DNA of 38,835 nucleotides from Candidatus Acidiferrum typicum (lineage in GTDB: Bacteria > Acidobacteriota > Terriglobia > Acidiferrales > UBA7541): the NCBI GenBank assembly GCA_025463055.1, contig JAOAPV010000006.1, forward strand, positions 1 to 38,835. The letters are read 5' to 3'. Shown piece after piece: positions 1-38,835 of this stretch. Every line of letters starts with the position of its first letter. The stretch's first letter is position 1. The notes below the pieces were generated by a model that saw only the letters and a list, made by a program, of their open reading frames with translations, did not search any database and was not told the origin of the DNA. The translations under genes were made by a program, and so were the position numbers.

Positions 1-639
1 GCGGCCGCCAGTAGTAGTTTCCGGGTTGCCGAACATCACGCCGATCTTTTCGCGGATCTGGTTGATGAAGATGAGGCATGTGCGCGACTTGGAGACGATG
101 GCGGTGAGCTTGCGCAGCGCTTGCGACATTAGGCGTGCTTGCAGACCCATTTGCGGGTCGCCCATGTCGCCTTCTAGCTCGGCCTTGGGCACGAGCGCGG
201 CGACAGAGTCGACCACGACGATATCGACAGCGTTGGAGCGGATCAGTTCTTGCGCGATCTCAAGGGCCTGTTCGCCGTTATCGGGCTGCGACACGAGAAG
301 ATTGTCGACATCAACGCCGAGCTTCCGGGCGTAAATGGGGTCCAGGGCGTGCTCCGCGTCGATGAACGCGGCCGTGCCGCCAAGCTTTTGCGCTTCAGCG
401 ATGACGTGCAGCGTCATGGTGGTCTTGCCGCCGGATTCCGGGCCATAGACCTCGACAACGCGTCCGCGGGGGAAGCCGCCTACACCGAGTGCGGCATCGA
501 GCGAAAGGCAGCCAGTGGGAATCACGCTCACAGGGACCAGCACATCGCGGCTGCCCAGGCGCATGATGGAGCCCTTGCCGTAAGACTTCTCGATTACCGC
601 TATCGCCGTTTCCAACTGTTTTAGTTTGTCGTCTGCCAT
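1..639 (-). CDS. recA: Recombinase A, 3' end cut by the window edge
   Basis: RecA is the cytoplasmic ATP-dependent strand-exchange protein of homologous recombination and the co-protease that triggers the SOS response. The minus strand reads open for 213 codons from an ATG at 639, which follows a GGTG-containing leader. It begins [10 protein letters not shown] and continues with the family signatures [12 protein letters not shown], the Walker [16 protein letters not shown], the Walker B-type [18 protein letters not shown], and [20 protein letters not shown]. The last motif is the DNA-binding L2 region, so about the first 60% of a roughly 350-residue protein is present and the C-terminal lobe lies outside the window. 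The open reading frames on the plus strand here are antisense. Identification is secure. No LexA-type operator could be recognised upstream. Confidence 0.97.
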
Positions 640-950
640 TTCACACCTCAGTGGAGGAAAGTAGGGAACCCTTGCTGCACGACCGAAAGGCACGGCTTGG
701 CGCCGGGAAAGCGCCGAGCTGTTGGCCGGTTACATAATGGAAGCGGTAGATTACCATTTCGTTTATGTAGCTGCCAAGCTTTTCTGGCGACCTCATGGAT
801 GCACTCAGGATGACAGGTTTCCGTTTTGGGGCAAGAGGTCATGCCAAGCACCTGTTGAAATCGCGGAGAGGAAAATAGCACAGGGGCGAACAAAAAGCAA
901 ACACTATTTCAGTCCCTCGCAAATGCTTCATGGCCGTTGACCACCAGGCG
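640..950. other. Intergenic region upstream of recA
   Basis: This 311-base gap lies between recA and the acyl-CoA dehydrogenase gene, both on the minus strand. Short ORFs on both strands (648-893 minus, 722-940 plus) have no recognisable domain and no convincing ribosome binding site. On the minus strand 804-815 reads TGTCATCCTGAG, the start of a phrase that recurs in intergenic DNA of several bacterial phyla, so part of the gap may be a dispersed repeat. The recA promoter should be here, but no clear -35/-10 pair stands out. Confidence 0.5.
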
Positions 951-1817
951 TTACGGCGCGGGGTAGGTGTAGAAGCCGCGGGAGGATTTGCGGCCGAGCC
1001 AGCCGGCGGCTACGTATTTCTTTAGCAGCGGACAGGCGCGGTATTTGGGGTCGCCTAGGCCTTCGTGGAGGACGTGCATGATGTCGACGCAGACGTCCAG
1101 GCCAATGAAGTCAGCCAGTTCCAGCGGGCCCATAGGATGGTTCATGCCGGTCTTCATCACGGCATCGACCGCTTCAGGGGTGGCCACGCCTTCCATAACG
1201 CAATAGGCTGCTTCGTTGATCAGTGGCATAAGCACGCGGTTGGAGACGAATCCGGGAGCGTCGTTGACCGCGACGGGCTTCTTGCCGAGGCGCTCGGCGA
1301 GCTGCATCGTGGCGGTGAATGTGGCCTCGCTGGTTTGCAGCGCGCGAATCACTTCGACCAACACCATCACCGCCACCGGATTCATGAAATGCATGCCCAC
1401 GAAACGGTCGGGACGCTTGGTAAGCGCCGCCAGCGTGGTGATCGCAATCGATGAGGTGTTGCTGGCGATGATCACATCCTCTCGGAGGAGATGATCAGCC
1501 TCGCTGAGCACGTGCCGCTTCAGCTCGAGCTTTTCCGGCACGGCTTCCACGACGAAGTCAGCGTTGGCGATGGTGGACATGTCCGTGACGGGAACGAGTC
1601 GTTCGAGCACGGCCCCCTTCCCGGCCTCCGCTAGCTTGCCCCTCTTGATTTCCCGGTCGAGATTTTTCGCGATCGTGTCCAGCGCGCGGTCAAGATAGCG
1701 CTGCTCGACATCTCGGAGCAGCACCTTGTAGCCGGCCCGCGCGAACACGTGGGCGATGCCATTACCCATAGTGCCGGCGCCAAGCACCGCGACGGTTCTG
1801 ATGGAATCGATCGACAA
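951..1817 (-). CDS. 3-hydroxyacyl-CoA (3-hydroxybutyryl-CoA) dehydrogenase
   Basis: This enzyme interconverts L-3-hydroxyacyl-CoA and 3-ketoacyl-CoA with NAD in the cytoplasm, serving beta-oxidation or butyrate-type metabolism. The 288-residue length is that of the stand-alone HBD/PaaH/FadB2 family. An N-terminal Rossmann fold has GAGTMG at 13-18. The catalytic set matches human HAD by spacing: Ser122 in SNTSS, His143 in HFMNP, Glu155, and Asn193 in APGFVSNRV. The C-terminal domain has MGPLELADFIGLD and ends in GRKSSRGFY. The start is TTG, chosen because GAGAGG lies seven bases upstream and the Rossmann strand begins at once. It follows a DUF2007-like gene by 75 bases, and a thiolase lies about 4 kb away on the same strand. 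Chain-length preference cannot be read from sequence. Confidence 0.93.
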   Translation of the reverse strand: MSIDSIRTVAVLGAGTMGNGIAHVFARAGYKVLLRDVEQRYLDRALDTIAKNLDREIKRGKLAEAGKGAVLERLVPVTDMSTIANADFVVEAVPEKLELKRHVLSEADHLLREDVIIASNTSSIAITTLAALTKRPDRFVGMHFMNPVAVMVLVEVIRALQTSEATFTATMQLAERLGKKPVAVNDAPGFVSNRVLMPLINEAAYCVMEGVATPEAVDAVMKTGMNHPMGPLELADFIGLDVCVDIMHVLHEGLGDPKYRACPLLKKYVAAGWLGRKSSRGFYTYPAP

Positions 1818-1892
1818 GATGAAGCCTCTCGGAAGCGGAGTAGAGGATGCATGGGACGCGGATAGAGGTCAAGCGGAGAGGCCGAAATAAGG

Positions 1893-2447
1893 TTACTGCG
1901 GCGGGACGCCTTCCGTGATTTCGCGAACGATTTCGCGGGCGCGCGGAGCGCTTGAGGGCGAAACGTAAACGACTTTGAGCGGGCCGTCGTTTACGGTGCG
2001 AATCGTAATCTCATTTTCCCGCAGCGCGGCAGTCAGAAACTCGACAATCTTTGCGTCGTCTCCGGCCCAAACCGATATGGTGGGATCCTCATCGACGGCT
2101 CCGCTTGGTGGCGCCTCAACGCTCGACGCTTTGTTGTCCGGCGCATCGTCTTCCGCTGGCAGTTCCACATCGGCTAGCTCGCCTTCGCTAAGAAGCCTCT
2201 CCAGAATTTCCTTTGCTTTCGGCACGTCCGGGTAGTGGACGGCGACTTCGAAGCCGAAACGCGGCTCCCAATCGATAGGCAGAGGGTCCGGCTTGATTTC
2301 CTCCGCGCCTATGGGCTTGTCAGCGTAGGGAATCTCGGCCAGATCGAGTTCTTGAAGCAACGCCTCGTGCAGCGCGGGATTCTCCCCAGTCCACAGCACA
2401 ACGTATGAACTTTCCGGGGCAGGTTTGGTCGACACCGGTTCCTCCAT
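1893..2447 (-). CDS. DUF2007-like hypothetical protein, two modules
   Basis: This is a soluble acidic protein of 184 residues with no signal peptide. It appears to hold two related alpha/beta modules. The first, about residues 15-90, starts YVVLWTGENPALHEALLQEL and ends in a helix with PKAKEILERLL. The second, about 125-180, starts ISVWAGDDAKIVEFLTAALREN and ends APRAREIVREI. An acidic proline-rich linker joins them. The pattern (a 'W.G.D...' opening, a helix, and a C-terminal 'A..I..E' helix) resembles the DUF2007 putative signal-transducing family, and the protein is clearly related to the one at 5070-5777. ATG 2447 lacks an upstream Shine-Dalgarno. The GTG at 2435 has GGAGG five bases before it and may be the true start. 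Function unknown. Confidence 0.75.
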   Translation of the reverse strand: MEEPVSTKPAPESSYVVLWTGENPALHEALLQELDLAEIPYADKPIGAEEIKPDPLPIDWEPRFGFEVAVHYPDVPKAKEILERLLSEGELADVELPAEDDAPDNKASSVEAPPSGAVDEDPTISVWAGDDAKIVEFLTAALRENEITIRTVNDGPLKVVYVSPSSAPRAREIVREITEGVPPQ

Positions 2448-2576
2448 AGTAAGCGGAGGGCGCGGAATCGGGACCCAGCCAGCTTACCATACAGATTCAC
2501 AGCGGTTTGCGTGCCCGGGCGCGGTGAAAGGGGCGAGCCTGGCGTCTGGGGGCGACCAGTGCCTCGATGCGTCTTT

Positions 2577-2607
2577 TTGACCAGCTCAACCGTATACAGC
2601 TTAGAAT
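2577..2607 (+). promoter_or_regulatory. Candidate sigma-70-type promoter for the ECF sigma operon
   Basis: TTGACC (2577-2582) and TAGAAT (2602-2607) are separated by 19 bases, longer than the ideal 17. A start near 2614 would exclude the upstream ATG codons at 2567 and 2609 and favour translation from 2672. Inferred from consensus only. Confidence 0.35.
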
Positions 2608-2671
2608 GAGCGCGACATTTTCATTGCCGACGCCACTGGCTGCGCCGGCGTCCCTGCTGTTCTCGAACTTA

Positions 2672-3232
2672 ATGGCGGACGACACGAAGTCCCTGGCCCT
2701 TGGGCTGAGACGCCGCGACCCGGAGCTACTCGACCGCTTGATCGAGCAGTATCAATACCGGCTGTTCCGCTATTTGCTGTACATCACGGGAAATCGCGAG
2801 CGCGCCGAGGATTTCTTCCAGGAGACCTGGATTCGCGTGCTGGAACGAGGCCACCAGTACGACGGCAAGTCCAAATTCGAGGCCTGGTTGTTCTCGATTG
2901 CCCGGCACCTAGTGATTGACTGGCAGCGGCAGAAGAAAGCACAAAGCTTGGACGCCCTCACCAGTCCCGATGAAGGCGCGCCCATAGAGTTCGCCGGCGA
3001 TGACCCCTCGCCGCTGCATTTGGTGCTGACGCAAGAATCCGAAGGCACGGTGCACGCTTCGCTTCAAAAATTGCCGGCGCTTTATCGCGAGGTGCTGCTG
3101 CTGCGTTTTCAGGAAGAGCTCGGGCTAGCGGAGATCGCGACTGTGCTGAGCGCGCCGATATCGACTGTCAAGTCGCGCTTGTATCGCGGGCTCGAGGATT
3201 TGCGAGTGCTGCTGGCTGGAGAAGTCGCATGA
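2672..3232 (+). CDS. RNA polymerase sigma factor, ECF (sigma-70) family
   Basis: This is an alternative sigma factor that redirects RNA polymerase to a stress or envelope regulon. From ATG 2672 it has 186 residues, the usual ECF length. Region 2 spans about residues 20-95 (LIEQYQYRLFRYLLYITGN, then AEDFFQETWIRVL and the -10 recognition stretch FEAWLFSIARHLVIDW). A short linker follows, then region 4 at about 130-180 (LPALYREVLLLRFQEELG, helix-turn-helix with STVKSRLYRGLEDL). The open frame extends up to 2567, but the sigma-2 fold begins just after 2672. The stop codon overlaps the start of the next gene as ATGA, so the two are translationally coupled. The partner is a zinc-finger anti-sigma, the classical arrangement. 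The regulon cannot be told from sequence. Confidence 0.92.
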   Translation: MADDTKSLALGLRRRDPELLDRLIEQYQYRLFRYLLYITGNRERAEDFFQETWIRVLERGHQYDGKSKFEAWLFSIARHLVIDWQRQKKAQSLDALTSPDEGAPIEFAGDDPSPLHLVLTQESEGTVHASLQKLPALYREVLLLRFQEELGLAEIATVLSAPISTVKSRLYRGLEDLRVLLAGEVA

Positions 3233-3714
3233 GCCAGAACTTGCACGCGCGAGCCGAGCGGCTGATCGCGCAAGAACGCGTGGAAGGAATCTCCACGGCG
3301 GATCAGCAGTGGCTACGCCGGCATCTTGCGGACTGCCCGAGCTGTGTGGCACACGCCGCGGCCACTGAGCAGGCCATTCGTTCGCTGCGCGGCTTGAGCG
3401 TTTCATTGCCGCCAACGCTGGCCAGCCGCACGCAGTTCCGCGTGCGCCTGCGTGCCGAGCAGCTCCGCAGCGAGCCCCGCTGGCGCATAGTCTGGACCGC
3501 CTGCGGCATTTCCTGGGCATTCGGCGCAGCTACGGCCCCGTACGTCTGGCGCGGACTCGAATGGGCCGGCCACCGCCTGGGCGTGCCGAACGTCGTGTGG
3601 GAGCTCGGGTTTGGACTTTGGTGGGCGCTCCCCGCCGCCGTGGTCGCAGTCATTCTACTGATGACCGACGCCGGCCGCAGCCACGAGGCCGACTGGAATC
3701 GGCAAGCGAATTAA
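3229..3714 (+). CDS. Zinc-finger anti-sigma factor, membrane protein
   Basis: The predicted role is to hold the co-transcribed ECF sigma factor at the membrane until a signal releases it. The 161-residue protein has an N-terminal cytoplasmic zf-HC2-type zinc motif, His32-x3-Cys36-x2-Cys39 (HLADCPSC), in a helical domain. A basic linker follows, then hydrophobic stretches near residues 86-105 and 124-147 that should be membrane helices. The start overlaps the sigma stop codon by four bases (ATGA). Family knowledge: ZAS-domain anti-sigma factors are usually encoded directly after their sigma partner, as here. No periplasmic sensor domain is present, so the signal may come through another protein or directly through the zinc-thiol site. 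Confidence 0.85.
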   Translation: MSQNLHARAERLIAQERVEGISTADQQWLRRHLADCPSCVAHAAATEQAIRSLRGLSVSLPPTLASRTQFRVRLRAEQLRSEPRWRIVWTACGISWAFGAATAPYVWRGLEWAGHRLGVPNVVWELGFGLWWALPAAVVAVILLMTDAGRSHEADWNRQAN

Positions 3715-3763
3715 TCGAGCGCGTCAATTGCACGTAAATGCGAGCACGTGAATGAGGAGATCA

Positions 3764-4405
3764 ATGGTTGAAGATCCACAAAGCATAAAGAGTTCGTTCA
3801 GCGAAAAGATGCGGCTGATCCGTTTTCGCCGCAAGCGGGAGAACCTGCGCTTCTGGAACGAATTCAAGCTCGTGCCGCGCTGGCTTATCTGGATGGTAGT
3901 GGTGCTGTTTCTGGTCGCACAAATCATCGGACAGATGGTCCTTCATGTCCAACTCGCGAACGATCATGAGGTTTTTGGCCCGGAACTGGACAATGACCCA
4001 GGCGCGGCGGGAGCAGCACTGTTTGGCATTATCACCGGTGCGTCTTTAGTTTTCGCCATCATGATTTTCATGGTTGGCTACGTCAACAAGGATGCAAAAC
4101 GCCGCGGCATGCACTCCGCGCTGTGGACCTTCTTGGTCATCGTGCTGATGCCCGGCTACCTCATACTCGGCTTCATCATTTATCTTCTGATGCGCGAGCC
4201 CCTGTCCTACAACTGCCCGCAATGTGGCGCAACCGTGGACGCGCGCTTCAACTTCTGCCCTAATTGCAAATGCAACCTGCATCCGTCATGCCCCAACTGC
4301 AAGCGCGAAGTCGCGGAAACCGATAAGTTTTGCGCGTATTGTGGAACCAACTTGGAGCCGGCGAAAACGCCCGAACCCAGGGAATTGCCTAGCGTGCCAA
4401 GGTGA
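3764..4405 (+). CDS. Membrane protein with C-terminal double zinc ribbon
   Basis: The ATG at 3764 is chosen over the one at 3752 because AGGAG lies just upstream. The 213-residue product starts with a basic cytoplasmic segment and has three hydrophobic helices (LIWMVVVLFLVAQIIGQMVL; a second with GIITGASLVFAIMIFMVGYV; a third with LWTFLVIVLMPGYLILGFII). It ends in a cytoplasmic zinc-ribbon pair with four CxxC knuckles: CPQC, CPNC, CPNC and CAYC. The second membrane segment resembles the phospholipase-D nuclease N-terminal type helices seen in small zinc-ribbon membrane proteins, but this is weak. It follows the sigma/anti-sigma pair after about 50 bases and may belong to that operon. Its 3' end overlaps the convergent gene by 17 bases. 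Function unknown. Confidence 0.85.
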   Translation: MVEDPQSIKSSFSEKMRLIRFRRKRENLRFWNEFKLVPRWLIWMVVVLFLVAQIIGQMVLHVQLANDHEVFGPELDNDPGAAGAALFGIITGASLVFAIMIFMVGYVNKDAKRRGMHSALWTFLVIVLMPGYLILGFIIYLLMREPLSYNCPQCGATVDARFNFCPNCKCNLHPSCPNCKREVAETDKFCAYCGTNLEPAKTPEPRELPSVPR

Positions 4406-5015
4406 GCCATGCAGCGAGCGCCGCGAACTTTTCATCCTGGCTCCAAGGCGGACCGAGAGTTTTACCGAGCGCGGCGATGCGTCGCTTGAGCGCGGCGGGT
4501 TGAACGCGGAGCGCCGTCGTGGAAGCCGCCGCAAAAAGCTCCTTTTCCCTGATGCCCTCGACCGGCAAGTGGCAGACATCGCACGCCGCGCGCAAGCTGT
4601 CGCGAAAAAGCTCGCCATCGGCGGTGTGAATCAGCGCGTGTGAAGCGAGAATCTTTTCTAATTCAGGAAGCGCACGCGCGGACGCCAGGAGAAGAGCGCT
4701 GCGCACAATCTTGAAGTCACCCTCCGCCAGATCTGCCTGCAAGGAGCGCAGAGAAGACAGCGCCAGCCGCTTTGCATCCGATTGAACACCGCGAATGAAC
4801 TTTATTGCATCGGGACGCGGCATTTTTTCGGCAGTGTGGTAAGGCTGGCGGTAGGCGTAGGTAAAGATTTTGACGAGTTGAATTTTTCTGCGATCGACAA
4901 CAACGGGCGCGTCCACCGGTCCGCAAAGAACAACAGCCGCGGCCCAGCCGGAATGGACGCGAAAACCAACTGCGGCGCTCTGCACGGAAGACTCCGAGCG
5001 TGCATTGTGAAGCAC
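4389..5015 (-). CDS. Conserved-looking hypothetical protein
   Basis: The predicted protein has 208 residues from a GTG start and no signal peptide or membrane helix. The N-terminal third contains AAVGFRVHSGWAAAVVL, then a GPVDAPVVVDRRKIQLV strand-rich stretch and a QPYHTAEKM motif. This pattern suggests a small alpha/beta fold, possibly of RNase H/actin-like type, but I cannot assign it. The rest is helical, with CDVCHLPVEGIREKELF near residue 145. It lies 54 bases downstream of the zinc-ribbon DUF2007-like gene on the same strand, so it probably forms an operon with that gene and the thiolase. The real N-terminus is uncertain, since no good ribosome binding site precedes the GTG. Function unknown. 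Confidence 0.65.
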   Translation of the reverse strand: MLHNARSESSVQSAAVGFRVHSGWAAAVVLCGPVDAPVVVDRRKIQLVKIFTYAYRQPYHTAEKMPRPDAIKFIRGVQSDAKRLALSSLRSLQADLAEGDFKIVRSALLLASARALPELEKILASHALIHTADGELFRDSLRAACDVCHLPVEGIREKELFAAASTTALRVQPAALKRRIAALGKTLGPPWSQDEKFAALAAWLTLAR

Positions 5016-5069
5016 AACTATGATTTTAGGAAGACTCGGAAGGGAATCAGAGGTTCGACAAGGGCGACC

Positions 5070-5777
5070 TCATGAAGGCGGAGAGGCTTCGCAAACTTCG
5101 CCGACGATTTTGCGCGCTGGAGCTTCGTCTGCTGGTTGGACGAGGATCGTAGCCCGTTCACCAGTGGTCTCCAACCGGCAAAAGATTTTGTTTTCATTCA
5201 AGGAGGCGGTCAACATCTCCTGCAACGAAAGATCGTCGCCTGACCAGACCGGAGCGTTGGCGTCCTCTGGAAACAAATCCGAAGCTTCCCCGGCTGACGG
5301 CGGCCCGGGAATCGCGTCGTCCGCAGGCGGCGAGAGCAAAGCTGGCAGTTTGTGATTCCTCCCATACGTGCCGCTCGGGAGCGGTGAAGCCGTCAGAGAT
5401 TGGACGGCATCCGGGTCGGAAGCGTCAAGATCAAAAGCCTCTTTGATCGCTCGCTCGGCACGCTCGTAGAAAGAGAAGGGTACAGCGATTTGGAAAGCAG
5501 GATAGTTGTTCAGGTTGAATAGGTGATCCTGTCGGCGGACAGTCTTGTGAGGAATGTCGGCCACGTCGAGGATCGAAGTCAGCTCCGCGTGCAGGCGGCG
5601 ATCATCACCTTTCCAGAACGCGCAGAAAGGGTCCTGGTTTGGGTCGCCGGGTTCGGCCGGAGGCTCAGGTGCTTCCAGGGTCGTAGCGGTCTCATATTGC
5701 GGGACAAGGGGAATGTCGCAGTCGGCGCACACTGTGAAGCCCTGGCGATATTCCGCGCGGCATTGTGGACAGATCAT
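5070..5777 (-). CDS. Zinc-ribbon protein with two DUF2007-like modules
   Basis: This cytoplasmic protein of 235 residues begins with a zinc knuckle pair, CPQC at 3-6 and CADC about a dozen residues on. Two modules follow that match those of the protein at 1893-2447. One opens FCAFWKGDDRRLHAELTSIL and ends ERAERAIKEAF. The other opens APVWSGDDLSLQEMLTASLNEN and ends ADEAPARKIVGEV. The zinc ribbon plus DUF2007-like arrangement is seen in many acidobacterial hypothetical proteins (family knowledge). Its ATG lies eight bases after the thiolase stop, so the two are almost certainly co-transcribed. Function unknown. The nearby paralogue lacks the zinc ribbon. Confidence 0.78.
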   Translation of the reverse strand: MICPQCRAEYRQGFTVCADCDIPLVPQYETATTLEAPEPPAEPGDPNQDPFCAFWKGDDRRLHAELTSILDVADIPHKTVRRQDHLFNLNNYPAFQIAVPFSFYERAERAIKEAFDLDASDPDAVQSLTASPLPSGTYGRNHKLPALLSPPADDAIPGPPSAGEASDLFPEDANAPVWSGDDLSLQEMLTASLNENKIFCRLETTGERATILVQPADEAPARKIVGEVCEASPPS

Positions 5778-5785
5778 CGATGCGC

Positions 5786-6970
5786 TCAGTAGCGTTCGAC
5801 GGCCATGGCCACGGCGTTGCCGCCGCCGAGGCAGAGCGCGGCGATGCCGCGCTGGAGGTTGCGGCGCTGCAATTCATAAAGCAGCGTCACCAGGATGCGC
5901 GCGCCGCTCGCGCCGATGGGATGGCCGAGGGCGACTGCGCCGCCGTTTACGTTGACCTTTTCGGGATTTAGCTTGAGCTGGCGCGTGACCGCGATCGCGG
6001 CTACCGCGAAGGCTTCGTTTAGCTCGACCAAATCCACATCTTTATCGCGGTCCCAGCCCGTTTTCGCCAGCAGTTTTTCCACGGCTTCAACCGGCGCCAT
6101 CATTACCCATTTCGGTTCTACGCCGCTGACCGCTTGCGCAACGATGCGCGCGACCGGCTGCTTGCCGAGGCGTTGTGCATTGCCCTCGCTAGTGACGATC
6201 ACGGCGGCCGCACCATCGTTGGTGCCCGGGGCGTTGCCCGCGGTTACTGTACCGTCCTTCGTGAAAGCCGGCTTAAGCTTGGCCAGCGCTTCCATCGAAG
6301 TATCTTCGCGCGGCGATTCGTCATACTTAATCACCACCGGATCGCCTTTTTTCTGCGGCACCTCGATGGGTAGGATCTGTGCCTCGAAAAAACAGGACTT
6401 GCGCGCGCGCACCGCTTTCTGATGGCTCTCAACGGCGAAACGGTCCTGCTCTTCTCGCGTGATTCCGTATTTCTCAGCCACAAGTTCGCCGGTCATGCCC
6501 ATGTGAAAGTCTTCGTACGCGTCCCAAAGCCCATCGTGAATCATGGAATCAATAAGCTTGCCATCGCCAATGCGGTAACCTGTGCGCGCTTGCGGCAGCA
6601 GGTATGGACAGTTGGACATCGACTCCATGCCGCCCGCCACCACAACTTCGGACTCGCCAAGCTGCACAGCCTGTGCGGCCAGCGCCACCGCTTTCAGTCC
6701 CGAGCCGCAAACTTTGTTGATGGTCATTGCAGCAACGCGTGGGTCGCAACCGCCCTTAAGCGCGGCTTGGCGCGCGGGGTTTTGGCCGAGGCCGGCTTGC
6801 ACCACGTTGCCCAGAATGGCTTCGTCAACTTGCTTGGCGTCCAGGCCAGATCGGCGGATCGCCTCGGCGATGGCTTTTGCGCCCAGGTCGATTGCGGAAA
6901 AGCTTGAGAGGCCGCCTTGAAATTTGCCGATGGAAGTGCGGACAGCCGAAAGTATGACCGGTGTTTCCAT
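5786..6970 (-). CDS. Thiolase, acetyl-CoA C-acetyltransferase type
   Basis: The enzyme condenses two acetyl-CoA to acetoacetyl-CoA or cleaves 3-ketoacyl-CoA in the cytoplasm. The 394-residue length fits biosynthetic/degradative thiolases. The active site is intact: nucleophile Cys88 in [10 protein letters not shown], His350 in [12 protein letters not shown], and Cys380 in [10 protein letters not shown], with NEAFA before the glycine-rich loop. The ATG at 6970 is preferred over an upstream TTG because GGAGG lies seven bases before it. Downstream come the zinc-ribbon DUF2007-like gene and 4389-5015. With the 3-hydroxyacyl-CoA dehydrogenase at 951-1817 it supplies two successive steps of four-carbon acyl-CoA metabolism. 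Sequence alone does not separate AtoB/PhaA from degradative FadA-like roles, though length and motifs favour the acetoacetyl-CoA type. Confidence 0.93.
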
Positions 6971-7041
6971 GACACGCCTCCGAATCAAATGACAGTATAT
7001 CGGATGCGGTAGGGTCAGGCCTGGCTACCAAGAGAAGAAGG

Positions 7042-7064
7042 AGGGCACGATTAAGTCGTGCCCT
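7042..7064 (-). terminator. Perfect 9-bp hairpin after the DinB gene
   Basis: AGGGCACGA and TCGTGCCCT pair perfectly around a five-base loop. On the minus strand, 23 bases after the DinB stop codon, the stem is followed by a pyrimidine-rich CCTTCTTCTCTT rather than a pure T run. It may be a weak terminator or a dispersed palindromic element. Confidence 0.5.
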
Positions 7065-7087
7065 TGAATGTACAAAACCAGACGCTG

Positions 7088-7621
7088 CTAGTTTGCGGCG
7101 CCAGCGGCGGTCGCTTGGTTTTCGTCGGCGCTCGGCCCATACAAGCCGGGCACCGCCACATCCAGCAAGCGGAAGTACACGCCGAGCTGCGCGCGATGGT
7201 GGATGAGGTGGTTCATTACGACGCCGCGGAGCACAGCCACCCGCGGCATAGCGAAAAGTTCCTGCCCGCCCGCGAGCAGCTTCCACGTTTTCATCATCTC
7301 CTGATCGCTCACCGACGCCAGTGCGGATCGGGCTTCCGCCGATTCCTTGTCGAACGCGGCGAGAAGGTCCTTGCGATTTTCGATTTTCGGCGGCTGATAG
7401 GAGGATTTCCCACTCACCGGGGCGTAGTCGAACTCTTCCGTGTTGACGGTCATAGTCGTCCAACCGGGAAGTAGAGCGATGTGGGCAGCAAGCCATCCGA
7501 CCGTGCCGGACTTCTCGTGCGGCTTCCAATTCCATTTTTCATCCGGAACGCGTTCAAGGATCTTGCGGGTGTTTTGCATTTCCTGGTCGAATTCACCTAG
7601 CATCGATTGGCCGATGGTCAT
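7088..7621 (-). CDS. DinB-family protein (DinB_2-like metal-binding four-helix bundle)
   Basis: DinB/YfiT-like proteins are cytoplasmic four-helix bundles with a three-histidine metal site. Several act as thiol-dependent transferases, but most are uncharacterised. This 177-residue protein shows the expected pattern: EKWNWKPHEKSGTVGWLAAHIA near the N-terminus with His47, then a C-terminal NHLIHHRAQLGVYFRLL with His138 and His141/142, and a PGLYGPSADE tail common in this subgroup. AGAGGT lies about six bases before the ATG. It is transcribed away from a second DinB-superfamily gene at 7800-8348. The substrate is unknown. Confidence 0.85.
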   Translation of the reverse strand: MTIGQSMLGEFDQEMQNTRKILERVPDEKWNWKPHEKSGTVGWLAAHIALLPGWTTMTVNTEEFDYAPVSGKSSYQPPKIENRKDLLAAFDKESAEARSALASVSDQEMMKTWKLLAGGQELFAMPRVAVLRGVVMNHLIHHRAQLGVYFRLLDVAVPGLYGPSADENQATAAGAAN

Positions 7622-7799
7622 GGTTTACCTCTCTGAGGGAGATTAGTCTTGCGGATGTCCAGCGCGGCAATGTTAGGCGAACAAAAGGCGAACTGTCAAG
7701 TGAATTTTTGTTGACGCGCAATAGCATCGCCCCAACTGCTCCCATCGCGCACTGCTTGTCGCCCGTTGACATTCTCACTCGCGCGCACAGAATAGCCCC

Positions 7800-8348
7800 A
7801 TGGCACACCAACTCACAACCTCGTACACGAAGGATGCTCGCGACCTCCTGCGCTATTACAAGCGTCTGGGTGACCGAGCCATTGAGCAATGCCCCGATCA
7901 GGGGCTCTTTACCGTAATCGATCCTGAATCAAATTCCATCGCGATCGTCGTCAAGCACATGGCCGGCAACATGCGCTCGCGCTGGACTGCCTTTCTGACC
8001 ACGGATGGCGAAAAGCCGGACCGCAACCGCGACTCGGAATTTGAAACGCCGCCCCAAACACGCGCCGGGTTGGTCGCACTGTGGGAAGCCGGCTGGAGAA
8101 TCTGTTTGGACGCCCTGGACCAACTGACCGACGAAGATTTGACACGCACAATCACCATTCGCACCGAGCCGCATTCTGTGATGCAGGCCATCAGCCGGCA
8201 GGTCGGGCACTACGCGCATCACGTGGGCCAGATTGTGTTTCTCGCCAAACATTTTGCGGGCGCAAGCTGGCAAACCCTGAGTGTCCCGAAGAAGAAGTCG
8301 GAAGATTTTAACCGCCGCGTCGCGACCGGCGAGGCTTCGCAGCGCTAG
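7800..8348 (+). CDS. DUF1572 / DinB-superfamily protein
   Basis: This is a cytoplasmic four-helix-bundle protein of 182 residues. It matches the DUF1572 branch of the DinB superfamily: an N-terminal helix (YTKDARDLLRYYKRLGDRAIEQ), then IAIVVKHMAGNMRSRWT with His53, RTEPHSVMQAISRQVGHYAHHVGQIVFLAK with His137 and His140/141, and a C-terminal SVPKKKSEDFN. The histidines would form the metal site. No good Shine-Dalgarno precedes the ATG, so translation may rely on a short leader. It is divergent from the DinB_2-like gene with 178 bases between the two starts. Family enzymatic activity is not established for this branch. Confidence 0.85.
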   Translation: MAHQLTTSYTKDARDLLRYYKRLGDRAIEQCPDQGLFTVIDPESNSIAIVVKHMAGNMRSRWTAFLTTDGEKPDRNRDSEFETPPQTRAGLVALWEAGWRICLDALDQLTDEDLTRTITIRTEPHSVMQAISRQVGHYAHHVGQIVFLAKHFAGASWQTLSVPKKKSEDFNRRVATGEASQR

Positions 8349-8470
8349 TGACCTTTGTAAGCGCATAGCGGTCGAATACCATCAAAGCCTGGCGCTTGTA
8401 AGGTTTCTCACCGTTGTACTCGCCCTTAAATAGCGCCCTACACTGTCTTCGTGAAGAGGAGGTCACAAAC

Positions 8471-8695
8471 ATGGATCTGCCAGTCATGAGCGAAATCGTA
8501 TTCGATGTGATCCGCGAAGATTTGGGCGGCTATGCAGCGGACTGCTCAACGGAAGATATGTCGGTTATGGCCGATAGCTGGAAGGAACTGCGCGAAAGCG
8601 TGAAAACCGCCGTCCAACGCCACTTCCACGACGGCCCTAAACCCGTTTTTGTTCGCCTGCACCTGGTCCGCGACGACATCATCTCGCTGGAGTAA
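8471..8695 (+). CDS. HicB-like antitoxin fold protein, first of a tandem pair
   Basis: This small cytoplasmic protein of 74 residues has the HicB-type partial RNase H fold: EIVFDVIREDLGGYAADC, then a W..LRESVKTAV helix and a PVFVRLHLVRDDIISL C-terminal strand. The start is ATG 8471, not the upstream start at 8414, because GAGGAGGT sits eight bases before it. HicB proteins normally neutralise a neighbouring HicA mRNA interferase. Here no HicA follows directly, and the next gene is a second HicB-like copy. The C-terminal DNA-binding domain of full-length HicB is absent, as is common in this short class, which is often misnamed as an oxoisovalerate dehydrogenase subunit. Confidence 0.8.
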   Translation: MDLPVMSEIVFDVIREDLGGYAADCSTEDMSVMADSWKELRESVKTAVQRHFHDGPKPVFVRLHLVRDDIISLE

Positions 8696-8759
8696 GTGCC
8701 AGCTCGATTGGTCGCCTAGCGCCATTGTAGCCGCCATTGGGCCGTGCTAGTCTTGGCCC

Positions 8760-8993
8760 ATGAGTGAGTCGAAGCCCATCCAAACAGACGAGTTCGTCTT
8801 CAAAGTAGTCCAGGAACCCGATGGCGGTTATGTTGCGCAATGTCTAACCGAGAGCATTGTGACTCAGGGCAATACTTGGGACGAGTTAAAGGAAATGGTG
8901 AAGGACGCTGTTGAGGCCTATTTTTTTGACGCCCCTAAGCCCCGCTCCATTCGCTTGCATTTAGTGCGAGATGAAGTGCTGTCGATGGGATGA
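8760..8993 (+). CDS. HicB-like antitoxin fold protein, second of a tandem pair
   Basis: The 77-residue product is a clear paralogue of the protein at 8471-8695. It has EFVFKVVQEPDGGYVAQC, then WDELKEMVKDAVEAYFFDAPKP and IRLHLVRDEVLSM. Its stop codon overlaps the ATG of a hicA remnant as ATGA, so this is the original hicBA arrangement in the B-then-A order used by this short HicB class. The toxin is broken (see 8990-9146), so the antitoxin is an orphan unless it acts on a HicA encoded elsewhere. No promoter was identified in the 64 bases between the two hicB-like genes. Confidence 0.82.
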   Translation: MSESKPIQTDEFVFKVVQEPDGGYVAQCLTESIVTQGNTWDELKEMVKDAVEAYFFDAPKPRSIRLHLVRDEVLSMG

Positions 8994-9146
8994 AAACGCC
9001 GCGAGACCTTAGCGGTCGAGAGCTTGCGAGAGCACTCTGCCGCGTGTGGGAGCAGGGAAGTTGCGCAGCGCGGAAGTCACGTTATCTTGGGCCTCGTGGC
9101 TGAACACAAAGGCGTTTCGCGAAATACGATTCTGGATTCTCTCTAA
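8990..9146 (+). pseudogene. hicA: Decayed hicA toxin gene: frameshift plus internal deletion
   Basis: The ATG overlaps the hicB stop. The first frame reads MKTPRDLSGRELARALCRVW, the typical HicA N-terminus, then runs out of alignment at a GGG run near 9054-9057 and stops at 9103. The next frame, from about 9060, resumes with the HicA catalytic region QRGSHVIL (containing the active-site His) and continues LVAEHKGVSRNTILDSL to a TAA at 9146, which is the HicA C-terminus. About 25 codons that normally lie between GSHVIL and the final helix (the H-K-L-R-GTL region) are missing. A base error could explain the frameshift but not the deletion, so the toxin is very probably dead. Nothing in standard ORF calls covers it. 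Confidence 0.75.
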
Positions 9147-9223
9147 CTTCAATGTTCCGTAACCCTAGTGTTTGTCACACTTCCAAACTTGTTTGATCCA
9201 AGCCCTTTGCTTATCGCAGATCC

Positions 9224-9245
9224 GGGAAAGGGGGGAGGGAGGGGG
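9224..9245 (+). other. G-quadruplex-type G-run cluster
   Basis: Four G runs of 3, 6, 3 and 5 are separated by loops of 3, 1 and 1 bases, meeting the G3+N1-7 pattern on the plus strand. The motif starts 18 bases after the stop of the kinase gene and would be C-rich in that gene's transcript. Confidence 0.6.
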
Positions 9246-9262
9246 TACCTGGCGGCAGATTC

Positions 9263-11968
9263 TTACCGGCTGGTATCGCGGAGCAGAACCGCGTCCGACT
9301 CCACATGGCCTCGTTCGAGCGCGATCTTAGTTCCATCGGGTGAAAACCGGAATCTCAGGATTTGTTCCGCCTTGAAATGCGTCAGCTGGCGAGCGGGCGA
9401 GCTATCGAGCGGTTGCTCCCACAAATTATCAACGCCTTTCTCGCGCAGAACGTACACAACCGCCGTGGGATCCGGCGCGTAGCCCAGCGGGGAGGAAGCT
9501 CGCTGGTCCAGGTCGTGATAGTTCGTCCTTTTATCCTCGATGGAGTAAAAGTTCAGCACGAGCCGATGATCCAATTCGCGTACTTCCAAGCTTACAATCG
9601 TCTTCCCATCAGGCGAAAGGGCCCAAGCGCCAATACCTTCTTTAATCAAGGTTTCCGGCTGTCCGCCCTCAAGGGGGACGCGCTTGATCGCTTGATTGTC
9701 TCCGCGATCCGTATAAAAAACCCATTGCCCGTCGCGCGAACATTCGGGTTCGCTCTCGTTGGAGCCGAAGGTAAGTTGCTTTAAGCCGGTTCCGCTGGTG
9801 TCCATCCGCCAGAGGTTCATGGACACTTTCCCGGAGCGGCCCGCCGAGCGGAACACGAAGTATTTTCCTCCTCCGCAGGCCGTGACCTCATCGGAGACGT
9901 GCTGCGCATCGGAAAACAAAACTGTTTCGCCACCCGCGGGATTCACCAATCGAATGTCCGGCGTTTGCGGCACAACCAAGCGTCCATCCGCAGCCCAATC
10001 CCATCGCCAAAAATCCCGGTGGGATGCCAGCGGCACGGGTTGTACCGCATCTGGTGAGCTTGCTAGGGCCACCTCCAGTCCGAACTGGCTCTGAATTTGG
10101 CTCACTACGATGCTTCGCCCGTCGGCGGAAATGCTCGGGTGGAAATAGTCATTGGTATCCGTGGTCAACTGGCGGAACTCGTTTTTAGCGAAGCCGACCA
10201 GCGTCAATTGCCCGTGCAGGCTGGTCATCTGGCTCACGGTCGACATCACCAGGCCACTCGCATCCGGCAGCCACACGCCGCCGAAATACAGCCGCTCCGC
10301 GGAGAACGCCTCCGTCTGCTGTTTGCCGGTCCCCACGTCAATGGCCTGCAGCCCGGAGATCGCGTCTGCCGTGGGCTGTGCAACTGGAATCACAATCGTT
10401 TTGCCATTAGGCGACCAGGCTGGCTCAAAGCTGTTGCTGGCCAGCGGAGCATTGCTCAGCAGAGTACGGTCGGGCGAGCCATCACTATGCGCGATCAGCA
10501 AGTCCCAGAAAGGACTGTCATGGCGCTCGCGCATGAAGGCGAAGCGCTGTCCATCCGGAGAAAAGGTGATCGGGCTATCGACATCCCTGATCAGCAAGTG
10601 CGGCGTACCACCCAGGACCGGCGCGCGATATAGCGACGCCATGGTGTGCTCCGCCTCATCACGCCGCACGCAATAGATGTAGCTGCCATCGGGAGAAAAG
10701 GTCAGCCCCGCGTACCGGGTGGCCGCCGGTGGCACCACCTGCGTGTTGCTCATCGTGGGGATATGCCGAAGCCACAGCGATTGCAGGCCGTTCTCATCGC
10801 GCACATGCAGGAGGTATTTTCCGTCTGGCGAAAGCGCCGCGAGGGATACATGACCGTTATTCGTCAGATTTTCGATTGAGAAATGCTCGAACGGCAAATG
10901 GCGCCCTCGCTGCAAAAAGGAGTACACGCCGAAGGCAGCCGCAGCAATCACCAGGGCCACTCCTGCTGCGGTAAGCCCCGCGCCAAATTTGTTTTTTCGC
11001 GCAGCTTCGACGATCACGGAGCCGCTGGCCTTTGCCACTGGAGCGCCTTGCCGCGCCGCGCTGTCTCCCGGTGCCGCGGAGACCCTCGCCGACGATACCG
11101 CAACGGTTCGCCCGGAGTCGCTCTCGCGCTGCAATCGTTTCAAATCGGCGCGCAGCTCCGCGGCGACTTGATAGCGCACCTCGCGATCCTTTTCGAGCGC
11201 CTTGTTCAGAATGCGTTCGAGCTCCGGCGGGACCGCAGGGTTCAGGGCGACAGGAGCTACAGGCGCTGTGTTCAAGATATTGTCGAACACTACCGCGCTA
11301 GTCGAGCCGGGGAATGGGTGCTTTCCTGTGAGCATCTGGTACAGAACTGCGCCCAGCGAGAACAGGTCGCTCCGTCCGTCTAGCTCTTCGCCGCGCGCTT
11401 GCTCCGGCGACATATAGGCAACGGTTCCTACGGCCGTCCCTGGACTCGTCAGCAAGTGGCTGTTAACGACAGTGTCCCCGCCCACGGTTTCTTCCGCGCC
11501 TTCCAGCAACTTGGCCAATCCGAAGTCCAGGATTTTCACCGTTCCGCGCTCGGTGACAAAAATGTTGCCCGGCTTAATGTCGCGATGCACGATTCCTTTT
11601 TTGTGGGCGGCATCCAGGGCATCGGCGAGCTGTATACCAATCTCCAGAACGCGAGGAATCGGCAGAGGGGACTGTGCCAGCACCTTATCCAGCGACTGGC
11701 CTTCCAGCAGTTCCATGGAGATAAAAGTGCGACCGGCGTTTTCTTCGATGGCGTGAATGGTGCAGATGCCTGGATGGTTCAGGGCCGAGGCCGCACGCGC
11801 CTCGCGCACGAACCGCTCAAGCGATGTGGCGTCCTTATTCTCGGTCGGCAAAAACTTTAGAGCGACACGTCGACCAAGCTTGGTGTCCTCGGCTTCATAG
11901 ACCACACCCATGCCGCCACCGCCGACTTTGCGGAGAATCTGATAGTGCGCGATGAGCTGGCCTTCCAT
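9263..11968 (-). CDS. Ser/Thr protein kinase with C-terminal PD40/TolB-like beta-propeller
   Basis: This membrane-anchored Hanks-type kinase probably couples an extracytoplasmic propeller to phosphorylation inside the cell. From ATG 11968 (901 residues) the kinase domain starts at once: glycine loop GGGGMG at 16-21, Lys38 in VALKFLP, HRDIKPGN with Asp130, DFG at 148-150, SPEQARGEELDGRSD. A single membrane helix lies at about 329-352. The rest is a series of PD40-type blades with repeats such as LSPDGKYLLHV, FSPDGSYIYCV, FSPDGQRFAFM, WSPNGKTIVIP and FSPDGTKIALE. The architecture is widespread in Acidobacteriota. The open frame continues upstream to 12016 without a better start. A VWFA-type gene lies upstream on the same strand. 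Confidence 0.93.
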   Translation of the reverse strand: MEGQLIAHYQILRKVGGGGMGVVYEAEDTKLGRRVALKFLPTENKDATSLERFVREARAASALNHPGICTIHAIEENAGRTFISMELLEGQSLDKVLAQSPLPIPRVLEIGIQLADALDAAHKKGIVHRDIKPGNIFVTERGTVKILDFGLAKLLEGAEETVGGDTVVNSHLLTSPGTAVGTVAYMSPEQARGEELDGRSDLFSLGAVLYQMLTGKHPFPGSTSAVVFDNILNTAPVAPVALNPAVPPELERILNKALEKDREVRYQVAAELRADLKRLQRESDSGRTVAVSSARVSAAPGDSAARQGAPVAKASGSVIVEAARKNKFGAGLTAAGVALVIAAAAFGVYSFLQRGRHLPFEHFSIENLTNNGHVSLAALSPDGKYLLHVRDENGLQSLWLRHIPTMSNTQVVPPAATRYAGLTFSPDGSYIYCVRRDEAEHTMASLYRAPVLGGTPHLLIRDVDSPITFSPDGQRFAFMRERHDSPFWDLLIAHSDGSPDRTLLSNAPLASNSFEPAWSPNGKTIVIPVAQPTADAISGLQAIDVGTGKQQTEAFSAERLYFGGVWLPDASGLVMSTVSQMTSLHGQLTLVGFAKNEFRQLTTDTNDYFHPSISADGRSIVVSQIQSQFGLEVALASSPDAVQPVPLASHRDFWRWDWAADGRLVVPQTPDIRLVNPAGGETVLFSDAQHVSDEVTACGGGKYFVFRSAGRSGKVSMNLWRMDTSGTGLKQLTFGSNESEPECSRDGQWVFYTDRGDNQAIKRVPLEGGQPETLIKEGIGAWALSPDGKTIVSLEVRELDHRLVLNFYSIEDKRTNYHDLDQRASSPLGYAPDPTAVVYVLREKGVDNLWEQPLDSSPARQLTHFKAEQILRFRFSPDGTKIALERGHVESDAVLLRDTSR

Positions 11969-12132
11969 GTTGTTTGTGGAGCAACAAATAGTAGACGCTG
12001 CCGCGGATGCGGTCAATGTTCGTTACGAGTTGGAATTGGAGCGTGCTTCCTGGAGTGCGCCGATCTTATATCCTGAGCTGCGAAGTGCCGCGGATTCTCC
12101 CGAGAAAACCCGATAATAGCATCTAACGCGTG

Positions 12133-13104
12133 CTATTCCTTGGGAGCGTAATAGCCTTTGCGGGCCAGTACCTTGAGATCGTGGTTGGACATCTCGACTT
12201 TGATCTTGCGGAATTTTCCGTCGCGCGCCGAGTTCGTGGGGTAGTAGCCCAGCGTGTATTGGCTTCGCAGCTCTTCGGAGATCTGGTCGAACGCCTCCGC
12301 GAGATGCTTCTCGGAATTGACGGAAATGGTGCGGCCCCCGGTCTCGTCGGTAATCTTGTGTGCCACGCCGCCATTCCCACCGCCAAAGTGCGGATCGGCC
12401 ACCAGCAGAATGTGCACCACGGTGTCCGTTCGCTGCGCGGCTTCGATGGCTTCTTCCAACCGAATCTTGCTGCCTTCGTCCTGCGCGTCCGTGACGATGA
12501 CAATGGCTTTCCGGCCAGCCTCGGTATTCAGCTTTTCGTTGCATGCGAGGTAGATCGCGTCGTAGAGCGCTGTTCCGGTGATTTGCCGCGAACCGACGGG
12601 TCCAGGATTGTTTCCGATACTTCCGGCCGATGGCACGTTGATGCGGGCCTTACGAATGGCCCGGTCGAGCTGACCGCGATCGTCGGTGAAATCCGACAGC
12701 AGGTCGACATCGGAATCGAAGGACATGACTAACGCTTCATCGCCCTTGCGCAGTACGCGGTCCATGAAGCGGCCGCCGGCATCTTGAATCGCGTTCAGCA
12801 TGTACTGCTCGCTGCCGGAAGTATCCAGCAGCATGGCCAAGGTAATGGGTAGGGTCACTTCCTTGGAGAAGAAAGCGATCTGCTGTGGCTGGCCGTCTTC
12901 CATGATCTTGAAGTCTTCCTGTTTCAGGTCCGTGACGATACGCTTGCTTTTGTCACGTACGGTCACGAACAGGTTCACCAGGTTGACCTGCGTACGGATT
13001 ACGGGCGGCTGCTGCGCCGGTTCCTGCGGGCGTGCAGACACGGCGGCTCCCAGGGTCACCCCCCCGGATATGCAGACCAACAGAACGTTCTTTGCAAAAC
13101 GCAT
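12133..13104 (-). CDS. Secreted VWFA-related Acidobacterial domain protein (TIGR03436 type)
   Basis: The protein has 323 residues and an N-terminal signal peptide (basic MRFAKNVLL, a hydrophobic core, and a cut near residue 24). An N-terminal beta region (QVNLVNLFVTVRDKSKR, then LKQEDFKIMEDG) is followed by a von Willebrand A domain with an intact MIDAS: DTSGS at 94-98, a conserved Thr in GTALYDAIY, and Asp in VTDAQDEGS. It ends YTLGYYPTN...KIKVEM...ARKGYYAPKE, the hallmark C-terminus of the family. Such proteins are presumed to mediate metal-dependent adhesion or protein contact in the periplasm or at the surface; no activity is proven. AAGGAAA precedes the ATG. It is divergent from the gene at 13251-14378. 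Confidence 0.92.
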   Translation of the reverse strand: MRFAKNVLLVCISGGVTLGAAVSARPQEPAQQPPVIRTQVNLVNLFVTVRDKSKRIVTDLKQEDFKIMEDGQPQQIAFFSKEVTLPITLAMLLDTSGSEQYMLNAIQDAGGRFMDRVLRKGDEALVMSFDSDVDLLSDFTDDRGQLDRAIRKARINVPSAGSIGNNPGPVGSRQITGTALYDAIYLACNEKLNTEAGRKAIVIVTDAQDEGSKIRLEEAIEAAQRTDTVVHILLVADPHFGGGNGGVAHKITDETGGRTISVNSEKHLAEAFDQISEELRSQYTLGYYPTNSARDGKFRKIKVEMSNHDLKVLARKGYYAPKE

Positions 13105-13250
13105 GTATAATTTCCTTGTTCGAGAATACCCGGTCAGAAGTGCCCGCTGCTAGATCGCTCCCCCCGTAGGATGCGGAGAGGCGCGGCGCGGGATGCGTGA
13201 CTCGGCCCGCCGGAATTGCTGGATACCGCAGAAAGTTTGGCCTGAGGACC

Positions 13251-14378
13251 ATGAAAAGTCTACGAAAAATCGCTGTTGCGGCTATCGCCGTTCTTCCCGG
13301 CTTTGTTGCTTATGTTGCGGCGCAGACCGGCGGCCAGCCGGCGCCTGCGACGGGCTCCCTACAAAGTGGATCTTCGCAGACTGCTCAGTCTCAATCCTCC
13401 GCTCCGCCTCCTAGCGAGGCGCGCGCGAAAATCACCGTAAACTCCAATTTGGTTATCCTGCCGGTCACGGTTAAGGACCGCTCGGGCAATCTCGTTCCAG
13501 ACCTGCAGCGCAACGAATTTCGCGTCTTTGAAGACAATGTGGAACAGAAGATTGACGTATTCACCGCGGAAGCTTTTCCGTTGTCGATGATCATTCTTCT
13601 GGACAACGACCTGAAACAAAAAGATGGGGAGCAGGTTCGCAAGAGTCTTGATGCAGTCGTTGGGGGATTAAGCCTGGATGATGAGGCATTTATCTGCCGC
13701 TTCGACGAATTTTTCCATCCGGGAACGGGATTCACGACGGATCACGACCTGCTGCTGACGGAGCTACAGCGCACTAAGCTGGATACGGAGCCCTCCGTGG
13801 CGCCTTCCAGCGGCGGCATTGCGAATGGGCCTTCGATCAACGGACATTCGGCGATCGGCGATGCGCCGAACATAGCTTCCGCGACGATGAGCATTCGTGG
13901 GCAGTCGACCAAGGCCTTGGATGACGCGGTGTTTGGGGCATCGCAGCTTCTGCGCGACCGCAGCCGCAATCGTCGCAAGCTCATCCTGCTGATTTCCGAC
14001 GGGGCCAACGGCGGGAAAAAGAGCAACAAGATGAATTACGACAGCGTGGTGAAGACCCTGCTGCACGACAACATTGAGGTTTACAGCGTGGCGGTTGCCA
14101 GTGCGTTTCTGGAGCGCAAGTTTAACCGGCTGGTCGATTACGCCCACGATTCCGGCGGGGAAGTCTACTTTGCGGCCAAGCGCGAGACTCTGGAAGAGCT
14201 TTATTCGCGGATCAGTGAGGAAGCGCGGAACCAATACACGATTGCGTATGTGCCGCGAGGCACGGATCGCTCCGCGGACGTTCACAGCGTGGAAGTGCGG
14301 GTGAAACGCGAAGGGCTCACGATCAAGACGCGCGACAAGTATTACAGCGGTGAAATCCCCGGCGCCACCCGCCAATAG
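13251..14378 (+). CDS. VWFA-related Acidobacterial domain protein with degenerate MIDAS
   Basis: From ATG 13251 (GAGG just upstream) the protein has 375 residues with a signal peptide (MKSLRKIAVAAIAVLPGF, cut near residue 24) and a low-complexity Ser/Gln/Pro linker. The family N-terminal strand region is present (VNSNLVILPVTVKDRSGN, LQRNEFRVFEDN). The VWA domain has DNDLK at 118-122 where DxSxS is expected, so two MIDAS serines are replaced by Asp and Lys. Other core motifs remain: a long insert, then LDDAVFGASQLL, LLISDGANGGKK, and the C-terminal YTIAYVPRG...REGLTIKTRDKYYSG. The open frame starts further upstream at 13197, but the signal peptide fixes the start. Metal binding is doubtful. 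Confidence 0.9.
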   Translation: MKSLRKIAVAAIAVLPGFVAYVAAQTGGQPAPATGSLQSGSSQTAQSQSSAPPPSEARAKITVNSNLVILPVTVKDRSGNLVPDLQRNEFRVFEDNVEQKIDVFTAEAFPLSMIILLDNDLKQKDGEQVRKSLDAVVGGLSLDDEAFICRFDEFFHPGTGFTTDHDLLLTELQRTKLDTEPSVAPSSGGIANGPSINGHSAIGDAPNIASATMSIRGQSTKALDDAVFGASQLLRDRSRNRRKLILLISDGANGGKKSNKMNYDSVVKTLLHDNIEVYSVAVASAFLERKFNRLVDYAHDSGGEVYFAAKRETLEELYSRISEEARNQYTIAYVPRGTDRSADVHSVEVRVKREGLTIKTRDKYYSGEIPGATRQ

Positions 14379-14431
14379 CGTCTTTGTGGAGCGCGATTTC
14401 AGTATTTTTTCGCCTTAGGCGTGAATACCAC

Positions 14432-14460
14432 TTGACTCTGGCGCGGCTGACTCGTATATC
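14432..14460 (+). promoter_or_regulatory. Strong sigma-70-type promoter of the mini transcription unit
   Basis: TTGACT (14432-14437) and TATATC (14455-14460) are separated by exactly 17 bases. Transcription would start near 14467, giving a leader of about 66 bases before the small ORF. It lies about 50 bases after the stop of the upstream VWFA-type gene. Confidence 0.6.
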
Positions 14461-14468
14461 TCAAGCTT

Positions 14469-14503
14469 CCGGCTGTAAAAAGCCGGCGCGCTGCTAGCGC
14501 CGG
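14469..14503 (+). promoter_or_regulatory. Leader with two overlapping hairpins
   Basis: CCGGCT (14469-14474) can pair with AGCCGG (14481-14486). CCGGCGC (14483-14489) can pair with GCGCCGG (14497-14503). The two stems share bases 14483-14486, so they are mutually exclusive. They sit just after the predicted transcription start and before the Shine-Dalgarno of the 16-codon ORF. Confidence 0.4.
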
Positions 14504-14532
14504 TGAACCGCAGAGCGACACAAGGAGCTTCC

Positions 14533-14583
14533 ATGAAGAAAAAGGGTAAGAAGGACGATAAAGGCGGCAAAAAGGCCAAGTAG
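14533..14583 (+). CDS. Lysine-rich 16-residue peptide ORF
   Basis: The ORF reads MKKKGKKDDKGGKKAK and then TAG. Nine of its sixteen residues are lysine, with no hydrophobic segment, so it is not a membrane peptide or a signal sequence. A strong AAGGAG lies five bases before the ATG. It is enclosed by its own promoter (14432-14460) and a perfect hairpin-plus-T-run terminator (14605-14634), giving a predicted transcript of about 170 bases with nothing else in it. A highly basic peptide could bind RNA, DNA or a membrane surface, but that is inference from charge only. Alternatively the transcript is a small RNA in which the ORF plays a minor part. I do not recognise a named family. Confidence 0.5.
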   Translation: MKKKGKKDDKGGKKAK

Positions 14584-14604
14584 CACGCATTCTGGTTTCG
14601 ATAG

Positions 14605-14634
14605 AGGGCGCTGTGATTTTGCAGCGCCCTTTTT
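14605..14634 (+). terminator. Rho-independent terminator of the mini transcription unit
   Basis: AGGGCGCTG (14605-14613) pairs perfectly with CAGCGCCCT (14622-14630) around an eight-base loop, followed by a run of T to 14634. It lies 21 bases after the stop of the 16-codon ORF and also separates the plus-strand genes from the convergent helicase gene. Confidence 0.85.
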
Positions 14635-14741
14635 CTATGAGTGTATGCGCGCCGCGGTGCAGATTTGGACAGTACGGAGATTTACAGAAGGCTCGGAGCC
14701 GGGGCGTTGGGTGCCGAGCTAGGACGCAGCGGCGCTGTGTC

Positions 14742-17720
14742 CTACGGGGTTGCGGACAGAGTTTCCTCGTGAACGGGGCAGATGGGACGGTAGGCGCAGC
14801 TGCGGCAGATGAAGCCTTCTTTCGCGGGGAAGCTGCGCGCGCGAATATCGGCGGCGACTTCCTGCACGATTGCCAAGGCTTCGTCGAGCTGCTTTGCCGT
14901 GCGCGGCGTCTCCTGGCGAGAGTTGTCCTGCAGATAATGAAAGACCAGGCGGGCAGGATTAAGCTCGAAAATCTCTTTGGCTGCGATAGCGTAGATACTT
15001 AATTGCAGATCGCGCCGCACTTCCGAGTCTTTTTTGGGTTTTCCGGTTTTGTAATCGATGATCTCGACGTCTTTTCGTCCCAGCGAATTGATCTGGTCAA
15101 TGCGTCCTTTCAGCACGACATTATTTTCGACGGGCAGCGCGAACGTTTTTTCCAGTTCCAGGATCTCCGGCATTTCGTCGAACATGGACTGATGAAACGC
15201 GCGGAGCTGCTCCAGTCCGTCCTTCTTGTATTCGCCTTCCTGATATTCGTCCTCAAAGCCGGAGACCGACCACTCCGTTTCGAACAGGCGCTGCACTTCT
15301 TCGAATGGGAGGCGATTGCCTTTTTTGAGTTCGGCCATCACACGGCGAATGGTGGCGTGCATGACCCGGCCGAAGGTCAGCGTGGCCTTCGCGCCCTCCT
15401 GCAGCGACCACAGGTAGGCAAAAAGATACTTCTGAGGGCATTTGCGGTAGCTGTCCACCGCGGAGGGATTCAACTCGAGCGGCTCCGGCGATGCCGGAAG
15501 GAACGTTTCCGCCCAATCTGCGATCCGCGAAAAGATTTTGGGTCGCTCGATTGGCGGAGCGAACAGCGAACCCGTGGCCGCCGGCGCCTCACCGATTCGC
15601 GCACCATTTAGCGCTGCGACTGCCTGTTTGGGTGCAAGCTGCAAAATGTCGCGGCGCTGGATGCTCGGCTCCATCAAGATGTCTTCGATGAAGGGCGGGA
15701 CTCGGCCTTTTTTCTCAGCGAGCGCGGTGATGGTGAGCCGGTCTTCCGCGCGGGTCAGCGCGACGTAGAACAGTCGCCGCTCCTCTTGATTGTGGAATTG
15801 CTCTTCCGGAGCGCCTTCTTTCATGAGCGCGGGAGGAAATTCGAAGACATGCGGACGTTCCGGCTGCGGGAATTTATTCTTGTTCACGCGCAGCACGAAG
15901 ACGTGAGAAAACTCCAGCCCCTTGGCACCGTGTACGGTCATCAGCCGCACAGCATCGCCCGGGGCATCCTCTTCGAGGCAGATTGCGCCGCCGGCTTGTT
16001 CGAAATAATCCAGATACTCGATAAATTCCGGCAGCTTGCGCGTCTCGCTCTTGTCTTCCCACTCCTTGACGAATTCCGCCAGGCGTTTGATGTAGCCGCG
16101 GTCTTGCTCCGGAGCACGCTGATAGATTTCGAGCCAGTCAAAAAGCTCCGCGACAATGTGGCGGGCATCGCGGCGCTTCATAGTCTTGCGCTGCGCGGTA
16201 GTAAATTCGAGCAACTCGACTATGGCGCTGTGCGACGGATCAAAAGGCAGCGGCGGCTGTTGCGTTTGCAGCACGTCGTAAATCCTTGTGCGCTCTTTGC
16301 GGGCGCGCTCGGCAAAACGCACGAGGTCGGGAGGCGCAAGCTGCCAGGCGGGGGCTGCCAGCACGCGCGCAGTAGCGATGTCATCATACGGCGTCGCGAT
16401 GAGTCGGAGGTAGGCGAGCACATCTTTAACGAGCGGATGCTCCAGGATCGAGAGCCGCGAAATGACAAACGGAATTTTGCGGCGCGCAAGCTCGCGCACA
16501 AGTTCGTCTCGATGGCCGTGCGCTCGGTATAGAACAGCGAAGTCGCGCCAGCGACGGCCGGCTTTGTGAATGCGTTCAAGCTCGGAAGCAACCCAGCGAG
16601 CTTCGTCTTCAGGAGCGGCCAATTCCACAATACGAATTTTTTCGCCTTCGGGTTTATTCGAACTCAGCACTTTTTTCGGAAAATCCGCGCTGACAGTGTT
16701 CTGGCCGATGACTTGGGTGGCGACCCGCAAAATATTGGGAGTGGATCGGTAATTCTCCGTGAGGCTGACGCGGAACTTGGTCGAATCCTGGCTTTCGCGC
16801 CAGCCGGCAAAGCGTTCGAGAAAAAGCTTGAAGCTGCCGAAAGAAGCGCCGCGAAACCGGTAAATGGCCTGGTCATTGTCACCGACTGCGAAAATGTTTT
16901 TCGAATCATTGACGAGCAGCTCTAGCAGCCGGAGTTGCGCGATATTGGTGTCCTGAAATTCGTCAACCAGAATGTAGCGATAGCGAATTTGCAGCGTCGT
17001 GCGGAGAGCGCTATCGCGCTCGAGTAACCCGACTGCGCCGGTGATAAGCGTACCAAAGGAAGAAGACTTCTTTTCGCGGAGCAGCTCTTCGCTGGCGCGG
17101 TAGGCTCGGGCAATTTCTTGTTCGCGCGCCACGGCCTCCTCGCGCTCAGCCAGCGTGTCCTCATCGAGTTGGTTGCGCTCGGCTTGTAGCCGGGCGACGA
17201 GTTCATCGACATAACCCTGGTAGTCCTCGCAGGAGACCAGCTCATCCTGGCAGCGCGAAAAAAACTCCACGAAGTCGTTGAGGAACTGGCCCGGCTCGGC
17301 GAGACGGCGGTAGCGATCGAGCTGCAACCTCGAAAGATTGCGGCGCAGCAGGATCCAATGATCGACCTTATCCAGCATGCGGCTCTGCGGGTCGGTGTCT
17401 TTCAGGATGGACTCGCAAAAGGCGTGGAACGTTTTCAGAGTGACATCCTTGCCCCGCTCACCGACCGTTCTTACCACTCGAGCCTTCATCTCACCGGCTG
17501 CCTTATCGGTGAAGGTCAGTCCCAGAATATTTTCGCCGGAAAGGTTTGGATCGGACTGCAACAAGTGGCGTATGCGCTCGGTAATTACGCGGGTCTTGCC
17601 CGTACCTGCGCCAGCGATGACCAGCAGCGGTCCTTCGACATGCATGATGGCGCGCCGCTGTGCGTCATTGAGTTTCAGGCCGGTGTCGGCCAAGGGCTCG
17701 AGATCAAAAAGTGTGCGCAT
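14742..17720 (-). CDS. UvrD-family DNA helicase with C-terminal PD-(D/E)XK nuclease and Fe-S-type cysteines
   Basis: The 992-residue protein is predicted to unwind and cut DNA ends in recombinational repair, in the manner of RecB/AddA-type helicase-nucleases. Superfamily 1 motifs occur in order: Walker A GAGTGKT at 37-43, TFTDKAAGEM, TFHAFC, DEFQD at 253-257, GDNDQAIYRFRGA, LTENYRS, TVHGAKGLEFSHVF and YVALTRAEDRL. After a linker comes a nuclease domain with GRID (Asp875) and IDYKTGK (Asp889, Lys891), then QLSIYA. One early cysteine in YRKCPQKY plus Cys972, Cys975 and Cys981 (CRSCAYRPIC) match the four-cysteine iron-sulphur arrangement of AddB/Cas4-type nucleases. No addB-like partner lies nearby. 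It is 64 bases downstream of a VWFA gene on the same strand. Confidence 0.93.
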   Translation of the reverse strand: MRTLFDLEPLADTGLKLNDAQRRAIMHVEGPLLVIAGAGTGKTRVITERIRHLLQSDPNLSGENILGLTFTDKAAGEMKARVVRTVGERGKDVTLKTFHAFCESILKDTDPQSRMLDKVDHWILLRRNLSRLQLDRYRRLAEPGQFLNDFVEFFSRCQDELVSCEDYQGYVDELVARLQAERNQLDEDTLAEREEAVAREQEIARAYRASEELLREKKSSSFGTLITGAVGLLERDSALRTTLQIRYRYILVDEFQDTNIAQLRLLELLVNDSKNIFAVGDNDQAIYRFRGASFGSFKLFLERFAGWRESQDSTKFRVSLTENYRSTPNILRVATQVIGQNTVSADFPKKVLSSNKPEGEKIRIVELAAPEDEARWVASELERIHKAGRRWRDFAVLYRAHGHRDELVRELARRKIPFVISRLSILEHPLVKDVLAYLRLIATPYDDIATARVLAAPAWQLAPPDLVRFAERARKERTRIYDVLQTQQPPLPFDPSHSAIVELLEFTTAQRKTMKRRDARHIVAELFDWLEIYQRAPEQDRGYIKRLAEFVKEWEDKSETRKLPEFIEYLDYFEQAGGAICLEEDAPGDAVRLMTVHGAKGLEFSHVFVLRVNKNKFPQPERPHVFEFPPALMKEGAPEEQFHNQEERRLFYVALTRAEDRLTITALAEKKGRVPPFIEDILMEPSIQRRDILQLAPKQAVAALNGARIGEAPAATGSLFAPPIERPKIFSRIADWAETFLPASPEPLELNPSAVDSYRKCPQKYLFAYLWSLQEGAKATLTFGRVMHATIRRVMAELKKGNRLPFEEVQRLFETEWSVSGFEDEYQEGEYKKDGLEQLRAFHQSMFDEMPEILELEKTFALPVENNVVLKGRIDQINSLGRKDVEIIDYKTGKPKKDSEVRRDLQLSIYAIAAKEIFELNPARLVFHYLQDNSRQETPRTAKQLDEALAIVQEVAADIRARSFPAKEGFICRSCAYRPICPVHEETLSATP

Positions 17721-17784
17721 GTTTTAGAAAGCTGGGATAAAGAAGCGTAACGGATTGCGAGGCGAAGGGGAAGCGAAAGTTGAC

Positions 17785-18906
17785 TTAGGGCTGATTTGCC
17801 GAACCGGATGGATTTGTGGAGGGCGGGCGGTTGCTGTTGGCTTTTGCATAGTAGCCGCGGCGAGCACGCACCTGGTAGCCCTTGTGGTCCGGTACTTCAA
17901 TACGGATCTTGTGATATTTGCCGTCAAACTGCGAATGGGTGGGAATGTAAGCGATGGAATATTGATTGCGTAGCTCGTCGCCGATGTCCTGGAAGGATTG
18001 GTCGAGATCGTCCACGTGATAAGGGTAGAATGCACGGCCCCCGGTTTCCTCCGCCAAATCTTGCAGAATCTTATCGCCCTCGGTGAGATGCGTCTTGCGG
18101 TTGGCGGCCTTGTCCGGGTTGGTCTGCGAAAGCTGAATCCATTGCGTGCTGGTGCTGATTGTGTAAATGACCACGCTGTAACGCTGCGCCATCTCAATAG
18201 CTTCGGAGCGCGTGTGATTGGAGAGATTGTCGTCGCCATCGCTAATTAGGATCATCACACGGCGGACGACGTCCGGCTGGTCGCCGGGCGGACGGGGCGG
18301 ATGGCTTAATTCCTTCTCGCATGCATTGTAGATTGCGTCGTAAACCGCGGTGCCGCCGCCGGCGCGCGTCTTTACGATCTCATCGCGCAAACGGCCCGCG
18401 TCGTCAGTAAAGGCCTGGAGGACCGAAGGCTCATCGTCGAAGGTCATCACAAAGGCCTGGTCTTTGTTGTGCCGCAGGACGCTAAAGAGAAACGAAGTGG
18501 CGGCGTCCTGCTCGAATTTGAGGCGGTCGCGAATGCTATTGGAAGTGTCCATGAGCAGGCCGATGCGCAGCGGCAGGTCGGTTTGCCGGCTGAAATAGCG
18601 GATGGCCTCCGGAGCTTTGTCATCCCAGATCTTGAAGTCGTCCTTTTCCAGGTCCGGGACGAGCTTATTGCGACGATTGAGAACGGTGAAGAGGACGTCG
18701 ACGAGGTTAACGACCTGAGTGATTTTGCCCTGATCTTGCCGCTCGGGGCTTTGCTCTTGCGGAGATGGGGGCTGAGGGGGCGCGGGCTGTTGTGGGGCAC
18801 CCTGCCGCTTCTCCGGCACGCCGCTAGAGGATTGCTGTGCGCGATCGCCTGGAATTGCGAGGAGCAGCGCTACAACGAGAACGAGCGAGATAGAAATCCG
18901 ACGCAT
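17785..18906 (-). CDS. Secreted VWFA-related Acidobacterial domain protein, third copy
   Basis: The protein has 373 residues with a signal peptide (MRRISISLVLVVALLLAI, cut near residue 23) and a Pro/Gln-rich linker to about residue 60. The family N-terminal strands follow (VVNLVDVLFTVLNRRNK, LEKDDFKIWDD), then a VWA domain with intact MIDAS: DTSNS at 120-124, Thr in GTAVYDAIYNAC and Asp in ISDGDDN. The C-terminal YSIAYIPTHSQ...KIRIEV...RARRGYYAK is typical. It follows the rluD-like gene on the same strand, 9 bases after that stop, so it may be expressed with the ileS-side genes. Among the three VWFA-type proteins here, this one and 12133-13104 keep metal-binding residues. Confidence 0.92.
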   Translation of the reverse strand: MRRISISLVLVVALLLAIPGDRAQQSSSGVPEKRQGAPQQPAPPQPPSPQEQSPERQDQGKITQVVNLVDVLFTVLNRRNKLVPDLEKDDFKIWDDKAPEAIRYFSRQTDLPLRIGLLMDTSNSIRDRLKFEQDAATSFLFSVLRHNKDQAFVMTFDDEPSVLQAFTDDAGRLRDEIVKTRAGGGTAVYDAIYNACEKELSHPPRPPGDQPDVVRRVMILISDGDDNLSNHTRSEAIEMAQRYSVVIYTISTSTQWIQLSQTNPDKAANRKTHLTEGDKILQDLAEETGGRAFYPYHVDDLDQSFQDIGDELRNQYSIAYIPTHSQFDGKYHKIRIEVPDHKGYQVRARRGYYAKANSNRPPSTNPSGSANQP

Positions 18907-18915
18907 GTGAATTGA

Positions 18916-19926
18916 TTATAGGTAGCTGGCGAGGGCAGCGTCAATTCGCTGGGGAGATTCGCCGGCTGCGGCGCTGAGGTGCTGCAAAAATTCGCGCAGA
19001 TCTTGCGGAAGTGGAGCGCGGAGTTCGATCCATGCGCCGGTGCGCGGTTGCGTGAAGCCGATGTTGGCAGCGTGGAGGAAATTGCGGGCTAGCGGCGGCA
19101 GCGTGATCTTGCCGATCCGAAGTTGTGCCGCCGCGCCGTACAACGTGTCACCAACCACCGGATGCCGGACAGTGGAGAAATGCACACGGATCTGGTGCGT
19201 GCGACCAGTGTGGAGGTGAACTTCGACGAGACTAGTGCTGCCGATTCGCGCGATTGCGCGCCAGTCTGTGCGCGCTTCACGCGCATTGCCGAGCACGATG
19301 CTGCGGCGCGCGGTCATGCGCGTGCGATGTTTGGGGTCGCGCATGATGGCTAGCTCAATGCGGCCATGTTCTTCCTTGAGATGACCTTCTAGAAGGGCGA
19401 TATAGGTTTTCTTCACTTGGCGCTGACGAAATGATTCGGCGAGCTTCGCGTGGGCGGCATCGTTTTTCGCGACAAGGATTATGCCGGAGGTGTCTTTGTC
19501 GAGCCGATGCACGATTCCAGGGCGAAGCGCGTCGCCACCCTGCGACAGCGCCTGGCCGCGGCCGAGCAGCGCGTTTACCAGCGTGCCGCGCGGATTGCCG
19601 GCGCCGGCGTGCACGGTCATGCCGGCCGGTTTGTTGACGGCGATGACGTCTTCATCTTCGTACAAGATTTCGAGGGGAATGGATTCGGGTTCGGCGCGGA
19701 GGGGAGGACGAGGCTGGATTTCTACGCTGATGCGTTCGCCGCTGCGGACACGATGAGAGCCTTTCGCGGGGTGGGAATTGACGAGCACCAGGCCACTGTC
19801 GATAAGTTCTTGCGCGCGCGTTCGGCTAAGTGTGAATCGAGAGGCAATTTCTTGATCGAGACGGTGCCCTGCTTCGCCTTCAGTAACGACGAATTCGTGA
19901 AGCGAAGGTTCGTTGCTCTGGCTCAC
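18916..19926 (-). CDS. RluD-family pseudouridine synthase
   Basis: RluA/RluC/RluD enzymes convert uridines in 23S rRNA or tRNA to pseudouridine. The protein starts with an S4 RNA-binding domain (HRLDQEIASRFTLSRTRAQELIDSGLVLVN) followed by the catalytic domain with RPGIVHRLDKDTSGI, in which Asp143 is the expected nucleophile. Also conserved are VNKPAGMTVHAGAG, KTYIALLEG and HTGRTHQIRVH. The open frame runs up to 20109 into lspA, but the S4 domain and normal family length point to the GTG at 19926 (336 residues), though no strong Shine-Dalgarno precedes it. The ileS-lspA-rluD order is common in bacteria. I do not assign a specific rRNA target, although RluD-type (1911/1915/1917) is most likely. 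Confidence 0.9.
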   Translation of the reverse strand: MSQSNEPSLHEFVVTEGEAGHRLDQEIASRFTLSRTRAQELIDSGLVLVNSHPAKGSHRVRSGERISVEIQPRPPLRAEPESIPLEILYEDEDVIAVNKPAGMTVHAGAGNPRGTLVNALLGRGQALSQGGDALRPGIVHRLDKDTSGIILVAKNDAAHAKLAESFRQRQVKKTYIALLEGHLKEEHGRIELAIMRDPKHRTRMTARRSIVLGNAREARTDWRAIARIGSTSLVEVHLHTGRTHQIRVHFSTVRHPVVGDTLYGAAAQLRIGKITLPPLARNFLHAANIGFTQPRTGAWIELRAPLPQDLREFLQHLSAAAGESPQRIDAALASYL

Positions 19927-20026
19927 GCGGAGATTGTAGCAGCGGTTCGCGCGATACAACCTCGGATGCAGGCGTGATTGCGAGCCAATAATCGCGGGAG
20001 CCTCCAAAAAATAGGGCGCTCTACCG

Positions 20027-20542
20027 CTAGCTCGACTCACTTTTAGTGGCTTCGGGGGCGTGGTGTTTGTGGAAGAAGAGGACGTCGATGATGATGAGGG
20101 TGGCGCCAATGGTAATGGCGGAGTCGGCGACGTTGAACGCAGGCCAATGATAGCTGCCGAGCCAGACTTCGAAGAAGTCTGTGACGGCGCCGTGCACGAT
20201 GCGGTCGGTCACGTTGCCGGTGGCACCACCAAGTAGGAGAGCGAGGCCGGCAGCGGTCAGCGAACCGCCGCTGTGACCGGCGACAAACAGCCAAGCGAGT
20301 GCGCCGATTACTATGGCGGAGCCGACGATCAGCAGGATACGCATACCTGTTGATGGCGAATCGGCGAAGACACCGAAAGCAATGCCGGGATTGCGACTGT
20401 GTACGAGGTAAATGAAATCGTGGATTACCTCGCGGTGCCAGCCTTCGACGGTTTGCGATTCGAACCAGGCTTTCGTGGCGCGATCAAGTAGGACGACCGC
20501 TATGGTTAACCACAGCCAGCGGAGGCGCGCCGGGTAAATCAA
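20027..20542 (-). CDS. lspA: Lipoprotein signal peptidase (signal peptidase II)
   Basis: LspA is an inner-membrane aspartyl protease that removes signal peptides from diacylglyceryl-modified prolipoproteins. The 171-residue protein has four hydrophobic helices and the two catalytic aspartates at the expected spacing: Asp122 in GNVTDRIVHGAVTDFFE and Asp140 in FNVADSAI, together with LDRATK near residue 20 and NPGIAFG. The start is TTG with GGGAG seven bases upstream. It lies between ileS and the pseudouridine synthase gene, a common order. A terminator after ileS (20625-20646) suggests it has its own promoter in the roughly 80-base gap or depends on read-through. Confidence 0.95.
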   Translation of the reverse strand: MIYPARLRWLWLTIAVVLLDRATKAWFESQTVEGWHREVIHDFIYLVHSRNPGIAFGVFADSPSTGMRILLIVGSAIVIGALAWLFVAGHSGGSLTAAGLALLLGGATGNVTDRIVHGAVTDFFEVWLGSYHWPAFNVADSAITIGATLIIIDVLFFHKHHAPEATKSESS

Positions 20543-20624
20543 TGGCGTGCTCCCGATCGGACGCAGATAATGAGGAGGTGTTCTAGTTTTTTCGTTAGCG
20601 TTAGCACCTGAGCCGCTGCTCTCG

Positions 20625-20646
20625 AAAAAAGCCGCACTTTCGGCTT
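20625..20646 (-). terminator. Rho-independent terminator of ileS
   Basis: On the minus strand AAGCCG and CGGCTT pair around a six-base loop and are followed by a T run. The left arm begins within the ileS stop codon region, so the hairpin directly abuts the coding sequence. Confidence 0.7.
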
Positions 20647-23482
20647 ATGTGGCGGCATTGGTAGTAGCTCCGCCTTCAATTTCGGACAACGCTTCGCTGC
20701 AGCGCTCACAGATCGTGGGGTAGCGTTGGTTTTCACCCACGTGGATGGAATAGTTCCAGCAGCGCTCGCATTTTTTGCCGTCAGCCTTTTCGATTCGAAC
20801 AGCCAAGCCGGAGGATTCAACAGGATCGATCCCCGAAGGTGCAGCGTCCACGATTTGCACCTGAGAGACGATGAACAGTGCAGGCAATTCCTTGGCGTAT
20901 GCCTTCAGAGTGCTCTGCAGCTTTGCAAGGCTGGAATACAACGAAACTTTCGCTTCCAGCGAGCCGCCGATGGATTTCGCGTTACGCGCTTCCTCCAGCT
21001 TCACGAGCACGGCGGAGCGCACCTTGGCCAATTCTTCCCAGGCTTCCTTTTTCTGAACGTCGATCTTTGCGATCAAACTTTCGGGAGCGGGGAACTCCGT
21101 CATATGCACGCTAGCCTGATCACCTTTAGCCTTCGGCAGATACTTCCAGATTTCCTCAGACGTGAAGACCAGAACCGGCGCGATCAAACGCACCAATGCG
21201 CTAGTGATTTTCCAGATCGCCGTTTGAGCCGAGCGGCGGGATTTGTTCCCGGCAGCTCTTGTGTAGAGACGATCTTTCAACACGTCGTAGTAGAAGGAGC
21301 TGAGATCGACAACGCAGAAATCGTGGACCGCATGATAAACGCGATGGAAATCGTATCCGGCATACCACTCGCGGCACTTAATAACTAGGTCTGCGGTGCG
21401 CTCGAGCATCCAACGATCCATTTCCTCGAGCTGCTCGTTGGGCAGCACATCGCGTGAGGGATCGAAGTCAGACAAATTGCCAAGCGCGAACCGAAAGGTG
21501 TTTCGGATTTTCCGATAGGCCTCGCTGAGCTGGGTCATCACCCGCTCGCTCATCTTTACGTCGGCTTGGTATTCCACCGAGGCAACCCAGAGCCGCAGCA
21601 GGTCAGCGCCCCAGCGTTCCACGATTTCGTTAGGATACAGAGCGTTGCCGAGAGACTTCGACATCGGCTGCCCTTTTTCATCGAGCGTCCACCCGTGCGT
21701 GACGACGCTGCGAAATGGCGCTTTGTGCTTGATGCCAGTGGCCACGAGCAGCGAGCTGTGGAACCAGCCGCGATATTGGTCCGGGCCTTCCAGGTAAACG
21801 TCAGCCGGCCACTCCGGTCCTTTCAGGACCGCCAAGTGCGACGAGCCGGAATCGAACCAGACATCGAGAATGTCGTTTTCTTTGCGCCACTTTGTCGCGC
21901 CGCAGGAGCACTTGGTTCCGGCGGGCAAGAGCTTCTCCGCCGTGTGTTGGTACCAGGCGTCCGCGCCTTCCTTCTCGAACCAGCGCACAACATTGCGCAG
22001 GGCCTTGAAATCTTCAAGGCGGGTGCCGCAGGCTTCACAATAGAAAACGATGATCGGGACGCCCCAAAAGCGCTGGCGCGAAACGGTCCAGTCCGGGCGC
22101 TCCTTGATCATTTCGTACATGCGGTCTTCGCCCCAGGCGGGAATCCACTTGACGTGACGGATTTCGCCGAGAGCTTCCTGACGGAGAGTCGTGGTGCGGC
22201 CATGCGCCGCGGCGTCGATCTTGATGAACCACTGCTCAGTGGCGCGAAAGATCAGAGGATTGTGGCAGCGCCAGCAATGCGGGTAGCTGTGCTTGTATTC
22301 ATGGTGGCCGAGCAGCGCGCCGCGATCGGCAAGCAGCTTGACGATAATGGGATTCGCGGTGAACACGTCCTTGCCTTTGTATTCCGGCAAGCCCTCGAGA
22401 TAAACGCCGCGGTCATCGATTGGAGCGTAAACTTCCAAGCCATATTTCTGGCCGGAGTAGAAATCGTCAGCGCCGTGGCCTGGCGCGGTGTGCACGATGC
22501 CGCTGCCTTGGTCGAGCGTTACATAGTCAGCGAGAATGCCAGGCACCTGAATCGGCAAAAAGGGATGCTGAAACTTCATCCCGGAAAACTCGGAGCCCTT
22601 AAATTTGGCGCGAACGCGAGCTTCCTTGATTCCGCATTCGGCTTGCAAAGCGGCGACGCGATCCGCCGCAAGCAGCAGCGCGCCCTTTTCCGTATCGACC
22701 ACGGCGTATTCGAAATCCGGATGGAAGGCGAGAGCGCGATTATGCGGGATTGTCCAAGGAGTGGTCGTCCAAATCACCGCGCTAACATCGCTACCAAGCT
22801 TGGCTGCTTCGCCCGAACCACCGCCAACCACGCCAAATTTTACCCAGATCGACGGGCTTGTGTGGTCTTCGTACTCGACTTCAGCTTCTGCTAAAGCGGT
22901 GGAGTCATAGATGCACCAATACACCGGCTTGCGCCCGCGATAGACGTAGCCGTTCTCCATGAAATCGAGGAACGCGCTCGCGATCGTGGCCTCGTAGTCG
23001 AAGCTCATGGTCAGGTAAGGATCGTTCCACCGGCCGAAAATACCCAGGCGCTTGAAGTCGCGCTTATGCTGCTCGACATACCGCGTCGCAAATTGACGGC
23101 AGAGTTTGCGAAACTCCGCCGGCGGGACCTTGCCCTTGCCGCCTAATTCCTTTTCGACCTGGGTTTCGATGGGCAACCCGTGACAATCCCAGCCCGGCAC
23201 GTAAGGCGCATAATGTCCGGCCATGCTCCTGGTCTTCACGACCAGATCTTTCAAGATCTTGTTGAGGCCAGTGCCCAAGTGGATTTCGCCGGTGGGATAT
23301 GGCGGCCCGTCGTGCAAAACAAACAGCGGCTTGCCTTTACGGACTTCGAGAATGCGCTCATACAGGTTCTCTTCCTGCCACGCCGCGAGCTGTTTCGGCT
23401 CGTTCTGGGGCAAGTTGGCCTTCATGGAAAAGTCTGTCTTCGGCAGATTGAGTGTCTTCTTTAGTTCGAGCGGCTCGGCCAT
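20645..23482 (-). CDS. ileS: Isoleucyl-tRNA synthetase
   Basis: This class I synthetase charges tRNA-Ile in the cytoplasm and edits misacylated valine. From ATG 23482 it has 945 residues, full length for bacterial IleS. The HIGH-type signature is PPYPTGEIHLGTGLNKILKD with HLGT at 68-71, and the KMSKS-type loop is GQPMSKSLGN. Editing-domain motifs (TTTPWTIPHNRALAFHP, TAPGHGADDF), PGWDCHGLPIE and the EGPDQYRGWF active-site strand are present. The C-terminal zinc site has CERCWNYS and CERCSEAL. An upstream TTG at 23524 would add 14 residues but has no ribosome binding site. No T-box leader was seen. It heads the minus-strand block with lspA and the rluD-like gene. Confidence 0.97.
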   Translation of the reverse strand: MAEPLELKKTLNLPKTDFSMKANLPQNEPKQLAAWQEENLYERILEVRKGKPLFVLHDGPPYPTGEIHLGTGLNKILKDLVVKTRSMAGHYAPYVPGWDCHGLPIETQVEKELGGKGKVPPAEFRKLCRQFATRYVEQHKRDFKRLGIFGRWNDPYLTMSFDYEATIASAFLDFMENGYVYRGRKPVYWCIYDSTALAEAEVEYEDHTSPSIWVKFGVVGGGSGEAAKLGSDVSAVIWTTTPWTIPHNRALAFHPDFEYAVVDTEKGALLLAADRVAALQAECGIKEARVRAKFKGSEFSGMKFQHPFLPIQVPGILADYVTLDQGSGIVHTAPGHGADDFYSGQKYGLEVYAPIDDRGVYLEGLPEYKGKDVFTANPIIVKLLADRGALLGHHEYKHSYPHCWRCHNPLIFRATEQWFIKIDAAAHGRTTTLRQEALGEIRHVKWIPAWGEDRMYEMIKERPDWTVSRQRFWGVPIIVFYCEACGTRLEDFKALRNVVRWFEKEGADAWYQHTAEKLLPAGTKCSCGATKWRKENDILDVWFDSGSSHLAVLKGPEWPADVYLEGPDQYRGWFHSSLLVATGIKHKAPFRSVVTHGWTLDEKGQPMSKSLGNALYPNEIVERWGADLLRLWVASVEYQADVKMSERVMTQLSEAYRKIRNTFRFALGNLSDFDPSRDVLPNEQLEEMDRWMLERTADLVIKCREWYAGYDFHRVYHAVHDFCVVDLSSFYYDVLKDRLYTRAAGNKSRRSAQTAIWKITSALVRLIAPVLVFTSEEIWKYLPKAKGDQASVHMTEFPAPESLIAKIDVQKKEAWEELAKVRSAVLVKLEEARNAKSIGGSLEAKVSLYSSLAKLQSTLKAYAKELPALFIVSQVQIVDAAPSGIDPVESSGLAVRIEKADGKKCERCWNYSIHVGENQRYPTICERCSEALSEIEGGATTNAAT

Positions 23483-23724
23483 GGGCTGATTAGCGTATTT
23501 CCCTTCTATGCCGTTATTTCCCAAAGGTGTTTGGCGGGAAACATCGGAAAGCAGCGTGAATACCGTATGTTACAATGAATGCCAGTGGGTGTCAGCCCAA
23601 GGCGCGTGCAACCAATCGTAGGCCGTGGGAATCGTATTTTCGTTGGTATTCCGTTGGGACACCTAGTCGAGGCTTTCTTACGTCTAAACCTATGCCGATA
23701 AGCGGCTGATTTTAGAGGACACAG
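23483..23724. other. Divergent intergenic region between ileS and tonB
   Basis: These roughly 240 bases separate two divergent genes and must hold both promoters. A TACAAT at 23570-23575 on the plus strand resembles a -10 box but has no good -35 partner, so no promoter is called. No hairpin typical of a T-box or riboswitch was recognised. Confidence 0.3.
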
Positions 23725-24948
23725 GTGCCAGATTCATCTTTTATTAGTCTTTTGCCCGCGAATATAAAACGAAATACGGCTGCCGGATCGAGCGCGCCAG
23801 AGGCGCCCGTGCCGGTCCCGGCCAGTGCTGTGCCGCAGTTCGGGGCTCCAGCTCACCTTGTAGGTGATGATTTTTGGTCGAATTTGAAGCAATTTCTGAC
23901 CGAGCGCCCCGTCAAGGTTGTCGAGCGTCCGGGTGCACCGTTCACGCGTAATGCGTTTGGCGGCGGGGTCGGGGAGAATTTCAAGGAATTTTTGAGCTCG
24001 CGCCCAGTGCCCAAGGGCCCGCTCAACAGCAGGCTGGCGGTCAACTGGGGCTCGAGCTTTGGCGGTTTCTTCTACCGCATCAAAGAAGTCATATCGCCGA
24101 CGAAGCTTCCCCCGCTACAAGTCACGAGCAAGCCGGTTAAGGTGAAGGAAATTTGGTCGAAGGATGAAAACTTCGGCTGGACACAAATCATTTCCATGGG
24201 CCTGCACGCGGGGATTTTTGCCCTCGTGATTTTCGTGCCACTCTTCTGGCATTTCTCGAAACCCATCCAGGCCAAGAGCAATGTGGACGTCGTACCACTC
24301 GACATCTCTCCGTATGTGACCAAGCTGCCCGCCGGAGCCGCAAAAGCAGGAGGTGGTGGCGGCGCCAATGACCACACCATGACTCCTGTGAATAAGGGTA
24401 AATTGCCCAAGTTCAAGTGGACGCAATTTACGCCTCCGCAGATAAAGATTCAGAATCCCAATCCGAAGCTCGCTATGGATCCCGCGCTGCTGGGTCCGCC
24501 GGACTTGAAGGTGTCGAGTCCGAATATGTCCACATACGGTGACCCGCTGGCTTCCGCGTACTCCGATTCACTCGGCCACGGCAACGGCACGGGTATCGGC
24601 AGTGGCACAGGCGGTGGCCTGGGTCCTGGCGAAGGTGGCGGCACCGGTGGCGGCGCGTTTCGCGCGGGCGTGAACGGCGTCGGCGTGCCTATCTGCTTGT
24701 ACTGCCCGATCCCGCAATATTCAGACGAGGCGCGCAAAGCCAAGTATCAAGGCACGGTAGTGTTGCAAGTAACCATCACTCCCGATGGCCGTGCGATCAA
24801 CATCTCCGTTGTGAAAGGCCCTGGTCTCGGCTTGGAAGAAAAAGCCATCGAAGCCGTCAGGGGCTGGAAGTTCAAACCTGCGGTAGGCCCGAACGGCAAG
24901 GTTGTGGCCACCATCGTCCCAATCGAAGTTACCTTCCGCCTATACTGA
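23725..24948 (+). CDS. TonB-family energy transducer protein
   Basis: TonB-like proteins carry proton-motive energy from ExbB/ExbD to outer-membrane receptors. This 407-residue protein has an unusually long cytoplasmic N-terminus (about 150 residues), one membrane helix at about 154-176 (ISMGLHAGIFALVIFVPLF), a Gly-rich periplasmic linker around residues 285-315, and a C-terminal TonB domain: QYSDEARKAKYQGTVVLQVTITPDGRA...GLEEKAIEAVRGWKFKPA...VPIEVTFRLY. The N-terminal region repeats a motif, WSNLKQFLTERPV at about 51-63 and ENFKEFLSSRPV at about 84-95. The start is GTG with AGAGGAC upstream. No exbB/exbD lies next to it. A secreted protein gene follows after about 150 bases. Confidence 0.88.
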   Translation: MPDSSFISLLPANIKRNTAAGSSAPEAPVPVPASAVPQFGAPAHLVGDDFWSNLKQFLTERPVKVVERPGAPFTRNAFGGGVGENFKEFLSSRPVPKGPLNSRLAVNWGSSFGGFFYRIKEVISPTKLPPLQVTSKPVKVKEIWSKDENFGWTQIISMGLHAGIFALVIFVPLFWHFSKPIQAKSNVDVVPLDISPYVTKLPAGAAKAGGGGGANDHTMTPVNKGKLPKFKWTQFTPPQIKIQNPNPKLAMDPALLGPPDLKVSSPNMSTYGDPLASAYSDSLGHGNGTGIGSGTGGGLGPGEGGGTGGGAFRAGVNGVGVPICLYCPIPQYSDEARKAKYQGTVVLQVTITPDGRAINISVVKGPGLGLEEKAIEAVRGWKFKPAVGPNGKVVATIVPIEVTFRLY

Positions 24949-25094
24949 GCGGGTTCTGGTAACTCCCGGCCTTCCGTAAGCAAACTACATTTTTCGCATC
25001 TGCCAATTGCCGGTCGTGTGCGTCTGCTCGCTAGGCCACCAATTCGGCAACACGCGATCCTTCTTCCCGCTTGCGTCGCCACCAATCTGCTAGG

Positions 25095-25958
25095 ATGAAG
25101 TTCATGCGGAGAGCGTTATCGCGTTACATTGGCGTGCTGGGTTGCGCCGCCCTTCTCACTGGTGCTGCTTGGGCACAAAACACCGCAGGTTCGCTCCAGT
25201 TAGCGGCTCGGATCAGTCCTACCGCTGCTCGCGCAGAGCCGGTACGACAATTCACGTTTTACGTTCTCACCAGGAGCTATGCGGAAATCGTAAAGGAAGT
25301 CGAAGCGGAAAATCAGATTCCTCCCCGCGAGAAATTTATTGATGACCTGAAGCTTTCTCCCGAGCTGAAAGAATGGCTTAAGGCACATGATATTTTTGAT
25401 TTGACGATGCCCGGCTTGGACCGCCTGGTCACGCCGGACGATATAATACATGTGCCGGAATTTCTTTTAGCTTATCAGCGCTCCAACAGTGGTGGCGTAA
25501 CCGCTGGCATTCCCAAGCCGAAGTACGCCGATGCGGACAAGACTACCCATCCGGATCGCTACAACAAACAATTGCAGGATTATTACGTCGCGCTGAAAAA
25601 ATTCATCCAGAACAATCCTTCTACTGTCAGTGGAATCGAGCTGGAACTGGTGGGTGTGAATCCGCAAGACAAGTGGTCGAAAATCCAAGCCGAACACAGA
25701 CGCCGGGTGCTGCGGCTCGCACCGGAATTTGCGCAGACGAAATATCTGGCGGCAAAAGCGGATACCGATCTGGACGGTCGCGCCTCGGTTTCCGGCCTCG
25801 CTCCCGGAGAATACTGGCTCAGCACGCTCAATCTGAATGCCAACGCCGGCGACACGACGCTCGGTTGGGACGCTCCCGTAGCGATTCACGCGGGTCAAAC
25901 CACGCGGGTGGAGCTCACCAACCTCAACGCCGTCGATAGACGCGCGTCGGCTCCCTGA
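25095..25958 (+). CDS. Secreted protein of unknown function with beta-sandwich C-terminus
   Basis: From ATG 25095 the protein has 287 residues with a signal peptide (MKFMRRALSRYIGVLGCAALL, cut near AWAQ at residue 28). The ATG at 25104, with AGGA eight bases upstream, is an equally possible start. The mature part opens with a strand FTFYVLTRSYAEIVKEV, continues in a helical stretch with many charged residues, and ends in SGLAPGEYWLST...APVAIHAGQTTRVELTNLNAV, which looks like a carboxypeptidase-regulatory or Ig-like beta sandwich. Similar SGLAPGEYWL endings are common in acidobacterial envelope proteins. I cannot name a function. It lies between tonB and terC on the same strand, 18 bases before terC, so it may be co-transcribed with terC. 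Confidence 0.7.
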   Translation: MKFMRRALSRYIGVLGCAALLTGAAWAQNTAGSLQLAARISPTAARAEPVRQFTFYVLTRSYAEIVKEVEAENQIPPREKFIDDLKLSPELKEWLKAHDIFDLTMPGLDRLVTPDDIIHVPEFLLAYQRSNSGGVTAGIPKPKYADADKTTHPDRYNKQLQDYYVALKKFIQNNPSTVSGIELELVGVNPQDKWSKIQAEHRRRVLRLAPEFAQTKYLAAKADTDLDGRASVSGLAPGEYWLSTLNLNANAGDTTLGWDAPVAIHAGQTTRVELTNLNAVDRRASAP

Positions 25959-25976
25959 CGCGCTGCGCGTTCTGAA

Positions 25977-26921
25977 ATGGGCACTCCCTTTCTTTGGATT
26001 GGATTCAATGTTTTCATCCTGGCGTGTATCGCCTTGGATTTGGGTGTCTTCAACAGGCGCCTGCACAAGGTCAGCCTGCGCGAAGCCGGCTTCTTCAGTT
26101 TGCTGTGGGTCGCGCTCTCGATCTTATTTGGTTTCGGAATACTCCACTACTTTGGCAAGCAAGCGGGCCTGGAATTTTTCACCGGGTACCTCATCGAAAA
26201 AGCGCTCAGCGTCGACAATCTGTTCCTGTTTCTGGTGATCTTCCGCACCTTCGCAATCGACGAACGTTTTCAGCATCGCATGCTCGAATGGGGCATCGTG
26301 GGCGCGCTCGTGATGCGCGGAATAATGATATTGGCTGGTGCGGAGCTAATTGAGCGGTTTTCCTGGGTACTGTACGTGTTCGGCGCGTTTATCGTTTATG
26401 CCGGAATTCACATGCTGTTCATCAAGAAGGAAAAAGTCCACCCTGAAAAAAGCTTTATCTTTCGCTTTGCGAGCAAACATCTTCGAGTTACACACGATTA
26501 CAAAGGCGAGCACTTCTTTGTGCGGAGCGGCGGGAAACTTTACGCCACACCCCTGTTCCTGGTTTTGCTCGTGGTTGAAATCACGGACATCACCCTGGCC
26601 ATCGATTCCATCCCGGCGATTTTCGGCATCACGCAAGACCCCTTCATCGTGTACACATCGAATGTCTTCGCCATCCTCGGGCTGCGCGCTATGTATTTCC
26701 TGCTGGCCAGCGTGCTCAATCGCCTGCGCTTCCTGACCGTCGGGCTATCCTTCGTGCTGACTTTTATCGGCGCAAAGATGATTGCGCACAAGTGGGTGGA
26801 CATTCCCGAATATATTTCTTTACTGATTGTCTTGGGGATTTTGCTGTTCGCGCTAGCGGCTTCGCTGCTTTTCCCGGCTAGAGCCGCCACTGCAAAGCGC
26901 CCGCAGTCAACCACCGAATGA
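25977..26921 (+). CDS. TerC-family integral membrane protein
   Basis: TerC/Alx proteins are multi-pass inner-membrane proteins linked to metal ion handling, notably manganese, and to tellurite resistance. The 314-residue protein has about eight hydrophobic helices and the family core motifs: EKALSVDNLFLFLVIF with the acidic pair, VEITDITLAIDSIPAIFGIT with three acidic residues, and SNVFAILGLRAMYFLL. It starts 18 bases after the preceding gene. The yybP-ykoY manganese riboswitch that often precedes terC homologues is not possible in so short a gap. It is convergent with the zinc-finger gene at 26942-27208. A metal-exporter role is an inference from the family. Confidence 0.92.
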   Translation: MGTPFLWIGFNVFILACIALDLGVFNRRLHKVSLREAGFFSLLWVALSILFGFGILHYFGKQAGLEFFTGYLIEKALSVDNLFLFLVIFRTFAIDERFQHRMLEWGIVGALVMRGIMILAGAELIERFSWVLYVFGAFIVYAGIHMLFIKKEKVHPEKSFIFRFASKHLRVTHDYKGEHFFVRSGGKLYATPLFLVLLVVEITDITLAIDSIPAIFGITQDPFIVYTSNVFAILGLRAMYFLLASVLNRLRFLTVGLSFVLTFIGAKMIAHKWVDIPEYISLLIVLGILLFALAASLLFPARAATAKRPQSTTE

Positions 26922-26941
26922 ATTCGCGCGTAACCTGCGCC

Positions 26942-27208
26942 TCAGCCTTCCTCGAACATTACTTCATCGACGTAGCACCACATCCAGTCTTCTCCTGGCT
27001 CGATGGACTTCACAATGGGGTGCTTCGTTGCACGAAAGTGCTTTGTAGCGTGTTTGTTCTTCGATGAGTCGCAACAGCCCACATGCCCGCAAATCTCGCA
27101 AAGCCGCAGGTGTACCCAGGTGTCGCCCATTTTCAGGCATTCCTCGCAGCCGTGCGTTTTGGGCTTTGGGTTACGAATCTGATCGATGTGTGTGCAAGCC
27201 TCGGCCAT
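26942..27208 (-). CDS. UBP-type zinc finger protein
   Basis: The 88-residue protein is almost entirely one zf-UBP domain. The zinc ligands of the family are in place: Cys5/His7, Cys21/Cys24, Cys37/Cys40, Cys45, and the histidines at 53, 57 and 63 (CTHID, CEECL, CEICGHVGCCDSSKNKHATKHFRATKHP). The domain closes with DWMWCYVDEVMF. In eukaryotes this fold binds the free C-terminus of ubiquitin; in bacteria its ligand is unknown. GGAGG lies six bases before the ATG, and the start is only 15 bases after the histidine kinase stop, so it is the last gene of a three-gene operon with the kinase and the RR/TrxR-like fusion. Confidence 0.92.
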   Translation of the reverse strand: MAEACTHIDQIRNPKPKTHGCEECLKMGDTWVHLRLCEICGHVGCCDSSKNKHATKHFRATKHPIVKSIEPGEDWMWCYVDEVMFEEG

Positions 27209-27223
27209 GCCGTCCTCCTATGC

Positions 27224-28624
27224 CTATTCTGGCGCTTGAATCGGGATGCGCACCGAGAAGCGAGTGTTGCCGGGCACAGACTCCACGGAAATTTGGCCAT
27301 GCATGCTCGTCACGATGCGATAGACGAAATCGAGACCGAGGCCCGTGCCATCGCCGACGCCTTTGGTTGTAAAAAACGGCTCAAAAATCCGCGACTTGAC
27401 CTCGGGAGGGATACCCGGGCCATTGTCTGCAATCTCTACGAGGATGCACTCGTTTTCGCGGGCCGTGCGAATGTGCAGTTTACCGTTGTCGCCCATGGCG
27501 TCAGCAGCATTGTCGATCAGATTTGTCCACACCTGATTGAGTTCGCTGCCATAGGCCATGATTTTGGGCAGGTCCGGTTCATAGTTGCGCGTAACACTGA
27601 TACCGCGCTTTAGCTTGTGATGCATGATCGTCAGCGTTGTCTCCAGGCTCTTGGTGATGTCCACTTCCTGGAGCCTGGCCTGATCCATGTACGAATATTC
27701 TTTGATTGCCTTGATCAGATCAGAGATGCGAGCGGTGCTGTGCTCCAGTTCGTCAGCGATGCGCTCCATCTCCAGCAGTGTAGCGAAGCGCATCAGCTCA
27801 GGGCCGAGCGAATCACCCGCTGCCGCCGTGAAACTCTCGAGGTGCGTATCGGTAATGTTTGCCTCGGTGAGCAGCGGCGCCAGCGTCCACGCATCGGCCA
27901 CTTTTCGATGTTCAAGCCAGGCCTGAATGGCTTCTTCTCGCTCAACACGCTTGAATTCGTCCTTGAATTGGGCAGGCTGCAGCGACGCTCGAATTTCCTC
28001 TTCCCGCTTTGCGAGCAGCGCGCAATCCTCGGGGCCAATGTTTCGCGCCACTTGGCGCAAGCGAGCGAGGCAATCGCGTAGCGCACTCGCCGAGCGGCGC
28101 GCCGCCGCGGACGGATTGTTCAGCTCATGCGCCAAACCCGCGGACAGCTTGCCGAGCGCAGCGAGTTTCTCTCTCTGCTGGGTAACGAGGGTGAAGCTTC
28201 TGACCCGATCGGTAAGAACGCCCACCAACCGCTGCGCGAGTTCCGGCATGCGATGCAGCATTTCCGGAAAGTGGCTGGAGTTCAGCGCAAGAGCATGCAC
28301 CGCGGTAATGGCACGCGCGGTCATTGGAACGGTTTTCATTCGTGAAAACGGGAGAAAGCCCGTTACCGACGGCGCCGTAGCCGTATATGTCTGGCTATCA
28401 GGTTCACTTTCGCGACGCCCGCGAATTTCGCCTGAGAGAAGCACCAGCATCGTGTCCGCCGCTGAATCTTCCCGGCTTACAATTTCCCCGGCGCTGAACC
28501 GGCGCTCCTCGGCATGGCCGATAAACCATTCAAGGTCAGCATCTGAAAGATCGGAGAACGCGGGCACCTTGCGAAGCGGCGCGGATACCGCGTCCGTGTG
28601 GGCCTTGTCCGGCAATGCCGTCAT
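27224..28624 (-). CDS. Histidine kinase with N-terminal cyclic-nucleotide-binding domain
   Basis: The ATG at 28624 gives 466 residues and lies 43 bases after the RR/TrxR-like stop; the frame extends further upstream but would overlap that gene. Residues 15-135 form a CAP_ED-type cNMP-binding domain ([27 protein letters not shown], then LLSGEIRG). The dimerisation helix carries the phospho-acceptor His166 in [17 protein letters not shown]. The ATPase domain has N-box [11 protein letters not shown]1 [11 protein letters not shown]-box FEPFFTTK and G2 [12 protein letters not shown]. There is no membrane helix, so the kinase is cytoplasmic. By position it should phosphorylate Asp62 of the response-regulator domain encoded just upstream, but the cNMP effector is unconfirmed. 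Confidence 0.92.
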
Positions 28625-28667
28625 GCGTCTCGCCGCCTTTCCTCGTGCGCCAACTCCTGTGAAGAGC

Positions 28668-30341
28668 TCATTGTACTTTCGCGAGATATTGATGCATGAA
28701 TTGCACAACTACCGCGCCTTCTCCTACGCCGGAGGCCACGCGCTTCACCGATCCGTGCCGCACGTCTCCGACCACAAAGATTCCCGGCACATTCGTTTCC
28801 AGGAGTCCCGGATCGCGGTCGAGCGTCCACCCCTCCGGGCGCTTGCCATCCTGAAGCAAATCCGGACCGGATAGGATGAAGCCTCGCTCATCGCGCTTGA
28901 CCAAGCCGTCCAACCATTCTGTGCGGGGCTGAGCGCCGATAAAGATGAACAAGCTGCTAGCCGGCACCCTTTCAACTTCCCCAGTGACCGCGCGCCGAAT
29001 CGTCATCTCAGAAAGGTGCGTCTCGCCATGCACTTCAATGACGGTGGTGTGTGTCCACACTTCAATATTCGCGGTCTTTTCGATCTGTTCGATCAAATAG
29101 TGCGACATGGTACTCGCTAGCGAGCCGCCGCGCACAAGCATGATCACCTTTTGCGCGAACTTGGAGAAATGCATCGCGGCTTGGCCGGCGGAGTTCGCTC
29201 CGCCAATAATGTAAACGGTTTCACCTTTGCACGCGATCGCTTCCGATGCGCCTCCGCCATAGTAAACGCCTGCGCCCTGCAGCCGCTCCATTCCTGGCAC
29301 GTTCAACGTGCGCCACTGTACGCCCATGGCTAGGAGCAATGCATGGCAGGAGATTTCGGCACCGTCGGAAAGCTTGATGTGGCGATAGGGACCATCTATG
29401 CGCAGGCTTAGCGCTTCCTGCGGCGAGAGGATCTCCACCTCGAAGCGCCGCGCCTGTGCCACCGCCCGCCGCGCCAAATCCAGTCCGCTTAGTCCAGAGG
29501 GGAATCCCAAATAATTTTCGATGCGTGAGCTGAGGCCCGCTTGGCCGCCGGGCGCTTCGCGCTCGATCATCACTGTTCGCAGGCCCTCGGAAGCGCCATA
29601 CACCGCGGCGGCAAGCCCCGCGGGCCCTCCGCCGATAATGGCAAGGTCGTAGAAATTCGTGTGCGCTTTGGTGTGCAGGCCCAGCTTGTTTGCCACCGCC
29701 GGGAAGGGCGGCTCGGCCAGGCGCTCGCCGTCCGGGAAAAGGATAAGCGGCAGAGTTTCCGCCTCGGGTCCCAAAGATTCCAGCAAGCGCCGCACTTCCG
29801 GGTCCGTTGCTGCAACCTCGACGTCGATCCACTGGTACGGCACCTGGTTACGGCCGAGAAAATCGCGCAGCTCGTAAGAGCGGGAAGACCAGCGCGTGCC
29901 CAGAACGCGGATTCCTTCGTAAAGCGGGCGAAACTGTGCGGTCCAGTCATGGAGTAAATCATCCAGCGCGGGAAAGAGTTTTTCCTCGGGCGGATCCCAC
30001 GGCTTCATCAAGTAGTAGTGCACGCGCGCTTCATTAATCGCATCGATCGCTGCATTCGTATCGGCGTACGCCGTCAGCAAGGCGCGCTTAGCCTGCGGGT
30101 GAATATCCATCGCCTGGGTGAGAAAGCCTACGCCATCCATCTGCGGCATGCGCTGGTCGGCCAGAAGCAGAGCTACAGGATTATTGCGAGCCTTGAGCTC
30201 GCGAAGCGTAGTTAGCGCGGCGTTCCCGGAATTGGCGCGCATTACGCGGTAATGTTCAGCGTAGTGCCCCCGGAGGTCGCGCTCAATCGCGCGCAAAACC
30301 TCCGGATCGTCATCCACCGTCATCATTACTGGCTTCGGCAT
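28668..30341 (-). CDS. Response regulator fused to thioredoxin-reductase-like flavoprotein
   Basis: The 557-residue protein has three parts. Residues 1-130 are a receiver domain with Asp10-12, phospho-acceptor Asp62 in LLLADQRMP, Thr90 and Lys113. Residues about 143-220 form a glutaredoxin-like module (IRVLGTRWSSRSYELRDFL) whose usual CxxC is replaced by RWSSRS. Residues 231-557 are a TrxR-type FAD/NAD(P)H fold with GGGPAG at 237-242, GGANSAG at 380-386 and FAD motif VVGDVRHGSVKRV. Where TrxR has its redox CxxC, this protein has YGGG at 361-364. Fused RR/thioredoxin-disulfide reductases of this kind occur in several phyla. Disulfide reduction by the canonical route is therefore not expected. 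It heads an operon with the histidine kinase and the UBP zinc finger. Confidence 0.93.
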   Translation of the reverse strand: MPKPVMMTVDDDPEVLRAIERDLRGHYAEHYRVMRANSGNAALTTLRELKARNNPVALLLADQRMPQMDGVGFLTQAMDIHPQAKRALLTAYADTNAAIDAINEARVHYYLMKPWDPPEEKLFPALDDLLHDWTAQFRPLYEGIRVLGTRWSSRSYELRDFLGRNQVPYQWIDVEVAATDPEVRRLLESLGPEAETLPLILFPDGERLAEPPFPAVANKLGLHTKAHTNFYDLAIIGGGPAGLAAAVYGASEGLRTVMIEREAPGGQAGLSSRIENYLGFPSGLSGLDLARRAVAQARRFEVEILSPQEALSLRIDGPYRHIKLSDGAEISCHALLLAMGVQWRTLNVPGMERLQGAGVYYGGGASEAIACKGETVYIIGGANSAGQAAMHFSKFAQKVIMLVRGGSLASTMSHYLIEQIEKTANIEVWTHTTVIEVHGETHLSEMTIRRAVTGEVERVPASSLFIFIGAQPRTEWLDGLVKRDERGFILSGPDLLQDGKRPEGWTLDRDPGLLETNVPGIFVVGDVRHGSVKRVASGVGEGAVVVQFMHQYLAKVQ

Positions 30342-30434
30342 AGCACTTCGGATGAGAAACGGGGCCCTTTGGTTACTTTTCTCTGGCCGTGCTTCGTTTT
30401 CGCCCGCCCCTCACGCTACAATTTCAATTCATCC

Positions 30435-31010
30435 ATGTCCAGTCCGCTCGCCTCCGCCATCACCGATCTCTCGTCGAGCGACCCCGTCATGCGCTCGGCG
30501 GCCGCGATAGAGATTTATCGACGGGGACGAGCGCCGGCTGACCGCGCGATCTACATCTGGTGGACAAATCCCGAGTTTGCGGCACTCTTCGGTGCCACCC
30601 CGGCCGTTACCGTTGGCCTTGCAGTCAAACCCGAAACGTTCGCGCGCATTCGCAATGCAAATGGCTCACCGCCTCTTGTAAACGTGCCGCCCGATCAAGA
30701 CGCCGAAGAGTTCGAACTGCATTTCCCAAACGATATCTCTTTGGACGTGCTGACCACGCGCGACCCGGAAGGGTCAGGCGCTGTCTCCAAATTTCTTGCG
30801 AAATTCGGCGAAGGCGTACAACAGGTGGAGTTTCTCTGCACGAACGTGGACCGCGCGACGCAAATCTTGAAAGAGAAGTTTCGCGTCCAGCCAATCTACC
30901 CAGAAACCCGCGCGGGCGCGGATAATACGCGAGTCAATTTTTTCTTGGTGCCCTTACCCATCGCCGGCAAGGTCCTCATCGAGCTTTATGAGCGCACGCG
31001 CGGCCTCTAA
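30435..31010 (+). CDS. VOC/glyoxalase-like domain protein, function unknown
   Basis: From ATG 30435 the protein has 191 residues; the open frame reaches upstream to 30252 but that part overlaps the divergent regulator gene. The N-terminal part holds AADRAIYIWWTNPEFAALFG and an NVPPDQDAEEFELHF stretch. The C-terminal half (GEGVQQVEFLCTNVDRATQILKEKFRVQPIYPE...NTRVNFFLVPL...VLIELYE) has the strand-helix-strand rhythm of a vicinal-oxygen-chelate or methylmalonyl-CoA-epimerase-like module. A TACAAT at 30417-30422 could be its -10 box, leaving almost no leader. The 3' end overlaps the debranching-enzyme stop codon of the opposite strand. The enzymatic role is not assignable. Confidence 0.68.
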   Translation: MSSPLASAITDLSSSDPVMRSAAAIEIYRRGRAPADRAIYIWWTNPEFAALFGATPAVTVGLAVKPETFARIRNANGSPPLVNVPPDQDAEEFELHFPNDISLDVLTTRDPEGSGAVSKFLAKFGEGVQQVEFLCTNVDRATQILKEKFRVQPIYPETRAGADNTRVNFFLVPLPIAGKVLIELYERTRGL

Positions 31011-33061
31011 ACGGGAGAGGCTGTTTTCCTAGTCATCGTAGTTTCTTTGTCGGCAGGTCTTTGAGTTCGGGTCAACTCCGTCCAAACGCGCAAAACTTCG
31101 CCAACGCTCCAAGCTTGCGCGATGCACCCTCGTGGCGCAAAGGGCGCATCCCCGTCGTAAATTTCCGCAAGCGAGCCGATACCATAGAATCGAATTGCCG
31201 TCTCGCTAGAGTTAAAGAAGCGCTTGGCCGCAGTCTGATCTCGGTACACGCGAAAGTGCGCCAGGGCAAACGGCCCCAGCAACCAGGCCCACACGGTGCC
31301 CTGGTGATATGCCCCATCACGCTCGCGGGGCCCTCCGCCGTAACGACCCTGATACCCGGATTCGCCTGGCGCCAGGCTGCGCAATCCGTACGGCGTCAGC
31401 AAGCGTTCCGCGCAAATATCCACCACGGCTTTCTGCTGCGCCTCCGTAAGCGGACTCACGGGAAGCGCCACCGCAAAAATCTGATTCGGTCGCAGCGCAG
31501 CATCGTTGCCGATCCCAGGCGCATCAATTACGTCATAGCAGCACGCGCGCTGCGCATTCCAAAATCTCTGGAATCCGCCTTTCGCCTTCCGCTCGAGCAC
31601 TTCGTAGGTTTCGCTCGGCTTCGTAAGCAGTCGCGCAAATCCCGCCATCGTTTCCAGTGCATTGATCCACAGCGCATTGATCTCCACCGCCTTGCCGCTG
31701 CGCGGCGTCACCACCCAATCACCAATTTTCGCGTCCATCCAGGTAAGCTGCACGCCGGCTTCACCTGAGTAAAGCAGACCGTCCTCTGAATCGACATGAA
31801 TCTGATAGCGCGTGCCCTTAACGTGCGCGTCGATTATTCCTGCAAGCACGCGAAAAAGTTTCTCCAGCGTCTGCTTGTCACCGGTCGCGGCAAAATATTG
31901 CCGCACCGCCTCGAAATACCAGAGCGCCGCATCCACAGTGTTGTATTCCGGTGTGCCACCCGCGTCCGCGAAATTGTTCGGCAGCATCCCGCGATCGATG
32001 TAGCGCGCAAACGCCAGCAAAATCCACTTCGCCACCTCCGGGCGCCCGGTAGCCAACGTCAGTCCCGGCAGCGCAATCATCGTGTCGCGGCCCCAATCGC
32101 CAAACCAGTGATAGCCCGCGATCACGCTCCGCCCGTCCGGCTCGCCCGGTGACGCGCGCTTCACAATAAATTGGTCTGCAGCAAGCACGAGCTGCGTCAA
32201 CCACTCCGGCGAACCCGCACTCGCATCTTTCTTCGCCGCAACAGGCGCGCTTAGCAGCCGCGATTCGTCCGCCGCGCGCTGCGCCAATGCGGAACCTGCA
32301 TCCAGGCTAGCCGACTGTTCCGTCGTCAGAACAATCGAGAAGCTCTCGCCAACCCGCAGCGTCGCGCGAAACAAAGCCGCGAACAGATGATCCTCGCGGT
32401 CCTCCAGCCCGCGATTCCTCTCCGCCGGAAGAAAATAATCGCGATACCACTCGTGCCGCACTTCGCAAGGCGCCACTGCGCTCATTAAATAGAACGGTGT
32501 AGCACCGTCGAAGGCAACGACCCGAAGGCCGCGTTCGACCGGCTCAACGCGCATCCGCCAATCTCCCGCATGCGTCGCGCCGTGAAAATCCCGATAATTC
32601 ACCAGCCCCTTCAGCTCCATCTCCAGCAAACCGCTTCCCTCGACCATTGTGTACTGAACGTAAGTCGTGTTAGCGCCCTGCCGCATAAACACGCGCTTTT
32701 CCAGTCGCGCATTCCCAAGCGCATACGTCCAGACCGGCGTGGCCCCTTCCAACCGGAACTCCTCAATGTGCTGAAATCCCTTCGGCTCAACAGCCCCGCT
32801 AACCCATCGATGCGTGGCCAGCGCAAACTCCGCGCCACCGTGCCGCACAGTCTCGTCCATCCACGCGACAAGTTGCGTCCGCCCAACCGGCGGATGCAGC
32901 GCGGCCATCAGCAGCCCGTGATATCGCCGCGACATCCCTCCGGCGATAGTTCCCGACGCATACCCGCCGATGCCGTTAGTGACCAGCCACTCGCGCGACT
33001 CCGCCTCTTCGAGATTGCCGCAAATCTCGCGCCAAAATCGTATTGTCACGTTGGAATTCAT
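31007..33061 (-). CDS. Glycogen debranching enzyme, bacterial/archaeal type (GH133-like)
   Basis: The enzyme hydrolyses alpha-1,6 branch points of glycogen in the cytoplasm. From ATG 33061 the protein has 684 residues; a GTG at 33097 would add 12. The N-terminal GDE domain shows EWLVTNGIGGYASGTIAGGMSRRYHGLL. The (alpha/alpha)6-barrel domain carries VIAGYHWFGDWGRDTMIALPGL, NNFADAGGTPEYNTVDAALWYFEA, YGLRSLAPGESGYQGRYGG and YHQGTVWAWLLGPF. It follows the GH63-type gene by a short gap on the same strand, so both are likely co-expressed for breakdown of glucans. Its stop overlaps the convergent VOC-like gene by four bases (shared stop codons). Confidence 0.93.
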   Translation of the reverse strand: MNSNVTIRFWREICGNLEEAESREWLVTNGIGGYASGTIAGGMSRRYHGLLMAALHPPVGRTQLVAWMDETVRHGGAEFALATHRWVSGAVEPKGFQHIEEFRLEGATPVWTYALGNARLEKRVFMRQGANTTYVQYTMVEGSGLLEMELKGLVNYRDFHGATHAGDWRMRVEPVERGLRVVAFDGATPFYLMSAVAPCEVRHEWYRDYFLPAERNRGLEDREDHLFAALFRATLRVGESFSIVLTTEQSASLDAGSALAQRAADESRLLSAPVAAKKDASAGSPEWLTQLVLAADQFIVKRASPGEPDGRSVIAGYHWFGDWGRDTMIALPGLTLATGRPEVAKWILLAFARYIDRGMLPNNFADAGGTPEYNTVDAALWYFEAVRQYFAATGDKQTLEKLFRVLAGIIDAHVKGTRYQIHVDSEDGLLYSGEAGVQLTWMDAKIGDWVVTPRSGKAVEINALWINALETMAGFARLLTKPSETYEVLERKAKGGFQRFWNAQRACCYDVIDAPGIGNDAALRPNQIFAVALPVSPLTEAQQKAVVDICAERLLTPYGLRSLAPGESGYQGRYGGGPRERDGAYHQGTVWAWLLGPFALAHFRVYRDQTAAKRFFNSSETAIRFYGIGSLAEIYDGDAPFAPRGCIAQAWSVGEVLRVWTELTRTQRPADKETTMTRKTASPV

Positions 33062-33120
33062 CGCTCTGGCTATCTCGTTCTCAACCGACGATGTCACCGA
33101 AGTCCGTAGAGCAGCTCGAC

Positions 33121-35853
33121 CTACTCACCACTCTGCTCGATCAATTTCGCCACCAGCCCCGTCCATCCGGTCTGATGATTCGCGCCGAGTCCAGCGCCGT
33201 TGTCTCCGTGAAAATATTCGTAAAACAAAACCAAATCCTTCCAATGCGGATCACTCCGGAAGATGTCCGCCCCTCCATCCACCGGCCGGCGCCCATCTTC
33301 ACCGCGCAAGAAAAGCTTAATCAACCGCCTCGATATCTCGCCCCCCACATGCCACAAATCAGATTCGACGCCCGAACGAGTAGGGAACTCGACCTTGAAG
33401 TCCTCGCCATAATAGTGGTGAAACTTCTGCAGCGCTTCGATCAGCAGAAAATTAACCGGAAACCAAATCGGCCCGCGCCAATTCGAATTGCCGCCAAATA
33501 TTCCCGTGGCCGATTCCGCGGGTTCATAATCCACGCGGCTCACGTGGCCATCCACCAGCACTTCGTACGGGTGATCGGCATGGAATCGCGACAGCGCGCG
33601 TATTCCGTACGGCGACAAAAATTCTGACTCATCCAGCATGCGCTCCAGAATTCGCTTCAATTGCTTCCGGCTCACCAGCGAGAGCAGCCGCCGCACTCCG
33701 CGAGCCGAGCGCTCTGAAGTCTCTATGTGTTCCGGCATATCCGCGTGGTTATCGATGAACCACTGCATGCGCCGCTTGAAACCAGGCAAGCGCTCTATTA
33801 TTTCCGGCTCCAGCGTTTCGACAGCGAACAGCGGGATCAAGCCGACCATCGAGCGAATTTTAAGGAAATGCTGTTCGCCGTTGGGCAAAAACAGCACGTC
33901 GTAATAAAAACCGTCTTCGTCGTTCCACAACGATTTGCCATCCGTGCCCATATCGTTCATTGCGTGAGCAATGTGCACGAAATGCTCGAAAAATTTGCTG
34001 GCCACGTCTTCGTAGGCCGGATCGTCTTTTGCCAGTTCCAGCGCGATCGCGAGCATGTTCAGGCAATACATGCCCATCCAACTCGTGCCGTCGGATTGCT
34101 CCAAATGCCCGCCGGTCGGAAGTGGCGCGGAGCGATCGAACACTCCGATGTTGTCGAGCCCCAAAAATCCGCCCTCGAAAATATTCATGCCCTCCGGATC
34201 TTTGCGGTTTACCCACCACGTGAAATTTAGCAGCAGCTTGTGGAACACTTTTTCAAGGAATCCACGATCCGCCACGCCACGCAACCGCCGCTCGATTTTA
34301 TAAACGCGAAAAGCCGCCCATGCGTGCACCGGAGGATTCACATCTCCGAACGCCCACTCATACGCAGGCAGTTGCCCGTTCGGGTGCATGTACCATTCAC
34401 GCAGCAGCAGAATGAGCTGTTCCTTCGCATAATCCGGATCGATCAGCGCGATGGGAATCGTGTGAAACGCCAGGTCCCATGCCGCGTACCACGGATACTC
34501 CCAGTTGTCCGGCATGGAAACCACGTCATCGTTGTACAGGTGCGTCCAATCATGATTGCGCCCACGCAAGCGCTCCTTCGGAGGAGGAGGCCCCGCCGGA
34601 TCGCCATCCAGCCAGTTGCGCACATCGTAGTGATAAAATTGCTTGGACCACATCATCCCGGCGAACGCCTGCCGCATCACCAGCTTCGCGTCTTCCGATA
34701 AGTCCTTGGGAACGCGCGAAGCGTAGAACTCGTCAGCCTCTTTTTGCCGTGCAGCAAACACCTCTTCAAAGCCCGTATCAAAGTCGTTCGTGCCTGGAAC
34801 GCTTTCCGCACTGTCCGCATGCACCGGCCCGTTGAAGGTTCCTGTCGCGGGCAAATTGTCGTTCGTCGCGGTTAGCGGCTCCCTATCCGCGAACCGCAGT
34901 TTAACGGTTACCGATTCGCCGGGACCCAGCTCCTGGCGATACAGCGCCGCCATCTTCGTCCCCACCTGCTGAGGATTCACCGCGGCCTTATTGCCCCGAA
35001 TGACATATTCGTGAAAGGCGTCCTTCACATACGAACGGTTCTGCCCTCCATACAGCCGTTGAAAGTCCGTTTCGTTTTCGGTGAACAACAGCTCCGGCTG
35101 ACCCGCGCAAAACAACCAGCGCTTCCCATACTGCCAGTGCTGCAGTTCGGCACACACGTTTCCTGCCGCGCCCGTCACAATTCGCACCGAGGGGCGCCGC
35201 GAGTCTCTGCCCCACGACCATGTATTGCGAAACCACAAAGAAGGCAGCAGGTGCAAGGTCGCCGCGTCCGGCCCACGATTCACGGCCGTAATGCGGATCA
35301 GAATATCTTCGACGTCCACCTTCGCGTACTCCACAAACACATCAAAGTAGCGATTTTCCGCAAACACTCCGGTGTCCAGCAGCTCAAATTCCTGCTGATC
35401 CTTCCCTCGCTTGCGGTTCTCCTCGACTAACTGCGTATACGGAAACGCCGCCTGCGGATACTTGTACAACATGCGCATGTAGCTGTGCGTCGGCGTGGAA
35501 TCCAGGTAGAAATACTGCTCCTTGACGTCCTCGCCGTGATTGCCTTCGTGGCCCGTCAGGCCAAAAAGCCGTTCTTTCAAAATAGGATCGCGCCCGTTCC
35601 ACATTGCCACCGAAAAGCAAATCATCTGGTGCCGGTCGCTTATGCCCCCGATGCCGTCTTCGCCCCAGCGATACGCCCGCGACCGCGCATGGTCATGAGG
35701 AAAGGATTCCCAAGCCGTTCCCCCGGCGCTGTAATCCTCGCGCACCGTTCCCCATTGCCGTTCCGAAAGATACGGCCCCCAGCGCTTCCAATGTTTCTTC
35801 CGCGTGCGCGCTTCTTCCAGCTTGCGGTCTTCAACAGTCTGTATTCGTGGCAT
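33121..35853 (-). CDS. GH63-type glucosidase (MGH1-like glycoside hydrolase)
   Basis: The 910-residue protein belongs to the bacterial MOGS-like clan-G glycoside hydrolases, which remove glucose or related residues from oligosaccharides. It has no signal peptide, so it is cytoplasmic. Recognisable motifs are the N-terminal [51 protein letters not shown], the catalytic-barrel [54 protein letters not shown], and the C-terminal [22 protein letters not shown] and [16 protein letters not shown]. The aspartate in AAWDLAFH and a later glutamate are the expected acid/base pair, by family knowledge. It lies directly upstream of the debranching enzyme on the same strand, suggesting joint glucan or trehalose-type metabolism. 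Confidence 0.92.
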
Positions 35854-36131
35854 GGGCTCTTAGATTGTCCATCCCCTCAAAAAGCAACAATCATCTTCCC
35901 ACTTTTTCGCGACCCCAAGGCCGCCGCGCAGCACGCAAGTGCCTCGCCTGCTACACACGCGCCATCGCAAAACCTGTAGCGCAGGGCGAAGTCCGCGAAG
36001 CCCTGCGGCTTTTTCTCCCTTCCTATTCAGCGGCCCCCCCGGTAGTCGGTTCTGCAGAGGCCTCAAAAAAGCACTTGACAACCTATACTGTGCGCCATAC
36101 AGTGTATGTCACACAGTGGGTGATGCACAGT
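35854..36131 (+). promoter_or_regulatory. PadR operon promoter and operator region
   Basis: The promoter has TTGACA (36075-36080) and TACAGT (36098-36103) with a 17-base spacer. A perfect palindrome CATACAGTGTATG (36096-36108) covers the -10 box. ACTGT lies at 36087-36091 in inverted orientation. Three direct ACAGT copies start at 36099, 36113 and 36127, exactly 14 bases apart, with the last one touching the start codon. These fit a PadR dimer binding array for autoregulation. Sequence left of 36075 shows no gene. Confidence 0.7.
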
Positions 36132-36467
36132 ATGACCATCGAACCCAATCTCTTCGAGAACCTTCGCCTGGAGCTTCGCCGCGGTTCCCTGATCATGGCC
36201 GTCCTCGCGCAGCTTCGCACTGAGCAATACGGCTACACGCTGCGCAAAGCTCTCGCGGAGCATGGCATGGCCATCGATGAAGGCACTTTGTATCCGCTCC
36301 TGCGTCGCCTCGAATCGCAGGGCCTGCTCGTCAGCGAATGGCGCGAAGAAGACAAGCGCAACAAGCGCTTTTACGTTTTGTCCGCCGACGGCAAAACTAT
36401 GCTCAAGCAACTCCTCGCGGAATGGAAAAGCATCGATGCTTCACTGAACGGAATCGTCCGGAGATAG
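36132..36467 (+). CDS. PadR-family transcriptional regulator
   Basis: PadR proteins are dimeric winged-helix repressors. From ATG 36132 the protein has 111 residues, the short PadR subclass: LRRGSLIMAVLAQLRTEQYGYTLRKALAEHGMAIDEGTLYPLLRRLESQGLLVSEW is the winged helix, followed by KRFYVLSADGKTML and a short C-terminal helix. An ATG at 36123 is in frame but has a Shine-Dalgarno too close. The operator array before it supports self-regulation. A 60-codon gene and a HAAS-like membrane protein follow in the same direction, the usual PadR-HAAS pairing in which the regulator controls the membrane protein. The inducing ligand is unknown. Confidence 0.92.
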   Translation: MTIEPNLFENLRLELRRGSLIMAVLAQLRTEQYGYTLRKALAEHGMAIDEGTLYPLLRRLESQGLLVSEWREEDKRNKRFYVLSADGKTMLKQLLAEWKSIDASLNGIVRR

Positions 36468-36471
36468 ACGT

Positions 36472-36654
36472 ATGCACGCTAACTCTCACCACCTCGCTTC
36501 GAAACTCTTCTCCACAGTATTAGCCGTCACTCTGTTCCTGACGGTCGGTCCGGCTGCGTTGCGCACCATTGCTGAGCTGCACCGCCTGTTAGCCCAGATT
36601 TCGCTGCAACTTTGTGAAATAGGCCTCGTTGTCTTGCGCGTTTGCGGAATATAA
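36472..36654 (+). CDS. Small hydrophobic membrane peptide in the PadR operon
   Basis: The ORF has 60 residues, MHANSHHLASKLFSTVLAVTLFLTVGPAALRTI at the start, with one strong hydrophobic helix at about residues 12-31 and a second amphipathic stretch LLAQISLQLCEIGLVVLRV. GGAGA lies about eight bases before the ATG. It sits 4 bases after the PadR stop and 9 bases before the next gene, so it is in the operon. No domain is recognisable. It may be a membrane-protein partner of the HAAS-like protein, but it could also be a non-functional spacer ORF. Confidence 0.55.
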   Translation: MHANSHHLASKLFSTVLAVTLFLTVGPAALRTIAELHRLLAQISLQLCEIGLVVLRVCGI

Positions 36655-36663
36655 GGAGCTGTT

Positions 36664-37665
36664 ATGCAAATCGTCGATCGCTATCTGCAATCTGTGAAGA
36701 AATGCCTACCTGCGACGCAGGCCGACGACATCATTAAAGAGCTTTCCGAGAACATTTACGCCCAAATCGAGGACAAGGAAAGCGAACTGAAACGATCGCT
36801 TACCGAGGCCGAGGTCGAGGCTATCCTCAAGCAGCATGGCCATCCACTGCTTGTGGCCAGTCGCTATCGTCAGGAACAGCGCAGCGTCTCCTTCGGCCGC
36901 CAGATTATTGGCCCCGCTTTGTTCCCGTTCTACATCCGGGTGCTGAAATTCAACCTGGGGCTTACCAGCGTGGTTTTGCTCGTAATATTCGCGGCCCTGT
37001 TTGCTGGCGGTCAGCCGATAGGCAATTTCCTGCAAGTTTTCCTCTATCAACTCCTGATTCAGTTTGCGATCGTGACCCTGATCTTTTGGCTGGCGGACCA
37101 GCACTTCACTAGGTTCCCGGATCGCTGGGACCCGCGAAAGCCATACGGAGTGCGCCACCCGGCGTTCACGACCCGTGAAGATGGGCCGCGCATTCCGCGT
37201 CTAAACTCGGCATCGCACCTGATCGCTCTGTTGATCGCTCTTTTTTGGATTCGCATGGTGCAGCACCACCAATTCCTGTTTTTCGGGCCAGCAGCCTCAT
37301 TTCTCAGCCTCTCTCCGAATTGGACTCAGCTCTATTTGCCGATAAATGGCCTGATTTTGCTCGGAATCGTAGGCGCAGGAATCAGCCTGGTCCGGCCGGA
37401 TTGGGTTCGTCTCCATTGGCTAATACGCGTTCTAGTAAGCGTGGGCAACCTGATGGTGGCTCTTTTCTTGCTTAAGAGGGGCGACTCCATCGTGATTGTC
37501 GATTTAGGCAAAGCGCCCGATGCTGCGCGTCTTGCGCAAATCGTGAACCAAACCCTCTATTACTGCATTTGGTTCGCAGTTATCATGGTCATCGTGGAGC
37601 TCGTGAAGAATGTCCGTCGGCTCGTCGCCACCGAGCCAGCCGCCACCCCAGCCCAATCCACGTAG
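36664..37665 (+). CDS. HAAS-like multi-pass membrane protein
   Basis: The 333-residue protein starts with a cytoplasmic helical segment typical of HAAS/DUF1700 domains: VDRYLQSVKKCLPATQADDIIKELSENIYAQIEDKE, then RSLTEAEVEAILKQHGHPLLVASRY. Several hydrophobic helices follow, near residues 85-112, 120-145, 185-200, 230-245, 255-270 and 300-320. AAGGAG lies six bases before the ATG, a strong ribosome binding site. HAAS proteins are regularly encoded after a PadR gene (family knowledge) and are thought to be membrane partners under its control. The exact function is unknown. No gene follows for several hundred bases. Confidence 0.85.
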   Translation: MQIVDRYLQSVKKCLPATQADDIIKELSENIYAQIEDKESELKRSLTEAEVEAILKQHGHPLLVASRYRQEQRSVSFGRQIIGPALFPFYIRVLKFNLGLTSVVLLVIFAALFAGGQPIGNFLQVFLYQLLIQFAIVTLIFWLADQHFTRFPDRWDPRKPYGVRHPAFTTREDGPRIPRLNSASHLIALLIALFWIRMVQHHQFLFFGPAASFLSLSPNWTQLYLPINGLILLGIVGAGISLVRPDWVRLHWLIRVLVSVGNLMVALFLLKRGDSIVIVDLGKAPDAARLAQIVNQTLYYCIWFAVIMVIVELVKNVRRLVATEPAATPAQST

Positions 37666-38036
37666 CGCCTTTCGCTTCCTATGTTGACTTTGATTTATGC
37701 ATCGGCCGCGGACCGTCGCGGGTGACTTTTCCACGCGATCCGCCAGAACGCCGAGTGCAGCGCCCGTCCCGCCTTTTGACGCCTGCGTAGCGCGTCATGC
37801 GACCGGAGCCTGTCTGCAACAAGCAGGTGACTTTTGTCGAATAACGGGGATCGGAAGTGATTCCGCTTGCCTGATAAGTTGGGTTACCGGACATATGTAA
37901 TTGGGGCCGGCACTACGTCTAAGTGGCCCTGGCGGCCGCACTCTCAACTTCTCAGAACCCCGTTTTCTGCCGCAAGGAATTTTTCATGAGTCAGACAGGA
38001 ACTATTTTGTCATGCGGCGGAGACAATATCGCGTCA
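37666..38036. other. Gene-poor stretch downstream of the PadR operon
   Basis: Short ORFs on both strands here (37679-37894 minus, 37697-37900 plus, 37901-38125 plus) have no recognisable domain, no good ribosome binding site and overlap one another. GGTGACTTTT occurs twice (37721-37730, 37826-37835) 105 bases apart. A TTACCGGACA at 37884-37893 has an inverted copy at 38430-38439. No gene is called. Confidence 0.45.
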
Positions 38037-38270
38037 TCATGCTAATGGGTGCTCCAAAATGTATCGGTCAAACCACGACTTCATTTCGTTGTCGAGTAGC
38101 ACCCGACGATACGGAGTCAACTTAGCACGGAGTCTACGCAACAACTGCTTCAACTGGTCGTCCGATGTTGCCGCAAGCTTGCCAGAAATGCCGTCCACAG
38201 AAGTTGAAATCATTTTCGTTGCCTCGACGACCTCGTGAAGCAATTTTTGGCGTTCAAATGTCATATTCAT
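38037..38270 (-). CDS. Small hypothetical protein, helical
   Basis: The 77-residue ORF begins MNMTFERQKLLHEVVEATKMISTSVDG and is predicted to be mostly helical, with KQLLRRLRAKLTPYRRVLL and a C-terminal MKSWFDRYIL stretch. GGAAGG lies about nine bases before the ATG. It has no signal peptide, membrane helix or known domain. It is the only convincing ORF in the right-hand kilobase and stands alone, enclosed by TTACCGGACA inverted repeats. It may be a remnant of a transferred segment. Real expression is uncertain. Confidence 0.45.
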   Translation of the reverse strand: MNMTFERQKLLHEVVEATKMISTSVDGISGKLAATSDDQLKQLLRRLRAKLTPYRRVLLDNEMKSWFDRYILEHPLA

Positions 38271-38835
38271 TTACGCGGCCTTCCTTCTAAAGACAATCCA
38301 GCGTCAGATGCCGACTACATTCCAAACGCTGCTCGCTTCGGCGGATACCGGACAGCGACTTAGGTTATTGGCTTACCTGGTTCGGGACCAAGAGGTCGGT
38401 GGTTCAAAAAAAGGCCATGTGAAACCACTTGTCCGGTAAGCGCGTTCTATAGAAGGGGATGTCAAGAAAAACACTTCGCCCTTCGAATGGAGGAAGCGGA
38501 GAAATTCTTCCTGGCATCCAGCCCTGCGGTTGGAGCGAGAATCTTTTCCCATTTCTGCAGATTCATCTCGTTGGCGTGACGACGTCCTTCGGCTTCTGAA
38601 CGCGAACAAGCAGTGTGGTCGTAAGGTGTCAACCATGGTTCTATCTGAGGCTCGAGGCCTATAGCTTTTTCTGGTTGTCCGAGGGGGCCTATGGTTAATC
38701 AAGAGACGCGCGGTGCTCGAAGCACACGCTCCGCCTAACGCGCTTATGGATACTCGCCCTCGAACCAGAGCGCCTGAAGAACCGACGGACCACCGCCAGG
38801 ATTGAATCTAGAGATGGAAGGGTTCTCGACTAGAC
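38271..38835. other. Gene-poor right end of the window
   Basis: No convincing gene was found in these 565 bases. The minus-strand ORF 38373-38702 has no known domain, and its C-terminal reading comes from antisense of a tRNA-like fragment. Another minus frame reads openly through about 38452-38680 (containing HANEMNLQKWEKILAPTAGL) without an ATG at its start, which might be the remains of a gene. The tRNA-Pro-like piece (38376-38407) and inverted repeat arms are the only structured elements. Confidence 0.45.
38376..38407 (+). pseudogene. tRNA-Pro(CGG)-like fragment
   Basis: CCTGG-TTCGGGA-CCAAG resembles an anticodon arm with anticodon CGG, with one mismatch in the stem. It is followed by the variable region AGGTC and the left half of a T arm, GGTGG-TTCAA. 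The 3' side of the T stem, the acceptor stem and the D arm are absent, so this is not a functional tRNA. Such a piece can mark an attachment-site scar. Confidence 0.5.

Follow-up and report, generated by a model that had tools for sequence, protein, structure and literature searches.

Short transcripts which carry both a small ORF and base-pairing sites, as is predicted in some genera for the RNA described in this work, are known from other bacteria. SgrS/SgrT of enteric bacteria is organized in this manner, and according to the account given in PMC4021124 the RNA has been kept, and the ORF is absent, in some species. Small protein and base-pairing similarly reside in one RNA in Vibrio cholerae, where VcdRP encodes the 29-residue VcdP, as presented in PMC8672173. 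In Table 1 of PMC9029176 the distinct annotated sRNAs of the Acidobacteria as a whole number four, and Acido-1 and Acido-Lenti-1 (RF01686, RF01687) are, like the RNAs analyzed here, non-coding RNA candidates of the phylum, as described in PMC2864571. A literature search of partial coverage retrieved no paper on the unit under study, called unit A, or on its predicted pairing partner, called sRNA B, which is apparently undescribed.

The window, that is the whole stretch of 38,835 nucleotides of Candidatus Acidiferrum typicum DNA that was analyzed, hosts a unit A between a gene for a VWFA-related acidobacterial protein (TIGR03436; 13197-14378, plus strand) and a convergent gene for a UvrD-like helicase with a PD-(D/E)XK nuclease domain (14742-17720, minus strand). 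Both are syntenic neighbours of the unit. More VWA-domain proteins are encoded on the minus strand at 12133-13104 and 17785-18906, on both sides of the VWFA-UvrD pair. The elements listed in the preliminary description are read directly on the plus strand as claimed. A near-consensus promoter of the sigma-70 type (14432-14460) consists of TTGACT at 14432-14437, a 17-base spacer and TATATC at 14455-14460; the SD (Shine-Dalgarno) sequence AAGGAG (14522-14527) lies 5 bases 5' of the ATG at 14533; an ORF of 16 codons plus TAG (51 bases, 14533-14583) encodes MKKKGKKDDKGGKKAK, in which 9 of the 16 residues are lysines; the intrinsic terminator (14606-14634) is a hairpin formed by GGGCGCTG and CAGCGCCC at 14606-14629, followed by five T residues at 14630-14634. 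The same description held that nothing else lies within these roughly 200 bases, but the 5' leader (14466-14532, its start placed from the -10 box) is not empty, and contains two G+C-rich inverted repeats at about 14468-14503. R1 and R2, motifs of unit A in other genera, are absent from it.

The association of promoter, SD, ORF and terminator is beyond chance. The pattern TTGAC-N18-TATA occurs once in the 38.8-kb window, against 0.03 occurrences expected, and AGGAG-N4..9-ATG(AAR)3 once in the window and in none of 100 shuffles. Promoter and terminator were both unlisted in a simple consensus scan of positions 10000-20000, the former because the scan rule requires T at position 6 of the -10 box, which is C here, the latter plausibly because the stem was extended into the T-run. 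The predicted transcript is about 168-169 nt long, and the 169-nt fold has a free energy of -60.4 kcal/mol (z -2.0), which 8 of 200 shuffled sequences equalled or bettered. The window contains no tRNA and no Rfam match at gathering score, and the Rfam matches over 14379-14741 are weak and far below gathering.

Conservation in the genus of the window was surveyed by using the UvrD end as anchor (36 of 36 genomes), pattern searches, and the VWFA end. At the DNA level the segment matches 14 of 101 genomes, its own included; the best match (G022) covers 231/301 bases. Both of the matches beyond the genus are short. At the same locus, 20 of the 36 genus genomes (G026, G030, G020, G021 and G007 among them) have a lysine-rich ORF with an SD before it, which encodes peptides such as MKKKGKKDDKGGKKGK, MKKKAKKDEKKGPKKGK, MAKKSKKEEMKKGGKKGK and MKNKPKREAKKQPKKKGK. 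The order promoter-ORF-terminator, proposed as a check of the gene in relatives, is thus conserved: the TTGAC-TATA promoter with 17-base spacing is found in 17 of the 20 units, the hairpin plus T-run in all of them. Units lacking the TTGAC promoter are those of G010, G007 and G002, the last being a weak member with a GTG start and a diverged peptide. In G020 and G021 the unit is separated from UvrD by other genes, and is still beside VWFA. No ORF was found near VWFA/UvrD in 15 of the 36 genomes, and in G015 the locus is unreadable at a contig end. Relatives which keep the flanking genes and lose the unit, listed beforehand as evidence against a gene, therefore do exist, but side by side with the 20 which keep the ORF. 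In those 15 genomes a short gap or other sequence is found and no decayed frame, which suggests that the unit as a whole was lost or replaced. In six genus genomes without the unit (L024, L026, L033, L044, L047, L050) the VWFA-UvrD gap measures 427-531 bases, and by appearance possibly hosts a small opposite-strand gene. RNAalifold detected almost no common structure in 13 genus units (-1.95 kcal/mol), several of which had been trimmed too early.

The unit is also carried by public contigs, whose titles name Acidobacteria (in several cases "gp2"), Terriglobia or Candidatus Acidoferrales. A pattern scan of public contigs gave 18 stretches, 13 of which are acidobacterial MAG contigs (1 Terriglobia, 1 Candidatus Acidoferrales). 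The same unit, with the same promoter, is found at 1867-1920 of L072, a contig of 3.3 kb from a MAG that is filed under Proteobacteria; the contig is probably acidobacterial and misbinned. Matches in Bacillus, Ignavibacteria and Kapaibacterium contigs were dropped for lack of an in-frame stop at the end of the pattern, and a 15-residue lysine-rich frame of Portnoybacteria (L075) was judged unrelated, given its AT-rich setting and the lack of both an evident SD and this promoter. Searching the phylum with SD plus MKKKxKK identified 4 of 396 genomes; the other three hits open frames of 218, 366 and 318 residues, and do not belong to this family. For the same kind of reason a second MKKK ORF of the genome of the window (G000:C119), start of a 154-residue protein, and one in G014:C14, start of a 47-residue protein, were set aside.

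Substitutions in the ORF bear the mark of a coding sequence. Between the ORFs of the window and of G022, dN is 0.025 and dS 0.89. Where the ORF has 17 codons (13 cases, 12 from genus genomes and one from L072), variable sites are distributed 6/7/15 among the three codon positions, and dN is lower than dS in 41 of the 41 usable pairs (of 78 in total, 37 gave no usable value), estimates which rest on 16-17 codons. Outside the genus, the genomes G047 and G057 of genus g13 feature 5 synonymous differences and no other. An SD-like sequence is located 5' of all 28 listed ORFs, and all 28 peptides have a net charge of +7 to +10 (+7 in the window), with 8-11 Lys of 13-18 residues and no hydrophobic stretch; the peptide is probably disordered. 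Frame, start and SD are conserved, and synonymous changes are in excess among relatives, as anticipated, which is what marks a small-protein gene. The comparison indicates that the codons are under purifying selection, and very probably translated. The real peptide gene that had been conjectured thus appears to exist, as a conserved 51-base gene for a 16-residue lysine-rich peptide.

Judged from position and sequence, the unit of the window is orthologous to a locus, A, of the family. Unit A is present in 38 of the 53 family genomes outside the genus; two of the 15 unit-less genomes (G110, G114) have an unreadable locus, and were scored by the model search. The lysine-rich ORF occurs at the same locus in 7 of the 53 (G047, G057, G045, G036, G058, G044 and G055), distributed among four genera (g2, g10, g11 and g13), and spans 13-18 codons across the family; 31 of the 38 units lack it. 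The promoter is of similar sequence, in many cases TTCTTGAC...CGTATA, and the units which could be read to their end show, by eye, a terminator-like hairpin. Two motifs are present in all 38 units: R1, which in most of them reads GGGGAGA or GGGAGAAA, and R2, in most of them ATGCGCG (AUGCGCG-like in RNA), with a TGCGC that is invariant in 32 aligned units. The R1-R2 pattern was found in none of the 20 units of the genus of the window. R2 directly precedes or overlaps the ATG in ORF-bearing genera outside the genus; that it is a start codon in its own right is made unlikely by ATTGCGCG in two g5 units (G039, G128) and by missing stops. In 30 ORF-less units (g3-g8, and family f3) no SD-preceded small ORF is consistent within genera. 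The alternative offered in the preliminary description, a small RNA with an embedded ORF, suits in part the other genera, where promoter, terminator and RNA motifs persist without the ORF, but not the genus of the window, which very probably has a peptide gene. In a UvrD tree (81 of 89 family genomes, midpoint root) ORF-bearing genera fall on both sides of the main split, and this fits an ancestral ORF and several losses, though the ORF may have been gained repeatedly. Counts of changes on the tree are rough, because G121, G040 and G052 are labelled as lacking the unit, later found there. The order VWFA-promoter-terminator-UvrD is also kept in G063 (L216/L274), which belongs to another family (f3); its unit ends in AEKAEKHKK and a stop, with no obvious start codon beside an SD.

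A sequence model of A was searched across the order, and matches off the locus led to B. The R1-R2 matches away from VWFA-UvrD are not extra copies of A: promoter and T-run show that in G040, G052, G049, G101, G045 and G061 they are the opposite strand of a different small gene, equipped with a promoter and a terminator of its own. Among 20 weak A-model matches examined, three correspond to B (G049, G101, G045), and 17 were dropped, since they lack such a promoter-hairpin-terminator arrangement. B folds into a hairpin with loop CCGCGCAUU, followed by a C-rich stretch such as UCUCCCC. In an alignment fitted to the structure, its stems covary: both partners have changed in 20 of 28 pairs, a count that averages 9.3 after shuffling and was reached by none of 500 shuffles. 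The covariance model of B matches 37 of 95 genomes of the order (E<=0.1; weakest 1.6e-5). All ten family genera that have R1/R2 are represented by one genome or more, but none of the 36 of the genus of the window is matched, and none of the five of g12, a genus which also lacks A. Among the 53 family genomes outside the genus, A motifs and B occur together in 29, the A motifs alone in 9 and B alone in 3, and 12 have neither (Fisher p=3.4e-4, with incomplete genomes counted and shared descent ignored). In all 11 genera compared, each represented by one locus, the genes that precede B are homologous to one another; B lies near position 1501 of L238, L239, L241, L242, L247, L248, L250, L251, L257, L259 and L261, beside DUF6599-type genes; DUF6599 is the Pfam family of 4 of 4 tested proteins preceding B. 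No Rfam family was detected at B in 13 loci (10 scanned at gathering score, 3 among seven scanned at E<=1). In the former ten the gathering matches are three tRNAs located elsewhere; in the seven further loci a single tRNA scores above gathering; 15 A loci gave no match at gathering score at the unit. A search of the class with the B model (27/200) gave 12 matches of weak score (E from 1e-5 to 6e-3). One of them, in G014 of the genus of the window, looks like a terminator only, and the other 11 lie outside the order. Those in f11 (5) and f6 (4) share the CTATTCTCC tail and not the CGCGCAUU loop, and those of f8 and f9 are less alike to B. Other families of the class may, on these weak scores, have RNAs that resemble B and carry a CUAUUCUCC tail.

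The apical loop of B is complementary to R2, its C-rich tail to R1. R2 is almost invariant, and hence offers no covariation. At R1, cognate A and B pair at 13.67 of 18 positions, and a value of 11.46 is obtained when A and B come from different genera (30 pairs). With one genome per genus, the observed value was attained in 2 of 5000 permutations, or in 17 of 5000 if f3 is left out. A and B were each anchored on their own G- or C-run, and for A of G059, G108 and f3 the anchor was chosen manually, so that pairing may be slightly favoured; the f3 pair joins A of G063 to B of its congener G064, as B was not found in G063. As examples, in g10 (G055) a 16-base perfect complement surrounds GAGGGGAACAG, and in f3 GGGGAAAGTAGGTAGGGCC of A and GGGGAAAGTAGGTATGGCC, the complement of B, agree at 18 of 19 positions. 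In the aligned sequences R1 and its predicted site in B covary between genera. In RNAduplex at most 1 of 100 shuffles of B is as good in 25 of 31 pairings (11 of 100 in the worst, G054 and G121). Yet the own B is the best duplex partner in 3 of 10 genera only (g4, g10 and g6), so that duplex energies speak for complementarity and not for specificity; what suggests specificity is the aligned R1 test, and no other. In g2, g10, g11 and g13 ORF and R1/R2 occur together in 7 of 7 genomes, and B in 6 of 7, so that by complementarity the ORF transcript carries predicted pairing sites; in the genus of the window such sites are found in 0 of 20 units, and the partner B in 0 of 36 genomes.

The reading favoured in this work, and likely in our judgement, is that the segment of the window is a complete translated mini-gene, a polycation-encoding mRNA derived from an RNA with both coding and base-pairing roles. 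If A were instead a non-coding sRNA, conserved as such and with an incidental ORF, the 31 of 53 family genomes which keep the unit without ORF would be easily understood. However, in the genus of the window, where R1/R2 (0 of 20) and B (0 of 36) are missing, the frame, the SD and the substitutions at third positions are those of a coding sequence, and the alignment fold of 13 units points the same way, a weak argument as several were trimmed early; this hypothesis is improbable. Hardly better is the prospect of a type I toxin-antitoxin-like system, in which A would encode a small toxic peptide, and B be a trans-encoded antitoxin RNA covering the start region. Predicted B sites are indeed beside the SD and start codon in ORF-bearing genera outside the genus of the window, but known type I toxins are small hydrophobic membrane peptides, whereas the product of A is hydrophilic and polycationic throughout. 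Moreover, 20 genus genomes keep the peptide, with B found in none, and B is retained in genera that have lost the ORF.

A run of Lys codons followed by a terminator also recalls the leader peptide of a lysine-sensing attenuator. Such hypothesis has next to no credit, refuted as it is by the gene order: the next gene is convergent in the window, as UvrD is in the genus units adjoining it, and no co-oriented gene lies downstream of the terminator. A lineage-specific ribosomal or ribosome-associated peptide would account for a tiny, basic product expressed from a consensus-like promoter, bTHX and bL37 being short basic ribosomal proteins. Known short ribosomal peptides are strongly conserved, though, and here the peptide varies freely in sequence and in length and contains acidic residues, and 15 of 36 genus genomes are without the gene; we regard this possibility as unlikely, if slightly less so than the non-coding and toxin hypotheses.

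As a mini-gene derived from a dual-function RNA, the unit would be transcribed from a housekeeping-type promoter into an mRNA of about 168 nt with one strong SD, the 16-codon ORF and the terminator. Outside the genus of the window, where ORF and B occur together, R2 adjoins the start codon, and B would therefore block translation initiation there. In ORF-less genera A could serve as a target mimic, or sponge, titrating B. In the genus of the window B and R1/R2 would have been lost, leaving the peptide gene alone and its mRNA free of control by B; by sequence comparison, the gene looks like the coding remnant of an RNA predicted in related genera to pair with B. Length (13-18 residues) and sequence of the peptide drift, the net charge (+7 to +10) does not, and action by charge would follow. 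The constant high charge, and the lack of hydrophobic stretches, let one expect a polyanion as binding partner, be it RNA, the ribosome or another. Of all steps this one is the weakest, and we give it somewhat less than an even chance. RNA motifs are kept and the ORF lost in most genera, the peptide is kept and the motifs lost in the genus of the window. A wider, tentative reading, rather doubtful at present, would see in A and B an order-level RNA pair, A being at once micro-peptide mRNA and pairing partner of B, with the two functions lost separately by genus. In its boldest form, the peptide would be an RNA-annealing or RNA-compacting factor acting on its own RNA circuit, become independent in the genus of the window.

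The analysis points to a covarying RNA pair in Acidobacteria, one partner of which comes with a 13-18-residue peptide under purifying selection. Coding and predicted pairing roles have been kept or lost separately in a natural series, and the evolution of dual-function RNAs therefore becomes testable by comparison. Genes far below the usual length cut-off can moreover be recognised by synteny plus conservation of charge.

Among known systems, tisB/istR-1, a type I toxin-antitoxin system with a trans-encoded antitoxin, resembles A and B in pairing the mRNA of a small peptide with a complementary RNA, but here the peptide is hydrophilic, and occurs without the RNA in one genus, as does the RNA without the peptide in others. 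Acido-1 and Acido-Lenti-1 are distinct from both RNAs, as no scanned A or B locus matches them at gathering score, nor any of the seven further loci at E<=1. Like the Caulobacter RNA sponge, in the description of PMC12559287, ORF-less A has two conserved sites complementary to one sRNA, with the difference that titration of B by A is presumed. VcdRP differs in size and lineage, and is likened here by description, not by sequence. As the base-pairing half is gone in the unit of the window, this is not a member of the dual-function sRNA class; it is a probable descendant of one. The system which by analogy would be closest in working is SgrS/SgrT. SgrT has about 40 residues and inhibits a sugar transporter, whereas the peptides of A have 13-18 residues and are polycationic; the predicted pairing partner of A is another sRNA; and the genus of the window shows the opposite loss, the peptide having been kept without the pairing sites.
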